This document shows, piece after piece, positions 1-64,000 of a DNA stretch of 64,000 nucleotides (positions within the stretch are counted from its first letter, which is position 1; every line of letters begins with the position of its first letter). The translations under genes were made by a program, and so were the position numbers. Source of the DNA: Gemmatimonadota bacterium (lineage in GTDB: Bacteria > Latescibacterota > UBA2968 > GCA-2709665). The stretch is taken from NCBI GenBank assembly GCA_028877215.1, contig JAPPFJ010000011.1, positions 1 through 64,000 of the forward strand, written 5' to 3'. Under the pieces are notes generated by a model. It was not told the DNA's origin. It searched no databases and saw only the letters and a list, made by a program, of their open reading frames with translations.

Positions 1-50
1 CGGCGCTTTTGCAGCCGCGCGAAGACCGCTGGGAATTTTAAGACAGCTTC
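1..50 (-). repeat. Partial copy of a MITE-like element
   Basis: Bases 1-50 are a near-exact reverse complement of 7394-7443, the left end of the complete element at 7394-7581. The copy ends in CAGCTTC followed by TTA, the trinucleotide that also borders the complete element. The rest of this copy lies outside the window. Confidence 0.7.
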
Positions 51-97
51 TTAAGATCATGTCGCCTGAATCACAACAGCGGGGAGAGTTCTCCGTA

Positions 98-1441
98 ATG
101 CGCGTTTCACTTGCGGTTCTCGCGTTCCTCCTGTTTCTGCCGGCCACCTGCCTTGCGGATGGTCCAGTCTACGTCGTGCCCATCGAGGGGACCATTGAGC
201 GGGGGCTCGCTGCCTTTATATCGCGGGTGATGGAGGATGCCGAAGCAGAGGGCGTGTCGGCAGTAATTTTCGAAATCGACACCCCTGGCGGCGCACTGGA
301 CGCGGCCCTGGTCATCCGGGACGCGATTCTATACAGCGAGGTGAAGACCATTGCCTTCATCAACCCCCGGGCGATCTCGGCGGGCGCCCTGATTTCACTG
401 GCAACGCGGCACATCGTCATGGTGGAGGGGGGAACGATCGGCGCGGCAACGGCCGTTGACATGCAGGGCAAGAAGGCCAGCGAAAAGGTAATCTCCTATT
501 TTCGCAACGAGATGAAAGCGACCGCCGAGAAGACCGGCCGCCCCCCCGAACTGGCGGAGGCGATGGTCGACGAAGACGTGGACGTGGAGGATCTCGCGCC
601 GAAGGGTAAGCTGCTGACGCTCACCACAACCGAGGCGGTTGCGAATAAAATCGCGGAATACATGGTCACGGCAACGGGCGAGGGTGAGAAACTACGGGCG
701 GTACTGGCGCATTTCGAACTGGACGATGCGCGGGTAACCCGGCTGTCGGTGAACTGGTCGGAGCAGGTGGTGCGCTGGCTCACCCACCCGATTGTGGCGT
801 CGCTGCTGATGTCGCTCGGTTTTCTGGGGTTGATCTTCGAGATCCAGAGCCCGGGTTGGGGCGTCGGCGGCACGATCGGCCTGGTTTGCCTGGGCCTGTT
901 CTTCGGCAGCCATCTGCTGGTGGAACTCGCCGACTGGACCGAAGTGCTGCTGTTCCTGATCGGGACGATCCTTGTCGTCGCGGACCTGTTTTTTGTAGCA
1001 GGATTCGGAGTGCTGGCCATCCCGGGGCTCGTGCTGATGATAGCCGGCCTGTTCCTGAGTCTGATGGGACGACCCGAATTGTGGACGTGGGAGTCCGTGG
1101 GAATGGGCGCCCGGCCTTTGTTGCTGTCGTTTTTGACGACAGTTCTGATCGCCGGCTTAATGTTGAAAATGCTGCCGCGCACGTCCGCGTGGAAGTGGCT
1201 GGTGCTTCACGAAGAAGAACGCAGCGACGCTGGATATATTGCCACTGGAAAACACGACGTACTCCTGGGCAAGGAGGGCGTGGCCTTTACGCCGCTGCGT
1301 CCCGCGGGTACGGGTCTGATCGACGGGCGGCGGGTCAACGTCGCCGCCGACGGGGAGTTTATCGAAAAGGACAGCCGGATCACGGTTGTCGAGGTCGAAG
1401 GCAACCGGATCGTGGTCCGCAAGACCGAAGAGGCAAGTTAG
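98..1441 (+). CDS. nfeD: NfeD-family membrane-bound serine protease (long form)
   Basis: Membrane protease of the stomatin/flotillin-associated NfeD class (ClpP-like domain, membrane helices, C-terminal OB domain). The ATG at 98 is chosen over the ATG at 59 because GGGGAGAG lies just upstream and a clean signal peptide (VSLAVLAFLLFLPATCLA) follows. In this 447-residue numbering, DTPGG is near 61-65. The likely Ser/Lys dyad is Ser94 in ISAGAL and Lys130 in EKVISYF, matching the pattern known from the archaeal 1510-N protease. Several hydrophobic segments span about 220-375, and the OB-like NfeD domain occupies the last 75 residues. The gene heads the floA operon. The C-terminal domain is almost duplicated in the next gene. 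Confidence 0.93.
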   Translation: MRVSLAVLAFLLFLPATCLADGPVYVVPIEGTIERGLAAFISRVMEDAEAEGVSAVIFEIDTPGGALDAALVIRDAILYSEVKTIAFINPRAISAGALISLATRHIVMVEGGTIGAATAVDMQGKKASEKVISYFRNEMKATAEKTGRPPELAEAMVDEDVDVEDLAPKGKLLTLTTTEAVANKIAEYMVTATGEGEKLRAVLAHFELDDARVTRLSVNWSEQVVRWLTHPIVASLLMSLGFLGLIFEIQSPGWGVGGTIGLVCLGLFFGSHLLVELADWTEVLLFLIGTILVVADLFFVAGFGVLAIPGLVLMIAGLFLSLMGRPELWTWESVGMGARPLLLSFLTTVLIAGLMLKMLPRTSAWKWLVLHEEERSDAGYIATGKHDVLLGKEGVAFTPLRPAGTGLIDGRRVNVAADGEFIEKDSRITVVEVEGNRIVVRKTEEAS

Positions 1442-1469
1442 CAGCCCGTTGAAAGCGACCATACGGGCT

Positions 1470-1626
1470 AGTGTTCTGCCCCGGAAATAAGTTGCCTAAA
1501 TTCGGCCGCTGAGTCGCCCGTCTCGCAAGGCGCCTCCGACCTGCGAATGGTCGGCGAGCGAGGGGAACGTAGCGAGACGGGATGAATCGGCGGCCGAATG
1601 GTGAGGAATTTTTGGGACAGGACACT
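1470..1626. repeat. Imperfect inverted repeat with central hairpin
   Basis: The outer arms (AGTGTTCTGCCCC at 1470 and GGGACAGGACACT ending at 1626) are imperfectly complementary over about 55 bp. The centre holds a second hairpin with CCGACC/GGTCGG arms. It fills the gap between the long and short nfeD genes and looks like a REP/MITE-type insertion. No ORF in it is credible. Confidence 0.6.
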
Positions 1627-1667
1627 TGGTCTGGCCGGAATGGCCGAAGATGGACAGGAGCCGCGGT

Positions 1668-1976
1668 ATGGTTGAAGCCATTGCGATTCTGGTCGTACTC
1701 GCCGTCGCAACTGCGTTTGGGTTGTGGAAATGGTTCGTGCTCAATGCCGACGAAAAGGCCGACGCCGGTTACGTAGCCACCGGAGAACATGAAGCGTTAT
1801 TGGGAAAAGAGGGGGTGGCCTATACGCCGCTGCGCCCATCGGGTACGGGTTTGATCGACGGGCGCAGGGTCAACGTGGCCGCTGATGGCGAGTTTATCGA
1901 AAGGGACAGCCAGATCAGGGTCGTCGAGGTTGAAGGCAACCGGATCGTGGTACGCAAAGCCGAGGACGCCAATTAG
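1668..1976 (+). CDS. Short NfeD-like OB-domain membrane protein
   Basis: 102 residues: one N-terminal membrane helix (AIAILVVLAVATAFGLW) followed by an NfeD C-terminal OB-like domain. The start at 1668 has CAGGAG upstream. The domain is nearly a copy of the end of the preceding protease (shared GTGLIDGRRVNVAADGEFIE and VVEVEGNRIVVRK), roughly 80% identical by eye, implying recent duplication or gene conversion. Short NfeD1b-type proteins are commonly encoded beside flotillins and are thought to act with them in membrane organisation. It lies 60 bp before floA. Confidence 0.85.
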   Translation: MVEAIAILVVLAVATAFGLWKWFVLNADEKADAGYVATGEHEALLGKEGVAYTPLRPSGTGLIDGRRVNVAADGEFIERDSQIRVVEVEGNRIVVRKAEDAN

Positions 1977-2036
1977 AATGGTCCTGACTTGAGTCCGATC
2001 GATTCAATCGGTTGAAGTCACAGGGGGAGTTGAAAT

Positions 2037-3035
2037 ATGGTCGATGCAGTTTTACTTCTCGTTATTGTTGTCGCTGTAATCGTTGCGCTGTTCCTGTTCT
2101 TCTATTTCATACCGGTCGGGCTGTGGATCTCGGCCCTTGCGGCCCGCGTCCGGATCGGTATCGGCGAATTGGTGGGGATGCGCCTGCGGCGCGTTCCCCC
2201 GCGAATCATCCTTGGGTCGCAGATCAGCGCCACCAAGGCCGGGCTGGCTATTCCCACATCCTTCCTGGAAGCGCATTACCTGGCGGGAGGACACGTGGAG
2301 AACGTGGTAACGGCCCTTATTGCGGCTGATAAAGCCGGCATCAATCTCACCACGGAACGGGCCGCGGCGATCGACCTTGCAGGCCGCAACGTGCTGGAGG
2401 CCGTGCAGGTCAGCGTCAACCCCAAGGTGATTTCCACCCCGATGGTCACGGCCGTGGCGAAAGACGGCATCCAGGTCAAAGCCACGTCACGGGTCACGGT
2501 GCGAGCCAATATCGATCGGCTGGTGGGCGGCGCCGGCGAGGAGACGATCGTTGCACGCGTCGGCGAGGGGATCGTGACCACGATCGGCTCTTCGGAAACC
2601 CATAAGGCAGTGCTGGAGAATCCCGATCTCATTTCGAAGACCGTGCTTGGAAAAGGGCTGGATTCGGGTACGGCGTACGAGATCCTGTCGATCGATATCG
2701 CCGACGTGGACGTGGGCGACAATATCGGCGCGAAACTCCAGACGGATCAGGCGGAGGCCGATCTGAAGATCGCCCGCGCGAAGGCGGAAGAACGGCGGGC
2801 GATGGCGGTGGCCCACGAGCAGGAGATGAGCGCGCGGGTGGTCGAGATGCGCGCCAGGGTCGTGGAGGCGGAGGCGGAGGTCCCGCGGGCGATGGCCGAG
2901 GCGTTCCGCAGCGGCAATCTGGGCGTGATGGACTATTACCGGATGCAGAATATCCAGGCGGATACCTCGATGCGCGAGGGAATCGCGGAAACCGAGGACA
3001 GTCCTGAAGAAGATACGGACAGGGGAGACGCGTAG
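2037..3035 (+). CDS. floA: Flotillin-like protein FloA
   Basis: 332 residues, the usual FloA length (Bacillus FloA about 331). An N-terminal hydrophobic hairpin (about 1-30) anchors the protein, followed by an SPFH/PHB domain. An Ala/Glu-rich coiled-coil segment (about 235-290) leads to the FloA-type C terminus ([14 protein letters not shown]). AGGGGGAG precedes the ATG. FloA assembles functional membrane microdomains, and the upstream NfeD pair is its standard partner. The next gene starts 3 bp after this stop, so co-transcription is likely. Confidence 0.95.
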
Positions 3036-3038
3036 ATC

Positions 3039-3653
3039 ATGAATTTCGAACTCGTTGTCATCCTGTTTATCGCGTTGAGCGTGATCTCCTCGCTGATCAA
3101 TAAGATGCTGGAAGGCCGTCGTCGTCGGGAGCTTGAGGAAGAGGATCTCGAAATGCCGCCGATGGGCGTTCCGGACGCCGATCCACCGGAAGTTGACATC
3201 TTCCCGGAACCGGGGCCGCCCGGACCAGTGCCAATGGGCGGGGAATTCCAGGAGGTACGGGGAACCCGCCGGGTGAGCGAGGCGCCCACGGGACCGGAGT
3301 TTCAGGAAATCAGAGGCGCCCGCCCTGTCAATGAACCAGCAGGTGGTAGAGAGTTTCGGGAAGTCACGGGCACACGCCCGGTGAGTGAAACGTACACGGG
3401 GGATGAGTATCGACCGGCCGGCTTCGACCTGCCGGAGGACGAACACTCCCGCGGGGCGACAGGCGGCGACGCGGCGGAGTCCGCGGCCGAAGGAGAGCAG
3501 GACGGCTTGCCCGACGTCCAACCACTGGTCGTGGCGCCTCGCCGCAGAACCCGCCGCCGGAGAATCCACCTCGACTTCAAGCCGAAAACGGTCCGCAAGG
3601 CGATTGTCTACAATGAGATTCTGGGACCGCCCGCGGCGGATCGGAGGCCGTAA
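3039..3653 (+). CDS. Membrane-anchored repeat protein of the flotillin operon, unknown function
   Basis: 204 residues, no known family recognised. One N-terminal helix (ELVVILFIALSVISSLI) is followed by a basic/acidic stretch and a Pro-rich linker. Three 18-residue tandem repeats then span residues 69-122, beginning EFQEVRG, EFQEIRG and EFREVTG, with a fourth start at EYR. An acidic stretch leads to an Arg-rich segment (APRRRTRRRRIHLDF) and a C-terminal motif ending RKAIVYNEILGPP. The short tail motif is reminiscent of hypothetical proteins in other phyla, from memory only. Position directly behind floA suggests a microdomain scaffold or client. Confidence 0.75.
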   Translation: MNFELVVILFIALSVISSLINKMLEGRRRRELEEEDLEMPPMGVPDADPPEVDIFPEPGPPGPVPMGGEFQEVRGTRRVSEAPTGPEFQEIRGARPVNEPAGGREFREVTGTRPVSETYTGDEYRPAGFDLPEDEHSRGATGGDAAESAAEGEQDGLPDVQPLVVAPRRRTRRRRIHLDFKPKTVRKAIVYNEILGPPAADRRP

Positions 3654-3790
3654 CGCGCGGTACTAACTTCCTGCGGCATCCGATGATGCCGGACCCTGGC
3701 AGGCAGCCCGGAAGGGCCTTTTTCAATGGGCTGTAAAGGTTCGATGTCAGGCGAAATTCAAACAACGCTATCTGTAGAGGAATGGGTTAT

Positions 3791-4072
3791 ATGCGCTGGC
3801 CCGAGATATGCAAAGACCGTCCCGATAAGTGGCTGATTGTTGAGGCATTAGAAGCCCATACAACCTCTGATTATCGGCGGCATCTGAATCGTCTGTCAGT
3901 GGTTGAAGAATGCCCGGATGGCAAAACAGCTATGAAACGGTATCAAACCCTTCACCATCAATATCCCGAACGGGAATATTATTTTCTCCATACCAGTCGT
4001 GATTCACTTGATATTCAAGTAAGACAATCGTCGGGTTTTCGTGCGCTGTATGCAACTGGTACGCAGGTATGA
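3791..4072 (+). CDS. Small hypothetical protein paired with retropepsin-like protease
   Basis: 93 residues if translation starts at the ATG at 3791; GAGG at 3777 is spaced correctly for it and too close for the ATG at 3782. No recognised domain. The protein is soluble and charged (DKWLIVEALEAHTTSD near the start). The gene overlaps the next by about 30 bp in another frame, suggesting translational coupling. Small partners of this kind often precede clan-AA aspartyl proteases in bacteria; the function is unknown. Confidence 0.7.
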   Translation: MRWPEICKDRPDKWLIVEALEAHTTSDYRRHLNRLSVVEECPDGKTAMKRYQTLHHQYPEREYYFLHTSRDSLDIQVRQSSGFRALYATGTQV

Positions 4073-4433
4073 TCTGCCATTTACATCGGTGTCTATTGAC
4101 TATCGGGGATCGACTATTGAGATCCCTCAAGTCCTGGTCGATACTGGATCAGCCAGCACGGTAATATCCGCCGATTTGGTTGATTCCATCGGTATATTTC
4201 CCTTGCCGGATGACCGGATAGTCACAATTCGCGGTGTGGGTGGACATGAGGTTGTATTCAGGCGACGGGTTGATTGTTTGCAGGTTGGACAGAAGGAATT
4301 GACTAATTTCGAACTTGAAATAGGAGGCATGGATTATGGCTTTGAAATCAATGGGATTTTGGGGATGGATTTCCTTACAGAATCCGGAGCCATCATCAAT
4401 CTGCATACAATGAGTCTTGCATTCGATGGCTGA
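4041..4433 (+). CDS. Retropepsin-like (clan AA) aspartyl protease
   Basis: 130 residues from a GTG at 4041 (ATG at 4050 is an alternative). The catalytic motif VDTGSAST is near residue 33. The hydrophobic-hydrophobic-Gly motif of the fold, GILGMDFL, is near residues 106-113. The length fits a single-domain retropepsin that must dimerise to form the active site. No signal peptide is seen, so it is probably cytoplasmic. It overlaps the upstream small gene, and the two likely form a bicistronic unit. Confidence 0.85.
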   Translation: MRCMQLVRRYDLPFTSVSIDYRGSTIEIPQVLVDTGSASTVISADLVDSIGIFPLPDDRIVTIRGVGGHEVVFRRRVDCLQVGQKELTNFELEIGGMDYGFEINGILGMDFLTESGAIINLHTMSLAFDG

Positions 4434-4449
4434 AGGCAGGCTGGATCCC

Positions 4450-4700
4450 GGCAGGACCTGACGGGCAGCACGTACGCCCGCTCTTCCTGAAACGGTTGAT
4501 GCGGCGAGGATACCGTCACCTGGCACAGCCTCTCAACTGTGTCCGTCCGCCCTTCCTGTCATCCAGAGGAGGCCCCCGGGGCCGACGAAGGATCTACTGC
4601 AGCATCCGATAATACCGGAGCGCATTTGACCTTGGCAAGACCTGGCAGGCGGCACGTACTCCCGCTCTTTCCGAAACGGTTGATGCGCGGGTAGGGTCGC
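4450..4700. repeat. Interspersed repeat block (two direct copies plus a shared core)
   Basis: A ~67 bp unit (GGCAGGACCTGACGGGCAGC...) at 4450-4516 recurs diverged at 4634-4700. Between them lies the family core GACGAAGGATCTACTGCAGC (about 4580-4600). The same core occurs in either orientation near 45330, 45590, 56910 and 60925. Short ORFs here are repeat-derived. Confidence 0.6.
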
Positions 4701-4717
4701 CGAACGCCTGTTTCCTC

Positions 4718-4746
4718 TTGACAGTTTGTGCACCGATGGGGATATT
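4718..4746 (+). promoter_or_regulatory. Sigma70-type promoter of tRNA-Leu
   Basis: TTGACA at 4718-4723, a 17-bp spacer, then GATATT at 4741-4746. The expected start of transcription is about 15 bp before the mature tRNA 5' end. Confidence 0.75.
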
Positions 4747-4768
4747 CCTCAAACCCTGATTCAACAGC

Positions 4769-4855
<87 letters not shown>

Positions 4856-4859
4856 GAAA

Positions 4860-4932
4860 AAAAAGGCACCTGCGAAAAGCGGGTGCCTTTTATTGTGGAG
4901 ATGGTAGCGGACTCTCACACGAATCCGATGTC
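4860..4932 (+). repeat. Direct repeat, left copy (tRNA-Leu 3' flank)
   Basis: About 73 bp containing the tRNA terminator and the following GGTAGCGGACTCTCAC segment. It recurs at 6243-6317 with roughly 75-80% identity by eye, bracketing the DUF4143 ATPase gene. Confidence 0.65.
4864..4897 (+). terminator. Rho-independent terminator after tRNA-Leu
   Basis: GGCACCTGC and GCGGGTGCC form a 9-bp stem around a GAAAA loop, followed by TTTTATT. It begins about 10 bp after the tRNA CCA. A diverged second copy is at about 6250-6276. Confidence 0.85.
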
Positions 4933-4974
4933 AGGAAAGCTTCGTGGGCCTCCGTCTTCGCTTAGCGGATATTC

Positions 4975-6126
4975 TCAAGGCCACAGTGCATCGGTGGCCA
5001 ACAGGCTGGAGAATTTTGAAAACGGGAGAATTTCGATACCGTCCGTGGTACGTAACTCAGGTCCTTCGGGATAGACCACAAGCCGGCGGCAAAGACCCGG
5101 CAGTTGGGCCAGAGCCCTCAGTCCCTTGCACCAGGATTCCGCAAATGTCCCGCCGGATTTGACTTCGATAGCCACGAATCCTCCGTCACGACTGAGCAGG
5201 AAATCCACCTCGGTTCGCGTCTGTGCGGCGGTCGACCAATAGAAGCATTCATCGCAAAGATCTCGGTAGTCCGTGTACGCCCGGATCAACTGCGCAATCA
5301 GGCACTCGAAAAGTGCGCCGCGTTCTTCGGGTGCGGGAGGCGTCGTTACCCTTTTCATCGCCCGTACAAGACCGGGGTCGCACCAATACCACTTTGGCAA
5401 TTTGCGTTCGCGCACCCGCAATCGCGTCTCGAACGCAGGAAGTTGAAAACCCAGGAGCGTTTCCTCCAGGATCTCCAGATATCCCGTCACCGTGGTGCGC
5501 GCAACCCGAGCTTCCCTTGCGATGTTGGTCACGTTAAGGGTCTGGCCGTGAAAGAGCGCCGCAATGGGGAGAAAGCGCGCAAATCCGGGTAAATTGCGCA
5601 CAAGCGCCTCGGCTTGTACCTCCTCTTTGAGATACATCTGCGTATAGGCGACCAGTGTCTCTGCGCTGTCCTCCGAATCCCATACGATGGGCAGCAGTCC
5701 GTGTTGTAAGGCGTCGTGGAGCACGAACCTCTCACCCAGCTCCTCTGGAGTAAAGGGGTGCATCGCGCGATTAAGGGCGCGGCCGGCGAGGAGGTTGACA
5801 CCTGCGCGTTTGAGTTTTCTCGCACTGGACCCGCACAATACAAAGCGCAGCCGCCGTTCTTCGATAAAACGGTGCACCTCGTTGAGCAGCGCCGGCAATC
5901 TTTGAATTTCGTCCAGAACCACCCACCGGTCACCCGGCACAGCCCGTAGTTCCGCGGCCAGGAGACCTGGATTCGCAAGCAGGCGTTGGTACGTATCCTC
6001 GGCAAGCAGATTCACGACGTGCGCATCCGGGAACGCCAATCGCAGATAGGTGCTTTTTCCAACGCCGCGAGGTCCCAGGAGAAAGAAGCTCTTCCGGGGA
6101 GCGTCGAATATGCGAGGTATTGTCAT
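4975..6126 (-). CDS. AAA+ ATPase, AAA_14/DUF4143 family
   Basis: 383 residues. The Walker A motif GPRGVGKST lies near residues 18-26 and Walker B WVVLDEIQR near 68-76. A GSSARK sensor-like motif follows at about 98. The C-terminal DUF4143 region includes a winged-helix-like stretch (ARVARTTVTGYLEIL) and EVDFLL...VAIEVKSGG, resembling a PD-(D/E)XK nuclease core. These proteins are widespread accessory ATPases without a settled function. The gene lies between two copies of the tRNA-Leu terminator flank, which looks like an insertion. An inverted repeat sits over its promoter. Confidence 0.9.
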   Translation of the reverse strand: MTIPRIFDAPRKSFFLLGPRGVGKSTYLRLAFPDAHVVNLLAEDTYQRLLANPGLLAAELRAVPGDRWVVLDEIQRLPALLNEVHRFIEERRLRFVLCGSSARKLKRAGVNLLAGRALNRAMHPFTPEELGERFVLHDALQHGLLPIVWDSEDSAETLVAYTQMYLKEEVQAEALVRNLPGFARFLPIAALFHGQTLNVTNIAREARVARTTVTGYLEILEETLLGFQLPAFETRLRVRERKLPKWYWCDPGLVRAMKRVTTPPAPEERGALFECLIAQLIRAYTDYRDLCDECFYWSTAAQTRTEVDFLLSRDGGFVAIEVKSGGTFAESWCKGLRALAQLPGLCRRLVVYPEGPELRTTDGIEILPFSKFSSLLATDALWP

Positions 6127-6131
6127 TTGAC

Positions 6132-6172
6132 TATATTGTCGTCATTTTTCGCAGTAATTTGACGATAATATA
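6132..6172 (-). promoter_or_regulatory. Inverted-repeat operator upstream of the DUF4143 ATPase
   Basis: TATATTGTCGTCA at 6132-6144 and TTGACGATAATATA at 6159-6172 are inverted with about one mismatch. They occupy the 50 bp before the ATPase start, where promoter elements should be. An autoregulatory operator is the simplest reading; the binding protein is not known. Confidence 0.45.
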
Positions 6173-6242
6173 TACAAATTTCACAAATACGTCAAGTTCA
6201 GATCCGCCCTGTTACGGTATCGCCAGGAATGCACTCCTCAAC

Positions 6243-6317
6243 AAAAAAATCGCACCTGCGAAAAGCAGGTGCCTGTTTTCATTGCGGTGACGGTAGCCGA
6301 TTCTCACCCGAAGTAAA
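6243..6317 (+). repeat. Direct repeat, right copy (duplicated tRNA terminator flank)
   Basis: Contains GCACCTGCGAAAAGCAGGTGC and the following GGTAGCCGATTCTCAC, matching 4860-4932. The hairpin with its T-tract could still end transcription, but there is no tRNA before this copy. Confidence 0.65.
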
Positions 6318-6412
6318 GTGAGTCAAACGCCGCGCGCATCGCTGTCACCCAAATTGACGCATAGAAGGATTTGGAGTCGCGTTCACTGACTCGCCTTTGA
6401 CAGGTAATGTAT

Positions 6413-6721
6413 TCAGTTTTCCCTTGATTCTACCGAAAACCTGAATCCCAATCCATGCAGGATTTCGCCCATCGTATTGAGCTGCGGATTCCCATTTTTG
6501 GAAAGGGCCTTGTAAAGTCCCTCACGAGTCAGGCTGACACGCTCGGCCAACCTGGACATACCGCCCTGTGCCTCAGCAACGTCTCTAACTGCCAGCAAGA
6601 ATGCTTCAAGGTCCCCGTTTTTTTCATATTCATCAAGTGCAACTGAAAGATATACCTTCGCGTCCTCCGGATCGCGCAACTGCTCAATATGATAGTCCTT
6701 GAAATCTCTATAGGCATTCAT
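6413..6721 (-). CDS. Antitoxin of a RelE-type pair (HTH, addiction-module antidote family)
   Basis: 102 residues. The C-terminal helix-turn-helix (GGMSRLAERVSLTREGLYKALS, with NGNPQLNTMGEILHGLGF after it) is characteristic of the COG3636/HigA-like antidote proteins. The N terminus (KDYHIEQLRDPEDAKVYL) also fits that family. The toxin is upstream, the reverse-order arrangement seen in HigBA-type loci, and the genes overlap by 4 bp. It presumably neutralises the toxin and represses the shared promoter. Confidence 0.9.
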   Translation of the reverse strand: MNAYRDFKDYHIEQLRDPEDAKVYLSVALDEYEKNGDLEAFLLAVRDVAEAQGGMSRLAERVSLTREGLYKALSKNGNPQLNTMGEILHGLGFRFSVESREN

Positions 6722-7044
6722 TCTTGGTCCCTTGAATTGTGCAGCTTCCAGTCTGCCTTTGCCTTTTCAATATCTCGACTCTGCGAACGTTTTTCACCTC
6801 CTCGCAATAGCAAGATGGCGTCGTCTGCTATTCTGCCGAAATAAACCCGATATCCGGCTCCAAACTGGAACCGAAATTCAAAGACACCATTTCCCACTGA
6901 CCGATAATCGCCCATATTTCCAGTCTCTTCCACTCGCCTCAGACGACTTCGGATCCTTGCAACCGTTACTGCGTCTTTGATAAATGAAAGCCATTCTGCA
7001 AAAGGTTCGATGCCGTTGGGATTTTGATAAATCTTGATATCCAC
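6718..7044 (-). CDS. RelE/HigB-like toxin (addiction-module killer protein family)
   Basis: 108 residues from a GTG. The family pattern is clear: FAEWLSFIKD at the start, ARIRSRLRRVEETGNMGDYRSVG in the middle, then FEFRFQFGAGYRVYFGR and LLLRGGEKRSQSRDIEKA. Members are ribosome-dependent mRNA interferases. The toxin gene is first in the operon and overlaps the antitoxin ATG. A consensus promoter ends only about 7 bp before the GTG, so the message may be nearly leaderless. Confidence 0.9.
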   Translation of the reverse strand: MDIKIYQNPNGIEPFAEWLSFIKDAVTVARIRSRLRRVEETGNMGDYRSVGNGVFEFRFQFGAGYRVYFGRIADDAILLLRGGEKRSQSRDIEKAKADWKLHNSRDQE

Positions 7045-7050
7045 AATACA

Positions 7051-7079
7051 AATGTAAACTGTAATTCACACATTGTCAA
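7051..7079 (-). promoter_or_regulatory. Consensus promoter of the toxin-antitoxin operon
   Basis: On the minus strand, TTGACA (7079-7074), a 17-bp spacer and TACATT (7056-7051). The toxin GTG is at 7044, so initiation would fall at or within a few bases of the start codon. No Shine-Dalgarno sequence fits in that space. Confidence 0.65.
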
Positions 7080-7264
7080 TTCCAAAAGACACAGCAACCC
7101 GGCCGCAGTTGCGGGAGAATGCGCCGCCGCTATTGGCTGTTTCTCGCAGCGACCCGATTAACTGATGAGCCCACATACATAGATCGATTGACGTTTGCGA
7201 AAAATTGAAACCTACCTGCCGCTGTTGCGTCTAAGCGGTTACAACCATGCTACATCCCTCCCGA

Positions 7265-7308
7265 AAGACGTCGATCGTACCCAGTACGGCCGGCGTCTTT
7301 TTTATTTT
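7265..7308 (+). terminator. Orphan rho-independent terminator
   Basis: AAGACGTCG and CGGCGTCTT form a stem with an inner GTAC/GTAC pairing, followed by TTTTTATTTTTC. No plus-strand gene precedes it. The 7080-7260 stretch holds no ORF, only a weak TTGACG box at about 7188, so a small RNA of about 100 nt is possible. Confidence 0.55.
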
Positions 7309-7393
7309 TCGTCATAGACCCGGGAACGGGGCAGGGTGTTATTGAACGACCGGGAAAGTCCTGTTGCGTGCCCTTCCCGCTGCACGTATTTTA

Positions 7394-7581
7394 GAAGCTG
7401 TCTTAAAATTCCCAGCGGTCTTCGCACGGCTGCAAAAGCGCCGGTCGGCGTTGGTCAAACCCGCCCGTATCCAATGTATCGAGGCTGCGCGCCCCTCGCC
7501 TCTCTTAGGCGGATTTTCCCGCCTTGACCGCCACTTTTTCGCTCGTGCTCGGGAACTCACCGGTAATTTTAAAACAGCTTC
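7394..7581. mobile_element. MITE-like element, 188 bp
   Basis: The terminal inverted repeats GAAGCTGTCTTAAAATT and AATTTTAAAACAGCTTC are imperfect over about 20 bp. TTA occurs immediately outside both ends, consistent with a 3-bp target duplication. There is no transposase; internal ORFs are not credible. Another end of the same element, inverted, is at 1-50. The parent transposon family cannot be named from this sequence. Confidence 0.7.
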
Positions 7582-7668
7582 TTATCCCAGTTCAACGTGG
7601 GCGTTCAGCCCCAGTTAACGGATAGCCCGCCCTTCGCCCAACCCTTCGGATCAGTACGGGAGAACCCT

Positions 7669-8586
7669 ATGCGCAGGATTCTGCTCCAGCAGGTCACGAA
7701 GACATTCGACGGCGTCACGGCGGTAGACCGGTTGGATCTGGACATCGCCGCCGGAGAGACATTCGGTCTGCTCGGTCCCAACGGCGCTGGCAAGACCACG
7801 ACGATTCGTACCATCCTGGGGATTTACGGTCCGGATTCGGGTACCATCGACTACGGCAACGGTGGAACGGGCCTGTCGAGGGACCGGATCGGCTACCTGC
7901 CCGAAGAACGGGGGCTGTATCCCAAGATGCGGGTTATGGATCTGCTTGTGTTTCTCGGGGAGATCAAGTCCCTCTCCCGGTCGGAAGCGGCAGGCCGCGC
8001 GGGAGAATGGCTCGATCGGATGGGCCTGTCGGAATGGGCGAACCGGCGCGTGGATCAGCTTTCCAAGGGTATGCAGCAGAAGCTGCAGTTCATCGCAACC
8101 GTCATGCATGACCCCGATCTATTGATTCTCGACGAGCCGTTCAGCGGGTTGGATCCGATCAACGTGGCCGTCCTGAAAGAGATCATGCAGACCCTGACGT
8201 CCGAGGGCAAGATTCTCATCTTTTCCACGCATCAGATGGAAGATGCCGAAGCGCTCTGCGACCGGATCTGTCTGATCAACCGCGGTCGGAAGGTACTTGA
8301 CGGCACGGTAACGGAATTGAAGTCCCGTTATACGAGGAACAGGTTGCGTATTGCGTTTGAGGGGAGTGGCGATTTTCTCGAGAATACGAATCTGGTTCGG
8401 CACACGGAACACCGCGGGAATCACGTGGAGGTCGAACTCCAGACGGGCGCGGATCCGGGCGACCTGCTGAGAACGGCGCTTTCCGCGGCCCGGATCCACC
8501 GGTTCGAAGTCTCGGAGCCCTCGCTTAGAGATATCTTTTTAATGGCTGTTGGCGGTGAAGATTCGGGAGGGGAGCAGGATGAATAA
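7669..8586 (+). CDS. ABC transporter ATP-binding protein (ABC-2 exporter, NatA-like)
   Basis: 305 residues from the ATG at 7669, preceded by CGGGAG; the in-frame upstream ATG would add unconserved residues. Walker A GPNGAGKT is at 36-43, the Q-loop region YLPEERGLY at about 77, the signature LSKGMQQK at 131-138 and Walker B LLILDEP at 151-157. The H-loop follows at FSTHQ. The C-terminal 80 residues match the DUF4162-type extension of NatA/YhaQ-like subunits. It overlaps the permease gene by 8 bp, so they are translationally coupled. The substrate is unknown; Na+ or drug export is typical of relatives. Confidence 0.93.
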   Translation: MRRILLQQVTKTFDGVTAVDRLDLDIAAGETFGLLGPNGAGKTTTIRTILGIYGPDSGTIDYGNGGTGLSRDRIGYLPEERGLYPKMRVMDLLVFLGEIKSLSRSEAAGRAGEWLDRMGLSEWANRRVDQLSKGMQQKLQFIATVMHDPDLLILDEPFSGLDPINVAVLKEIMQTLTSEGKILIFSTHQMEDAEALCDRICLINRGRKVLDGTVTELKSRYTRNRLRIAFEGSGDFLENTNLVRHTEHRGNHVEVELQTGADPGDLLRTALSAARIHRFEVSEPSLRDIFLMAVGGEDSGGEQDE

Positions 8587-9835
8587 GGTATTGACGATCG
8601 TCCGCCGGGAATTCATAGAAATCGTACGCAAGAAGAGTTTCCTGATCGGCCTGTTCCTGGTACCGGTATTCGTCGTGGCCAGTATCCTGGTCCCCGTCCT
8701 TCTGGCGCGGGTAGACGTGGGCAAACAGAAGCGAATCGCGGTGGTCGACCAGACCGGTATCCTGTACGGGCCGCTCGAAGCCCGCCTGGACGAACAGCTC
8801 AAGGATGGCAGGCCGGAATATCTGTTGCAGGAAGTGCGGCCCGGCCCCGATCTGGAAACCACGCGGCGTCAGCTCACGTCCGAGATCAACGCCGGAGAAC
8901 TGGACGCCTACCTGGTGGTGCCTCCCGAGATCTTCGAAAAAAGCGAGGCCGGGTTCTATGGTAAGAACGTAAGCGATATGCGCCAGGTCGGGCGATTGCG
9001 GAGCGCATTGACTCACATTGTGGTTGCCCACAGGCTGGCGCAGCGGGGGCTGGAACCTGAGGAAGTGAGAAAGTGGACCCGCAGGGTGCAGTTGCAGACG
9101 CTGAAAATCGTCAAGGGGAAGGAGAAGAAGAGCGGGTTTGCCCGGGAATATTTCACTTCGTTCGCATTCGCGATGCTACTTTATATGGTCACCATCCTCT
9201 ATGGGATCATGGTTATGCGCGGCGTCCTGGAAGAGAAAACCAACCGCATGGTGGAGGTGATGCTGTCGTCGGTCGATCCATTTCAGATGATGGCGGGCAA
9301 GATTCTGGGGATCGGCGCCGCCAGCCTGGTTCAGGTTTCCGTCTGGATCGGCGTGGGTCTGTTGGCCACGGCGTACGGCAGGATGGCGTTCGGGCCCAAC
9401 CTCCCCTTTGCGATCGAAACGGGTGTGGTGGTCTACTTCGGCGTCTACTTTGTCCTGGGTTACTTTCTGTATGCCACACTCTACGCCATTATCGGCGCGA
9501 TCTGCGACACCGAACAGGATGCGCAGCACCTTCAGATCCTCGTGATCGTGCCAATGATCCTCTCGCTGCTTGCAATGACGTTTATCACCCGGCAGCCCGG
9601 CGCCGCCCCGTCCGTGGTGATGTCGTTGATTCCGTTCTTTGCGCCAATGATCATGATCGTCCGGGTAAACGTCCTCACGCCACCGTGGATCGAAATCGCA
9701 GCGTCGGTCCTGATCCTGATCGGCACGATTGCCGGGGTCATGTGGGCGGCCGCGCGGATCTACCGGGTGGGGATCCTGATGAGGGGCAAGCGGGCCACGT
9801 TGTCGGAAATGGTTCGTTGGGTTCGGTACGGATAG
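8579..9835 (+). CDS. ABC-2 type permease (NatB/YhaP-like)
   Basis: 418 residues, start chosen at 8579 behind GGAGGGGAGCAGG. Layout is the standard one for this family: a first membrane helix (FLIGLFLVPVFVVASILVPVLL), a large extracytoplasmic domain (about 45-185), then a cluster of five or so helices. It includes the family motif MMVMRGVLEEKTNR-like segment (VMRGVLEEKTNRMVEVMLSS) that contacts the ATPase. It forms the membrane half of an exporter with the preceding gene. Confidence 0.92.
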   Translation: MNKVLTIVRREFIEIVRKKSFLIGLFLVPVFVVASILVPVLLARVDVGKQKRIAVVDQTGILYGPLEARLDEQLKDGRPEYLLQEVRPGPDLETTRRQLTSEINAGELDAYLVVPPEIFEKSEAGFYGKNVSDMRQVGRLRSALTHIVVAHRLAQRGLEPEEVRKWTRRVQLQTLKIVKGKEKKSGFAREYFTSFAFAMLLYMVTILYGIMVMRGVLEEKTNRMVEVMLSSVDPFQMMAGKILGIGAASLVQVSVWIGVGLLATAYGRMAFGPNLPFAIETGVVVYFGVYFVLGYFLYATLYAIIGAICDTEQDAQHLQILVIVPMILSLLAMTFITRQPGAAPSVVMSLIPFFAPMIMIVRVNVLTPPWIEIAASVLILIGTIAGVMWAAARIYRVGILMRGKRATLSEMVRWVRYG

Positions 9836-9892
9836 TGTTGTTCCCCTATAATGGATCTCCAGGATTCGCAAGATTCCGTGGCTCGAGGGTAT

Positions 9893-10032
9893 TCCTTAGA
9901 AGCGGGGAGAGGGGAGACGGGAGAGGGTAGAGATAACCAGCCTTATGAGGTCTCTTCTCGTGCCGGAGGCAAGAAGGCATACAATATCGGGCAGGGATTT
10001 CTTCTACCGGCTCCCCTCTACCGTCTAACCGA
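9893..10032. repeat. Imperfect palindromic repeat, copy 1
   Basis: A GAGAGGGTAGAGAT-rich left arm and a CTCCCCTCTACCGTCTAACC right arm surround GCCGGAGGCA. A related palindrome with the same centre and right arm is at 23290-23412. The whole 9836-10145 gap holds no gene. Confidence 0.5.
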
Positions 10033-10145
10033 CTTGTGGTAACGCAAGAAATAGGGCGAGGGAATCGGGGACGTTTGGGGGCTGCGAGGATTTTAGATTT
10101 CTGGTGGTTAGACGCGGTTGCTTCGACAAGTCATGTGGAGGATCC

Positions 10146-10916
10146 ATGTCAAATCTGATTGCGTGCAACCTAAACAGCTATCGACAATACCGGGACGGCG
10201 CGTTCGAACATCTCGCGCGGATCGGTCTGACCCACGTGGAAATTCCATGTCCCGAGCCCGAAGAAAGGGATGCGGTTCAGTGTGAACTGGACCGTTTCGG
10301 ACTGCGCGCGTCCAGTCTGATCATTCGCTGTGAGATGCACGCGGACGACGTGGTCCAGAGGTTCGCGCACGCACTAAATACCGTGGCGGAGATGGGGGTC
10401 GGCCTGGTGTTCACGAGCGTAAAGACCGGAGGCGTAGACCGGGATTTCGTCTACGGCAGGCTGCAGGACATCGGTGACGCCGCGGCCGAACGTGGGATTG
10501 TCGTGGCAATGGAAACGCATCCGGATCTGGTTACGAATGCCGACGTGGCGCTGGAGACGATGCGGAACGTGAATCATCCCAACGTCGGCATCAATTTCGA
10601 TACGGCGAACGTCCACTATTACAACGAGGGCGTGGATTCGGTCGAGCAGTTTCGGAAGGTTTCGCACGCGGTGGCAGCCGTGCATCTGAAAGACACGAAC
10701 GGCGCCTTTCAGACCTGGCACTTCCCCGCACTTGGCGAGGGGATCGTGGATTTTCCGTCCATTTTCGAAATATTCGCCAGCCACGGACGCAACGGGCCCT
10801 ATACGCTGGAACTGGAGGGCATCCAGGGTGAATCCCTGACGCGGCGTGAAGTGGAACAACGCGTCGAGCAGTCACTGGAGTTCCTTCGCGCCCGCGGGCT
10901 GGCGGAGCGTCGATGA
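10146..10916 (+). CDS. Sugar phosphate isomerase/epimerase family protein (xylose isomerase-like TIM barrel)
   Basis: 256 residues; the ATG at 10146 has GGAGG upstream. The TIM-barrel AP-endonuclease-2-like fold is indicated by ALNTVAEMGVGLVFTS and by the metal-site strands AMETHPD (Glu), VGINFDTANVHYY (Asp and His) and AAVHLKDTNG (His and Asp). A late Glu in YTLELEG completes the usual metal set. Substrate is not predictable; relatives epimerise or isomerise keto-sugars or inositols. It overlaps the ROK kinase by 4 bp, so a sugar catabolic operon is likely. Confidence 0.9.
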   Translation: MSNLIACNLNSYRQYRDGAFEHLARIGLTHVEIPCPEPEERDAVQCELDRFGLRASSLIIRCEMHADDVVQRFAHALNTVAEMGVGLVFTSVKTGGVDRDFVYGRLQDIGDAAAERGIVVAMETHPDLVTNADVALETMRNVNHPNVGINFDTANVHYYNEGVDSVEQFRKVSHAVAAVHLKDTNGAFQTWHFPALGEGIVDFPSIFEIFASHGRNGPYTLELEGIQGESLTRREVEQRVEQSLEFLRARGLAERR

Positions 10917-11863
10917 TCCTTGCGGTGGATATCGGCGGTACCAATTTCAGCCTCGCGCTGGGAACGCCGGACGGGCGCATTCTGAAGCGGACGACCGGTT
11001 CCACCGATCGCTCCGGCGGCGCCGCGTGGATGATGGAGCGGGTCCTGGAGGTCGGACGCCGCTTGATTGCGTCATCCCCCAAAGTCGTGTCCGCTTGCGG
11101 AATCAGTTTCGGCGGCCCCGTGGATTTCGCCTCCCAGCGGATTGTCAATTCCACACACGTGGCGGGTTGGGACAATATGGCCATTCCCGAGACCATTCAA
11201 CGGGACCTCGGGATTCCGGCAGTCGTGGATAACGATGCCAACGCGGGCGCGCTGGGAGAATTGACGTTCGGCGCAGGCAAGGGCTGCCGCCACCTGATCT
11301 ATTACAACATCGGCACGGGCATCGGCGGGGGAATCATCATCGACGGGGAGATCTACCGTGGCGCCAACGGCAACGCGGGGGAACTGGGACACGTACCGGT
11401 GCTTCCGGACGGCCCGCTTTGCGATTGCGGCAACCGGGGATGTCTCGAAGCGTTATGCTCAGGCACGGCCATAGGGCGACGCGGGAAGGAGGCGGTACGT
11501 ACCCAGCCCGGAAGAGGCGGCGGCATCCGCCAGGCCGCGGGAGGTCCGATTACGGCCAAAGCGGTCTTCGATGCCGCCCGGACCAGAGACGGGCTCGCGC
11601 TGGAGCTAGTGGATGAGACGTGCCGATATCTGGGCATGGGTGTTGCGGCGGCAATGAATGCGCTTGCGCCCGAAGCCATTGTGATTGGCGGCAGCGTGGC
11701 CAAAGCCGGCAGGGTGCTCTTCAAGCCGCTGCGGGAACAGGCGGACCGGTTTCTGATGCCGGTGCACAGGCCCCATCTCAGGATTCTTCCTGCCCGGCTG
11801 AAAGGCAATTCGGGCCTGCTGGGCGCGGTGGCGCTGGCCGCAGCATCAGGTGCCGCGGACTGA
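10913..11863 (+). CDS. ROK-family sugar kinase (glucokinase-like)
   Basis: 316 residues. The phosphate motif DIGGTNF is at the N terminus, and the catalytic Asp is in VVDNDANAGALGE. The substrate loop reads NAGELGHVPV. The ROK zinc motif CDCGNRGCLEALCSG lies near residues 166-180, with all three cysteines and the upstream His present. ATP-dependent phosphorylation of glucose or a related hexose is expected. The ATGA overlap with the isomerase gene shows tight coupling; no repressor HTH domain is fused. Confidence 0.93.
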   Translation: MILAVDIGGTNFSLALGTPDGRILKRTTGSTDRSGGAAWMMERVLEVGRRLIASSPKVVSACGISFGGPVDFASQRIVNSTHVAGWDNMAIPETIQRDLGIPAVVDNDANAGALGELTFGAGKGCRHLIYYNIGTGIGGGIIIDGEIYRGANGNAGELGHVPVLPDGPLCDCGNRGCLEALCSGTAIGRRGKEAVRTQPGRGGGIRQAAGGPITAKAVFDAARTRDGLALELVDETCRYLGMGVAAAMNALAPEAIVIGGSVAKAGRVLFKPLREQADRFLMPVHRPHLRILPARLKGNSGLLGAVALAAASGAAD

Positions 11864-11941
11864 TCGAGTGGCGACGCGGAGGCGAACATCGAGAATGGAC
11901 TGACATACGATCCGGAAGAAGCGGTTGCGGCGCTTGCAAGG

Positions 11942-12523
11942 GTGGACGCGCCGCTCGGATGCCTGATGGAGCGCGCCGGATCCTGCCGCCTGGAAGCAAG
12001 GGCGCCGTACCATCCGTTTCGTGCGTTGATGCGTTCGATCGTCTACCAGCAGCTCTCAGGCAAGGCGGCCGGAACCATCTATGGCCGCGTTCTGGACCTG
12101 TTTCCTGAAGAAGAGTGTCTGGAGCCGGAACAGGTCCTGGCTCTACCCGACGAGGCGTTCCGCGGCGCGGGGATGTCGCGGGCCAAGGTGGCGGCGGTGA
12201 AGGACCTTGCCGAAAAGACGCTTGAGGGCGCGGTCCCGTCGGGGCAGCGGCTCAACGGGATGCCCGACGACGAAATCATCAGCCGCTTCACCCGTGTCCG
12301 CGGAGTTGGCGAGTGGACCGTGCAGATGATGCTGATATTCGACCTGGGCCGCGCGGACGTGCTGCCGGTGAAGGATCTGGGCGTAAGGAAGGGGTTTATG
12401 CTCACCTACGGATTGAACGACCTGCCCGACCATGCGGAGCTGTTGGAGCACGGAGAAATCTGGCGTCCATACCGGTCCGTGGCAAGCTGGTATCTCTGGC
12501 GGGCGGTGGAGCTGGACGGGTAA
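11942..12523 (+). CDS. DNA-3-methyladenine glycosylase (HhH-GPD, AlkA-like)
   Basis: 193 residues from the first conventional in-frame start (GTG). Base-excision repair glycosylase: MRSIVYQQLSGKAA at the N-terminal side, hairpin-helix-hairpin TRVRGVGEWTVQMMLIF, and the catalytic Asp in LPVKDLGVRKG. The frame is open upstream to the ROK stop. It encodes TYDPEEAVAALARVDAPLG, which looks like the normal family N terminus, but no ATG/GTG/TTG lies there; only CTG at 11900 or ATC at 11888 behind GGAGG. The true start is therefore probably non-standard. Confidence 0.85.
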   Translation: MDAPLGCLMERAGSCRLEARAPYHPFRALMRSIVYQQLSGKAAGTIYGRVLDLFPEEECLEPEQVLALPDEAFRGAGMSRAKVAAVKDLAEKTLEGAVPSGQRLNGMPDDEIISRFTRVRGVGEWTVQMMLIFDLGRADVLPVKDLGVRKGFMLTYGLNDLPDHAELLEHGEIWRPYRSVASWYLWRAVELDG

Positions 12524-12640
12524 CGAAGGCCCGAACGGATGGAGCCCGACCGAACCACAGGAAACCGGCCGCGAAAATCGGGATGAGAGTCGGGAACGGT
12601 TAGTCAAATCCCAGGTCATCGGACCAGACAGGGAGAATTC

Positions 12641-13684
12641 ATGGCAGGTAATACCTATCGCGCCGGGATTGTGGGTCTCGGCTTCATAGGCGGCGCCGAC
12701 GAGGTGTCGGGCGACGCAATAGGACAAGTGGTGAGCGACCTTGACGGCACCCACGCCCATGCGTTGAGCGGGCATCCCCGGGTCGTTATGGCGTCCGGGT
12801 CCAGCAGGGACGAGGGGCGCAGGGAGCGTTTTGAGGCCCGAACGGGCGTGCGGACCTACGCCGACTGGCGCGAGATGCTCGCCGGAGAATCCCTCGATAT
12901 CGTAAGCGTGGCGACGTATGCGCCCTTTCATGCCGAGATCACGGTCGCATGCGCAAAGCAGGGCGTGCGCGCCGTCTATTGCGAAAAACCCGTCGCGACC
13001 CGGGTTTCAGACGCCGAACGAATGCTCGAGGCGTGCGCCGCCGCCGGTACGCTCCTCGTTGTGAACCACAACCGGCGGTTTCAGACCAACGCCCGGCGTC
13101 TGCGCGGCCTCGTGGCGGACGGCGCACTGGGAGAACTGACCTCCGCGTCCATGCAATGGGGCTCCGGCCGGCTGGGCAACGTGGGTACGCATTTCATCGA
13201 TACCATACAGATGTTGACGGGGCGGGCGGTCGAGGCCGTGTCGGGAACACTGGATTTGTCCGGAAGACCGGATTGCCGCGGCGATCAGTTCCGCGATCCC
13301 GGCGGCTGGGGCATGCTGCGCCTGGAGCGCGGACTGATCTGCACGGTAGACGCTGCGGATTATGGGACGCTGCCGCCGCGGATCTCCGTCCATGGCACGG
13401 AGGGCTCCGCCGTGCTCGACGGAAGGGACGTGGTCGTTGAGAACCGGGACGGGCGGGGGGAAGCCTGGACGGATCGTGCGGACTCTGAATCTTCAATGGC
13501 CAGGGCCGTGGGTGAGATTGTGGACTGGCTGGACGGGGAAGCGGCCTTTCCGTACGCGGCATCGGAAGCCGCGCGGACGCTGGAGGCCATCGTGGGTTTC
13601 CACGTCTCCCATGCCGGAAACGGCTCATGGGTTGATTTGCCGCTGACGGGGCAGGACCGTGATCGCGAGGTCTTGAGCGGATAG
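12641..13684 (+). CDS. Gfo/Idh/MocA family oxidoreductase
   Basis: 347 residues, start behind CAGGGAG. The N-terminal Rossmann motif GIVGLGFIGG binds NAD(P). AVYCEKPVATRVSDAERM contains the family EKP motif with the catalytic-site Lys, and NHNRRFQ follows. GTHFIDTIQMLTG supplies the conserved His/Asp of the second domain. The enzyme probably oxidises a sugar or inositol derivative. Placement after the isomerase/kinase pair fits a carbohydrate-catabolism cluster, though a 117-bp gap separates it from the glycosylase. Confidence 0.92.
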   Translation: MAGNTYRAGIVGLGFIGGADEVSGDAIGQVVSDLDGTHAHALSGHPRVVMASGSSRDEGRRERFEARTGVRTYADWREMLAGESLDIVSVATYAPFHAEITVACAKQGVRAVYCEKPVATRVSDAERMLEACAAAGTLLVVNHNRRFQTNARRLRGLVADGALGELTSASMQWGSGRLGNVGTHFIDTIQMLTGRAVEAVSGTLDLSGRPDCRGDQFRDPGGWGMLRLERGLICTVDAADYGTLPPRISVHGTEGSAVLDGRDVVVENRDGRGEAWTDRADSESSMARAVGEIVDWLDGEAAFPYAASEAARTLEAIVGFHVSHAGNGSWVDLPLTGQDRDREVLSG

Positions 13685-13733
13685 GTATCTGCTCCGGGAC
13701 GCGGGCGCATCTGCGGGGATTCTCTGTTCGAGG

Positions 13734-14507
13734 TCACCGCTGGGGCGGTCCGTACCTGGAGATGGCGTCGTCGGGCCCCACGGGACAGGGGTATTGGTCT
13801 GCCGTCTGTCTCTCGCCGAGTTGGGGATTGCCCAGCGCATTGTAGCAGATGATGAACGACCGCCGATGGCGGCTGGAGGTATTGGGCGTTGAGGAGTGGA
13901 GCAGGTTGCAGTCGAAGAAGAGGACCGAACCCGGTGACATCTCGCAGTTGATGCGATCGAACAGGGGTTCGATCTCCGTAATCCTTGCGGGATCCGTGCC
14001 GGTCTGGGTTCCGACTTTGACGTGGTCTAGCCGCCCGAGGCGATGGGACCCGCGAAGGACCCGCAGGCAGCCGTTTTCCCGCGTGCATCGGTCCAGGGCG
14101 ACAAACGCGCTGATCATGCGTGGAAACACGAAACCCTGGTTATACCAGTATCCATAGTCCTGGTGCCATTCCCAGGCGCCCCCTTCATGGGCGTCTTTGA
14201 ACATCACCTTGCCGTGGAAGAAGGCAACCTCCTCGCCCAGCAGGATGCGGATGTTGTTCACAATGCGGGGACACGTGGAAACCGCGGTCCAGATGTCGTC
14301 TCCCAGTTCGTGCCAGATCGACAGCCTGGACGCCCTTCCCGATGCGTCTTCGGTTGCGCGCGTGTTCTTCGCTACCCGCGCGCCCGTTTCAACCGCGTCG
14401 ATCAGGATGCGGACTTCGTCTTCGCTGAAGAGGTCCTCAACAAGGACGAATCCGTTCCGGTGGAAATCAGAGACGTTGTCGGGATCAAGATATGCCGGCG
14501 TATCCAT
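13734..14507 (-). CDS. Phytanoyl-CoA dioxygenase (PhyH) family protein
   Basis: 257 residues. Fe(II)/2-oxoglutarate oxygenase fold: the first two iron ligands are in WHQDYGYW (HxD). The distal His is in LLHSSTPN, and the 2-oxoglutarate-binding Arg lies in SSRHRRSFIICYN. The N terminus (FHRNGFVLVEDLFSEDEV) is typical of PhyH proteins. The hydroxylated substrate is unknown. It is convergent with the oxidoreductase gene, 49 bp apart. Confidence 0.9.
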   Translation of the reverse strand: MDTPAYLDPDNVSDFHRNGFVLVEDLFSEDEVRILIDAVETGARVAKNTRATEDASGRASRLSIWHELGDDIWTAVSTCPRIVNNIRILLGEEVAFFHGKVMFKDAHEGGAWEWHQDYGYWYNQGFVFPRMISAFVALDRCTRENGCLRVLRGSHRLGRLDHVKVGTQTGTDPARITEIEPLFDRINCEMSPGSVLFFDCNLLHSSTPNTSSRHRRSFIICYNALGNPQLGERQTADQYPCPVGPDDAISRYGPPQR

Positions 14508-15287
14508 TATACCGCCTTTCTGACATATGCGGAGGCTATCAAGGTGGTCTGATATCCTGAGATGGAGCCACTGCAGTAACGTGCGCGAATAATTCAGACG
14601 AATATAAGGACGGCACCGCGGATTCGCAAACGGGGATGTTTGGATTTCCGTCTGAAAACATCGGTTCCTGGGAAGACGGAACGATCAGGTATTCCGCTCT
14701 GGTAGAGGTTTGGATAGGGAGGATGCAGAGCCGTACCGGGTTTCGACCTTAATTGCTTTGGGAGAGTATTGCGCGTCAGCGAACTTAATCTTCGTTTGTA
14801 GAATTCAGACCCCGACGGGGTCTTTTCTATTTAGCGATATCCGCAGTAACTTGGAGAATCTGATTGACACCCACGTACATCTTATCCTATTTTAGGCTGT
14901 TATGACGGGTATAACTTCCGTCGTCCGGGCAGGGCAGAAAGTCTCACTCCAGCGGTTAAATTCGATTCGGATCACTGGCATCTACGGCAAACCATTGCAG
15001 AATGGGCGACGTCTGTAGGCGGCAGTCTCGCAACGCCAATGCGCGCGTGACTCCCACGCATGATCATAGACAATTAGTGTTGTATATTGCGCCGAGGATT
15101 GCGCGTGGAATTGCCCCGTCAGTAATCCGCGATGGTGGTGCGGGACGACCTTAGTTTGCAAGGAACTTCGCCGCACAATCAAAAGAGCCATAATGCTAGA
15201 TTAATTGCTCGGTCGAAGAGTCTGAATGCACGGAACGTGGTAGGTAGATCTACTCGCAAACGATGCACACCAGAGTAGGACTCCAAT
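14508..15287. other. 780-bp intergenic region before the PHP/AlbA_2 module
   Basis: No convincing gene on either strand. It contains one orphan terminator (14807-14828). Its composition is more AT-rich than the flanking metabolic genes, matching the accessory module that follows. I saw no att-like direct repeat shared with the far side of the module. Confidence 0.5.
14807..14828 (+). terminator. Orphan rho-independent terminator
   Basis: AGACCCC-GAC-GGGGTCT forms a perfect 7-bp stem followed by TTTTCTATTT. No recognised gene ends before it on the plus strand, so it may end a small RNA or a lost gene. Confidence 0.55.
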
Positions 15288-17990
15288 GTGAATGTAACAA
15301 CAAATACCAACTCAGACGGTCGGGCACCTGCTGGAGCACGTTTCTACAAGTGCGCGCTTCAAGTGAACCCGCAACACTACGGCGGTACTTTCAGGGGGCA
15401 ACCGTCCGACGGCGACGCGATCTCTCACGCACAGGCGATTGTCGACAAGGCGTTCGAACTCGGCATCGAGGTACTCGCTGTCACCGATCACAATAGTGTC
15501 AGCGCGGTCGCGGCTTTTCGGTCCGCTGCTTGCAATCGTCCGATCCGTATCTTCCCCGGATTTGAGCTGACCTCAAGCGAGGGTGTTCACATCCTATGCC
15601 TTTACCCTCCAGAAACGGAACTCGATAGGCTTGAACGGTATCTCGGTGGATTCGGCATTCATGATACCGACCCCTCGTCCGATCTTGCCAACAAGACTGT
15701 GGCAGAAATTTTGGATATCGTTCAGAATCAGGGGGGCATTTCCATCGCGGCGCACGTTACAAACAGTGGGGGTTTATTCAAAGTATTGCGAGGCAAAGCC
15801 GGGATTCGCGTTTGGCGGGACGAGAATCTCCTGGCCATTCAGATCCCGGGCACCGTTGACGATCTGCCTCCGAAAATCCGCCAAATCGTAGAGAATAATA
15901 ACACAGATTACCGTCGCGCCCACGCCCCTGAACGAGGAATCGCGGTCGCCGTAGTCAATGCAAAGGACATCATCGAAGCTGAACAACTTGATGATCCATC
16001 GGCCACTTGCTGGATCAAGATGGACGAAGTTAGCGTCGACGGCCTACGTCAGTCGTTCCTAGATCCAGGATCACGCATTCGCGTGAATCCTAAGAGCGGC
16101 GAGTTCGAGCCCGAGGAGCATATGGAGTTAGTATCCGTCGGGTGGGAAGGCGGATTCCTCGACGGCGTGAGTATACGCTTGAATCCCAACCTGAACGTGC
16201 TTATTGGAGGCCGCGGGACCGGTAAGTCGACCATTGTCGAGAGTATCCGCAGCGTACTTGGGCTCGTTCCCGTAGGAGAAGAAGCTCGTCAGGCGCACGA
16301 AGGGATTGTCCGTCACGTGTTACGCAACGGGACGAAGATATCGCTTACGGTGCGCGTCCGACGCCCTGGGATTCGTGAATATCGAATCGAACGTACCATT
16401 CCCAATCCACCGCTGGTACGCGAAGTAAGTGGGGAGGTTCTGCACCTCACACCCACCGAGGTTCTTCCCAGAATCGAGGCGTATGGTCAGCACGAAATTT
16501 CGGAACTTGCAAGGAGCCCTGATAAGCTTACCCGCTTGCTTGATCGCTTCGTCGAGCGTGACGAATCACTCTCCCGCCGCAAGGCATCGCTGCTTAGCGA
16601 ACTTGCCAAGAATCGGCGCGCATTATGCGACACGTGTAACGAGGTTGAATCGGCGGAAGAGCGTCTTGACGCGCTTCCCGGACTGAAGGAAACGCTCGAA
16701 AGATTCCAGGAAGTTGGACTTGAAGAGCGACTGCGAGAGCAGAGCTTACTCGTACGTGAGGAACGCCTTTTAGGTTCTATTCCTCAACGTATAGCGCCTT
16801 TCCGAGAGGCGCTGGATCTATTACGAAATGAGCTTCCGATTGATCTTGCCTTTCTGTCTGAACGCGCGCTGGCGGAACTGCCAGGAAGGGATATCCTCAC
16901 GCGTTCGAACCAGGTTCTGACAGACCTTGGAGATGAAATCGACCGTATTGTCGGCGATTTGACGCAGGTTTTAGAACGTGCCAATAGCGGCATTGACCAA
17001 GTGGGAATTGCGTGGGACGTCCGACGGCAGGAGGTTCAGACTGAGTACGAGAAGATCCTTCGAGAACTACAAAAATCACGTGTGGACGGTGAGGAGTTCA
17101 TCCGACTTCGTCGCCAGATTGAGGAACTACGCCCGGTCCAGGAACGCCTTGTTCTTCTCCAACGTCTGCAAAGAGAGCACAGCGATCAACGTCGCACGCT
17201 ATTAGCGGAGTGGGAAGACATTAAGGCCGCAGAATTCCGGACCTTCGACCAAGCTGCAAGAAAAGTAAGCAAAAAGCTCTACAATCGGGTACAGGTAGAG
17301 GTCACCGCCGCGGGAGATCGTGAGCCACTCTTCAAGATTCTGCGTGAAGAAATCGGTGGTCGCATGTCGGAGGCCGTAGAGAGCTTGAAGAAATCTCCGG
17401 AGCTTTCGCTCACACAATTCGTCGATGCATGCCGATCAGGCGCCGAGGCGTTGCGCAATGCGTACGGCATCACTCCCGGCCAGGCACAACGCTTGGCAGC
17501 CGGCAAACCGGAAGTGTTTATGCGAATCGAGGAACTCGAGCTCGCGCCCACGACTGCGATCCGTCTCAATACAGCCCCGGCCGGACAGCCCCCCGCATGG
17601 CAATCTCTTGAGGATTTATCTACCGGACAAAAGGCAACCGCTGTCCTCCTCCTTTTGCTGCTGGAGTCGGGCGCACCCTTGATCGTGGATCAGCCGGAGG
17701 ATGACCTTGACAACCGTTTCATCACTGAGGGCGTTGTCCCTCGTATGCGAGACGAAAAACAACGACGTCAGTTCATTTTTTCAACGCACAATGCAAATAT
17801 CCCGGTCCTCGGCGACGCCGAGCTAATTCTCGGTCTCTCGGCTGCCGGTGAGGCGAAAGAAGGCCGGGCACGTGTCGCATCCGAGCATGTGGGTTCGATC
17901 GATTCAAGGACTGTCCGTGAACTCGTGGAAGAAATACTCGAGGGCGGTCGCGAGGCGTTCGAGACGCGGCGGCGGAAGTACGGATTCTGA
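15288..17990 (+). CDS. PHP-domain SMC-like AAA ATPase (TrlF-type), candidate defence protein
   Basis: 900 residues from a GTG with AGGA 9 bp upstream. The N-terminal 230 residues look like a PHP phosphoesterase: VTDHN at 65-69, PGFELTSSEGVHIL around 90-103, and AAHVT further on. The usual first HxH motif reads NPQHYGG, and the last metal motif is degenerate. An SMC/RecN-like ATPase follows with Walker A IGGRGTGKST near 305, long coiled-coil arms (about 420-720), the signature LSTGQKA near 775, Walker B LIVDQPEDDLD near 798 and H-loop FSTHN near 830. Such proteins are typical of phage-defence loci. The next gene starts 3 bp after the stop. Confidence 0.88.
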   Translation: MNVTTNTNSDGRAPAGARFYKCALQVNPQHYGGTFRGQPSDGDAISHAQAIVDKAFELGIEVLAVTDHNSVSAVAAFRSAACNRPIRIFPGFELTSSEGVHILCLYPPETELDRLERYLGGFGIHDTDPSSDLANKTVAEILDIVQNQGGISIAAHVTNSGGLFKVLRGKAGIRVWRDENLLAIQIPGTVDDLPPKIRQIVENNNTDYRRAHAPERGIAVAVVNAKDIIEAEQLDDPSATCWIKMDEVSVDGLRQSFLDPGSRIRVNPKSGEFEPEEHMELVSVGWEGGFLDGVSIRLNPNLNVLIGGRGTGKSTIVESIRSVLGLVPVGEEARQAHEGIVRHVLRNGTKISLTVRVRRPGIREYRIERTIPNPPLVREVSGEVLHLTPTEVLPRIEAYGQHEISELARSPDKLTRLLDRFVERDESLSRRKASLLSELAKNRRALCDTCNEVESAEERLDALPGLKETLERFQEVGLEERLREQSLLVREERLLGSIPQRIAPFREALDLLRNELPIDLAFLSERALAELPGRDILTRSNQVLTDLGDEIDRIVGDLTQVLERANSGIDQVGIAWDVRRQEVQTEYEKILRELQKSRVDGEEFIRLRRQIEELRPVQERLVLLQRLQREHSDQRRTLLAEWEDIKAAEFRTFDQAARKVSKKLYNRVQVEVTAAGDREPLFKILREEIGGRMSEAVESLKKSPELSLTQFVDACRSGAEALRNAYGITPGQAQRLAAGKPEVFMRIEELELAPTTAIRLNTAPAGQPPAWQSLEDLSTGQKATAVLLLLLLESGAPLIVDQPEDDLDNRFITEGVVPRMRDEKQRRQFIFSTHNANIPVLGDAELILGLSAAGEAKEGRARVASEHVGSIDSRTVRELVEEILEGGREAFETRRRKYGF

Positions 17991-17993
17991 CCG

Positions 17994-19238
17994 ATGAACA
18001 GAACGGAGATGCTCGAGCTAATTGCGAATGGTGAGAACTCCCTCGTTGAGTTCAAGCGGGACGATTGCCATGCGGATGAAGTCACGAAGGAGATGTCTGC
18101 GCTGCTAAACCTTGAGGGCGGCTTTATCCTGCTTGGCGTAGAAGATGACGGCCAAATCTCCGGGCTGACGAGAAGCCAGAAGGATGCGGAAGAATGGCTC
18201 ATGAATATTGCCCACAACAACCTTCAGCCTCCAACTACACCTGTATGGACCTCGATGTCGATGGATGACGGGAGCGTAGTCGGAATCATGGAACTTACCG
18301 CGGATAGTCCGGGCAAACCCCATAAAGCGAGACGCGGTAAAGCCTGGGTCACTTACACACGCGTAGGAAGTGTGTCGCGTGAGGCGACGCGAGAGGAAGA
18401 AGGCAGGCTGTATCAGTCTGCCAGGCTCGTCCGTTACGAAATAAAATCCGTGGCAGACATGGGGTTGGAAAACCTAGATTTCGACCGGATTGAGAACTAC
18501 CTACGCGTAGTTCTGAAGCGATCAGTACCGGGCCGGGCGGACGTCAAGGGCTGGCGGCGCTTTTTGCTCAACTCCGACTTATTGGTTACTGTCGGAGACG
18601 GTGATTGCACGTCAGTCGCAGGCCTCTTGCTTTTCGGCTTGAATCCAAACCGGCGTCTGCCTCAGGCTGGTGTAACCGCAGCGGCATTCAATGGTGTTCA
18701 GAAGGACTACAACACAGTCGATGAGGAACGGATCCGCGGGCCATTGGCGCCAATACTCTCGAAGAGCGGTGGCAAAGTCGACAGAGGGGTCATCGACCGT
18801 ACGATTGATTTTGTGAAACGTAACATGGGAGGCATCGCGTGGCTCGACGGTGCCCGCCGCCGCCGAAAAAGGGCTTTCCCTCTTGACGCGGTACGCGAAG
18901 CTGTAGTGAACGCAGTGGTACATAGAGACTATGCGCGGGAGGGTACCGACATCGAAGTCTCGCTGTACAAGGATCGACTCGAAGTCATCTCACCTGGAAG
19001 GCTTCCGAACGGCGTCACCGTTGACAAGATGAAAGAGGGCGTAGTGCGGGTCGCCCGTAACGAGTTGCTCAAGGAGATTCTCCGCGACTACCGCTACATC
19101 GAGCATCAAGGTATGGGTGTCCGCAACCGGATAATCGAGTCAATGCGGCGCCACAACGGCACGGAACCGGATCTTGAAGAAGAAGACGATCGCTTTGTCG
19201 TTCGGCTCTGGAAGGAGCCCGGACAGGAAGGTACGTAA
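17994..19238 (+). CDS. AlbA_2 (Schlafen-type) plus HATPase protein, partner of the PHP ATPase
   Basis: 414 residues. The N-terminal AlbA_2 domain reads NGENSLVEFKRD and GGFILLGVEDDG (about 12-54). A middle region follows (KAWVTYTRVGSVSREATREE). The C-terminal GHKL-like ATPase fragment (COG2865 type) has REAVVNAVVHRDY near 300, then LEVISPGRLPNGV and GMGVRNRIIESM. No winged-helix tail is present, unlike the paralogue at 58 kb. The 3-bp spacing to the upstream gene makes a two-gene operon. A nucleic-acid-binding effector or regulator is plausible, but unproven. Confidence 0.88.
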   Translation: MNRTEMLELIANGENSLVEFKRDDCHADEVTKEMSALLNLEGGFILLGVEDDGQISGLTRSQKDAEEWLMNIAHNNLQPPTTPVWTSMSMDDGSVVGIMELTADSPGKPHKARRGKAWVTYTRVGSVSREATREEEGRLYQSARLVRYEIKSVADMGLENLDFDRIENYLRVVLKRSVPGRADVKGWRRFLLNSDLLVTVGDGDCTSVAGLLLFGLNPNRRLPQAGVTAAAFNGVQKDYNTVDEERIRGPLAPILSKSGGKVDRGVIDRTIDFVKRNMGGIAWLDGARRRRKRAFPLDAVREAVVNAVVHRDYAREGTDIEVSLYKDRLEVISPGRLPNGVTVDKMKEGVVRVARNELLKEILRDYRYIEHQGMGVRNRIIESMRRHNGTEPDLEEEDDRFVVRLWKEPGQEGT

Positions 19239-19678
19239 AGAGAGTCGGATTAATCGCCCCGCAGTAAAGTAAGCCAGGTGGCGTTAACGATGCGAGAGAA
19301 TTCCGCGTCTCTTGAGCGCACCAGGTTCCGTAGCGGTGTTCCGGCCCGCCGTGTTCACCTTCCCAAAATTCCCACCCAGACGATCCTCAATGTCCATCGG
19401 ACTTCCCAGTGGTCATGAAACGGCACGCAATAACATCCGTGTGCGATCCGTTCGATTACTCTGGTCGAAGTGATATTTTGGTTCACCCAAATTCGGCAGG
19501 GCGCTGGAGAATACTTCCGCGTCGAATTGGACTGCACGGAATAAAGGAAGCCCGCGTCAGCTTCGCGTTTGGAAATGAACGAGCAGTTCGGTTGTCCTAA
19601 GCTGCTGAAATATTGATATTTGTTCTTTTCTGGCAGGGGCCGAGTACTGCTGGGAAATGGTCGCGTTCGGGAGTATTG
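19239..19678. other. Intergenic region, no supported gene
   Basis: 440 bp after the PHP/AlbA_2 module. Short ORFs on both strands lack ribosome sites and recognisable motifs. No hairpin terminator was found directly after the module. The sequence may be decayed coding DNA. Confidence 0.4.
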
Positions 19679-20074
19679 ATGTCGGGTCGCAGAATACGTA
19701 TTCTAATCGCGAAGGTGGGTCTGGACGGACACGACCGGGGCGCCAAGGTGGTGGCGCGCGCCCTGCGGGACGCGGGTATGGAAGTCATCTATACCGGCCT
19801 GCACCGCACACCGGATGAGGTGGTGACCGCCGCGATCCAGGAAGACGTGGACGTGCTGGGCATCAGTTCTCTCTCAGGGGCCCATCTGACGATCTTCCCG
19901 AAAGTCATGGATCTCCTCCGGGAGCGCGCAGCGGACGACATTCTGGTTGTGGGCGGCGGCATCATGACGCCGGCGGACCAGGAGGCGCTCAAGGCCAGGG
20001 GGCTGGCATTTTTCTGGGGGCCGGGGACCCACACCGGCGATATTATCGCGAGTCTCCGGGAAGCCGTGAAATGA
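19679..20074 (+). CDS. Cobalamin-binding (B12) domain, methylmalonyl-CoA mutase C-terminal subunit
   Basis: 131 residues from the ATG at 19679 (CGGGAG upstream). The base-off cobalamin motif DGHDRG is near residue 15, followed by the SSLSGAHL and VVGGGIMT loops of the Rossmann-like B12 fold. The length equals the isolated small subunit or C-terminal domain of acyl-CoA mutases. It overlaps meaB by 4 bp. The catalytic large subunit is not in the window, so it must be supplied elsewhere. Confidence 0.92.
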   Translation: MSGRRIRILIAKVGLDGHDRGAKVVARALRDAGMEVIYTGLHRTPDEVVTAAIQEDVDVLGISSLSGAHLTIFPKVMDLLRERAADDILVVGGGIMTPADQEALKARGLAFFWGPGTHTGDIIASLREAVK

Positions 20075-21003
20075 AGGACCTGGCCGGACGAGTCCTCGCG
20101 GGTGAAATCAGCGCCGCCGCACGTGCCATCTCGCTCATAGAGAGACGTGAAGGCGACAGGGCGTCGCTGCTGTCGGCCCTGTATCCTTCAACGGGCGGCG
20201 CCTGCCGGATCGGCATCACCGGACCGCCGGGCGCGGGCAAAAGTACGCTCGCGGGGTGTCTCGGGCAACGCTTTGTGGAAGCCGGAAGGGCGGTGGGGAT
20301 TCTCGCAGTCGACATCGCCAGCCCGTTTTCCGGAGGAGCCCTGCTGGGCGATCGCATCCGGATGCAGGGGCTCGCGAACGATCCCGCGGTGTTCATTCGC
20401 AGCATGGGCAACGAAGGCCGGCCGGGCGGGATGTGCAGCGCCGCGCTGGACGCGATAAGGGTAATGGAAGCCATGGGAAAGGACGTGGTGCTCGTGGAGA
20501 CCGCGGGGGTCGGACAGACCGACGTGGACGTGGCCCACTGCGTCGATGCCGTTGTGCTGACCCTGGTGCCCGAATCGGGCGATGAGATCCAGTTGCTGAA
20601 AGCCGGTGTGATGGAAATCGCGGACGTGATTGCGCTGAACAAGTCCGACCGTCCCGGGGCGACGGGTCTGGCGGCAGAACTGAGAGAGACCGTTCACGCG
20701 CGCGGTGAAGTCGATGGCTGGAAAACCCGGATCGTTCGTACGGTCGGGACAGACGGGGAGGGAGTGGCCGAGCTTTACGAGACGCTCGAGGCATACTCTG
20801 GCCATCTGAAGAACGGAGACAGGCTGGCGGTCCTGCGCGAACGGCAGATCCGGCGTGAATTGCGGGAGCGCGTGGAAGGGCGGCTTGCATCCAGATTGAA
20901 TGCCGCGCTGGAGCGGAAATGCCTGGACCGCGCCGTCGTCCGGATCCACGCGGGAGAAGACGATCCTTACAATGCCGCCGAAGGGTTATTGACCGAAACG
21001 TGA
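20071..21003 (+). CDS. meaB: Methylmalonyl-CoA mutase-associated GTPase MeaB
   Basis: 310 residues. G3E-type GTPase: P-loop GPPGAGKST near 50, switch ILAVDIASPFSGGALLGDRIRM, ETAGVGQTDVDV near 150 and the guanine motif NKSD near 190. The C-terminal helix region is the MeaB dimerisation arm. MeaB protects and reloads the cobalamin of methylmalonyl-CoA mutase. Coupled translation with the B12 domain supports this assignment over other ArgK-like roles. Confidence 0.95.
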   Translation: MKDLAGRVLAGEISAAARAISLIERREGDRASLLSALYPSTGGACRIGITGPPGAGKSTLAGCLGQRFVEAGRAVGILAVDIASPFSGGALLGDRIRMQGLANDPAVFIRSMGNEGRPGGMCSAALDAIRVMEAMGKDVVLVETAGVGQTDVDVAHCVDAVVLTLVPESGDEIQLLKAGVMEIADVIALNKSDRPGATGLAAELRETVHARGEVDGWKTRIVRTVGTDGEGVAELYETLEAYSGHLKNGDRLAVLRERQIRRELRERVEGRLASRLNAALERKCLDRAVVRIHAGEDDPYNAAEGLLTET

Positions 21004-21083
21004 ATCCTCTTCGATCGTACTGACCGGAGGCACACCGTCAACCCGGAACCGCGGGACAATAGGTAGATCGAGAGGCCCAACCA

Positions 21084-22028
21084 ATGAACTTCTGGACCGA
21101 CAGGCGCGTTGCGGTTACCGGCGGCGCCGGCTTTCTGGGGCGGTCTGTCATGCGGAAACTGCGCGAACGGGGATGCCTTCAGGTCTACGCGCCGCGCAGT
21201 CGAGACCACGACCTGCGTGAACAGGAAGCCGTTAAGCGTATGTACGAGAGAGCGCGTCCCGATCTGGTGATTCATCTGGCCGGTTCCGTTGGCGGCATTG
21301 GCGCGAATCAGCGGTATCCGGGCCGTTTCTTTTACGATAATCTGATGATGGGCGCCCATCTTCTCGAGCAAGCCCGCAGGTTCGACGTGCCCAAGTTCGT
21401 GGGTATCGGATCGGTGTGCGCCTATCCGAAGGCCACGCCGGTACCTTTCAGGGAAGAGAACCTTTGGGATGGGTACCCGGAAGAGACAAACGCGGCCTAC
21501 GGCCTGGCCAAGAAAATGATGCTCGTGCAGGGCCAGGCCTACCGGGCGGAGTTCGGCTTCAACGCCATTCATCTTCTGCTGTCGAACCTCTACGGGCCGG
21601 GAGATAACCTGGACCCGGAGACATCCCACGGACTCGCCTCCATGGTGCGAAAATTCGTGGATGCCCGGAATCAGGGACACGACCACGTCACCCTGTGGGG
21701 AGACGGCTCGCCCACCCGCGAGTTTCTGTACGTCGAGGACGCCGCGGAGGGCATATTGCTCGCTTCTGAACTATATGATCTGCCGGAGCCGATCAACCTG
21801 GGATCGGGCGTGGAGATCTCAATCAGCGACCTCGCCTCGAAAATCAGAAACCTGTCGGGATTCGCCGGCCGGGTTCGGTGGGACCGGAACAGGCCGAACG
21901 GGCAGCCGAGGCGATGCGTGGATGTGACGCGGGCAAGGAAGCATTTCGGATTCGAAGCCGCGACAACGCTGGATGAAGGCCTTCAGAAGATGATTTCGTG
22001 GTACGAGAAGCAGCCGCCCCGGGAGTAA
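21084..22028 (+). CDS. GDP-L-fucose synthase-like NAD-dependent epimerase/reductase
   Basis: 314 residues. NADP motif TGGAGFLG at 12-19. The GFS catalytic set is present: Ser110 and Cys112 in GSVCAYP, Tyr139/Lys143 in YGLAK, and the His in NLDPETSHG. EFLYVEDAAEGI and RRCVDVTRARKHFGF are typical of GFS proteins. GFS converts GDP-4-keto-6-deoxymannose to GDP-L-fucose. The homologous ColC does the analogous epimerisation/reduction in colitose synthesis, and the neighbouring PLP-type enzyme makes that alternative worth considering. Confidence 0.88.
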   Translation: MNFWTDRRVAVTGGAGFLGRSVMRKLRERGCLQVYAPRSRDHDLREQEAVKRMYERARPDLVIHLAGSVGGIGANQRYPGRFFYDNLMMGAHLLEQARRFDVPKFVGIGSVCAYPKATPVPFREENLWDGYPEETNAAYGLAKKMMLVQGQAYRAEFGFNAIHLLLSNLYGPGDNLDPETSHGLASMVRKFVDARNQGHDHVTLWGDGSPTREFLYVEDAAEGILLASELYDLPEPINLGSGVEISISDLASKIRNLSGFAGRVRWDRNRPNGQPRRCVDVTRARKHFGFEAATTLDEGLQKMISWYEKQPPRE

Positions 22029-22051
22029 ATGCGTTCAGATTATCAATAAGC

Positions 22052-23311
22052 ATGTCCAGGACAGGAGGCGGGCTTGAAGTGTCCGAAGATCGTGATGACC
22101 GGCCGCCGGTGATCGGCGTGGGTACGTTGAACATCAGTCCCCGCGCCAGGGCGCTGGTAAACGAGGTCCTGGACAGCAACCGGCTGTCTTACGGTCCGAT
22201 GACGCGCAGGTTCGAGGCCGGATTCGCGCGCGCGCACGGGTGCCGGTTCGGCGTGATGAGCAACAGCGGAACCAGCGCCCTGCTGGTCGCCCTGGCGGCG
22301 CTGAAGGAATTGCACGGGTGGGCCGACGGAGACGAAGTCATCCTGCCCGCGGTGACCTTTGCAGGCACGGCAAATATCGTCTTCCACGCGCGAATGCGTC
22401 CTGTGCTTGTGGACGTCGATCCGATCCACTACGAGCTCGATCCCGAAAAAATCGAGGCCGCGGTCACGTCGCGTACCAGGGCGCTCATTCCCGTTCATGT
22501 CTTCGGACAACCATGCGACATGGACCCTGTCCTGGAGCTTGCCCGGCAATACGGTCTCCGTGTCATCGAAGATTCGGCCGAGACCATGTTCGCGCGATAC
22601 AAGGGTCGCAGCGTCGGAAGTCTCGGTGAAATCGGGTGTTTTTCCACCTACGCGGCACACCTGTTGACAACCGGAGTCGGCGGGCTGAATACGACCGACA
22701 ATCCGGAGTACGCTGAAAAGCTGAGATCGCTGATCAACCACGGGCGGGATTCGACGTACCTGAACATAGATGACGACGACCGTAAATCGCCGGAGGAACT
22801 TCGTAGAATCGTCGCCCGGCGATTTTCTTTTGTGAGCCTCGGGTACAGCTTTCGACTCACCGAGATGGAGGCCGCTCTCGGGCTGGCGCAGCTGGAGGTG
22901 GGGACTGAGATGATCGCCCGCCGGAGGACGAATGCCGCCTGGCTGACCGGGAAGTTGTCCGGGCACGAAGCGTTTCTGCAGCTTCCCCGCATTCGACCGG
23001 GATGTGAACACTCGTTCATGATGTATCCGATCGTCCTGAGGGACCGGAAGAAGGACGCGCTCGTGGATTTCCTGGAGCAGAACCGGGTCGAAACCCGCGA
23101 GATGCTTCCATTGACCAATCAGCCTCTCTACCAGCGACTGATGGGTATCGGCGAGGCGGACTATCCAGTCGCCGGATGGATCAACACAAGCGGGTTCTAT
23201 ATCGGTTGCCACCAGGATCTTTCGTCAACCGACCTGGATCGTATCGTGGAGTTGTTCGATCGTTTCTTCAAGGACGGACCTACCCAAGAGGCGGGTAGAC
23301 GTAAGACGTAA
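22052..23311 (+). CDS. DegT/DnrJ/EryC1/StrS-family enzyme with His at the PLP-lysine position
   Basis: 419 residues from the ATG at 22052; a GTG at 22079 behind GGAGG is possible. The aminotransferase fold is clear: NSGTSALLVALAAL, LPAVTFAGTANIV, and the cofactor-binding VIEDSAE. The Schiff-base segment reads YAAHLLTTGVGG, with His203 where the family Lys should be. That substitution is known in the sugar 3-dehydratases ColD and CDP-4-keto-6-deoxyglucose E1. A 3-dehydratase acting on a nucleotide 4-keto-6-deoxysugar is therefore favoured over a transaminase. It follows the GFS-like gene immediately. Confidence 0.82.
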   Translation: MSRTGGGLEVSEDRDDRPPVIGVGTLNISPRARALVNEVLDSNRLSYGPMTRRFEAGFARAHGCRFGVMSNSGTSALLVALAALKELHGWADGDEVILPAVTFAGTANIVFHARMRPVLVDVDPIHYELDPEKIEAAVTSRTRALIPVHVFGQPCDMDPVLELARQYGLRVIEDSAETMFARYKGRSVGSLGEIGCFSTYAAHLLTTGVGGLNTTDNPEYAEKLRSLINHGRDSTYLNIDDDDRKSPEELRRIVARRFSFVSLGYSFRLTEMEAALGLAQLEVGTEMIARRRTNAAWLTGKLSGHEAFLQLPRIRPGCEHSFMMYPIVLRDRKKDALVDFLEQNRVETREMLPLTNQPLYQRLMGIGEADYPVAGWINTSGFYIGCHQDLSSTDLDRIVELFDRFFKDGPTQEAGRRKT

Positions 23312-23412
23312 GAGGTTAGAGATGCCCCGCCTTGTTGTGTCTCAATTTATGCCGGAGGCATAGAGCAGGAACAGATAGGCGAAGATCTCTTCTCCCGTCT
23401 AACGTCTTCAGT
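23290..23412. repeat. Imperfect palindromic repeat, copy 2
   Basis: AAGACGTAAGAGGTTAGAGAT at the left and ATCTCTTCTCCCGTCTAACG at the right are roughly inverted around GCCGGAGGCA. The copy at 9893-10032 shares the centre and right arm. It starts inside the last codons of the preceding gene. Confidence 0.5.
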
Positions 23413-23434
23413 CTCACCGGTTTTGGGGTGCCAT

Positions 23435-24133
23435 ATGACCCGACGCACTGTTGTTCTGCTTACGCTCAACGAGGTCGACGGCGTCCGCTGGCTGTTTTCA
23501 ACCGGACACGATCTCTCCGCTATGGCCGACGAAGTGCTCGCCGTCGACGGCGGGTCCACGGACGGTACCCGGGAGGTCCTGGCATCCCACCACGTCCGGC
23601 TTGTGGACCAGCCGCGTCCGGGGAGGGGCGAGGCGTTTCGCGCGGCGGTCCGGGCGTCGAGCGGCGCGTGCCTGGTCTTCTTCAGCCCCGACGGGAATGA
23701 AGATCCGGACGATATCCCAGGGCTTTTTGCCGCTGTCGAAGGCGGCGCCGATATGGCGATCGCGTCCCGTTTTCTGCCCGCCTCACGCAACGAGGAGGAC
23801 GACGATGCCCTGCCGCTGAGAAAATGGACGAATCAGGTGTTTACTTGGATCGCCAATTGGATCTGGAATCGGGGAACGTACGTGACGGATACGATAAACG
23901 GGTTTCGCGGAATTACACGGGAGGCGTTTCTGAAGCTCGATCCCGGATCGGTGGGCTACACGATCGAATACGAGATGACGATCCGTGCGATGAAACAGAG
24001 GATGCGAATCGAGGAGATTCCTACGTGGGAGGGAAATCGGGTCGGAGGGGAGTCGAAGGCGCCTTCGTTCCGCACGGGAGTGCGGTTCCTCCGTTTCCTG
24101 ATTCAGGAGATGATCGTCGGCAATGGCCGCTGA
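23435..24133 (+). CDS. Family 2 glycosyltransferase (dolichyl-phosphate mannose synthase-like)
   Basis: 232 residues from the ATG at 23435. The GT-A pattern is visible: VVLLTLNE at the N terminus, VDGGSTDGT near 40, and FFSPDGNEDPDD supplying the acidic metal site near 80. The later INGFRGITREAF resembles DPM1-type transferases. No C-terminal membrane helices are seen, so it probably works at the membrane face. It follows the nucleotide-sugar genes and may use or extend their product. Confidence 0.85.
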   Translation: MTRRTVVLLTLNEVDGVRWLFSTGHDLSAMADEVLAVDGGSTDGTREVLASHHVRLVDQPRPGRGEAFRAAVRASSGACLVFFSPDGNEDPDDIPGLFAAVEGGADMAIASRFLPASRNEEDDDALPLRKWTNQVFTWIANWIWNRGTYVTDTINGFRGITREAFLKLDPGSVGYTIEYEMTIRAMKQRMRIEEIPTWEGNRVGGESKAPSFRTGVRFLRFLIQEMIVGNGR

Positions 24134-24156
24134 GAATGGCGGTCTGGCGCTTCGAC

Positions 24157-25074
24157 TTAACCGGTGGCGTGTAACTGCGACTTGTGGACCGGAGCTTTCC
24201 CGTTCGTGAGTACGTCAAGCAGTTTTCGCGCGGCTACGGACAGGCTACGCCCCCGTTTGTGCAGGATACCCAGGGGTCTGGTGAGTACGTCGCCCTTGAT
24301 GGTCAGCACCTTCAGGCTGCCTTCCTTGTGTTCCAGGTCGACCGAGTGTTCGGGCAGGATGGAAATGCCGAGGTCCACTTCGACGGCATCCTTGATGGTG
24401 TCGATATGATCGAACTCCATCACAATGTCGGGCTGGATGCGATGTTTGCGGAAGAACTGGTCCAGCGCATGCCGGGTATGAGTTTCCTGGGAGAAGAGGA
24501 TAAGCGGATGATCGCTGATGTCGTTGACGGCAATGTGGTCACGTTCAGCGAGCGGATTCGCGGGTGGGCAGGCGACCACCATATTGTCTTCTGAGAAGGG
24601 GATGATCTTGATGTTACGGTGCGGTCTGGGGAAGGCGACGACGCCGAAGTCAATCTCGCCGCTGGCGACGTCGTCGTAAATGCGGGGGGTGTGATTGTAA
24701 TCCAGCCTGAAGTTGACTCTGGGGAAGGCTTTGAGATAGGTCTTGAGATACGGTCCGAGTTCACGCATGCCCACGCTGTAAATGGAAGAAAGTCGAACGG
24801 TGCCCGACACCACGCCGTCCAGAGCCTCGACGCGCTGCAACATCTCGTCGTATCGCTTGACGATGTCGCCGGCGCCCTTGTAGAATACCTCTCCCTCCTT
24901 GGTCAGGCCGATCTTGCGCTTATGGCGCTCCAGCAACGGTCTGCCCTGGCGATGTTCAATACTCTTGATCTGCTGGCTGACTGCCGACTGCGTAACGCCG
25001 TTCAGGACCGCCGTCTTCGAAAAACTCTGGGTATCGATGAGGTCGCAAAAGATTTTCAGGCTCTGAATCAACAC
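24157..25074 (-). CDS. LysR-family transcriptional regulator
   Basis: 305 residues from a GTG at 25074 preceded by GAAGGAG; in-frame codons further upstream are not family-like. The winged HTH reads SLKIFCDLIDTQSFSKTA and GVTQSAVSQQIKSIE. The effector domain follows (GTVRLSSIYSVG, DFGVVAFPRPHRN, DAVEVDLGISILPEH). The gene diverges from fumC across an AT-rich 338-bp region, the classical arrangement for a LysR regulator of its neighbour. The inducer is unknown; a C4-dicarboxylate is possible. Confidence 0.9.
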   Translation of the reverse strand: MLIQSLKIFCDLIDTQSFSKTAVLNGVTQSAVSQQIKSIEHRQGRPLLERHKRKIGLTKEGEVFYKGAGDIVKRYDEMLQRVEALDGVVSGTVRLSSIYSVGMRELGPYLKTYLKAFPRVNFRLDYNHTPRIYDDVASGEIDFGVVAFPRPHRNIKIIPFSEDNMVVACPPANPLAERDHIAVNDISDHPLILFSQETHTRHALDQFFRKHRIQPDIVMEFDHIDTIKDAVEVDLGISILPEHSVDLEHKEGSLKVLTIKGDVLTRPLGILHKRGRSLSVAARKLLDVLTNGKAPVHKSQLHATG

Positions 25075-25289
25075 GTGCTCGTCTCCTTCGAATGATTCCT
25101 GCCCGGCCTTGTTGCCGCTGAAGTATTGTTCGGAATTAGAGGCCGGCAGAGGTGGTGGTGCTGTGAGGATTTCCTCGCCGTCACGGTGCGCAGGAAAGTA
25201 TAGAAGATAAGAAAGAGTAATTTTAAAAGCAAGAAAATAATATATACCATTATATTTATTGTTGTTCGCCCTGAATGAAGCGGATGTGG

Positions 25290-25318
25290 TTGCCGGGAAT
25301 GTCCGGTTTTTGTATCTT
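25290..25318 (+). promoter_or_regulatory. Putative fumC promoter
   Basis: TTGCCG at 25290-25295, a 17-bp spacer and TATCTT at 25313-25318, about 95 bp before the fumC ATG. The adjoining 25200-25262 segment is strongly AT-rich and would hold the divergent lysR promoter and operator. No specific LysR box could be fixed. Confidence 0.4.
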
Positions 25319-25412
25319 GAGATGCCCGACAATACCTGACGTTCAGTTGATAAAGTTACGATGCCGGCGCTGCTGATCCGCACCCGCGCGCCATTCGACA
25401 GGAGAAGGAGAG

Positions 25413-26807
25413 ATGGAGGGACACAGGACCGAGACGGACAGTATGGGAGAGATACAGGTACCTGACCACCGGTACTACGGCGCCCAGACGGCCAGGGCGC
25501 TGATTCATTTTGACATTGGCGAAGAACGCATGCCACGGGAATTGATCAGAGCGTTCGGCATTCTGAAAAAAGCCGCCGCGATTGTAAACCGGGATCTGGG
25601 AAAGCTCCCGCCGCACAAGGCGGACCTCATCGTGCAGGCGGCCGATGAAGTCATCGAGGGTAACCTGAACGACCACTTTCCGCTTCGGATCTGGCAGACG
25701 GGAAGCGGCACGCAAACGAATATGAACGCCAATGAGGTCATATCCAACCGGGCCATTCAGATTGCCGGCGGACGGATGGGCAGCAAGGATCCGATTCATC
25801 CTAACGACGACGTGAATATGGCGCAGTCTTCAAACGACACCTTTCCCGCGGCGATGCACATTGCGGCCGTAAGCGAGATCCACAGGCGGTTGATTCCCAT
25901 GGTCACCGAGTTGCGGGATACGCTGGCCGGCAAGGCGGACGAATTCGAGGATATTATCAAGATTGGTCGTACGCATCTGATGGACGCCGTTCCACTGACG
26001 CTGGGCCAGGAGTTTTCGGGATACGTGACGCAGCTGACGAAGGGCCTGGAGCGGATTGAGCGTTGCCTTGCCAATCTCAATGAGCTCGCGCTTGGCGGGA
26101 CGGCGGTGGGTACCGGGCTGAATACGCATCCGGAATTCGCCGACCGTGCCGCCGAACGGATTGCTGAGCTGACCGGGCATCCGTTTGTTTCCGCCGAAAA
26201 CAAGTTCGAGTCCCTGGCCGCGCACGATGCGATGGTGGAAACCAGCGGCGCCTTGAAGACGCTGGCTTGTTCGCTGATGAAAATCGCCAACGACACCCGT
26301 TGGCTGGCTTCGGGCCCGCGCTGCGGTATCGGCGAGTTGACGCTTCCCGCCAACGAGCCCGGCAGCTCGATCATGCCGGGCAAGGTGAACCCCACACAGT
26401 GCGAGGCGATGACAATGGTTGCCGCACAGGTCATCGGGAACGATACGGCGATTGCGGTGGGCGGTTCCTCGGGGAATTTCGAACTGAACGTGTTCAAACC
26501 GCTCATCGTCTACAATCTGCTGCAGTCGGTGCGATTGCTGGCCGATGCCTGCGCGGCGTTCAACGATCACTGCGCGGTGGGCATTGAACCGAACCGCGAG
26601 AACATCCGCAACCACCTGGAGCGGTCGCTCATGCTCGTCACGGCATTGAATCCCAGCATCGGATACGATAATGCGGCAAAGGTGGCCAAGAAAGCGTTCG
26701 ACGAGAACCTGACGCTTCGGGAATCCGCGGTGGCGCTCGGAATGATGGACGGGCAGGCGTTCGACGCCGCGGTCCGGCCGGAAAAGATGACGGGGCCGGG
26801 CGGCTGA
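25413..26807 (+). CDS. fumC: Fumarate hydratase class II
   Basis: 464 residues, the normal class II length, start behind AAGGAGAG. The superfamily signature [11 protein letters not shown] is present near residue 318. Other landmarks are [26 protein letters not shown] and [14 protein letters not shown]. It catalyses reversible hydration of fumarate to malate without an Fe-S cluster. Together with frdABCD 2 kb away on the opposite strand it forms the C4-dicarboxylate segment of the TCA cycle. Confidence 0.97.
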
Positions 26808-26865
26808 CGTTGACGGGGGCGCCGACCCCCGACCCGGCGCTTTCGGATGACCCCACAACGACCTG

Positions 26866-26898
26866 AAAAGGCCCGGCAGGATTTCTGCCGGGCCTTTT
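26866..26898 (+). terminator. Rho-independent terminator after fumC
   Basis: AAAAGGCCCGGCAG pairs with CTGCCGGGCCTTTT around GATTT, a 14-bp stem. Located 59 bp after the fumC stop. Being symmetrical with an A-run on the left, it could also act on minus-strand transcripts from the merC side. Confidence 0.9.
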
Positions 26899-27006
26899 CG
26901 TCAGTCAAAAGGAGATTATGTGCCGGGGAGCAGCCGGTACGGCGGCCGAACGGAACGGCATCCCCTGACTTAAGTCGTCAAGAATTCGGTCAGCCGATGA
27001 CGGCCG

Positions 27007-27435
27007 TCAGAAACGCAGCGAATGAGAATCGCCCGCGTGTTCGTCTCCGCATGCAGGACAGGTCTTGCATAGATGCCGATTCAGCAGGTGCGCCGTTGCA
27101 AGCAGGATTCCTGCAGTTGTATGGAAGACGACTTCAAAGATTCCTTCAGTTGCAACGTGGCCGATGGCGATAAACGCGATTGCCACTACGATGATGAGAA
27201 ACGCTCTCCAGTGTCTGTGGTGCCTGACGCCCCAAACGGCGCTGCCCATTGCGAGAGCAACGGCTCCGACAATGATTAGTTCCGCAGGTTCGCTCGTGAG
27301 GAACCCGAGCCCCAGCAACGGCAGAACCGTTACCAGTAGCGGCATTGCCACACAATGGACCGCACATGCGCAGGACAGAACCGCGCCGACGTTATCCACC
27401 ATTTCATGGCTGATGCTGTTCTTCAAGGTTTCCAT
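27007..27435 (-). CDS. MerC-family membrane protein
   Basis: 142 residues with four hydrophobic segments. The MerC motif CACAVHCVAMPLL lies near residues 22-34, with the Cys pair expected to bind Hg(II) or another soft metal. The C terminus carries another CKTCPACGDEH cluster, a possible metal-binding tail. No merR, merA or merP neighbour is present, so mercury transport is only one option; chromosomal MerC-like proteins of unknown role are common. Confidence 0.8.
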   Translation of the reverse strand: METLKNSISHEMVDNVGAVLSCACAVHCVAMPLLVTVLPLLGLGFLTSEPAELIIVGAVALAMGSAVWGVRHHRHWRAFLIIVVAIAFIAIGHVATEGIFEVVFHTTAGILLATAHLLNRHLCKTCPACGDEHAGDSHSLRF

Positions 27436-27527
27436 TTTTTGCCTTTCAGACCGGTCCCGTGTTCATCGCGTCAGGATCGGATCACCTGAGCGCGATTACG
27501 GGTAATCTCGCTGTTTTTGAAGACGCA

Positions 27528-28841
27528 TCAGTGATCCAGATATTCCGCTATTTTGCCGCACCAGTGCGGCGGCCATTCGGTCATGTTGCCGTAGACGGCA
27601 GGCGAACCCGGGCCGCGGGGATGTCTGGAAGACATGACCCCGCCGTCGTCGCCGTCCAGGCCGAAAAGGTTGCCGATCAGGTGTGCGCGTTCGTCTTCCT
27701 TGATCCGGGTGGCCTTAAAGTAAAGCGCCAGGACGTTTGGCGGGACGTGCACACCCGCAACCGCACGCGATTTCTCCTCGGGCGAGTGTTTGTACCTGAC
27801 TTCCTGAAAAACGCCGATATGAAGATCACGGTGGCGTTCCGTCCTGGCGATGTATCCCTTCAGGTTGTCCTCACCCAGAACCCAGGACTTCCATCCTGTC
27901 GTCCGGGTTGTGAACCGGGCCTTTTCAGATGGAATCGCAACGGCGTCCACGCCCAGGTCCTCCGCGCTGCCGACGTCGGGGTTCCCGCCGCATTTCTTCC
28001 GGATATTGTCCACCCACCAGAGAATGGACTCCGTCCACAGGTTGCGGTTGACGTCGCTGAACCGCTGGCCTTCCGCCCGGTAGAAGCGAAACCGGATCGC
28101 GCTCGGGTCCGGTGGTTCCGCCTCGGCAACGGGTTCGGGCGTTGTTTCGAGCCGCTCGGGGCCGCGGCGTGCTTTCTGCCAGGGCCGGGTGGGCAACGTG
28201 TAATCGAGGCCCAGAGCATATACCGAAGGGATTGCGCGGGCTGAAACTCGCCCTTCGCCTGCGTGAGTCGATACCACGCCGATCACGCGGCCGGATTCGT
28301 CCAACAGCGGTCCTCCGTTGCCGCCGGCAGAAGCGGCGGCGCCCAGGGGATAGGAGCGCACGCCGTCGACGATTTCGGCGGGACTCATCTTTCCGTCGAC
28401 AAGTCTGAATGCCTCCCCCTCGACCGTCTCTACGATAAAGGTCTCCTTGATCTCGACCGTGTCCCCGGCGTCCAGCTCCAGCAGCGGTCTGCCGAAAACC
28501 TTGATCCGAATCAAGGCCACGTTTCGTTTTTCGTCACTGTCGATCAGTCCCGAAACTCCGAACGCCTCGCCGGATTCGAACCTGGCGACAACCCCGACCG
28601 CGTCGTCCACAAGATCCCAGGTTGTAACCGCGATTCTGCTGTCCAGGGCGAGAAAGCCCATTCCCCGGACCCGGGAACCGTTTCTTTTTTCGACTTCCAG
28701 AACGACAACCGAAGCGCGCGCTTTCCCGTAGGCGGCGTCAGGTGGGTTATCCGACGCGTGGGCGGCTGAACAGAGAACCTTGCACAGGAACACCGCCATC
28801 CAAACCGCGGTTGAAGACGGGATGACCGATGCCGGTTTCAT
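27528..28841 (-). CDS. Secreted trypsin-fold protein lacking the catalytic triad
   Basis: 437 residues with a signal peptide (VWMAVFLCKVLCSAAHA). Residues 40-215 follow the DegP/trypsin pattern, but every triad position is changed. VTTWDLVD has Asp76 where His belongs, RNVALIRI has Asn107 for Asp, and GGNGGPLL has Asn175 for Ser. The remaining 220 residues are unassigned and Cys-poor, possibly a ligand-binding module. It sits just downstream of frdD on the same strand. It is probably an inactive protease used as an adaptor. The start codon is uncertain (28841 or the in-frame ATG 14 codons later). Confidence 0.75.
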   Translation of the reverse strand: MKPASVIPSSTAVWMAVFLCKVLCSAAHASDNPPDAAYGKARASVVVLEVEKRNGSRVRGMGFLALDSRIAVTTWDLVDDAVGVVARFESGEAFGVSGLIDSDEKRNVALIRIKVFGRPLLELDAGDTVEIKETFIVETVEGEAFRLVDGKMSPAEIVDGVRSYPLGAAASAGGNGGPLLDESGRVIGVVSTHAGEGRVSARAIPSVYALGLDYTLPTRPWQKARRGPERLETTPEPVAEAEPPDPSAIRFRFYRAEGQRFSDVNRNLWTESILWWVDNIRKKCGGNPDVGSAEDLGVDAVAIPSEKARFTTRTTGWKSWVLGEDNLKGYIARTERHRDLHIGVFQEVRYKHSPEEKSRAVAGVHVPPNVLALYFKATRIKEDERAHLIGNLFGLDGDDGGVMSSRHPRGPGSPAVYGNMTEWPPHWCGKIAEYLDH

Positions 28842-28910
28842 AGGCGGTCTCGATATTCGAAAGGTCCGGTGTACACGGCCTGAAGATTCAGGTTGTTTTC
28901 GAAAGGACCT

Positions 28911-29267
28911 TCAAATTACCCACAGAACGTACAGCGAAGCCGCTGTGCCGAGGAGAGCGCCGCCGTAGCACAGGACGTCCAGCGAGAGCAGCAGTTTCCG
29001 GATGCCCATTTCGTGCAGTGAGAAACGAATGCGGTGGGCGGCGTGAAAGAGCGGAGGGACAATGAGAACGAACAGATAGACTTTGACAAGCGGATTCGCA
29101 AGCAGGGTTTTCATCCGGCTGTATTCCAGCAGGCTCTTGTCGATCAGGCCGAGCGGCACGGCCAGCCCGATAAGAAAGATGTGGACGGGTATCAACAGCG
29201 CGGCAACCACGCCGCCCATTGAGAACATGCCCCACCAGAAGGGTTCGGTTCTGTCTTCCTTGTACAC
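28911..29267 (-). CDS. frdD: Fumarate reductase membrane subunit D
   Basis: 118 residues, three membrane helices, matching the E. coli FrdD length. The start reads YKEDRTEPFWWGMFSMGG, with the family EPFWWG motif, and HAAHRIRF lies in the second half. It anchors FrdAB to the membrane and helps form the quinol site with FrdC. Fourth gene of the frdABCD operon, 9 bp after frdC. Confidence 0.93.
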   Translation of the reverse strand: MYKEDRTEPFWWGMFSMGGVVAALLIPVHIFLIGLAVPLGLIDKSLLEYSRMKTLLANPLVKVYLFVLIVPPLFHAAHRIRFSLHEMGIRKLLLSLDVLCYGGALLGTAASLYVLWVI

Positions 29268-29276
29268 GGATTCCCC

Positions 29277-29702
29277 CTACTCTATACAACCGACTTTCAA
29301 TGTCAGAAACAGGCATGCGACAACCGCCGACGCGACGATCCATGAGAGATAGGCGCCAAGTCCCACGAGAAAGGGCGGTATCGTCAGACGTCCGATTCGA
29401 ACGATCTGGATTTTGGATACCAGCCCCAGCCATGTGATGCTGTGGTACAGTGCGAACAGGAGGACGATGGCATAACCCAAGACAAAAGGTACGGACCGGA
29501 GCGTTTCCTGGAACATATCGTGGACTTCAGCGCCCCGGGAGACGAGAAACAGCTGGTACAGGTATACCAGAACAAACAGGGCGATAAACACGCTGGTCGA
29601 TTCCCGGATCATGAACAGGAAGTAGCGGCGATTGTGCAACCACCACGTGATCGGAACCGGACGCACATACGCCTTGTGTTCGGTTTCGTGTTCGCGCGTC
29701 AT
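29277..29702 (-). CDS. frdC: Fumarate reductase membrane subunit C
   Basis: 141 residues from the ATG at 29702. The family opening RPVPITWWLHNRRYFLFMIRE is split here as RPVPITWWLHNRRYF then LFMIRE, followed by three helices. A His in YHSITW lies in the second half. It starts 1 bp after the frdB stop. An upstream in-frame ATG would add 53 unrelated residues overlapping frdB and is rejected. Confidence 0.93.
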   Translation of the reverse strand: MTREHETEHKAYVRPVPITWWLHNRRYFLFMIRESTSVFIALFVLVYLYQLFLVSRGAEVHDMFQETLRSVPFVLGYAIVLLFALYHSITWLGLVSKIQIVRIGRLTIPPFLVGLGAYLSWIVASAVVACLFLTLKVGCIE

Positions 29703-29703
29703 C

Positions 29704-30453
29704 TTACTTCTTCCCCCATGGTAGGAGAACGGATTTGAACCAGCCGCCGGTTGTGGCCACCTTGTTCCGCTGGATGGCGGCTGCGGGATCCACGTCTTTG
29801 GGACAGACCACTGAGCATTCGCCAATGTAGGTGCATTCCCAGATGCCCTCGGCGCTCGCAATCACGTGTTGACGCCGTTCCTGTCCCTCGTCGCGGGAGT
29901 CCAGGTTGTACCGGTGCCCCAGGGCAATGGCGGCGGGGCCGATGAATTCGGTCTCGAGTCCGTACACGGGACAGGCGGCGTAGCAAAGCATGCAGTTGAT
30001 GCACATGCTGAACTGCTTGTATTCCTTCAGCTCATCGGGCGTCTGCAGGTATTCCCCTTCCGATACGGGCTTTTCTTCCTCACGGATGATCCAGGGCTGC
30101 ACCGCCTGGAGTTTGTCCATAAAGTCGGTCATGTCGATGATCAGATCCCGGACGATGGGAAAGTTCTGCAAGGGTTCCACACGGACTTCGCCGGGGTAAT
30201 AGTCGCGCAGGAATGCGGCACAGGAGAGCTTGGGTTCGCCGTTGACCATCATGCCGCAACTGCCGCAGACACCCATCCGGCAGGACCATCGGAAAGACAG
30301 AGAGCCGTCAATGTGGTCCTTGATATGGTTCAGCCCGTCCAACACCACCCAGTCGTCCTGAAAATCGATATCGTAAGACTGTTCGACGGGTTCGTCTTCC
30401 TGTTCGGGGCGATAGCGGGTAACGTTTATCGTAATTTTCTTGCCATTACTCAT
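29704..30453 (-). CDS. frdB: Fumarate reductase iron-sulfur subunit
   Basis: 249 residues. The 2Fe-2S ligands are in [11 protein letters not shown] plus a later Cys in LSCAAF. The 4Fe-4S and 3Fe-4S ligands lie in [12 protein letters not shown] and [12 protein letters not shown]. It transfers electrons between the quinol site and FrdA flavin. The gene is 27 bp after frdA and directly abuts frdC. Confidence 0.96.
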
Positions 30454-30480
30454 GAAATTCCCCTTGCGCGGGATTCGAAA

Positions 30481-32190
30481 TCAGTACTTGCGCTCTTCGG
30501 GTTGCCAGCGCGTGATCGTTACGGGAAGGTAGTCGATTCGCGGACCTGCTTCCGTCCTGTACGTCAATGAGTGTTTCAGGTATTCCTCATCGTTGCGATC
30601 CTCGAAATCCGACCGGGAGTGAGAGCCCCTGGATTCCTTGCGATCCAGGGCGGCGTGCGCAAGCGCTTCCGCCGCATCCAGCATGAATCCCAGTTCGAGC
30701 GCCGCCGTGAGTTCGGTGTTGAATACGCTGGATGTGTCATCCAGACCGACGTTCCGGAAGCGCTCCTGAAGTTTCCTCAGGGTTTCGCAGGTTTCCTTCA
30801 ACGTCTCTTCGTCGCGGAAGATACCCGCGCCGCGTTCCATGGCCGCCTGCATTTCGGAACGGATGTCCGCGACGCGTTCCTTGCCGTTGCGCGGCTGCAG
30901 GTACGTCCCTTCGATGCGCCGCCGTTCGTCGCGGTTGAGATTTTCGAGGGTGTCCGCACCCGGGGATTCCCGGCCGGCGGCGTATTCCGCGGCGACCTTT
31001 CCCGCGCGCGCGCCGAAGACGAGGCACTCCGTCAGGGAATTGGAGCCCAGCCGGTTGGCGCCGTTGAGACTCACGCATGCGGCTTCGCCGGCGGCGTAGA
31101 GGCCCTGGACGGGCGTGGCGCCGTTGATGTCCGTGTGGACGCCTCCCATCATGTAATGGACGACGGGGCGGACGGGGATGGGCTCCTGAACCGGATCGAT
31201 ACCCACGTAGTTCCTGGCCAGTTCCCGGACGAATGGCAGCTTCTCGTCGATGACTTTCTCGCCAAGATGTCTCAGGTCCAGGTGGACGTAGCTGCCATAG
31301 GGACCGTCGAAGACGCGGCCCTCCCGCATTTCATACATGAATGCGCGCGACAGGATATCGCGCGGTCCCAGTTCCATCTTCCCGGGTATGTATTCGCTCA
31401 GGTAGCGCTCGCCCCTGTTGTTGACCAGGTATCCGCCTTCCCCCCGGGACGCTTCCGTCATCAGGATACCCGTACCCGGAAGGCCGGTGGGATGGTACTG
31501 CACGAACTCCATGTCCTTCAACGGACACCCGATGCGGTAGGCCAGGGCCATACCGTCGCCGTTCTTTATGGCGGCATTCGTCGTAAACGGGAAGATCTTG
31601 CCGCCGCCGCCGGTACAGATGATAACGGTTTTCGCTCCGATCGCGTGGATGCCGCCCGAGCGCATGTTCAGCGCGGATACGCCGCAGACCCTTCCGTCGT
31701 CCACGAGCAGAGACGTGACGAACCACTCGTCGTAACGGGTAACCGCTTTGTATTTGAGGGAGGTCTGAAACAGGGCGTGCAGCATGTGGAATCCGGTCTT
31801 GTCCGCCGCGTAGAGCGTTCGCTTCACGCTCATGCCGCCGAAGGCCCGGACGCTGACGCGGCCGTCCTCATCCCGACTCCAGGGGCAGCCCCAGTGTTCC
31901 AGTTGGATGGATTCGTCCTGCGCTTCCTTGACAAAGGCTTCGACGACGTCCTGGTCGGCCAGGTAGTCGCTGCCCCGTATGGTGTCGAACGAGTGCAGGT
32001 CCAGATTGTCGTATTCGCGCATGACGGCCGCCGCGCCGCCCTCGGCAGAGACGGTGTGGCTGCGCATGGGGTAGACCTTGGAGACGACAGCGACGTCCAG
32101 ACCGGAGTCGGTCTCGGCCGCGGCGATTGCGGCGCGCAATCCCGCGGCGCCGCCCCCTACAAGAAGCACGTCGTGAATCGGTATGTCCAT
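30481..32190 (-). CDS. frdA: Fumarate reductase flavoprotein subunit
   Basis: 569 residues. FAD Rossmann motif [17 protein letters not shown] at the N terminus. The covalent flavin His is in [10 protein letters not shown], as in E. coli FrdA. Active-site segments [21 protein letters not shown] and [14 protein letters not shown] are present. The four-subunit frdABCD layout with two small anchors indicates the quinol:fumarate reductase (or reversible) type rather than the diheme SdhC type. First gene of the operon. Confidence 0.96.
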
Positions 32191-32591
32191 TTATGTCCCC
32201 TGAAGGCGCAGTTGAATCGCGTTCGGTTCGTTCGCAAACAGCGTTTATTATAACGATTTAGGAGAAACCCGTCAATATTAACCTCAATTTCACCAAAAAC
32301 AGCAAGGCGGCGTCGCGACGAGTCCTTCCGAAACGGGCCGAAAGGTCATCCGGACGGACATTTTTTCGGTTCACGTCCAGTGACCTGGTTTATCCTGGTA
32401 ATCCGCAGTTTAATCGCCTCTATTAACGCGCACATATTTGAATTAACGTCCCCGAAGAATGACGAATCAAGGTGAAGCTGGGCGAAACCGGAGGTCGCTT
32501 CGACGATGCGACGCGAGGATTCGATCGACGGATTCAGACCCTGTCGCGGCGGTTTTCGGGCGCAGGTACACTCCGCGTGAAACGGGTTTCG
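32191..32591. other. Intergenic region upstream of frdA
   Basis: 401 bp holding the expected frd promoter region. An AT-rich stretch (about 32240-32300) lies just upstream of frdA. No clear sigma70 boxes or operators could be fixed, and no gene is supported. Confidence 0.4.
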
Positions 32592-33698
32592 TCACTGCAA
32601 CCGGCCGCGGGCCGGAAGCGGCCAGACGGCTTCAACAGCGCCATCGCGGATTCCATAGAGTTCGTCGTGCAGGACGACCGTGGTGTCGGAGTAACCCGCC
32701 ACGAATTCAATGGTCTCGCCAACCCGCGGTGTCTCAGCGGGCGCGCTCAGTTCGATCTTGCCGTGCTCGGCGGACAGGGCAACCAGATTGACATTGGGAA
32801 TGCCAATGGGCTCGGGTACGGACGCGTCGCTGCTCATGGTCTTCTTCCCCGCGTCGCAGATGATGCGTGCAGGCGTGGGGCGACTGGTGACCGTGGAGAG
32901 GACCGTAAGGGCGTATTCGTGTTTCACGCCGAAAACGTTGCGGTAACGGATATCGCCGAAGATGCCGCCGCCGGCTTCGATTTCGGTGATGCCTGGATGG
33001 AACGCGCTGATCCAGTAGGTGCCTGTGCCGCCGCAACTGAGGATGCCCACGGGGAAGCCGTTGCGCCGGCACAGGTCGGCGCTGTCCGTGAGTTTGGACA
33101 GGGATTCGGTGATAAGCCGTCGTTTCTCGTCGATGTCCTCGATGGCCAGGGTGTGCGCTTCCCACGTCATCAGGCCGGAGAACTGCAGGCCCGGGCACGC
33201 GGCGACGGTCCGCGCAAGCGAGAGAACGGCTTCGCCCGGCGCAACGCCCGCGCGGTTCATGCCCACGTTGACCTCGATCAGCACCCGGATGCGGACCCCT
33301 TTTTCCGTGGCGGCGAGATCGATTTCGCGAACATTGTTCTCGTCGTCCACGCAGACCATGACGTCGGCATGATTTCTGAGGTTGACCAGGCGTGCGATTT
33401 TTCGGGCGCCCACGACCTGGTTGGCGATGAGGATATCTCTGACGCCGCCCGCCGCCATCACTTCGGCCTCGCCGAGCTTGGCGCAGGTAATCCCGATGGC
33501 GCCCTCTTCCAACAGCCTGTGCGCAAGCGCCGGCGTCTTCATGCCCTTCGTGTGGGGCCGCCACTGGACGCCCGCCTGTTGGATGATGACGTCTGCCATC
33601 TTCCGGGTGTTGCGTTCCAGCGTGGGCAGGTCCACCAGGAGGGCCGGGGTGTCCAGGTCTTCCTTGCGGCAACCGGTGAGATGCGTCTGAACGATCAT
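32592..33698 (-). CDS. D-threonine aldolase / D-serine dehydratase-like (DSD1-family) PLP enzyme
   Basis: 368 residues. Alanine-racemase-type barrel: DLDTPALLVDLPTLERN opens the protein and Lys51 in RPHTKGMK should bind PLP. LIEVNVGMNRAGV and SCGGTGTYW are barrel strands around the cofactor. The C-terminal metal segment reads VVLHDELYGIRDG rather than the HCD motif of characterised D-threonine aldolases, so the exact reaction (aldol cleavage or dehydration of a D-hydroxy amino acid) stays open. Confidence 0.87.
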   Translation of the reverse strand: MIVQTHLTGCRKEDLDTPALLVDLPTLERNTRKMADVIIQQAGVQWRPHTKGMKTPALAHRLLEEGAIGITCAKLGEAEVMAAGGVRDILIANQVVGARKIARLVNLRNHADVMVCVDDENNVREIDLAATEKGVRIRVLIEVNVGMNRAGVAPGEAVLSLARTVAACPGLQFSGLMTWEAHTLAIEDIDEKRRLITESLSKLTDSADLCRRNGFPVGILSCGGTGTYWISAFHPGITEIEAGGGIFGDIRYRNVFGVKHEYALTVLSTVTSRPTPARIICDAGKKTMSSDASVPEPIGIPNVNLVALSAEHGKIELSAPAETPRVGETIEFVAGYSDTTVVLHDELYGIRDGAVEAVWPLPARGRLQ

Positions 33699-33770
33699 GA
33701 GGAATCCTCGGGTTTCGGGTTCTTCGGCACCGGAACTTTCCCGCGGGGGATGGTCACGTCAACGCTGCCT

Positions 33771-34520
33771 TCAGTCACGTTGGCGGATAATGTAGTCCGC
33801 AACGTCGATCATCGTGGCGGTCCAGATCCGGCTCCGGTTACGGTCCAGGAACCGGGCGACTTCCCTCAATGCCGCTGAAGATATGGAGAGATGCTGTCCT
33901 CCGATGCCGTGCATGCAGATGACCGCCCAGAGGCCGTCATCGACGGCGTTTTCGATGAATGCGACGATCTCTTCACCGGAATGGCCGTCGACGGCAAAGG
34001 ACCAGGTGCAGGCCAGGTCGATCCGTTCCGGATGGTTGGCGCGCTCGCCCCAGCCCCTCGCGGCCTTGAAACGGCGGGCGACGAGCGGCACGTAGGACTG
34101 TCGGTTCTCGCCGGCGCCGACGTACGTCTGGTAACAGGGGTAACAGAAAGTACGGTCACCGCGTTGTTCGGGAAACAGGCGGTTCAGGTCTTCAGTGGCT
34201 TCGTCGATGGTCCGCGCGATGTCGTCCAGCCTCAGGTTTTCCAGACAAAAGCCGTCGTCGCGGAATCCGAAATTGCAGGAGCAGGGGTGCATGGAGGTGT
34301 GATTCCCCAGTTCGTGGCCGTTCTTGCTGGCTTGTTGCCAGCGGGGAATCTGCGATTCCCAGGCTTGCGACCGCCCCGGGTTGACATAAAATGTCCCCTT
34401 CAGGCCGCAATCGTCCAGGCAGGGAATCGCATTGTCCAATTGCGTATCGAGGCCGTCGTCGAAGGTGAGACTTACGGCGCCGTGGAAGCCTTCAGGCCAG
34501 AAGGAGCGGTCCGGTGGCAT
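33771..34520 (-). CDS. Polysaccharide deacetylase family protein (NodB homology)
   Basis: 249 residues, no signal peptide. Catalytic base/metal motif LTFDDGLD (TFDDG) and the zinc motif HELGNHTSMHP are in the usual order. RTFCYPCYQTY corresponds to motif 3, and VICMHGIGGQH carries the C-terminal His. The family removes N- or O-acetyl groups from sugars; cytoplasmic members act on small amides too. It lies 11 bp before the epimerase gene's stop, so the two share an operon. Confidence 0.88.
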   Translation of the reverse strand: MPPDRSFWPEGFHGAVSLTFDDGLDTQLDNAIPCLDDCGLKGTFYVNPGRSQAWESQIPRWQQASKNGHELGNHTSMHPCSCNFGFRDDGFCLENLRLDDIARTIDEATEDLNRLFPEQRGDRTFCYPCYQTYVGAGENRQSYVPLVARRFKAARGWGERANHPERIDLACTWSFAVDGHSGEEIVAFIENAVDDGLWAVICMHGIGGQHLSISSAALREVARFLDRNRSRIWTATMIDVADYIIRQRD

Positions 34521-34531
34521 GACTTCCTTTT

Positions 34532-35509
34532 CTAATCCGTCGGGAGGACGCCGATGTCCCCGCCTCGGCGGTACGCCAGGGCGTCGTCGATCATCCGCCG
34601 GATATCGTACCCGGGTTTGAAACCCAGCAGTCCGCGGGCTTTGGACAGGTCGAATTCGTAGAACGTGGGGTCGCCCTTCAGGACCGCTTCGACAAACGGG
34701 ATCCCCAGACGCTCCGAAAGATGGGGGACGGCTTCATCCCAGGTGAATGGCGCGGGGCCGGCGAGCTGGATGGTTTCGCCGGAAACGCCCTCGGCGCTCA
34801 TCGCGAGACGGCAGCCCAGGACAATATCCCGCACGTCGGCGACGTGTTTCTTGTACGGCCTGCCTTCCCGGTCCTTGAGTACCACCAGACGTTCTGTTCC
34901 CGTCCACATGCCCTTGAGTTCGGAACGGCCCTTCAATCCGCTCAGACGGAATTGCGGGAAGTCCAGAATCTCGCCCGCGCCGAAGACCAGGCAGAATCGA
35001 AGGATAACGACCGGCAGTTGGTAGGTGGACCAGTACCCGGTGCAGAGTTCTTCGCCCAGCGATTTGGACAGGGCGTACCATCCACGGCAGCGCCGGGGGG
35101 TTCGGTCTTCCCGGATCGGTTCGGCCAGTCCGCCGGGGACGTACTTTTCGTAAATGGCGTCGGTGCCCGCGAATATGAACCTGGGCAGTTTGTCCTGCGC
35201 CCTGGCGGCCTCCAGCATGTTGAACGTGCCGCGTACGTTGATGTCGAAATAGTCGGTTTCGGAAAAGGGACCGCCGCCCTGAAAGGCCGCGCCGAGGTGG
35301 TAAACCGTGCTGACGCCCTTTGCGGCCGCGAGGACGTCTCTCGGTTCCGTAAGGCTGCCGGTGACAAGCTCGACGTCCAGAGCGTTCAGTTTGTCGATGC
35401 GGGGGTCTCGAGGCCAGACCAGGCCTCGTACGGAATGTCCCTCGTTAACGAGCGTTCTGGCCAGGTTGGCGCCGATTCTTCCTGTTATGCCGGTGATGAG
35501 AACAGACAT
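34532..35509 (-). CDS. NAD-dependent epimerase/dehydratase family protein
   Basis: 325 residues. Extended SDR: ITGITGRIGANLAR dinucleotide motif, VYHLGAAFQGG, and the catalytic WYALSKSLGEEL (YxxxK). LRFCLVFGAGEI resembles the strand after the active site of sugar epimerases. The nucleotide-sugar or other substrate cannot be assigned. First gene of a minus-strand pair with the deacetylase. Confidence 0.88.
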   Translation of the reverse strand: MSVLITGITGRIGANLARTLVNEGHSVRGLVWPRDPRIDKLNALDVELVTGSLTEPRDVLAAAKGVSTVYHLGAAFQGGGPFSETDYFDINVRGTFNMLEAARAQDKLPRFIFAGTDAIYEKYVPGGLAEPIREDRTPRRCRGWYALSKSLGEELCTGYWSTYQLPVVILRFCLVFGAGEILDFPQFRLSGLKGRSELKGMWTGTERLVVLKDREGRPYKKHVADVRDIVLGCRLAMSAEGVSGETIQLAGPAPFTWDEAVPHLSERLGIPFVEAVLKGDPTFYEFDLSKARGLLGFKPGYDIRRMIDDALAYRRGGDIGVLPTD

Positions 35510-36666
35510 GGAGAAGGATGTTAAGTTCGAGATATTCGACAGGTATAGAGATGCCTGGTGTTATGTTACGGAAATCGACAGCAACACAGCGATCAGTTAA
35601 AATCAAGAAGGAAAAGGCAAAACCAAATTCAAAACCCCCTTTCCCCAGATTCCCTGCCTACGGCGTGTTCCTTTTGAAGCGACCAAAAGGAACCAAAAGT
35701 CGCCGCTGGGCGCGGGGCCTGCCATATGCATGGCGCGAATACCCGCACAGGACTCACCTGCTATGCTGGCCTGCCAACGACGGAGGATAACGTAAATCGG
35801 TGCGGGACGGAACAGCGCGCCCTGCTCTGGGAGTGCTCGCGAGAGACTTTGCGTCTGTACACGGTGTGGTTTCCAGGGTTGGAGCAGCTTTCAACCGTCA
35901 GCCAAAAGCGGTTTCTGTTAAGTATATCGTCTGTAGTCACCGATACGCCCCACGCCCCGTAGACCTCTCTCCCCGGCCCTCTCTCCTAAAGGAAAGAGGG
36001 AGCACGGCCGGGTCTCGCGCAATAGCAGATTTTTCCGTTCGAGCGACCGGGGGTACGGGGGGTTTTTCCGTGTTAATCCGTTCCGCGCCGATGTTTTGGT
36101 GCACGTCAGGGAGTCGCAGGCCACCGAGTTGCATTCGTCCCTCTGAAGGGATTCACGGAAAAACCGGCCCCCTGCCGAAGGGCGCGGTTCTTTTTGGTCC
36201 TTTTTCTTACGCGCATAAGAAAAAGGACGTAAGAAATAGAAAAATAAGGATTTATCAAAAAAGAACCGATTTGCAAATGACAAATCCTTTTTTGCCTTTC
36301 CGTTCAAAATCGTGCATACGGCGTGTTCCTTAAAAGCGGGGGAAGGGGGTGGTGAAGATTACAAACCATTTTGACCTGCTCTATCTAAACCACCCAGCGA
36401 TATGGGATGAATCGGTTTGCCTGGGGCTCTGTGCACAGGACAGGCAGGTGGACGAACGGTTTGGTATTCCGGTTGGGATTGGACATTAGTTATCGAATTT
36501 GCGGAGGAAAATCAAGGGCAATCGCGAAAGGTGGATTGCGGGATATTTCGCTTGCGGATTCGGTTTTTTTTTACTATTAAGACCATGGTTTCGAAGGACT
36601 CATCTGCTGTATTTTCCGGCGATTGACCTGAACGCGGGGGCGAAACCCTCCTGAGGAGGATTGACG
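35510..36666. repeat. Gene-free repeat-rich region
   Basis: 1.15 kb without a supported gene. The motif TACGGCGTGTTCCTT occurs at about 35660 and again near 36320. A CCCTCTCTCCTAAAGGAAAGAGGG hairpin-like segment lies at about 35978-36001, and a strong hairpin at 36197-36228. A longer plus-strand ORF (35800-36333) is rich in SPRPSLLKERG-type repeat-derived residues and is not called. Confidence 0.5.
36197..36228. repeat. Perfect 13-bp hairpin
   Basis: GTCCTTTTTCTTA and TAAGAAAAAGGAC are exact inverted arms around CGCGCA. AT-rich arms without a T-tract on the outer side make it more like a repeat element than a terminator. Confidence 0.6.
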
Positions 36667-37929
36667 ATGGACAAGCTGGCGATTCTGGGCGGATCCAAGG
36701 CGGTGAAAACCGATTCGGGAGATATGTTCACCTGGCCGATTATTACCCGGGAGGACGAGGAGGCCGCACTGGAGGTGCTGCGGCGCGGGGCCATGTCCGG
36801 CACGGACGTCACGGTGCAGTTCGAAAAGGAATATGCCGACTGGTTCGGCACGAAGTACGCGCTCGCGCACAACACGGGCACGTCGTCCATCCATTCGGCG
36901 ATGTTCGGTTGCGGCGTGGGCGTGGGCGATGAAATCATCTGCCAGAGCATGACGTTCTGGGCGTCGGTGCTGCAGGCGATGAATCTTGGCGCGACCATTG
37001 TGTACGCGGATATCGATCCGGATACGATCACACTCGACCCGGCAGACGTGGAACGGAAGATAACGGACCGGACGAAGGCGATCGTGGCCGTCCACTATTT
37101 CGGTCATCCGACCGACATGGATGCGATCATGGAGATCGCCAACGCCCGGGGTATAAAGGTCATCGAAGACGTCTCGCACGCGCACGGCGCGGAATACAAG
37201 GGTCGTTTGACGGGCGGGATCGGCCACGTGGGCGCGATGTCCTGCATGGCGGGAAAGTCGCTGGCCATTGGCGAGGCTGGGATGCTGGTCACGGACGACC
37301 AGGAAATCTATGAGCGCGCGGTTGCATTCGGCCATTACGAGCGGACGGGGCAGATCGAAAACCCCGAGTTGAAGAAGTTCGCGGGCCTGCCGCTGGGCGG
37401 GTTCAAATACAGAATGCACCAGCTGTCGTCAGCCGTGGGGCGGGTCCAGCTCAGGCATTACCGGGAACGGATGGAAGAAATCGACAGCGCGATGAACAGC
37501 TTCTGGGACCTGCTCGAAGGCGCGCCCGGCTTGCGCCCCCACAGGCCTCCGAAGGGTTCCGGCAGTACAATGGGCGGTTGGTACGCCGCGCACGGTATCT
37601 ATGTGCCCGAGGAACTCGGCGGGCTGCCCTTGCGGAAATTCTGCGAGGCGGTGCGCGCCGAAGGGACCTCGTGCGGCGCGGGTGCCAATCTGCTCATGCA
37701 CCTGCATCCCGTCTTAAACGACGCCGACGTCTACGGCCATGGCGAACCCACGCGAGTCGCGCATTCCGACGCCGACGTGCGGCAGGGCGAGGGCAGCCTG
37801 CCGCAGACGGAGCGGATGTCGGAGCGCCTGTTTTCCATTCCCTGGTTCAAACACCATCGCCCTGAAATCATCAGAGAACACGCGGAGGCCTTCCGAAAGG
37901 TGGTCACGCAGGCCGCGGAACTTCAGTAG
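36667..37929 (+). CDS. DegT/DnrJ/EryC1/StrS family aminotransferase
   Basis: 420 residues from the ATG at 36667 behind GAGGAGG. Type-I fold: HNTGTSSIHSAMFG, CQSMTFWASVLQA, and cofactor Asp in VIEDVSHAHGA. The PLP Lys is present in CMAGKSLAIGEAG, unlike the homologue at 22 kb. Sugar aminotransferase activity is expected, but PhyH- and Gfo-rich genomes carry many paralogues of unknown substrate. A terminator hairpin follows 63 bp downstream. Confidence 0.9.
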   Translation: MDKLAILGGSKAVKTDSGDMFTWPIITREDEEAALEVLRRGAMSGTDVTVQFEKEYADWFGTKYALAHNTGTSSIHSAMFGCGVGVGDEIICQSMTFWASVLQAMNLGATIVYADIDPDTITLDPADVERKITDRTKAIVAVHYFGHPTDMDAIMEIANARGIKVIEDVSHAHGAEYKGRLTGGIGHVGAMSCMAGKSLAIGEAGMLVTDDQEIYERAVAFGHYERTGQIENPELKKFAGLPLGGFKYRMHQLSSAVGRVQLRHYRERMEEIDSAMNSFWDLLEGAPGLRPHRPPKGSGSTMGGWYAAHGIYVPEELGGLPLRKFCEAVRAEGTSCGAGANLLMHLHPVLNDADVYGHGEPTRVAHSDADVRQGEGSLPQTERMSERLFSIPWFKHHRPEIIREHAEAFRKVVTQAAELQ

Positions 37930-37991
37930 GCTGCGGATCCATGCGAAGCGCGATGTTCTTCAAACTGGAACGCTTACGATCGTGGCACGGG

Positions 37992-38018
37992 ACGGCCGGC
38001 AAATCGTCGGCCGTTTTT
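37992..38018 (+). terminator. Rho-independent terminator after the DegT-family gene
   Basis: ACGGCCG and CGGCCGT pair around a 9-base loop, followed by TTTTTG. The rest of 38019-38408 has no gene. Confidence 0.75.
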
Positions 38019-38408
38019 GTGTTTGCAGGAAGCGCCTCGTACGCCGCGGGTGCGACCGGTCGCCGGGTACCGGATCAACCTGAAATGGCCGCAGGGGATT
38101 GAATTCCACCGACACTCTTGTTATATTGCTAACCTTGATTCGTAAGTCTTCGACGACGTTAATTCGAATATGTGCTATTTGATAAAGGCGATTAGAAGGC
38201 TGATTACCAGGATACACCAGGTCACTGGCCGTGAAGGGAAAAAACGTCTTTCCATACGTCGATAACGCCCTGTTTCGGAGGGTTTTATCGCGTCGCCGCG
38301 TTGCTTTTTTTTCGGATTGAGGCTAATTCGCCGGCCGGGTCGATTTACGGGCCTGTTTCCAGTCATTTCCAATCGATTGATGCTGGTTTTCAACGGGGAG
38401 ACTCATTC

Positions 38409-41324
38409 ATGTACAGGTTGCGATGTGCTTCGTCCGCACTGATCTTCGCCGTATTCCTGGGCTTATTCGCTTCCAGCGCAGACGGCGGATACACACACAT
38501 TAACAAACCGGGCGCCGACGATGCGATGGCGGTGCACATCTTCCGTCTGGACAACGGCCTCACGGTCTATCTCACGGAAAACCGTCAGACACCCCGGTTT
38601 TACGCGGAGATCGTCGTTCGGGCGGGCAGCAAACACGACCCGGCCGAATCCACCGGCCTGGCGCACTACCTGGAACACATGCTGTTCAAGGGGACGACGA
38701 GCATCGGCTCCCTGGATTACGAAAAGGAAAAAGCGCATCTCGACAACATCACCCGTCTCTACGAGGAGCATTTCAGCGAAACCGACCCTGAAAAGCGGAA
38801 GGCCATTTACGCCGAGATTAACAAGGAATCCCAGCTTGCCGCGCAATACGCCATTCCCAATGAAATCGACAAACTCTACAAGGCCATGGGCGGCACCGGT
38901 CTCAACGCGCACACCTGGCACGAAGAGACCGTGTACAGAATCAATCTGCCCGCCAACAGATTGCGCCACTGGGCGGTCATCGAATCCGAACGCTTCCGGA
39001 ACTCGGTCTTCCGGCTTTTTCAGTCGGAACTCGAAACGGTTTACGAAGAAAAAAACCGGTCCATGGACAACAAGGACCGGGCGATCATCTACGCCGTCGC
39101 CGATCTGCTTTACAAAAAGCATCCCTACGGCCAGCAGACCACGATCGGGAAAGTGGAACACCTGAAGAATCCGTCGCTGAAAAACATGTACTCGTTCTAC
39201 AACACCTATTACGTCCCGAACAATATGGCGATCGCGATATCGGGCGATATCCGGATCGACGAAACCATAAAGCTGATCGACCAGCACTTCTCGGCATGGG
39301 AGCCCGGGCCTCTGCCGAAGTTGCCCGATTGGAATGAGGCGCCACTGAAGGGCGCCGAACGGGTGCAGGTTGGGTTCCAGGGTGAGGAATACGTGCTTCT
39401 GGCGTTCAGGACGGCATCAAGGAGCCACCAGGACGCGGACGCGCTGAGACTCCTGGATATGATTCTGGATAACGCCACCGCCGGACTGATCAACCTGAAT
39501 CTCAATCAGAAACAGAAGGTCCGGCGGGCGGGATCGTATCCCTCGCTTTACAACGATAGCGGCGCACAGTTTCTCTGGGGCATTCCAAAGAAGGACCAGA
39601 CCCTCGAGGAAGTGGAACAGTTACTGCTCGATCAACTTGAAATCATAAAGGGCGGGCGTTTCGAAGACTGGATACTGCCCGCGATCGTCACCGACTTCAA
39701 GAAGAACAACAAGAGGGAGTTGGAGTCGGACAATGCCCGGGTGCGCCGGATCCGCAATTCGTTTCTGGCGTATCACGACTGGAACCATACGGTCAATGAG
39801 ATCGCCCGTCTGGAGCGGGTCACCAAGGACGACGTGGTCCGCGTCGCGCGGACGTATTTCGCGGACAATTACGTTGCCGGATACCGGGTCGATGAACAGC
39901 ACGAAATTCCAAAGATCGAGAAGCCCCGGATCGACAAGATCAACATCGACGCCACCCGCCAGTCGGCTTTTGCCGGCAACGTGCTGGCGATGCCGGTCGA
40001 GGAGATCGAACCCTCCTTTGTCGACCCGGGCAAAGATTATCAGATTGCCGATTACCACGATGACGTCCGGCTCTATTACTCCCGGAACCCCATCAACGAT
40101 CTCTTCACACTGACGTTCACCGCAGACCTGGGCAACAACCAGAACAACAGGATGGGGATGGCCGCCCGGTTGCTCGACAAGTCCGGTACCGCACGTCACG
40201 ACGCCGAAGCCCTGAAGAAGGAGTGGTACAAACTCGGCACTGAATTCTCGATGCGGGCGGGCAACAACGAAACCAGCGTAACCATCTCGGGGCTGGACGA
40301 AAACATCGAGGCTTCGCTTTCTCTGATGGCGGAACTTGCCAACAGCCCGTCCGCGGACAAATCGACCCTTGACGAACTCGTGAAGATCGTCCTGGCAGAA
40401 CGCGAAGACGCGAAAAAGAACCACCGCACCGTTCAGGGCGGCGTCGTTCTGTTCAACCGATACGGCGAGGACTCCCGATATCTGCGCGCGTTGCCGAACG
40501 AAGCCCTGCGTGAACTCGCCGTAGAGGAACTTCACGGACTGGTCCGCGGCCTGTTCAAACACAAACACACCATCGCCTATACCGGTTCTCTTCCTTTACA
40601 ACAGGTCCTGGCAGTTCTGAAAAAACATCATCGGATCCCGGGTTCGCTCGAGGATCCGCCGCCGTACAAGTTCTACAAGGCCCGGACTCCCGAACGGACC
40701 GAGATTCGCTTCTTCCACAAGCCGCTTGCGCAGGCCCTCGTTTATATAGAATTCGGCGATGAGGATTTCAACGAGGCGTCCGTCCCCGCGACCGAACTCT
40801 ATAACAGCTATTTCGGCGGCGGGATGAGCGGGATCGTCTTCCAGGAACTGCGGGAAGCCCGCGCGCTGGCCTACTCGGCGTGGGCGCGATATTTCAATGG
40901 CAACCGGAAGGGCGACCAGAATACCCTGGCCGGTTCCATCGCCTGCCAGCCCGACAAGACGATCGAAGCCGTCGAAGCGTTTATCGGCCTGATGGACGAC
41001 ATGCCGGTCACGCCCGAGCGATTCGAAGAAGCCCGCACCTCCATTCTGAACCGATATCGCACCAACAAGATCAGCTTTCGGCGGGTCCTGGGATCCGTAC
41101 GTTCCTGGGAACGGCTCGGTATTCCGGTGGATCCCCGGAAGTCGCGATTCGAGAGGATCCAGGCCGCCGGGATGGACGACATGCTGGCGTTCTACGGCAA
41201 GAACCTGAAGAACCGGGTGAAACTGATCTCCATCGTGGGAGACAAAGACAAAATCGACCTCGCTGCGCTGGAAAAATACGGTTCCGTCAGCGAGGTCGGT
41301 CTTGAAGACATCTTCGTGTTTTAG
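38409..41324 (+). CDS. M16-family zinc metallopeptidase, two-domain (pitrilysin/insulinase-like)
   Basis: 971 residues from the ATG at 38409, chosen because GGGGAG precedes it and a signal peptide follows (ALIFAVFLGLFASSADG). The inverted zinc motif HYLEH is at 86-90, with a third ligand Glu in SELETVYEEKN about 75 residues on. The C-terminal half carries the non-catalytic partner domain with REARALAYSAWARYF, the R/Y substrate motif. The enzyme is an exported, probably periplasmic, oligopeptidase of the fused alpha-beta kind. Confidence 0.93.
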   Translation: MYRLRCASSALIFAVFLGLFASSADGGYTHINKPGADDAMAVHIFRLDNGLTVYLTENRQTPRFYAEIVVRAGSKHDPAESTGLAHYLEHMLFKGTTSIGSLDYEKEKAHLDNITRLYEEHFSETDPEKRKAIYAEINKESQLAAQYAIPNEIDKLYKAMGGTGLNAHTWHEETVYRINLPANRLRHWAVIESERFRNSVFRLFQSELETVYEEKNRSMDNKDRAIIYAVADLLYKKHPYGQQTTIGKVEHLKNPSLKNMYSFYNTYYVPNNMAIAISGDIRIDETIKLIDQHFSAWEPGPLPKLPDWNEAPLKGAERVQVGFQGEEYVLLAFRTASRSHQDADALRLLDMILDNATAGLINLNLNQKQKVRRAGSYPSLYNDSGAQFLWGIPKKDQTLEEVEQLLLDQLEIIKGGRFEDWILPAIVTDFKKNNKRELESDNARVRRIRNSFLAYHDWNHTVNEIARLERVTKDDVVRVARTYFADNYVAGYRVDEQHEIPKIEKPRIDKINIDATRQSAFAGNVLAMPVEEIEPSFVDPGKDYQIADYHDDVRLYYSRNPINDLFTLTFTADLGNNQNNRMGMAARLLDKSGTARHDAEALKKEWYKLGTEFSMRAGNNETSVTISGLDENIEASLSLMAELANSPSADKSTLDELVKIVLAEREDAKKNHRTVQGGVVLFNRYGEDSRYLRALPNEALRELAVEELHGLVRGLFKHKHTIAYTGSLPLQQVLAVLKKHHRIPGSLEDPPPYKFYKARTPERTEIRFFHKPLAQALVYIEFGDEDFNEASVPATELYNSYFGGGMSGIVFQELREARALAYSAWARYFNGNRKGDQNTLAGSIACQPDKTIEAVEAFIGLMDDMPVTPERFEEARTSILNRYRTNKISFRRVLGSVRSWERLGIPVDPRKSRFERIQAAGMDDMLAFYGKNLKNRVKLISIVGDKDKIDLAALEKYGSVSEVGLEDIFVF

Positions 41325-41511
41325 CTCTCGTCTACATAAACCCAAACACTCATGGCCAGACAGGATAAATGCGGAAAGCACGACAGACGCTCACAATTCC
41401 GGCCGTGGTAGGGATACATCATTTCGTGAATTAGCCGAGTCTTGTATTCGTGCTTGACAAGTGTTGATAGCCTGGATATTTTTCCAGTAAATGACACAGG
41501 CGGAGAATGCA

Positions 41512-41727
41512 ATGATAGGGAAAATCTTTAGTGCCGATAACATCCGCATGGCCGTATTCCTGTTCACCCTGATAGGTGCCATGTGGACGCTCACAAACAG
41601 ACTCGAAGACAAAATGGACGCTCGCTTTGACAAGATCGAAACCCGCTTGGATCGGATCGACACCCGCCTGGATTCCTTCGGCGAACGAATTGCCAAAAAT
41701 GAAGCACGCTTAGACGTCTCCGAGTAA
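41512..41727 (+). CDS. Small membrane-anchored coiled-coil protein
   Basis: 71 residues from the ATG at 41512 (GGAG upstream). One helix (MAVFLFTLIGAMWTLTNRL) is followed by heptad-like repeats built on DKIETRLDRIDTRLDSFGER. Proteins of this shape resemble the small t-SNARE-like or CcdB-type membrane coiled coils. Function unknown. Confidence 0.65.
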   Translation: MIGKIFSADNIRMAVFLFTLIGAMWTLTNRLEDKMDARFDKIETRLDRIDTRLDSFGERIAKNEARLDVSE

Positions 41728-41729
41728 GC

Positions 41730-41941
41730 CCCGCCAACGCCTTCCGCGCCTCAAGCCACAAATCGAATTCCCTCTTTGGTTGCTCGCCATTGCCCGATTT
41801 CGCAACCGGTGGATCGCCTCTAAATAGCGATCTGGCGACCTCCTCCGGCGTAGCGTCGATTCTCACGTCTTCATTCAACTCCTCTTCAGTCTGCCACGCC
41901 GGACAATGCCTGAGCGTCAGAACCTGAGCCGCAGGCAGCAT
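41730..41941 (-). CDS. Possible small protein, uncertain
   Basis: A minus-strand reading frame encodes EELNEDVRIDATPEEVARSL and FDLWLEARKALAGL. The DATPEEVA-type segment resembles small hypothetical proteins in other bacteria. The frame runs on antisense to the coiled-coil gene, so its real end is unclear. It may be a remnant. Confidence 0.3.
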
Positions 41942-41953
41942 CCTTATTCCGGT

Positions 41954-43177
41954 TTACGAAGTCCATCCTGCAATGAAGTCCGAGGTCGTATAATTCTCCG
42001 GCATCTCGTTGAAGTGGTATTTCATAGGCCCTGACTGGAATCCGGGAACGAAATGCTCCGCCTCCGACCGGAGCATCCTGTCCAGAGGTTCGAACCGGTT
42101 CCACAATGTCTCGGCCTCCGATGCGCTGAATCGTTTTGCGAACTCGGGACCCCAGCTCAGGGTAATCGGATGTGCGCCCCGAAGCCGGCGGGAGAGTTCG
42201 TCCGGAACGTCGGGGTACGGGGCGTTTTTTGCGAGTCGGATCGCCAGGGCCGCTTTGCACATGAAGACCGTGGAGAGCAACCCTCCCTTTTCGCCTCTGT
42301 GGGGATGGAGCCGGTTCAACGCCTCCACGTACGCCTCACCGTCGCATTCGATAACCGCCCTGAGGGCTTCCTCCGAATGCCCCATCATCTCCCGGCTCCG
42401 GTCGTTCCACCGCCGGAACGCGGCCGCCGCTCCCGCGGAAAGGTGTTCCACGAACGAAAGATCGTCGATCGACGTGTGCGTGGAGAATCCGCCGTGAACG
42501 GTCCGTCTCAACCTGGGGCTGTAATTGCTGCCCCAGTGGAGGATCGGGAGGATGTAGACAACGCCGTCTCCCCCTTCAAGGTGGGTCCGGACGCCGTTCG
42601 GCAATGGCTGGCACGGATCGGCCAGCAGGTACTCGTTTTCCTCTTTCGTGTTGAACCGGATATGGCTGCCGGGGATCACCCACAGGACGCTGTCGTCGTA
42701 AAGGGGAATGTTCCACTGGACGTAACGGGGTCCCCCTTCCAGGATGTCGTCGATATACCCCTGGAGGGGGGCCGTGTCGATCGGGTGGTGGTCGCGATGC
42801 CACTTCGCGGGGCCGTGGTCCCGAACCGGATTGCACATCATCATCATTTCGGTGACCGATGCGTCTGCAACGTCCAGAAGCTGTGAACTGATGCCGTGAA
42901 TGTTCGGCTCGAGCCACACCTCCGCGGCGGGCGCCGTCTCCCGGCTGATTGCGCTGGCCAGCGGCGGCCGGTTGAGCATCAGGCGGGGCTGCGGGCTGGA
43001 TTCCCACTCGCCTCCCGGCGGGTCTCCTTCCTTTCTCATTGCCCTCCAGTTTTCCCGCTGCCGGTTCACGAGCGCTTCATAGGCCCGACGGACTTCCTCC
43101 AGCTTTTCCCGGGGAATGGCTTCCTTTACCACAAGGTAGCCCTCTTCCAGGAACCGGCCGCGATCGACTTCCTGCAT
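41954..43177 (-). CDS. Phytanoyl-CoA dioxygenase (PhyH) family protein
   Basis: 407 residues from the ATG at 43177 with GGAGG upstream. The iron ligands are in KWHRDHHP (HxD), and a distal His is in RTVHGGFSTH. The N terminus FLEEGYLVVKEAIPREKLEEV is typical. An extended C terminus (about 120 residues) goes beyond the core. The substrate is not predictable. It lies between another PhyH gene and the M16 peptidase. Confidence 0.87.
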   Translation of the reverse strand: MQEVDRGRFLEEGYLVVKEAIPREKLEEVRRAYEALVNRQRENWRAMRKEGDPPGGEWESSPQPRLMLNRPPLASAISRETAPAAEVWLEPNIHGISSQLLDVADASVTEMMMMCNPVRDHGPAKWHRDHHPIDTAPLQGYIDDILEGGPRYVQWNIPLYDDSVLWVIPGSHIRFNTKEENEYLLADPCQPLPNGVRTHLEGGDGVVYILPILHWGSNYSPRLRRTVHGGFSTHTSIDDLSFVEHLSAGAAAAFRRWNDRSREMMGHSEEALRAVIECDGEAYVEALNRLHPHRGEKGGLLSTVFMCKAALAIRLAKNAPYPDVPDELSRRLRGAHPITLSWGPEFAKRFSASEAETLWNRFEPLDRMLRSEAEHFVPGFQSGPMKYHFNEMPENYTTSDFIAGWTS

Positions 43178-43239
43178 TGTACTTCCTCCAGATTCATCGC
43201 CCTGGCCCGTGAGCATTTGTCATGCTCCTGGCCCGTTTC

Positions 43240-43330
43240 CTGCATCAGGTTTTGATCTTGCCTTTTGTTTCAAATCCTGCTTAATCCTGGTCGGTTTTGA
43301 CTTTCATCCTGTTTATCCTGTCCATCCATG
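43240..43330. repeat. Interspersed AATCCTG/TCCATCC-type repeat
   Basis: Consecutive short words AATCCTGCTTAATCCTGG and CATCCTGTTTATCCTGTCC, a low-complexity interspersed repeat found between genes in several environmental phyla. It ends at the stop of the PhyH gene downstream. Confidence 0.5.
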
Positions 43331-43340
43331 TAAGTTTGTG

Positions 43341-44234
43341 TTATCCGGTCGAAGTCCCGATAAACGTCTCGGGCCACTTCGGCTCGTAGTTGCTCTCGAA
43401 GAGCCAGTCGAAGTCCTCCGGAACGATGTGCGCCCGGTCGGGCCGCAATTTCCGGCGCAGCTTCGGGAAGAAATCCATCAGCGCGTCGCGCTGGCCCTTC
43501 GGGAGTCCGCACGAAACGCCCGAAGCCGCATAGGCGGAAAGCATCGCTTTTCGGGGAACCGTGTCCTCATTCTGCCAGGCCGAGTGCAGGCCGGAACTGC
43601 ACAGCATCAGCATCTGCCCCCTGCGCGCCACCATGGGTGTCGGTTCCTGCTCCAGCCAGGGCGAATCCGTCAGGTCGGGGACATGCTCCGGATAGGCCGG
43701 CGCGCCTTCGGGTGGGTCCGGGCGCACGCCATGAACGCGCGGCAGCATGGCCTTGTGCTCCGGCTTCAGGACGCGGTTCCAGTATTCCATGATGGGCCGG
43801 TGGCTGCCTGGAAGTATGCGCATCGCCCCGCGATGCTCCGGCACGTCATTGAGCCAGAACCAGAGCTCGGCGCGCATCCTTCGAGGCGTCGCCTGGAAGT
43901 CTTCCCACGTGGCCTGGATGTCGGTGTGGCATCCTCCGGCCCACTGGTCTCGCACGCTCCCGAAAGGCGCTTTGGCAGGTGAACGGCCGTGGGGGGACAC
44001 GCCCCACCACAGATGTACGGCATCCGCGCGCAACAGGTCCATGGCCACTTCTTCAAAGTAGGGGTGCTGGAAGACGTCAAGATAGTCCGGTTCTTCGTAG
44101 AACGGACGGCCGCTCGCCGTCAGCCGGTCCCACGCGGCTTCGGCCCGGTCCAGCTCGGCGGTTGTAAACGGGCTGTCGACGGTGACGGCGCCCTGTTCCT
44201 CGTATTGTCTCATTTCCGTTTCTGACAGTGCCAT
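43341..44234 (-). CDS. Phytanoyl-CoA dioxygenase (PhyH) family protein
   Basis: 297 residues, GGGAGG before the ATG. Iron ligands HxD in GGCHTDIQ and a distal His in SSGLHSAWQ, with Arg in VPRKAMLSAY for 2-oxoglutarate. The N terminus (MRQYEEQGAVTVDSPF) is typical of the family. The 5' end abuts the truncated VapC locus, so a deletion may have brought this gene behind the antitoxin promoter. Confidence 0.87.
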   Translation of the reverse strand: MALSETEMRQYEEQGAVTVDSPFTTAELDRAEAAWDRLTASGRPFYEEPDYLDVFQHPYFEEVAMDLLRADAVHLWWGVSPHGRSPAKAPFGSVRDQWAGGCHTDIQATWEDFQATPRRMRAELWFWLNDVPEHRGAMRILPGSHRPIMEYWNRVLKPEHKAMLPRVHGVRPDPPEGAPAYPEHVPDLTDSPWLEQEPTPMVARRGQMLMLCSSGLHSAWQNEDTVPRKAMLSAYAASGVSCGLPKGQRDALMDFFPKLRRKLRPDRAHIVPEDFDWLFESNYEPKWPETFIGTSTG

Positions 44235-44311
44235 TGGTTCCTCCCTTCCACTTCAACGGTCTTGCGGTCGATTTCACCGTTGCGACTGTATAGTAATGGG
44301 GTTTTTCTGTC

Positions 44312-44347
44312 GATATTGGTGTCGAGGACGACCCAGGATTCGCTCAT
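44312..44347 (-). pseudogene. Remnant of a VapC-like PIN toxin gene
   Basis: The ATG at 44347 overlaps the upstream antitoxin stop as ATGA, the usual toxin-antitoxin junction. The frame then reads SESWVVLDTNI, the start of a PIN domain with its first catalytic Asp. After about 12 codons similarity stops, and the frame runs 33 unrelated codons to a stop at 44210. The rest of the toxin is deleted. Confidence 0.6.
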
Positions 44348-44565
44348 AGACGAGGATCTGTCTCACCGCTGGGATGTCGCAATTCGTCGATAGCAGCCTC
44401 GAACCCGTCGTTTTCCTCGTCCGGCCAGGTTCCAAACAGCGTCCTTACGTTCGCCATTGGCTGCACGTTTTGGGAACGCGCCAACTCCTGGATTGACGGC
44501 GATTTCCAAAATGACTGTAAAATCGGCGTCCCTCGAGCCGGTATGTCGGGTGCTTTGTTTTGCAT
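44344..44565 (-). CDS. Antitoxin-like small protein of a broken VapC locus
   Basis: 73 residues. SFWKSPSIQELARSQNVQPM and LFGTWPDEENDGFEAAIDEL match the small antitoxin-like proteins commonly found just before PIN-domain toxins. GAGG lies upstream of the ATG. The coding sequence appears intact although its toxin partner survives only as a 12-codon stub. Confidence 0.65.
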   Translation of the reverse strand: MQNKAPDIPARGTPILQSFWKSPSIQELARSQNVQPMANVRTLFGTWPDEENDGFEAAIDELRHPSGETDPRL

Positions 44566-45199
44566 GTAATCCAGCCTCTCAACAACGTGAATCCAAAATT
44601 CCGCAGTCAGCCTTCGATCTCCCGGATGTTTATTTTAGTGAACGTCGGTCCGTCGCCTGATCAACTGCCGACAGTGAGGCCATTCCGCCATACATCAATA
44701 TTGAATCGCATCACGCAGACGCGTTCTGAGACCGCTGGTATGCTTGGAGTCAAGATTAAGATATACGCAGGCTGGTGAAAAGTCCAATCTAACCGGAATT
44801 ATAGCCGCACTGAGTCTTCGCAATTCGCTTCTTGGCGTCGGTGTTGACAGGTGAATCCCAGCGTCGTGGCGGCGTCCCGTGTACGTCTCGACCAATTCCG
44901 CCAATCCGCGATTTGAATTCGCCAGTCTCAACGCGATAAACAAACAAGCCCAAGGCCGATTTTCGATTCAGGAACTCACAACACGGATTCTTGTCTCTAT
45001 GTGAGACGGAGGCTATATTGAAAACGGGAATGCCGCGGGCAGCAACTTAGGCGTCAATGCATACTCTTAGGAAAACACCACGCACCACTGCTGTCCAAGA
45101 GCGGTGGGATTCTCAGAGATAGGGTTCAAAAGGTGGCTTCAATTCGCGATCTTGTACGGGTCTGACCCGGATAACGGAAACCATGTTGCCATCGGTCGG
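44566..45199. other. Intergenic region, nothing recognised
   Basis: Short ORFs only; no RNA gene, terminator or known repeat seen. It leads into the repeat block that starts at about 45200. Confidence 0.4.
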
Positions 45200-46115
45200 T
45201 GTTTGTTGCATCGCATGTCAATCTGAGCGGAGTCGCGATATCTCTCGCGGCTTCAGTCCCACGCTGCACGCGAACGTGCTGCCTCTCAGGTATCGACACA
45301 TGGAAATCGCAACGGGATGATCCGATGCTGCAGTAGATCCTTCGTCGGCCTGCTCTGCGGCAGTGTGCTCTTACGTGTAACGGACGTGTTTCGCCGACAT
45401 CGTACGCAGGCCTCCTCTGGATGACAGTCTTGGCGAAGGTGTGGGCTAAGCGTTTCACCAACGGCTATTGCAAAGCATGTCAATCTAAGCGGAGTCGCAA
45501 TATCTCTCGCGGCTTCAGTCCCGCGCTGCAGGCGAACGTGCTGCCTCTCAGGTATCGAAACGTGCAAACCGAATGGGGATGATCCCATGCTGCAGTAGAT
45601 CCTTCGTCGGCCTTGGGGCACCCTTCGACAGGCTCAGGGCAAGTCCTCTGCATGACGATCTGGACTAACGTGTCACAAATGTGATTCCTGGACGTTGCAC
45701 CCGGGCCTCCTCTGGATGACAGCGGGAAGCATCGTACTCGGCTACCGGCCATCATGTCATTCAGAGCGCAGCGAAGAATCTCCCGTATTCTCGATTGTAC
45801 GATTAGCATATGACCATTGTGGACGGACCTGTGCGCGGACGCCTTGCCAGGTTTTCGGCCTCCTCTGGATGACAGTTTTGGCGAAGGTGTGGGCTAAGCG
45901 TTTCACCAGTGGCTATTGCAAAGCATGTCATTCTGAGCGGAGTCGAAGAATCTCCCGTATTCTCGATTGGACGTGTAGCTCATGCCCGTTGAAGACGAAC
46001 CTGTGCGCGGACGCCTGGCCAGTCTTTCGGCCTCCTCTGTATAACATTCGGGCTGAAGTGTGAAGGATACATTTCGCGCATTTTCGCAACTTTCGTAGTG
46101 AATCAAACCCGTTTT
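45200..46115. repeat. Interspersed repeat block
   Basis: Several diverged copies of one family: AGCGGAGTCGCGATATCTC at about 45223 and 45489, CTGCAGTAGATCCTTCGTCGG-type cores at about 45329 and 45591, and GTCATTC-GAGCG-AGTCGAAGAATC copies at about 45752 and 45926. CCTCCTCTGGATGACAG connectors lie between. The right end (46068-46115) is an inverted match to 60793-60840. ORFs here are repeat translations. Confidence 0.7.
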
Positions 46116-46130
46116 TGGACAGGTGTGACC

Positions 46131-47492
46131 ATGCACGACAAAAAGAAGAATACAGATACGAGAAACCGGCTGATAGAACTGGGACCGGAACGTCTCACGG
46201 ATGTCCTGTTGAATCTTGCAGACCGGCATCGAGATGCAGAAGCGATCGTCAAGCGGTTGACGGCGACTCCACAAGAGAATACCAAACGCTTCAAGGCAAA
46301 GTTGGCCGGGATCAAACGCCGCCGCCGTTTTCTAGGTCGCGGCGCGTCGTTTGCTTTCGCTGATGAACTCAGAAGTCTGCTCCAGGATCTACGGGCAGGA
46401 ATCCACGACTACCTGATGGGTGTAAGGCTGGTGGTTGAATTCTACAAAGCGGATGACGCGATTTTCAGGCAATGTGACGATTCTTACGGCAACATTGGTG
46501 ACATATTTCGGATTGACGCCAGCAATCTGTTTGTTTCGTTTGCCGCCAACTGCGACGACAAAGAGGAGATAACAGATCTGGTTCTGGAATTAAACAGGGA
46601 GGATGAGTACGGGGTTCGTGATACACTGTTTCAATGCGCATCGGAATATTTGTCCGAAAAGGAAATGCGCAGTATGGTAGACCGTCTGTGGGATCTGTCC
46701 AGAAAGGAGACTGACGAAGACAGAACCCTGCACTGGATTTCAGGCGTTGAAAGCCTTGCGCGCCAGATGAAAGATGCACCACTCTACGAGAAAGCCCGAT
46801 TGGCTCTTTGGCCCGAACTTTCCGCGGCCGCCTGTATTGACATTGCCCGGATCTATCTGGAAACAGGAGACGCGCAAACGGCGCTGACGTGGCTTCGCAG
46901 GATTCCGAATAGAGACCATTTCAAAGTTCACGAACAAGATGACCTGTTGTTGACCATCTACAAGACAATCGGCGATCAGGAGAAAATGGAGAGCGTCGCC
47001 TGGCGCATATTCCGTCGTGATCGCACCGAACATACCCTCGCATGCCTTCTGGATGCAGTCGGTGAAGACCTGCGCGATCAGGTGATCGAGGGTGAGATTC
47101 AAGCCATCCTTGAATCCGACCAACTTTCCTACTCTGACGCGACGTTTTTGATTGAAATCAATCATCTTGACGAGGCTGAATCCTACTTGCTGGATAGATG
47201 GGAACTGCTCGATGGCGATTACTACACAGGCCTTCTGCCTCTGGCGGATCACATGGAAGCGAGCAGGAGATGGGTCACGGCAAGTGTTCTCTACCGCGCA
47301 CTCCTGGATTCTATCCTTAGACGGGGTAAGTCCAAATACTACACTCACGGTGTGCGTTATCTAAAGAAGCTGGATACACTCGATCTCCGGATCCATGACT
47401 GGAGGAATATCTCGCCTCATCTTGAGTACACGCAGGTACTGCGAAAGAACCACGGTCGAAAGACAAGCTTCTGGTCAAGGTACGAAAAATGA
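46131..47492 (+). CDS. DUF6880-type hypothetical protein
   Basis: 453 residues from the ATG at 46131. Basic N terminus (KRLTATPQENTKRFKAKLAGIKRRRRFLGRG as two adjoining segments), then helical repeat-like sequence through to the end. Landmarks YLETGDAQTALTWLRRIP and the terminal NHGRKTSFWSRYEK match what I recall of DUF6880 proteins. TPR-like helices suggest protein binding. The function is unknown. It is flanked by a repeat block upstream and the efflux operon, convergent, downstream. Confidence 0.75.
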   Translation: MHDKKKNTDTRNRLIELGPERLTDVLLNLADRHRDAEAIVKRLTATPQENTKRFKAKLAGIKRRRRFLGRGASFAFADELRSLLQDLRAGIHDYLMGVRLVVEFYKADDAIFRQCDDSYGNIGDIFRIDASNLFVSFAANCDDKEEITDLVLELNREDEYGVRDTLFQCASEYLSEKEMRSMVDRLWDLSRKETDEDRTLHWISGVESLARQMKDAPLYEKARLALWPELSAAACIDIARIYLETGDAQTALTWLRRIPNRDHFKVHEQDDLLLTIYKTIGDQEKMESVAWRIFRRDRTEHTLACLLDAVGEDLRDQVIEGEIQAILESDQLSYSDATFLIEINHLDEAESYLLDRWELLDGDYYTGLLPLADHMEASRRWVTASVLYRALLDSILRRGKSKYYTHGVRYLKKLDTLDLRIHDWRNISPHLEYTQVLRKNHGRKTSFWSRYEK

Positions 47493-47545
47493 GATCGTCC
47501 CGCATCGGAGCCACTTTGTTGCCGACAATGCGTTTCCAACAGCCG

Positions 47546-50500
47546 TTACGCATGCGTTTCAATACCTGGTCGATCCGACCGCAGGCGCGCCTTTTTTCGC
47601 TCGCGTTTGATGTCGTCCAGGGCCGCCATGAAGCACGGGATGACAAATAACGTCAGGATTGTCGAAACCAGCAATCCGAAAAGGATGACGTTCGCCAGCG
47701 GCGACCAGAGGGCCGACTTTCCTCCGATGCCGATCGCCATGGGCAGCAGGCCCGATATTGTCGTTACCGACGTCAGGATGATCGGTCGCAGCCGCAGTCG
47801 CCCCGCGTTGACGATGCTCCGCCAGATGTTCGTCACGGAGCCGTCCTTTCGGCGCCGCCTGTTGATGAATGCGACCATGACAATGGCGTCGTTGACAACA
47901 ATACCCGCCAGCCCGACAAACCCGAACATCGCGGTCAGACTGAACGGATTCCCCGAAATAAGCAGGCCGAGCAGCGCGCCGATGATCGCGAACGGCACGG
48001 CAGTCAGGATGACCAGCGGCTGCGCGTACGAGTTGAACTGCGACCCGAGGATCACAAACATCAGGATCACGCTGATGACGAAGAGAGCCGCGATATCTTC
48101 GAACGCTTCCATGAAATCCGTAAACTCGCCCCCGATCACGAAGCTCACGTCGGAGTAGTGCGCCTCGATCGACGGAAAGATCTCGAGCATTCTGGCGTTG
48201 ATCCGCTCCAGTGACGTCTCGGCTTCATCGACTTCCCCGGTGACGAAAATGGTCCGCTTCTGGTCGAAGCGCTGAATCTGCGTCCGGCCCGGACCGATCG
48301 AGAACGAGACCATGTCCCGCAGCGCCACCGTGCTGCCGCTCGAGTTCGTCACTTGCACGTTCAGCACGTCCTCTACAGCCGACCGTTCCTTCTGGTCGTA
48401 CTGCACGATGACGCCCACCTCTTCGTCTCCGTCCCTGAACTTCGTCGCCTCCACGCCGTCGAACGCGTATCGGACGTTCAGGGCGACCTCCCGCGCCGAG
48501 AACCCGTAAAGGGCCGCGCGCACTTCGTCCACTTCGATCCGGATGGCGTCCTTGCCCGGCGGGAAATCGTCGGTCACCTCGAGCGTGCCCGGGATCCGGC
48601 GCAGAGAGTCCTGAAGCGCAAGCGCCGCTTCCTTCATCCGATCGAGATAGCGGCCCTGGACCTTCACCGAGATGGGTTTGCCCTCAGGGGGCCCGCCGGT
48701 GAATTTTTCGAAGACAACGGACGTGGGTCCGGCGATGTGCTCCGTGCGCTCCCGGAGCACGGCGATCAGGTCGTCCGACACTTTTGCGCGCGCTTCCCTG
48801 GGCTTCAGCTGAACGATGACCTGGGAGACGCTCTTTCGGGTCACCCACTCGGTGTTGCTCTGCAGCAGGCCGACGTTGGTGACCACGCCCGCGACGTCCT
48901 CGTCGGAAAGCCGGAGCGCCTCTGCCTCGTAGGCGCGCGTGACGCGGTCAGACTCCTCCAGGCTGGTTCCCTCAGGGAACTTGATGAGCACCTTGAACGC
49001 GTCGAATTCCTCGCCGGAATAGAAATCCACCCCGAGAAGCGGGATGAGCATCAAAGCGCCGGCCAGCACGGCGACAAGGCATCCGATGACCCAGTAGCGC
49101 CGCCGCAGCATGCGGACGAGTAGACGACCGTAGATCCTGCGGAGCCTCCTGAAGAACGGCTGTTCGCCCCGCTTGTGGGCATTGGACCGCCGGGTCCATT
49201 CCGCATAGTGGGAGGGCAGAAGGACGAACGCCTCGAATACGGATGCGGCCAGCGCCAGCGCAAAGGTGAGCGGTATGACGCGCATGAACTTGCCCATCAC
49301 GTCCGGCAGAAGGATCAATGGAAGGAATGCGGCGACGTTGGTGCCCACCGAACTGAGGATCGGCTTTGTCACTTCGTCCGTACCGAGGACCGCGGACTCG
49401 CTGGAGCTGCGGCCCCGCAGCCGGTACCGGTGACAGTTCTCGATCACGATGATGGCGTCATCCACGATAATGCCCAGCACCATCACCATGGCGAACAGCG
49501 TGCTCCCGTTGATGGTATAACCGGAGAAGCTCAACAGAATGAAGGTAATGAAGAATGAGATGGGTATGCCGAGCGTCGCAAGGAAGGCGTTCCATGACCC
49601 CAGGAAGAGCCACAGAACGAGTGATATGAGGATCATCCCGGTGATTGCATTGTTTCGGAGCGCATCGATCACCCGGTTGATGTATACGGAATTGTCGTCT
49701 GTATAGCTGAAGCTGATTCCGTCCGGAACACGGTCCTCATAGCGGCCGATCGTTTCCTTGACGGCCAGGATGACGTCGTTCGTATTGGCGTCGGTCGTTT
49801 TCGACAAAGAGAAGGTGATTGAAGGTTCGCCGTTCAGCCGGGAAAGCACCCTGGGCTCTTCGCGGCGGTCGTTGACCCTCGCGACGTCACGGATTCTTAC
49901 GGTCTCCCCGCCCGGCGCCGCCCGGATGATGGTCTCGCGAATCTCCTCCACACTCCGGTACTCGGCCACGGACCGGATCGCGTATTCCTTCGCACGGTAG
50001 GTGAGGGTACCCCCGGGGACGTTCAGATTTCTCGCCTGCAGCGCCCGGACCACGTCCAGGACCGACAGACCGCGGGCTGTCAACCGGGTGGGGTCCACCT
50101 CGATCCAGATTTCACGCTCGGGAAGTCCGGAAACCTGGCTCCTGGCGACCCCCGAAATGTTCTTCAGGTCCTCCTCGAGATCCTCAGCGACGATCTGCGC
50201 GTTCTCTTCCGGAATCGTATATGCCATGTTGACCGTGAGAATGGGCAGGAAATCGCCGCTGTCGAAGTCGTCCACGTCCGGGTCCTCGGCCTCTTCCGGA
50301 AGGTCCACGCGGTCGATACGCGCCTTGAGGTCCGTGTAGATTTCCCTGAATTCCGACTCCGACATGTCTTCGAACTTGACCAGGAACAAGGCCAGCCCTT
50401 CGGCCGCCGAGGACTGCAGTTCATCGAGCTTGTCCAGATCGTGGATCTCCGCTTCGACGGGTTCTACAATCAGGCTCTCCACCTCTTCAGGGCTCGCGCC

Positions 50501-50656
50501 CGGGTACGGAATCGAGACAATCACCCAGTTGAAGTCAATCTGCGGGTTCAATTCCTGCGGCATGCTGACGAGGCTGATGGCGCCAAAACAGAACAGTCCG
50601 ACCATGACCAGGTTCACGAAAACCGGATTTCGGACTGAAAATCTCGCTATCGACAT
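47546..50656 (-). CDS. RND-type efflux transporter, inner-membrane pump (AcrB/HAE1-like)
   Basis: 1036 residues, twelve expected membrane helices with two large periplasmic loops. The start reads ISMPQELNP-type family sequence (LVSMPQELNPQIDFNW). TM4 motif GIIVDDAIIVIEN carries the proton-relay Asp pair. GFVGLAGIVVNDAIVMVAFI is the matching TM10 region. It forms a tripartite pump with the next two genes. Substrates are unknown; the C-terminal FVIPCFMAALDDIKRERKKA ends in a basic tail. Confidence 0.95.
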   Translation of the reverse strand: MSIARFSVRNPVFVNLVMVGLFCFGAISLVSMPQELNPQIDFNWVIVSIPYPGASPEEVESLIVEPVEAEIHDLDKLDELQSSAAEGLALFLVKFEDMSESEFREIYTDLKARIDRVDLPEEAEDPDVDDFDSGDFLPILTVNMAYTIPEENAQIVAEDLEEDLKNISGVARSQVSGLPEREIWIEVDPTRLTARGLSVLDVVRALQARNLNVPGGTLTYRAKEYAIRSVAEYRSVEEIRETIIRAAPGGETVRIRDVARVNDRREEPRVLSRLNGEPSITFSLSKTTDANTNDVILAVKETIGRYEDRVPDGISFSYTDDNSVYINRVIDALRNNAITGMILISLVLWLFLGSWNAFLATLGIPISFFITFILLSFSGYTINGSTLFAMVMVLGIIVDDAIIVIENCHRYRLRGRSSSESAVLGTDEVTKPILSSVGTNVAAFLPLILLPDVMGKFMRVIPLTFALALAASVFEAFVLLPSHYAEWTRRSNAHKRGEQPFFRRLRRIYGRLLVRMLRRRYWVIGCLVAVLAGALMLIPLLGVDFYSGEEFDAFKVLIKFPEGTSLEESDRVTRAYEAEALRLSDEDVAGVVTNVGLLQSNTEWVTRKSVSQVIVQLKPREARAKVSDDLIAVLRERTEHIAGPTSVVFEKFTGGPPEGKPISVKVQGRYLDRMKEAALALQDSLRRIPGTLEVTDDFPPGKDAIRIEVDEVRAALYGFSAREVALNVRYAFDGVEATKFRDGDEEVGVIVQYDQKERSAVEDVLNVQVTNSSGSTVALRDMVSFSIGPGRTQIQRFDQKRTIFVTGEVDEAETSLERINARMLEIFPSIEAHYSDVSFVIGGEFTDFMEAFEDIAALFVISVILMFVILGSQFNSYAQPLVILTAVPFAIIGALLGLLISGNPFSLTAMFGFVGLAGIVVNDAIVMVAFINRRRRKDGSVTNIWRSIVNAGRLRLRPIILTSVTTISGLLPMAIGIGGKSALWSPLANVILFGLLVSTILTLFVIPCFMAALDDIKRERKKARLRSDRPGIETHA

Positions 50657-50701
50657 ATCAGGAATGCCTCATGTATCGGAATGCTTCGACAGCCCTTGCA
50701 T

Positions 50702-51811
50702 CTATTGTAAGGCGCGAACGGTCACGTGCGTTGCCGCCCCCAGGCGGTTCATGCCCTCCACGACAATCGAATCCCCTTCCTCGAGGCCCGCCTCCACCGC
50801 GACGTGGGCGCCGAAGGTTTCCCGCGTTTCCACCTCGGTGAGCCGCGCAATGCCGTCCCCAATCCGGTAAACGTACTCCTTGCCGTCCCTGGCGACCACC
50901 GCGTTGCCGGGTACGACGAACTGAAGACCGGAACCCCCCAGAATCACCCGGCAACGGGCCGCCATTCCCGCGCGAATCGTCATGCCGGGCGTATTCGGCA
51001 GGTGGACCTCGACGGGAAACGCGCCAGTATCCTCCTCGGCCTGCGGGGAAACGTAACGGACGTGTCCATCGAAGGTCCGGCCTCCCAGCGCGTCGACGGT
51101 GATGCGCACGGACCCGCCCGGCGTTACGCGGCCGATGGCCGTCTGGGGGATTCCGAGCTTGATCTTCATCGTTGTCAGATCGACCACCCGGTACGCTGCC
51201 TTCCCGACCGACATCATCGCGCCCAGTTCGATGTGCTTCCTGGATACCCATCCGTCGATCGGGCTGGTCAGCCGCGTGTCTTCAAATCCCTTCCGGGCGC
51301 GGCTCAGCTCCGCCTGGTTCGACTTCAATTCGGCTTCCGCGGATTTGACGGCAAACCGGGACGTTTCGAATGCCAGCCTGGAAATGTCCCCCGAGTCGAG
51401 GAGTTGACGGTCGCTCTCGAAATTCAGCCGTGCGATCTTCAGCTTGTTCCGCGCGGAGAGAACCTGCGCCCTGGCGTGTTCCAGCCGGCTTGCGGCCACG
51501 CGGTCGTCGATCACGGCGAGGGTATCGCCCGCCGCAACGCGATGCCCGACCGCAGCCGGTACGCGTATCAACCGGCCGCCGGCCTCCGCAACCACGTCCA
51601 CCGCCCGGTGCGGCGCGATCACGCCGGTGACCTCAACGGCCTCTTCAACGTGTTCCTGCCGCACAATCCTGGCCCTGACCGGCACCGCCCGCACCGTATC
51701 CACGACGGCGTCGGCCGTTACGCCGGAATCGGCGTCCTCCTGCGGCGCGCACGAAATCACGCAGAAGCAAAGCGCGAGTCCTGCGCAGATGACTGCATCC
51801 CTGTATTTCAT
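50702..51811 (-). CDS. RND efflux periplasmic adaptor (membrane fusion protein), lipoprotein
   Basis: 369 residues. Signal peptide with lipobox (LCFCVISC, Cys21) anchors it to the inner membrane. GVIAPHRAVDVVAEAGGRL and DGWVSRKHIELGAMMSVG are the lipoyl half-motifs around a helical hairpin (about 100-160). It links the pump to the outer-membrane channel. The gene overlaps the TolC-like gene stop by 4 bp and precedes the pump by 45 bp. Confidence 0.93.
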   Translation of the reverse strand: MKYRDAVICAGLALCFCVISCAPQEDADSGVTADAVVDTVRAVPVRARIVRQEHVEEAVEVTGVIAPHRAVDVVAEAGGRLIRVPAAVGHRVAAGDTLAVIDDRVAASRLEHARAQVLSARNKLKIARLNFESDRQLLDSGDISRLAFETSRFAVKSAEAELKSNQAELSRARKGFEDTRLTSPIDGWVSRKHIELGAMMSVGKAAYRVVDLTTMKIKLGIPQTAIGRVTPGGSVRITVDALGGRTFDGHVRYVSPQAEEDTGAFPVEVHLPNTPGMTIRAGMAARCRVILGGSGLQFVVPGNAVVARDGKEYVYRIGDGIARLTEVETRETFGAHVAVEAGLEEGDSIVVEGMNRLGAATHVTVRALQ

Positions 51812-53220
51812 TCTGACTCCACGATTTCCTCGACCAGATCGTCGATGCCACCCATCAGGTAGCTCAGCTCGATGACCGCCGAGGTGAGGTCGAATTGTGT
51901 GGTAATCTCCAGCAATCTGGCGTTCTGAAGGTTCAGCTTCGCGTCGATCACGTCCAGGTTCGATACCCGTCCCATTTCTTTTTCACGGGAGACGATCCGG
52001 TAGTTGTTCTCGTTGAAGGTGAGGCTGGTCCTGATCAGTTCACGCTGGGTTTTCAGATTGACGATCCGGTTGACCGTCTCGCCGAGCGTCTGCCGCGTTT
52101 CGTCGATCAGGTCGGAGAAGCGCGTATCCTGAGCGCGGTAACTGAATTGCGCGGACTTCAGCCGCGACAGATTGCGAAACCCTGTGAACAGCGGCACCGA
52201 AAGATTGAGCATGACCGTCGAGGGTCTGTATTCGTCCAGCGCCGGCGTATCGTTTCTGCGCCAGGCCGTGGAATAGCTGAGAGAGACGTCCGGCAGGTAG
52301 CTCGAATACTGCCCGCGGTAGACAAGGCGGCTGCGTTCGCGGTCCTGTTCTGCCGCCGCAAGCAGGGCGTTTCCGTCCACCAGCGTGCGGCTGTCGACGC
52401 CCGCAAGTTTCCGGATTTCCGCTTCAGACAGGCCGGCCACCCGTGCGACCTCCGCCTCGAGCCGGTCCGGGACCCGGTCTGCCAGCGCATCGGCGTGCAG
52501 TGACCGGAGATTGAGCAGCCTGCGCAGGCGGACCGTCGCATCGCGCAACGCGAACTCGCCCGCGGCCACGCTGCTCTTCTGCCCCTGGTGTTCCACCTGC
52601 CAACGCAGCAGGTCCAGTTTCGAATATCTGCCCGCGCGGTGCATCCTTTCGGCCTTCTCCACGTTCAGCCCGGTGAGGACGAGGAACTCACGCTGCAGTT
52701 CGAGCATCGCGCCGCGTTTCAGCACTTCCAGGTACCCGGAAGTGACCTGGAGCAGGATCCGGTCCCGTATGGCCTCCCGGGTCCGTTCGGCCGCGGCCTG
52801 TCCGGTGGTTGCTACGGAGAGGCCGTTGATCAGCTCCGCGTCGAAGATCGGAATATGCGCCTGGAACGACGAGTAGTAGGAGGTGCGGAACGCTACTTGC
52901 GGTACGGGGATCTCGGGAGGGAAATACCGTGAAAAGTCCCGCTCCGCCAGCGTCTGCTCGTCAATCCGCGTCACCTCCGTGTTGAAGCTGACCCGTGGCG
53001 CGAACTGCGACCACGCGTTCCGCCGGTCCCAGTTCGCCTTCTCCGCCGCGAAGCCGGCGGCCTGCAGCTGGCGGTTGCTGGAGAGGGCCTGCTTCAGGCA
53101 CGCCTCCAGGGTCAACCGGGATCCATCCGCGGCACTCGCTTCGCAGGGTACGGCAAACAGAAACAGGACAGCGCCCAATACGATGAAGGCACAAGGACGG
53201 AGGTCAAAAACACATTTCAT
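51808..53220 (-). CDS. TolC-family outer-membrane efflux protein
   Basis: 470 residues from the ATG at 53220, which has GGAG 6 bp upstream; a longer frame upstream is unconserved. Signal peptide FIVLGAVLFLFAVPCEASA. The two-fold OEP repeat is seen as LTLEACLKQALSSNRQL and NLSVPLFTGFRNLSRLKSA. It forms the outer-membrane exit channel and is the first gene of the efflux operon. Confidence 0.93.
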   Translation of the reverse strand: MKCVFDLRPCAFIVLGAVLFLFAVPCEASAADGSRLTLEACLKQALSSNRQLQAAGFAAEKANWDRRNAWSQFAPRVSFNTEVTRIDEQTLAERDFSRYFPPEIPVPQVAFRTSYYSSFQAHIPIFDAELINGLSVATTGQAAAERTREAIRDRILLQVTSGYLEVLKRGAMLELQREFLVLTGLNVEKAERMHRAGRYSKLDLLRWQVEHQGQKSSVAAGEFALRDATVRLRRLLNLRSLHADALADRVPDRLEAEVARVAGLSEAEIRKLAGVDSRTLVDGNALLAAAEQDRERSRLVYRGQYSSYLPDVSLSYSTAWRRNDTPALDEYRPSTVMLNLSVPLFTGFRNLSRLKSAQFSYRAQDTRFSDLIDETRQTLGETVNRIVNLKTQRELIRTSLTFNENNYRIVSREKEMGRVSNLDVIDAKLNLQNARLLEITTQFDLTSAVIELSYLMGGIDDLVEEIVESE

Positions 53221-53263
53221 ATAGGACTCCATAGATAAACAATCAGCAGCCAGCGTACAGCCG

Positions 53264-53479
53264 TCAGCCCATCTTGTAAGCGCGCACAGGCAGCGCCTCC
53301 GTCTCAAGTGTCGAAAGATCAAGACGCCTGGAAGCCGCGTCGATGTCGAAGCCTACGACGTCCCCGTTGGCGTCGAGATCGACATTCAGCCCGTTAGCGA
53401 CTTCTCGGGTTTCCGTGCCCGGACCGGATTTGAACTCGACATACAGGCTATCGGTTTCGGGATAATAGTGGAGTTTCAT
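53264..53479 (-). CDS. DUF2283 domain protein
   Basis: 71 residues. HYYPETDSLYVEF at the start and NVDLDANGDVVGFDIDAAS in the middle are the standard DUF2283 pattern. These small proteins commonly pair with a DUF4258-like partner in a toxin-antitoxin-like arrangement. It overlaps the upstream partner by 4 bp. Confidence 0.88.
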   Translation of the reverse strand: MKLHYYPETDSLYVEFKSGPGTETREVANGLNVDLDANGDVVGFDIDAASRRLDLSTLETEALPVRAYKMG

Positions 53480-53727
53480 GGCGTTTCCTTTCGAAAACCG
53501 CGATCAAAGAAAGCGTTGTGGATTGTTTCACCATCTTCCAACGTTACGACTCGCAGAATGCGCGGCACGTCATCCCCTGGGTGGGAGACTTCGCCCCAGA
53601 AGCGTATACGACCGTCCGGCTGTCTTTCGCGTCGAAGTGGGGAGGCGATGACGTCAACGCACCAGTTAGGATTGATATAAGGGCGCTTTCGCAGCACCTG
53701 CTCCTCAAAGTAACGCGTCGTCTTCAT
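53476..53727 (-). CDS. Small DUF4258-like partner of the DUF2283 protein
   Basis: 83 residues. The layout KTTRYFEEQVLRKRPYI, VIASPLRRERQPDGRIRFWG and LRVVTLEDGETIHNAFFDR is characteristic of small proteins encoded directly upstream of DUF2283. They resemble RelE/BrnT-size toxins, but no toxicity can be inferred from sequence. Named family is from memory. Confidence 0.7.
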   Translation of the reverse strand: MKTTRYFEEQVLRKRPYINPNWCVDVIASPLRRERQPDGRIRFWGEVSHPGDDVPRILRVVTLEDGETIHNAFFDRGFRKETP

Positions 53728-53950
53728 TCCGTTTATCCGAATATAGGCGTCAGTTCACACGGTCTGCAAGTCCGAGTGATCGCATCCAGTCTCTCTGTGT
53801 TTACTGTGCTTTTTGTGGCTATTGTCCTGCTCTTCCGGTTTACGGCAAAAAAACATTGATCACAAAAGACACAAAAGGTCACACGTGCCCGAAATCGGCT
53901 TCGTTCCCGGTAGGCAACCACCGGCGTGTCGACAAGAGCTTTCCAGTGTG

Positions 53951-54011
53951 CGTCCATTTGTCGGTTGAATTGGCGTCCAATTGTCGATTAACTATGCGTC
54001 CATTTGTTGGT
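53951..54011. repeat. CGTCCA-TTGTCGG triplet, left flank of DUF4143 ATPase
   Basis: Three 14-bp copies: CGTCCATTTGTCGG at 53951, CGTCCAATTGTCGA at 53974, CGTCCATTTGTTGG at 53998, spaced 23 and 24 bp. The middle copy carries AATT instead of ATTT. The same ordered triplet recurs at 55275-55334 in the same orientation. Confidence 0.75.
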
Positions 54012-54033
54012 TCGTTGTGCGGTTGGCTGGTCC

Positions 54034-55281
54034 CTACCGCTCCCACAAATCGCTCAGCGGAACCGCGAGCATGCGCTTGTCCGCAAGCGGGAGACAATCG
54101 CGGCCGGCGTAAAGCAGCACGCCGGACTGGAAATCCTCGCCGCAGCGATCTGCGAGCCGAACAAGCCCCTTCCCGTCTCCAGGGGCGAGCGTACGGGCGG
54201 CTTTGACTTCGATGCCCCATGTCCTTTGACCCAGGGTAATGACGATATCGACTTCCACCCGATCCTTGTCTCTATAATGCCAGAAACGCAAATCAGGTTC
54301 CGTCCACGTGGCCAGGGCGATGAGTTGCTGCACCACAAAAGACTCCAACAGATGTCCCATGCGGACCCTCCTGCCGAGCCAGTCGTACGCGGTCAGGTCG
54401 GCTAGGGTTGCGGCCAGCCCGGAATCGAGGAGATGGACCTTGGGTGATTTGATGAGCCGTTTGGCCGGGTTACGGTGCCACGCGGGCAGGCGTCGCACCA
54501 GAAAGAGCCGCTCGAGCACCACGACGTAGTGATTGACCGTCGACCGGTCAAGGCCGAGGGTATCGGCCAGATTGCTGGTGTTCAACAGTCCGGCGCTGCG
54601 AAGGGCCAACAGCTCCAACAGGCGGGACAATTCGTGCGCATCTCTTACCCGAGCCACGTCCCGCACGTCCCGATCGATGATGCTGCGCAGATACTGCCTA
54701 TGCCATTGCCGGGAGCGGACAGGCGTGCGCGTGAGCGGCTCGGGGTATCCGCCGGCGACCAGCCGGTCCTGCAGTGACTGCGCTTCGGGCGTCGCCTCCT
54801 GCCCGATTCCCGGCTCGATCGTGCCGTTCAACAGGTCGCTGAGGAAGCGGCCTGGCGCGCGCGCTTTTTCCGATTCCGTCAACGGATGCAACTGCGTGAT
54901 TTCCATCCGTCCAGCAAGGGATTCAGTTACGGTGGGCACCATCAACAGATTGGCCGAGCCGGTCAGCACGAAACGACCGGGACGTCGGTCCCGATCCACG
55001 GCGTGCTTGATGGCCGGGAGAATCGCCGGCGCTCGTTGCACTTCGTCAAGCGTCACCGCATCCGGCAGGCTTGCGACGAATCCGGACGGATCGGCCAGGG
55101 CGGTCTGATGGTAGTTGTACTCGTCCAGACTGATGTATGCGCGGTCGGGCGCGAGTTGCCGCACGATCGTGGTCTTCCCGCACTGCCGCGGTCCGAGCAC
55201 ACAGACCACCGGCGTGTCGGCCAACGCCTCACGGATGACGGGTTCCAGTGAGCGGGGAAACAGAGAACGGCTGGCGTCCAT
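54034..55281 (-). CDS. AAA+ ATPase, AAA_14/DUF4143 family
   Basis: 415 residues. Walker A LGPRQCGKTT near 29-38, Walker B VTLDEVQRAP near 75-84, and LTGSANLLM sensor motif near 110. The C-terminal DUF4143 part has a winged-helix-like segment (TLGLDRSTVNHYVVVLERL) and EVDIVITLGQRTWGIEVKAA, a PD-(D/E)XK-like core. Paralogous to the ATPase at 5-6 kb but not closely alike. Its ATG lies inside one of the CGTCCA repeats, and an equal repeat triplet lies just past its stop. Confidence 0.9.
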   Translation of the reverse strand: MDASRSLFPRSLEPVIREALADTPVVCVLGPRQCGKTTIVRQLAPDRAYISLDEYNYHQTALADPSGFVASLPDAVTLDEVQRAPAILPAIKHAVDRDRRPGRFVLTGSANLLMVPTVTESLAGRMEITQLHPLTESEKARAPGRFLSDLLNGTIEPGIGQEATPEAQSLQDRLVAGGYPEPLTRTPVRSRQWHRQYLRSIIDRDVRDVARVRDAHELSRLLELLALRSAGLLNTSNLADTLGLDRSTVNHYVVVLERLFLVRRLPAWHRNPAKRLIKSPKVHLLDSGLAATLADLTAYDWLGRRVRMGHLLESFVVQQLIALATWTEPDLRFWHYRDKDRVEVDIVITLGQRTWGIEVKAARTLAPGDGKGLVRLADRCGEDFQSGVLLYAGRDCLPLADKRMLAVPLSDLWER

Positions 55282-55334
55282 TTGTCGGATTTGTTAGCGT
55301 CCAATTGCCGGTTATGAGAGCGTCCATTTGTCGA
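55275..55334. repeat. CGTCCA-TTGTCGG triplet, right flank of DUF4143 ATPase
   Basis: Copies at 55275, 55298 (AATT variant) and 55321, each 23 bp apart. The first contains the ATPase start codon read on the minus strand (ATGGACG). On that strand the copies lie in the 5' leader, so they could be operator sites as well as recombination scars. Confidence 0.75.
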
Positions 55335-55477
55335 ATAACCGCGAGGTGGCAATATACAGGATCAGGGCGCAAACGTCAAGAAGAGAGTCTGTCTACGTCG
55401 CCACCAGCCGATCACGACGCGGCGTGCCGGCATAACCTCCTTTACCGCAACGGCGAAAGCAATCGGCGTTTCACCTT

Positions 55478-56620
55478 TTACCAATTCCCTCTTTCGCCGG
55501 CCATGGTCGTGACCGCTTCAACCAGCGTATCCAGCTCCGAGTCGCTGGTGTAGAACGCCACCGAAATCCGCACACCGGAAGGTTCGTTGATGTTGGTCGC
55601 CCGTTGGGCGATTTGCCAGCGGTTCCGGAGCGCGTCAGAGACTTCGTTCCCATCCATGCCCTCGACAGAGAAAGCGACGACGCCGGTCCGGGTTTCGGCG
55701 CGGCGTGAGCCGTTGATCCGCACGCCGGGAATGGCGTCCAGGCGTTCGCGCAGCGATTCCGCCTTTTGTGCCGCCTCCGCGGCGATAGGCTGCGGCCCTC
55801 CGACGCCGGCCAGGAAATCGAGACCCGCGCCGAGACCCAGGTAGAGTACGCTCGCCGGCGTTCCCGTCTCGTACTGCCGGGCCGTACCATCGGGAGCGTG
55901 CGGTTGCCGCAGCGGCTTCAGGAATTGCTGCGCGCCTTTCCTCACGTAGAGAAAGCCGGTACCCATTGGCGAGAGCAACCACTTGTAGCCGTTGGTGGCG
56001 TAGAAGTCACAGCCTGTTTCATGCAGATCCACCGGAAACTGCCCGACGGCCTGGCAGCCATCCCAGAGCGTAAGAATGCCGCGGGCCCGCGCCAGCGCGC
56101 AGATCTCGCGGGCGGGCAACCGGGTCCCCCAATCCGTCGTGACGTGGCTGAAACAGATCAGCCGGGTACGCGGCGTGATCGTCTGCTCCACCCGGCGCAG
56201 AAAAAGGTCTTTATCCTGGTCGATTTCGACCACTTTGACGATCGCCCCTTCACGGTCCGCCAGACCCTGGGCGGCCTGAAGGGGTACCGGATGTTCCTCA
56301 TTGGTTATGAGAACCTCGTCTCCCGGTTGCCACCGCAGCCCGCCGAGGACCAGACCGTATCCTTCGCCGGTGCTCATCGTCAACGCGATTTCCCCTGCAT
56401 CGGCTCCGAAGAAGCCGGCGATTTTGGCCGGCATTTCGCCCTCGGCCTCTCTCATTGCGGCGTACCAGTCGCTCGTACTGACACTGCCGCTGCGCAACTG
56501 CTGATAGCCCTCGGCGACCGCCTTGTTCACACTGACCGGCGACAGACCGATTCCAGCGGAGTTAAGGTAAACGCCGTGCTTCAAGCCCGGTATCTGGCCG
56601 CGAATCCACGCGATATCCAT
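55478..56620 (-). CDS. Class-V aminotransferase-fold PLP enzyme (cysteine desulfurase-like)
   Basis: 380 residues from the ATG at 56620, with GGAG upstream; the longer frame is rejected. YLNSAGIGLSPVSV opens the fold. HEEHPVPLQ-type substrate segment reads NEEHPVPLQ. LWDGCQAVGQFPVDL supplies the cofactor Asp/Gln, and the PLP Lys is in FYATNGYKWLLSPMGTG. No conserved Cys loop of an IscS-type desulfurase is apparent, so an isopenicillin-N-epimerase-like or lyase role is equally likely. Confidence 0.87.
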   Translation of the reverse strand: MDIAWIRGQIPGLKHGVYLNSAGIGLSPVSVNKAVAEGYQQLRSGSVSTSDWYAAMREAEGEMPAKIAGFFGADAGEIALTMSTGEGYGLVLGGLRWQPGDEVLITNEEHPVPLQAAQGLADREGAIVKVVEIDQDKDLFLRRVEQTITPRTRLICFSHVTTDWGTRLPAREICALARARGILTLWDGCQAVGQFPVDLHETGCDFYATNGYKWLLSPMGTGFLYVRKGAQQFLKPLRQPHAPDGTARQYETGTPASVLYLGLGAGLDFLAGVGGPQPIAAEAAQKAESLRERLDAIPGVRINGSRRAETRTGVVAFSVEGMDGNEVSDALRNRWQIAQRATNINEPSGVRISVAFYTSDSELDTLVEAVTTMAGERGNW

Positions 56621-56864
56621 GGGTACTCCTTTGAAATTGCAAGAGACCCCGAAATGACCGTGTCCCGGAGTCACACATGGAGCAACGGAACCTGTGAGTG
56701 TGGAAGAAGTGGTCGGCTTCGGACCGGGCGTCACTTACGATTCCACTCATCGTTCTTCGCCCGGAGGTGACTCTCCGTACCAGCTCAGTCTTCAGGCTGG
56801 ACATCGCGGAGGTCTTCCAGGATTTCATCGGCAGGGAGGGTTATTCGGCTGCCGATGACGTGCT
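56621..56864. other. Intergenic, possible decayed small gene
   Basis: The minus strand encodes SRITLPADEILEDLRDVQPED before a stop at about 56785. It looks like part of a lost coding sequence, but nothing further can be assigned. Confidence 0.25.
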
Positions 56865-57500
56865 GCCTCCCAGGTATCGAAACATGCAAATCGCACGGGG
56901 ATGATCCGATGCTGCAGTAGATCCTTCGTCGGCCTGGGGGGCCTCCTCTGGATGACAGCGGGAAGCATCTTGCTCGGCTATCGGCCAGCGTGTCATTCAG
57001 AGCGGAGCGAAGAATCTCCCGTCTTCTCGACTGTACGATTCGCAAATGGTCTTCAAAGACGAACCAGTGCGCGGACGCCTGACCAGCCTTTCGGCCTCCT
57101 CACGATGACAGCTACGGCGAAGGCGTGGGCGCAGCGTTTCGCCAATGGTTATCGTAACGCATGTCATTCAGAGCGCAGCGAAGAATCTCCCGTCTTCTCG
57201 ATTGTACGACCAGCTATTGTCTTTGAAGATGAACCTGTGCGCGGACGCCTTGCCAGCCCTTCGGCCTCCTCTGGATGACAGCGGGAAACAACGTGCTCGG
57301 CTATCGGCCATCATGTCATTCAGAGCGGAGCGAAGATCTGAGCGATACATTTCGCCAATGGTTATTGCAAGTCATGTTATTGAGAGCGGAGCGAAGAATC
57401 TCCCGTCTTCTCGACTGTACGATTAGCATATTGTCTTTGAAGATGAACCTGTGCGCGGACGCCTTGCCAGCCTTTCGGCCTTCTCTGGATGACAGTTTCA
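56865..57500. repeat. Tandem and diverged interspersed repeats
   Basis: Four copies of GTCATTCAGAGCG-AGCGAA begin at about 56992, 57162, 57315 and 57375 (the last diverged). Each is followed by GAATCTCCCGTCTTCTCGA and GTGCGCGGACGCCT connectors, giving units of about 150-170 bp. The core CTGCAGTAGATCCTTCGTC is at about 56912. Same family as the block at 45.2-46.1 kb. Confidence 0.75.
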
Positions 57501-57575
57501 GCGAAAGCTGATGCGGTGGGGGGGAGTACAAAGCCATATAGTATGTATATAACAGCCTGGCCAGACTCGAATCCT

Positions 57576-57812
57576 TCAGCTGATGGATTCAAACTCGTAA
57601 ACCAGGGTCTCAATCGTGCGAACGGGACGGCATCGCTCCCACACCGCTCGCTGCAAACGTGCAACGGTCTCGGGTGAGAAGTGCTTCTCGTCCGTCTCCA
57701 CGTTGACTCGAGCCGGGACGTTTTCAATCTGGAAGAGCTTCCCTTCCAACTCAATGTGGTAGGTCACCCTTTTCTTTAGCAGCATCTCGTTCCATGCGCT
57801 GTCTTCAGGCAT
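57576..57812 (-). CDS. YgiT/MqsA-like small protein without zinc-finger half
   Basis: 78 residues. VTYHIELEGKLFQIENVPARVNVETDEKHFSPETVARL (in two adjoining parts) and the ending RTIETLVYEFES match the YgiT-type antitoxin-like family. The CxxC pairs of the zinc half are absent, as in some variants. It overlaps the end of the AlbA_2/HATPase reading frame by 8 bp, so it is the second gene of that operon. A decayed copy of its 3' end is at 59943-60000. Confidence 0.7.
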   Translation of the reverse strand: MPEDSAWNEMLLKKRVTYHIELEGKLFQIENVPARVNVETDEKHFSPETVARLQRAVWERCRPVRTIETLVYEFESIS

Positions 57813-58154
57813 CGTCCTCTCCCAACTCCGTCAGAAGCTGCCGTCCCCTGTCCGTCAGCCGGTATTTCTGCTTGCTGCTGGTCGGTTTGTCCGGTATGGT
57901 CATTTCCAGCCAACCCGCTTCCATTAGTGGCTTACGATAGTTTGCCCGGAAAGTCTTCCGGTGCTTCAGTCCGAGGAACTCCATAATCTCATTTGCAAAG
58001 CGGGATCGCCTGCAATGCCAGACAACTTGTGCGGTGACTTGTGCGGTGACTTGTGCGGTCAGGTCCTCCAGGGCGTCCGAAAGCATATGTAACATATTGT
58101 CCGAAAGTGTGTTAGAGTCTTCTTGTAGATTTCTGTCAACTTGTGCGGTGATCT
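57805..58154 (-). pseudogene. Out-of-frame C-terminal part of the AlbA_2/HATPase gene
   Basis: This frame encodes RQITAQVDRNLQEDSNTL, then three TAQV units, then a winged-helix-like tail (FANEIMEFLGLKHRKTF, MEAGWLEMTIPDKP, YRLTDRGRQLL). That is the normal C terminus of COG2865-type proteins. It is out of frame with the upstream 5' part because of the 11-bp repeat at 58155-58187. An internal ATG-started frame of 96 codons (57805-58095) could be translated separately. Confidence 0.75.
58025..58060. repeat. 12-bp in-frame tandem repeat encoding TAQV
   Basis: Three copies of ACTTGTGCGGTG (last ends in C). Read on the minus strand they encode Thr-Ala-Gln-Val repeats, a frequent linker in this family. 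Length changes here would not shift the frame. Confidence 0.75.
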
Positions 58155-59333
58155 GGCGCCGACCAGGTGCCGACCTGGTGCAGACCTGTCATCAGCCACC
58201 TGCAGGGACTCGGTCACCGGCCGCCTGAAGGTCGTCGTCACCCACGACTCGGATACGTCGATCAGCGGTTCCGGAACCCCGTGTTCGCGGCACAGGTCAC
58301 GGATACGCCGGATACCGGAACCTATCCTTTCGACCGCGTCCATGCGGTGCAGGATTCCGAACAGCAGCGGATTACGTGGAATACTCTTCACACCCAAATC
58401 CGCTTCCGTCATCCCGGCGGGCAACCCACCCGGGCTTACGATTTCCAGCCGGTCGTTGAACAGGTAAATCTGTACATTGGCGGTGGATCTGTAGTCGCGA
58501 TGGGCCAAAGCGTTGACAACCGCCTCGCGAATGGCCTCTTCGGGCAGTTCCGGTCGCTCCTCCCTCCTTACGTGTTTAATGATGTACTCTACGTTGATTT
58601 TGGAGAGAATCCAGGTCATCACCTCTTCAATCATCGAATAGACGTCGCCGTGGAAGTCGCGCCTGTCCAGAATGCGCACCTTGTCAGTACCCATAAACAG
58701 GGCGCACGCGACGTCGGCGCTGACGTTGAACTTTCGGATGTCGCGGGCCAGCAACCAGGCGCCGGCGTGTGTCATCCGGCCATCTTCACCCGTCAGGTGC
58801 AGGTTTCGGAGCGCGGTCTCCGGATCCATGTTCTCGGGAATCTTGGCGCGGCGTTGAAACAGGGACCAGTTCTCATCATCAAGGTCATTCTCTAATGAAA
58901 ACCTGTCACACGCGGTTTCATCGAAATGGATCAGGCCTTCCTTATAGAAAAACTCACGGATTTCCTCGCGCGACATCTGCTGACTGCTTGCCTCTTCGCG
59001 GATGAAAAACTTTCCGCCGAAAGAGTAGGGCTTGCTGTGCTGCGCTGGTACGGTTACACAGAGTACGGCATCCACGCTTTCGATCTCCACCGCGATGGGC
59101 GGCTCAGCGCTACGGGCAATCGTCCGGACCTGGGACTTCAAGCGGTTGTGATTCGAAACACCGCGGATTCCGCCGTCGTCGGCAATGCCGATCAGGATCA
59201 CGCCTCCCGTGGCATTGGCAAAGGCGCATATCTCATGTCCGAGATCGGAAGTGACCGATCGTTTAAACTCAATGGTGTAACCTTCACCAAGAGTAGTCAG
59301 TTGAGCGAGGGTCTTTGGGTTCATATTGATCAT
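58059..59333 (-). CDS. AlbA_2 (Schlafen-type) plus HATPase protein, 5' part of a frame-disrupted gene
   Basis: 424 residues as read. AlbA_2 domain: EGYTIEFKRSV and GGVILIGIADDGGI near 18-56. HATPase_c_4-type region: REAVVNALAHRDYRS near 268, LEIVSPGGLPAGMT and VERIGSGIRRIRDLC. After VTTTFRRPVTESLQVADD the frame enters three 11-bp repeats and ends in 42 unconserved residues. The family winged-helix tail lies in another frame downstream. Removing one repeat unit would give one ORF of 505 residues (57805-59333). It is a paralogue of the gene at 17994. Confidence 0.85.
   Translation of the reverse strand: MINMNPKTLAQLTTLGEGYTIEFKRSVTSDLGHEICAFANATGGVILIGIADDGGIRGVSNHNRLKSQVRTIARSAEPPIAVEIESVDAVLCVTVPAQHSKPYSFGGKFFIREEASSQQMSREEIREFFYKEGLIHFDETACDRFSLENDLDDENWSLFQRRAKIPENMDPETALRNLHLTGEDGRMTHAGAWLLARDIRKFNVSADVACALFMGTDKVRILDRRDFHGDVYSMIEEVMTWILSKINVEYIIKHVRREERPELPEEAIREAVVNALAHRDYRSTANVQIYLFNDRLEIVSPGGLPAGMTEADLGVKSIPRNPLLFGILHRMDAVERIGSGIRRIRDLCREHGVPEPLIDVSESWVTTTFRRPVTESLQVADDRSAPGRHLVGARSPHKLTEIYKKTLTHFRTICYICFRTPWRT
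58155..58187. repeat. 11-bp tandem repeat (three copies) at the frame break
   Basis: Plus-strand units: GGCGCCGACCA, GGTGCCGACCT, GGTGCAGACCT. With three units (33 bp) the upstream frame bypasses the C-terminal tail. With two units (22 bp) it reads RSAPGRRQITAQV straight into the tail. The arrangement fits slipped-strand variation. Confidence 0.8.
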
Positions 59334-59942
59334 TGCCCGTTTTCACGCTGGGTGATCGGCTCTCGATTGAGTACACCTGGAACCGTCGATGGAACGAGTC
59401 GACTCCGCGGCATTTGTGGAAATGAAAAACGACCTCGGCAGGCAGGAACGAGAGAGGCCGTCATCGGTGAGTCAGGTCAACAATTGGGTTTGATTCTCAC
59501 CGCAACTTGGCGCTGGGACCTCGCCCCCGGTTGACATGGATTCTTCGTACAATCCGTCTTCGAATTTCCCTTCCGAATCGTCCTCTCCGACCGAAGAATT
59601 TCGTGGGTCAAGTCTATCCGCATCCTTGGATATACTAACTTCGCACAAGGAAGTCAAGGGCTTGCCGAAAACGAACCTCATTTTTTCGCAATAGGCAACC
59701 TAATTGATTGATTTTTCGACTCTTTACGTAAGCCGCTCCTCGGAAAACGGATTCCAAGACGTGAATCACATAGCCTGTCGAAAACTTCGTTTCCGATCGT
59801 CAACCTGAAGTCTGACCTGCACAGTGCCCGTAACGAGATGTTCCGTTTACCAACGCGAGCGATCTTCAACTGGTCTGATTAGGCCGATCCCCCATTGGCC
59901 GCAGTAAGCCGATCATTAACAGCTTATCGGATGCCGATACCT
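59334..59942. other. Intergenic region, nothing recognised
   Basis: About 600 bp with only short unsupported ORFs. No clear promoter for the AlbA_2 gene could be fixed in its first 100 bp. Confidence 0.4.
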
Positions 59943-60000
59943 TCAGGCGAGGGATTCATACTCGTAAACCGGGGTCTCGATAGTACGAACGGGATCGCAA
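59943..60000 (-). pseudogene. Remnant of a YgiT-like gene (3' end)
   Basis: The last 15 or so codons read VRTIETPVYEYESLA, matching the end of the gene at 57576 (VRTIETLVYEFES). DNA identity over about 55 bp is high. The upstream part of the frame is unrelated, so only the 3' end survives. Confidence 0.65.
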
Positions 60001-60121
60001 TTCGGAGTCTCGAAAAGAGCAGCAGTGACTGAATCTGCATGAGAGTTGTTTTGATGCAGAACGGGAGAAGCTAAAACCGCGACTGGTATATGATCTTCCG
60101 TTAGCGGCGGCTGGCGCATTA

Positions 60122-60679
60122 TCACATCGGCGCCGAATTACGGCGCTTCTCGTAGTATACGTCAATGATCACTTTCAGTGCGTGACTGATTTCACCAATT
60201 TCGAAACGGCCTCCAGGTTTCTCGTAGAGGTACCTATAATGCGTGTGCGAGTCACGGTGTGAACAAAGGACATCGCGTAGGGGATGCATCTTTGCGTGAA
60301 ACAACTCCTGTACCTCTGAATTAAGATTTCGCATACCGGGCTGGTCGGCCCATATCGAGTATGGGCTTACTTTTCGCATTCTCGCTTCCAGTAATTCTCT
60401 TGTGTTCTCACTCAGGGACAGGTACAAATTCAGCAAGTCATGAGTTTTGACAGGGATTTCGTTCTTTTCCCAGCACAGCAGCGCCTTCAGTGCGATTTCC
60501 GCCGCCAGCGACAACAGGATTGGACCCGCCAGTAGTTGTCCTTTGAAGAGCAGCAGATCCGATTCCAAAGACTGCTTCGAACCTTGTTCGATGTCCTGCA
60601 CAACACGCTGCAACGACCGCACGTTGTCCATCATGTTTTCTGCGTTCCATTTCACGTCCACACTGTCGCTGTCAGACAT
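60122..60679 (-). CDS. HEPN-domain-like protein
   Basis: 185 residues from the ATG at 60679. The HEPN pattern LLSLAAEIALKALLCWE followed by KTHDLLNLYLSL is clear. A candidate RNase motif R-x5-H occurs in RDVLCSHRD. HEPN proteins serve in toxin-antitoxin and defence systems, usually with a nucleotidyltransferase partner. None is adjacent here. AbiU2-like or unclassified HEPN are both possible. Confidence 0.65.
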   Translation of the reverse strand: MSDSDSVDVKWNAENMMDNVRSLQRVVQDIEQGSKQSLESDLLLFKGQLLAGPILLSLAAEIALKALLCWEKNEIPVKTHDLLNLYLSLSENTRELLEARMRKVSPYSIWADQPGMRNLNSEVQELFHAKMHPLRDVLCSHRDSHTHYRYLYEKPGGRFEIGEISHALKVIIDVYYEKRRNSAPM

Positions 60680-60792
60680 CGGACATTCTCTCTTGTTTAC
60701 ACTACCCGTCCCGTTAATTCTGCCGATTTCGGCGAATCTTACAGGGATCAACTCAATGCTGATTTACATTGTCGATCAATCCAGTCGTAAAA

Positions 60793-61060
60793 CGGGTTTG
60801 ATTCACTACGAAAGTCTCGAAAATTCGCGAAACATGTGGCTGGAGATATTGTCCACAGCCATTGGCAATACGAGTCTGTCCTACCTTCGCGAAGACTGTC
60901 ATCCAGAGGAGGCCCCCCGGGCCGACGAAGGATCTACTGCAGCATCGGATCATCCCCGCGCGATTTGCACGTGTTGATGCCTTAGAGGCAGCACGTCCGC
61001 ATCCAGCGCAGGACGGAAGCGGCGAAAGAATCTTCGACTCTGCTCAGAACGACATGCGAT
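60793..61060. repeat. Interspersed repeat, inverted relative to the 45-46 kb block
   Basis: The left end, AAAACGGGTTTGATTCAC and onward for 48 bp, is the reverse complement of 46068-46115. CATCCAGAGGAGGCC and GACGAAGGATCTACTGCAGC follow, the family core. The 61060-61320 stretch has no gene. Confidence 0.7.
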
Positions 61061-61320
61061 GCAACAAACATGAACGGATGGCAAACTGGTTTTCGTTATC
61101 CGAATAAGGCACGTACAAAATCGCCAATTTATGCCATTTTTCGATCCCCATCTCTGAGAGTCCCGCGGTTCCTGGACAGCAGTGATTGTCCACCAGAAAA
61201 GAAAACCCTGAGTGTTTTTAGGTATCGAGACGACCTGACAATCACTCAGCGATTGGGGCGACTTGGAGCGATTGCTGGGTAATTCTCAAAAAAACTGGAT
61301 GCGTTGTTTGATTATGTAGG

Positions 61321-62313
61321 TCAAAGGTGTTTTACGCCATTGGGGAGGAGGGGGCCAACGTCTGGATCTGCCTGTTGGACCTGATTGGTGATCTCTTCGA
61401 GCGCATCGGCGACGCAATGCCGATGACACATACCGGCCTCAAGTTCGAAACAGGTGAGGGCAACCGATTCGTCGGCCCGCAACCAGGCGCGGATTCTTTC
61501 CAGTGCATCGCCTCGATTTGGCAGGATCGTCTGTTCATAGGTCTTGAACAGGGTCTTGAAATCTGCATCCGTCTTGAGACCTCGGCGTCGCCGCGACTCA
61601 ATTCCAAGCTCCGGAAGATGTTCGTAACGAATTCCTACCCCGGAGCACGCCCGGTCAAGTGTCGTTTTTGAAAAGCCGTACTTGCGGCTGATCGCGTTCC
61701 GTCTCACGTCGCACAACAGGGTCGCGCCTTCACGAATAAGCAGATTGAGATAAGATTCCAGCGTTCGCCCTTCGTATCCGATGGTGAAAAGCTGCGACGG
61801 AGTTGCATTGGGTCGATTCGATTCAATCTGTTCAAGGGTCGGTCGATCGTCCTGCAAAACCTGCTCTGCGATTTCACTGTGAATTGCATAATACGGATAC
61901 CGCCGATAGGTATCCGCAACGAGCGCATTCCCTCGCAGTCTGTGATAGCGACTAGCGAACACGCGAGTCGAGTTGCCTTCTGATTTTCTCGCGATTTTAC
62001 TCCCGTCTTTAGTCAGGACCCATTTCTGGTCCTCGTCCGCGATCAGCCCCCATTCCATCAATCGGCGACGGTCGGCATAGCAGGTAAACGAGAATGGGCC
62101 ATATCTGTAGGGCACAAAGTCGTAGCGTCCTCGATGGTTTCCAGTTGCCGTGTTCGCCGAATGCTCTTTGCAGTAGAGAAATAGAAGCTTCTGAAAGTCC
62201 GTATTGCTCACATCACCACCAATCGCGTCAAGCAACCAAAGCAGCAGGCGTTGGCGGTTGTACAGACGCGGCATACTTGCTTCCGTTGGTTGTTGTACTG
62301 GCACACGCGCCAT
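61321..62313 (-). CDS. Panacea/SocA-like N terminus fused to a DUF488 domain
   Basis: 330 residues (an ATG at 62274 is an alternative start). Residues about 15-100 (LLWLLDAIGGDVSNTDFQKLLFLY, then FVPYRYGPFSFTCYADRRRL, in pieces) resemble Panacea/DUF4065-type proteins, which act as antitoxins or regulators. From about 175 a DUF488 domain follows: FTIGYEGRTLESYL, LLCDVRRNAISRKYGFSK, YEHLPELGI, and the Cys/His segment CFELEAGMCHRHCVADAL. DUF488 fusions of this kind are found in accessory islands; function unknown. Confidence 0.8.
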   Translation of the reverse strand: MARVPVQQPTEASMPRLYNRQRLLLWLLDAIGGDVSNTDFQKLLFLYCKEHSANTATGNHRGRYDFVPYRYGPFSFTCYADRRRLMEWGLIADEDQKWVLTKDGSKIARKSEGNSTRVFASRYHRLRGNALVADTYRRYPYYAIHSEIAEQVLQDDRPTLEQIESNRPNATPSQLFTIGYEGRTLESYLNLLIREGATLLCDVRRNAISRKYGFSKTTLDRACSGVGIRYEHLPELGIESRRRRGLKTDADFKTLFKTYEQTILPNRGDALERIRAWLRADESVALTCFELEAGMCHRHCVADALEEITNQVQQADPDVGPLLPNGVKHL

Positions 62314-62452
62314 TGGAATTCGTCCTGATCTTCCCAGTGTAATTGAGACGAAATTGGATACCAGATTCTGGCGTGAAAGCGGATGTTGCTACAGCGAACC
62401 CCTTCTCGAGTCTCCACATGGCGTGCGAGACCTCGCGCGCCATGATTGTCAC

Positions 62453-62926
62453 CTACTCCGCTAAGTCGTCAACGACTTCCCGGATGTAGTCTTGCAACTA
62501 GGGCACCGGCTCATTGTGGGAAATCAGAGCATCGACAAACTCCGTCCCGCCCCAAAATTCAGCCGCATGAACTGCCGCGTCCCTGATTTCAACATCATCC
62601 GTTGCCAGAGCGTCACGCACGAGTCCGGCGCGCCAGGCTGCATTTCCGATATCAGTTTGACGGCCAAGACAACGGAGAATCGATGAGGCGAAACTCGGGC
62701 GCTCAATGTCCTGGCACCCAGCGCCAAGCTGCTCAAGAATGCCCTCGTCTCTGGAAGAACGCAGTGCATCTTCTATTATTTGGTCGGCTGGATGGTCCAT
62801 TCCGTTCTCAATAGGGTCGGTCTCAAGAGCGCAGTACAGCGAATTTGCCAGCTTATTCCCTTTTTCAGTCAATTGTGGATCGCCTTCCGCAGTTGTCCAT
62901 GCGAAGCTGTCTGCATCCATGAGCAC
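62453..62926 (-). pseudogene. HEAT-like repeat protein gene with premature stop
   Basis: The 142-residue frame (62498-62926) has helical repeats (WRAGLVRDALATDDVEIRDAAVHAAEFWG in parts). It ends NEPVP at a TAG, but continues in the same frame with LQDYIREVVDDLAE to a second TAG at 62453. A Trp (TGG) at the first TAG would give a natural surface ending PWLQDYI. It may therefore be a recent nonsense mutation, or the shorter protein may still function. Confidence 0.55.
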
Positions 62927-63044
62927 TGAAAGCCTTCACTTAATCAACGGCGCGTCATTGCGAATGGGCTTGCACAGTGTTGGGATTTGGCGGTAGACTC
63001 GATGTTTGCGTCAGTGTGGCTCTCCTTACTGCGGGCGTTAAAAT

Positions 63045-63069
63045 GGCCCCGACAAATCGCGACGGGGCC
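63045..63069 (-). terminator. Possible terminator, minus strand
   Basis: GGCCCCG and CGGGGCC pair around 11 bases; read on the minus strand a TTTT follows (ATTTTAAC). No minus-strand gene directly precedes it. The surrounding 62927-63399 holds no gene. Confidence 0.4.
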
Positions 63070-63399
63070 TCATCTACGGTATCTTTCTGTCAACTCCTGA
63101 GGGTCACCTCAGGTTCTCGGGGTCGGGAGTCATCCCTTCCGCCTCATATTGGCAGCTCACAACTGCCACGATACAACATACCCATTTCTGGGTCTCGAAG
63201 CAAGTCTAAATGCCGTGGGCGCAGGCCACTTGAGATTTCGGTTACGCAGTTCCCCGAACGCCTAGTCAGGAAACCGTTTTAATACATCAATTAGTCCCAT
63301 GGGGGTGCTATCCTGTTCTGGCTTCCGTGAAATGCCGGTTGGTCAACTCTATCTACCCGGGTTTTCCGGTCACCCCTTTTCGCGCCTTTCATCGCGCTG

Positions 63400-63811
63400 T
63401 CGTCAGCGATCGTCCTCTCCTAACTCGGCCAGACGTTGCCGCCCCTTGTCCGTCACCTTTTATTTCTTCTTGCTGCTGTTCGTTTTGTCTGGAATGGTCA
63501 CTTCCAGTCATCCCGCTTCCATTAGCGGCTGAAGGTAGTTTGCCCCGGAACGTTATCCGGTGTTTCAGTCCGAGGAACGCCATAATCTCATTCGCAAATC
63601 GGGGTAGCCTTCAGTTCCAGACGACCTGTGCGGTAATTAGGGCGATGACTTGCGCGGTCAATTCCTCCAGGCCTCCCGGAAATATCTGTAACCTATTGTT
63701 CGAAAGGGTGTTAGGATCTTCTGTAAGGTTTTCGTCAACTTGTGCGGTGACTTGGCGTCGGCTTGTACTGCACCAACGTATCGCGTGGTCAGTTCTACGG
63801 CCGTTTGGCAC
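63400..63811 (-). pseudogene. Decayed copy of the AlbA_2/HATPase C-terminal tail
   Basis: Minus-strand frames encode RRQVTAQVDENLTEDPNTL, LEELTAQV and, after a stop, FLGLKHRITF. They match the tail frame at 57805-58154 (RQITAQVDRNLQEDSNTL, FLGLKHRKTF). Several frameshifts and stops are present. DNA similarity covers about 370 bp. Only the tail is retained, not the AlbA_2 or ATPase parts. Confidence 0.75.
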
Positions 63812-64000
63812 TCCGCTGTGTCAGGAGCCGGTCCCAGGGGATCGGTGCTTCCGTACCGGTAATATTTAAATCATATTCCTCTACGTAACTTTCGTCGTCG
63901 GCCCTATCTCGCTTAAATTCCGCTTCCATGTTGACGTCGACTTCGTATGACAATCCCGCAATCCCACCCTCGTCAATGAGCACTCTCGCAACTTTTGCAA
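63795..64000 (-). CDS. Partial hypothetical protein running off the window
   Basis: The frame is open through the window edge (AKVARVLIDEGGIAGLSYEVD) to a stop at 63795. The acidic C terminus includes FKRDRADDESYVEEYDLNI. No family recognised. It overlaps the decayed AlbA_2 tail by 17 bp. Confidence 0.45.
   Translation of the reverse strand, partial: AKVARVLIDEGGIAGLSYEVDVNMEAEFKRDRADDESYVEEYDLNITGTEAPIPWDRLLTQRSAKRP

What the first reader, a model, noticed from the sequence alone, without database searches (positions are those of the whole stretch)
58059..58187. Three 11-bp tandem repeats sit exactly at the frame break of an AlbA_2/HATPase gene: possible phase-variable switch
The 5' frame (59333 to 58059) loses the family winged-helix tail, which is intact in another frame down to 57805. 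The break coincides with three copies of an 11-bp unit at 58155-58187. Eleven is not a multiple of three; arithmetic on codon positions shows that two (or five) copies would fuse both frames into one 505-residue ORF reading RSAPGRRQITAQV. This is what a slipped-strand ON/OFF switch looks like, and COG2865-type proteins are regulators or defence-linked. Pseudogenisation or an assembly error are alternatives.
Basis: partly seen in the sequence, partly recalled or inferred. Interest (0 to 1): 0.75.

Follow-up and report, generated by a model that had tools for sequence, protein, structure and literature searches.

The report
Eleven-base repeat switch in Schlafen gene
In an uncultured bacterium, a gene for a predicted phage-defence protein is split into two reading frames at a short run of 11-base repeats; close relatives with two more copies of the repeat carry the gene whole, and the same break at the same kind of repeat occurs in a distantly related bacterium, so the repeat likely acts as a slow on/off switch for the protein's last domain.

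Summary
The head (AlbA_2/Schlafen plus HATPase, 424 aa) and the winged-helix tail (PF21247) lie in different frames, and the break sits in about three imperfect 11-bp units. Two same-genus genomes carry five units and one open frame; another copy, 44 bp shorter than the open allele, is out of frame. An independent Binatia pair differs by exactly 11 bp: one whole, one broken with an intact tail (dN/dS 0.12). The unit codes an 11-residue cycle in all three frames and builds the linker. In 13 of 13 loci chosen for a visible array, the 11-bp period exceeds 1000 synonymous recodings. All 5 head-to-tail frame switches seen among 37 loci fall in the repeat linker, 3 of them at 11-bp arrays. Two near-identical Nitrospirales proteins differ by one unit plus a balancing 1-bp change (inferred). 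I commit to a slow, phase-variation-like contingency locus in a bacterial Schlafen with predicted defence function. Not shown: switching within one population, or any function. The window's array is degenerate, its tail looks somewhat relaxed, decayed tail copies lie nearby, and breaks elsewhere in the family are scattered too, so decay at a hot spot is the main rival.

The parts
58059..59333 (-). Head ORF, 424 aa: SLFN_AlbA_2 (residues 17-121) and HATPase_c_4 (285-369); the last ~40 residues are read from array and tail DNA in the shifted frame
   Evidence: 95% identical over residues 1-394 to the whole relative P0001
58148..58188 (-). 11-bp repeat array, about 3 imperfect units, at the frame break; codes part of the linker
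   Evidence: five units in the open relatives G003a and G002
57805..58152 (-). Tail frame: ITAQV linker and Fic-like_C winged helix (PF21247), intact to its stop; the listed ATG start in this frame is at 58095
   Evidence: tail dN/dS 0.25 against the open allele G003a
58025..58059 (-). 12-bp array coding TAQV, 2.9 copies, frame-neutral
   Evidence: one copy fewer in G002 and G003b
63387..63757 (-). Decayed tail-only copy of the gene; 81% DNA identity, which ends at 58158, inside the array of the main gene
   Evidence: stops in all three printed frames

Best explanation
The gene is a bacterial Schlafen-type gene (AlbA_2, HATPase, winged helix) whose linker is built from an 11-bp DNA repeat, and with two units fewer than its open relatives its winged-helix tail is out of frame, which likely makes it a slow on/off contingency locus. 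Shown: because 11 is not a multiple of three, every frame of such an array reads the same stop-free 11-residue cycle, so unit number decides only in which frame the tail is entered. Shown: whole and broken alleles differ by exact multiples of 11 bp in two distant groups (Gemmatimonadota and Binatia records). Inferred: units are lost and gained by slipped pairing or short-repeat recombination. Predicted: the broken state makes a head without its winged helix, which would silence or uncouple a costly anti-phage RNase, and regain of frame would restore it. Untested: switching within one population, the rate, and any biological effect.
For: Same-genus alleles: window out of frame; G003a and G002 five units, open frames of 519 and 513 codons between stops; G003b 44 bp less than G003a, out of frame. 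Binatia: L029 whole, L028 exactly 11 bp less with its tail intact in another frame; dN/dS of head 0.10 and tail 0.12 at dS near 0.27. Frame switches: seen in 5 of 37 loci (window, G003b, G067, G181, G080), all 5 in the repeat linker, none inside head or tail; 3 are at 11-bp arrays (contracted in G003b), 2 in 12-bp-type linkers. DNA-level repeat: in 13 of 13 loci chosen for a visible array, 0 of 1000 synonymous recodings reach the observed period-11 score. Of 131 proteins, 20 lack PF21247 in the precomputed table and 7 of these end just past the 11-residue repeat in a shifted frame (read by eye; DNA seen for P0035 only, L028). Nine broken-at-array tips need at least 8 changes on the head tree (10 other rows left out). 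P0012 and P0016 share 467 of 474 columns; among the deletions tried, only a 1-bp plus 11-bp pair explains their linker difference. Linker residues 375-408 have pLDDT under 50, read as likely disordered.
Against: No reads or mixed populations seen. The window array is short and imperfect, so slippage should be slow. Window tail dN/dS (0.25, 0.28) exceeds that between the two open alleles G003a and G002 (0.12), and G003b has a TAG in its tail frame and tail dN/dS of 0.33-0.43. Tail constraint partly reflects shared history before the break. Decayed copies lie beside the gene. Of 15 proteins read as true breaks, 8 break elsewhere, and such breaks are scattered on the tree as well (7 rows, 6 changes), so scatter alone does not prove switching. 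24 of 37 loci have no clear 11-bp array (score under 15). G181 also has a TAG inside its match.
Confidence: 0.53

Rival explanations
1. Plain loss of function at a mutational hot spot: the 11-bp repeat makes the linker unstable, broken copies are on their way to decay, and no switching is selected.
For: Decayed tail copies beside the gene in G000, G002 and G003; second-site stop in G003b; degenerate window array; window tail dN/dS above that of the open pair; breaks elsewhere in the family scattered too.
Against: Binatia broken allele has a fully intact tail with dN/dS 0.12; window tail intact; inferred balancing pair P0012/P0016; frame-safe 12-bp linkers exist in the family, yet the unstable 11-bp unit recurs.
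Confidence: 0.33
2. The short product is the working form: head without winged helix, or head and tail made as two proteins (tail from the ATG at 58095).
For: Head and tail are each intact in the window and in L028.
Against: Shifted C-terminal ends differ in length and sequence between broken alleles; in L028 the tail-frame ORF starts inside the winged-helix domain; in 29 of 37 loci one frame matches head and tail, two of them with an in-frame stop.
Confidence: 0.07
3. The frames are joined in the cell by programmed ribosomal or transcriptional slippage.
For: Frames overlap and both are intact.
Against: Window is in one off-phase, L028 and G003b in the other (22 versus 11 and 44 bp), so opposite shifts would be needed; I saw no slippery heptamer in the window overlap (by eye).
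Confidence: 0.03
4. The array is a protein-binding site inside the gene (iteron or operator, about one helical turn per unit) and the frame effect is a by-product.
For: Period close to a helical turn; CAAGT-like core in arrays of several groups.
Against: A loose pattern for the unit found only three single matches upstream of the 13 genes and no upstream cluster (the pattern does not cover every unit variant); units differ between lineages.
Confidence: 0.08

Closest known systems
[quoted passage not shown]
   Same: Same three-part architecture by Pfam and by the paper's wording; predicted defence role
   Different: BREX genes were not searched for in the window; the passages seen mention no repeat array or frame switching in these proteins
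Simple-sequence-repeat phase variation in coding regions, e.g. Haemophilus influenzae (PMC2651432, passages read)
   Same: Repeat unit not a multiple of three inside a gene; unit number sets the frame
   Different: Units named in the passages are 1-9 bp, often in many copies; here 11 bp, about 3 to 6.5 often imperfect copies, coding an 11-residue cycle in a linker of a predicted defence gene
Fic protein 4rgl and DIP2311 3lmm (solved structures)
   Same: 4rgl carries a related winged-helix tail; 3lmm a related HATPase part
   Different: Repeat-driven frame change was not looked for in either

Membership tests
Bacterial Schlafen-HATPase-wHTH protein | SLFN_AlbA_2 domain at the N terminus | tested here: met
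   PF04326 E 1.4e-19; Foldseek match to SLFN13 N-domain E 2e-4 on a low-confidence model of P0001
Bacterial Schlafen-HATPase-wHTH protein | HATPase domain | tested here: met
   PF13749 E 1e-22
Bacterial Schlafen-HATPase-wHTH protein | Winged-helix tail in the same frame | tested here: not met
   Tail is in another frame in the window; same frame in G003a and G002
Bacterial Schlafen-HATPase-wHTH protein | Schlafen catalytic carboxylates and RNase activity | tested here: inconclusive
   E22 invariant, E17 and D52 nearly invariant in 38 relatives; their catalytic role is recalled, activity untested
Bacterial Schlafen-HATPase-wHTH protein | Recognised by defence-gene models | tested here: inconclusive
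   PADLOC: partial matches of three relatives to models named pAgo and Aga_SIR2 (best 9e-17), none named Schlafen; NCBIfam: no family
Bacterial Schlafen-HATPase-wHTH protein | Linkage to BREX core genes | not tested
   Only a few window genes were scanned
SSR phase-variable (contingency) locus | Coding repeat with unit not a multiple of three | tested here: met
SSR phase-variable (contingency) locus | Unit-number differences that change frame between otherwise intact alleles | tested here: met
SSR phase-variable (contingency) locus | Many pure tandem units | tested here: not met
   Window about 3 imperfect units; 2.7-6.5 in the others
SSR phase-variable (contingency) locus | Reversible switching within one population | not testable with these tools
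   No reads or isolates available

The most novel reading that the evidence does not exclude
Across several bacterial phyla, bacterial Schlafen defence proteins carry a built-in 11-bp contingency array in the hinge before their winged helix: a stop-free repeat that reads the same 11-residue peptide in all three frames and so can add or drop the sensor/DNA-binding tail by single-unit slips, giving phase-variable abortive-infection immunity.
Probability: 0.33. Interest if true: 0.78.

Novelty: new variant of a known kind. Interest (0 to 1): 0.6.

Why it matters
Phase variation by repeats is best documented in pathogens and with short units (recalled; PMC2651432 passages). Here the same trick appears to sit in the hinge of a predicted anti-phage protein of mostly uncultured bacteria, with a unit of 11 bp that codes the linker itself. 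If switching is real, it would explain how populations carry a costly suicide-type defence: some cells keep it on, others off. It also gives a simple genomic test (count units in reads). Even if it is only a hot spot, it warns that truncated 'AlbA_2/RecG-like' annotations can be repeat-length alleles.

Tried and rejected
Promoter or iteron copies of the unit: a loose pattern gave three single upstream matches in 13 loci and no cluster. A special viral spread of the unit: the degenerate pattern gave 12 viral stretches, its reversed control 5, and several of the 12 share one array sequence, so no enrichment is claimed; of the 17 viral loci, one (L069) holds a relative of this gene and 16 gave no head or tail match; a protein scan of viral contigs found none. 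Population data from plasmids, phages and E. coli: no match at the limits used; with another query 62 plasmid records, all under 60% identity, the 40 listed about 29-33%, one match touching an annotated BREX pglX; not followed. The family is patchy: 13 of 64 (1e-100), 9 of 395, 2 of 295 and 7 of 198 genomes (1e-90), these sets overlapping in part. Ribosomal slippage: rejected on opposite shifts. Silent tail cassettes: most remnants carry stops, though remnant 2 of the window's contig has an open 83-codon tail; not pursued. L054 and L059 are frame switches in 12-bp-type linkers; in L054 it lies by a C run. P0005, P0061, P0095 and P0126 may be cut by contig ends and were not counted as breaks. 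Clustering figures (5 of 5 in an assumed 12% of the gene, 2.5e-5; 7 of 15 truncations in an assumed 22 of 180 residues, 0.001) are rough, and relatives are not independent. Paper searches listed no title or abstract start describing an 11-bp array in this family; apart from passages of four papers only listings were seen.

Full report
What is there. On the minus strand, 59333-58059 codes 424 residues with SLFN_AlbA_2 and HATPase_c_4; a second frame, open to 57805, codes the PF21247 winged helix. The frames part at about three imperfect 11-bp units, 58148-58188. A frame-neutral 12-bp TAQV array follows at 58025-58059. The window lies on the 67,355-base contig C37 of a 5.35 Mb genome.

Relatives of the same genus. 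All 4 genomes of the genus (own included) match the gene at DNA level, G001 only in fragments. G003a (94%) and G002 (91%) carry five units and are open from head to tail (519 and 513 codons between stops). G003b (88%), a second copy in the same genome as G003a, has 44 bp less than G003a in the array and is out of frame; it also has a TAG in the tail frame. The window allele has 22 bp less than the open alleles. All array differences that change frame here are multiples of 11.

The same thing elsewhere. L029 and L028 are records titled Candidatus Binatia. L029 has about four GGGACCAAGTC units and is whole; L028 has exactly 11 bp less and its tail, intact to the natural stop, lies in another frame. 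dN/dS for this pair is 0.10 in the head and 0.12 in the tail at dS near 0.27. Window against G003a gives 0.09 (head) and 0.25 (tail), against G002 0.19 and 0.28; the open pair G003a and G002 gives 0.20 and 0.12; G003b tails give 0.33-0.43. So the Binatia tail shows no relaxation, the window tail perhaps some, and G003b more. Shared history before the break contributes to low tail values, so they show that the breaks are young or reversible, not which.

Why 11 bp matters. Three units make 33 bp, hence an 11-residue repeat such as GTKSGPSRDQV; all three frames read the same cycle, so a stop-free unit stays stop-free in every frame. A lag-11 peptide repeat (score 6 or more) occurs in 12 of 123 linkers and a lag-4 repeat in 21 of 123; shuffles gave 0 of 2460 for lags 4 and 11. 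In 13 loci chosen for a visible array, out of 37 gene loci, recoding the linker with synonymous codons never reached the observed period-11 score in 1000 tries each. Units differ between lineages (CCAGGTCGGTA, GGGACCAAGTC, GGGACCCAGTC, CAAGTATCCCG and others).

Where frames break. Among 37 gene loci, 5 switch frame between head and tail and all 5 do so in the linker: window, G003b and G067 at 11-bp arrays (contracted in G003b), G181 and G080 in 12-bp-type linkers. No locus was seen to switch frame inside head or tail; G016, G116b and the Woesearchaeota locus match only part of a tail or none. In-frame stops were flagged in G050 (near the tail's end), G321 (head) and G181; the TGA flagged in G819 appears to be the natural end. 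Loci were found by strong head matches, so breaks deep in the head are under-counted. At protein level three searches (one listed in each of 1923, 1599 and 1286) gave 131 proteins; 20 lack PF21247 in the precomputed table. By eye, 7 end just past the 11-residue repeat in a shifted frame, 8 break elsewhere (P0006, P0015, P0025, P0033, P0121, P0124, P0129, P0130; P0006 also in the linker), 4 may be contig ends and 1 (P0123) has the tail. On a head tree of 133 rows the nine broken-at-array tips (seven proteins, window, G003b) need at least 8 changes, with ten other rows left out; as a control, seven of the elsewhere breaks need 6 changes, so they are scattered too. Many inner branches of that quick tree are weak.

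A frame-restoring pair. P0012 and P0016 are identical in 467 of 474 columns; P0012's DNA is L024/L046 (100%). No single 12-bp deletion and no 2+10 to 6+6 pair turns P0012's linker into P0016's; only 1+11 does, with one solution, one unit fewer. Deletions combined with substitutions were not tried, P0016's DNA was not seen, and the direction is unknown, so this is inferred.

Structure and function. An AlphaFold2 model of the whole relative P0001 has low overall confidence (mean pLDDT 63); residues 375-408 are below 50, and blocks from 431 to 500 average 86-96. The tail matches Fic protein 4rgl, the HATPase part 3lmm, and the N-terminal domain Schlafen proteins. PADLOC gave partial matches to pAgo-named models and none named Schlafen; NCBIfam gave none. 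[quoted passage not shown] the cited preprint was not seen). Defence function here is therefore predicted from architecture. Ten neighbours of relatives were scanned: PIN proteins in L024 and L027, a DNA methylase with Vsr in L025, a DEAD helicase in L030, another AlbA_2 protein in L021, DUF4238 in L022, one weak match and three without family; in the window, DUF488 and a HEPN match below its cut-off. Several are toxin- or defence-like, and no partner recurs throughout.

Mechanism and weight. Shown: unit-number differences in steps of 11 that set the frame of the tail, in two distant groups. Inferred: unit loss and gain by slippage or short-repeat recombination. Predicted: loss of the winged helix uncouples a costly defence RNase. 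Unknown: rate, reversibility, effect. In H. influenzae, repeat units above seven bases are reported as infrequent (PMC2651432, passages); an 11-bp unit in about 3 to 6.5 often imperfect copies should switch slowly (my inference). I rate a slow contingency locus at 0.53 and plain decay at a hot spot at 0.33.

Noticed in passing
window 63403-63760 (-), contig C37 64991-65109 (-), and matching places in G003 and G002: Tail-only copies, most of them decayed, lie about 3-6 kb upstream of the gene in three genomes of the genus; in the window's contig they are of two tail types, and identity of the first to the main gene ends at the array.
   Followed up: partly
proteins P0060, P0068 versus P0046: Heads each 96-97% identical to P0035 over residues 1-300, but the first half of the winged helix is of a different type, which suggests tail exchange at the linker.
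   Followed up: no
window 53947-54021 and 55274-55337: Related 23-bp repeats (GCGTCCATTTGYCGG core) lie at both ends of the AAA_14/DUF4143 gene 54034-55281 (PADLOC PDC-S01).
   Followed up: no
window 17994-19253 (+): Another gene resembling the head (32% identical), with two TAA stops inside.
   Followed up: no
window about 57600-57817 (-): Short reading frame overlapping the tail stop looks like the start of a YgiT-type antitoxin (name recalled, not tested), soon broken.
   Followed up: no
window 56901-57426 (+): Repeated stretches giving chance-looking ORFs with HSERSEES-like peptides.
   Followed up: no
L054, oriented positions about 1770-1825: A relative whose frame breaks by a run of C in a 12-bp repeat linker, a different slip type.
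   Followed up: partly
L070, L071, L081-L085 (viral contigs): Similar 11-bp arrays lie inside or at the end of viral reading frames without a match to this gene.
   Followed up: partly
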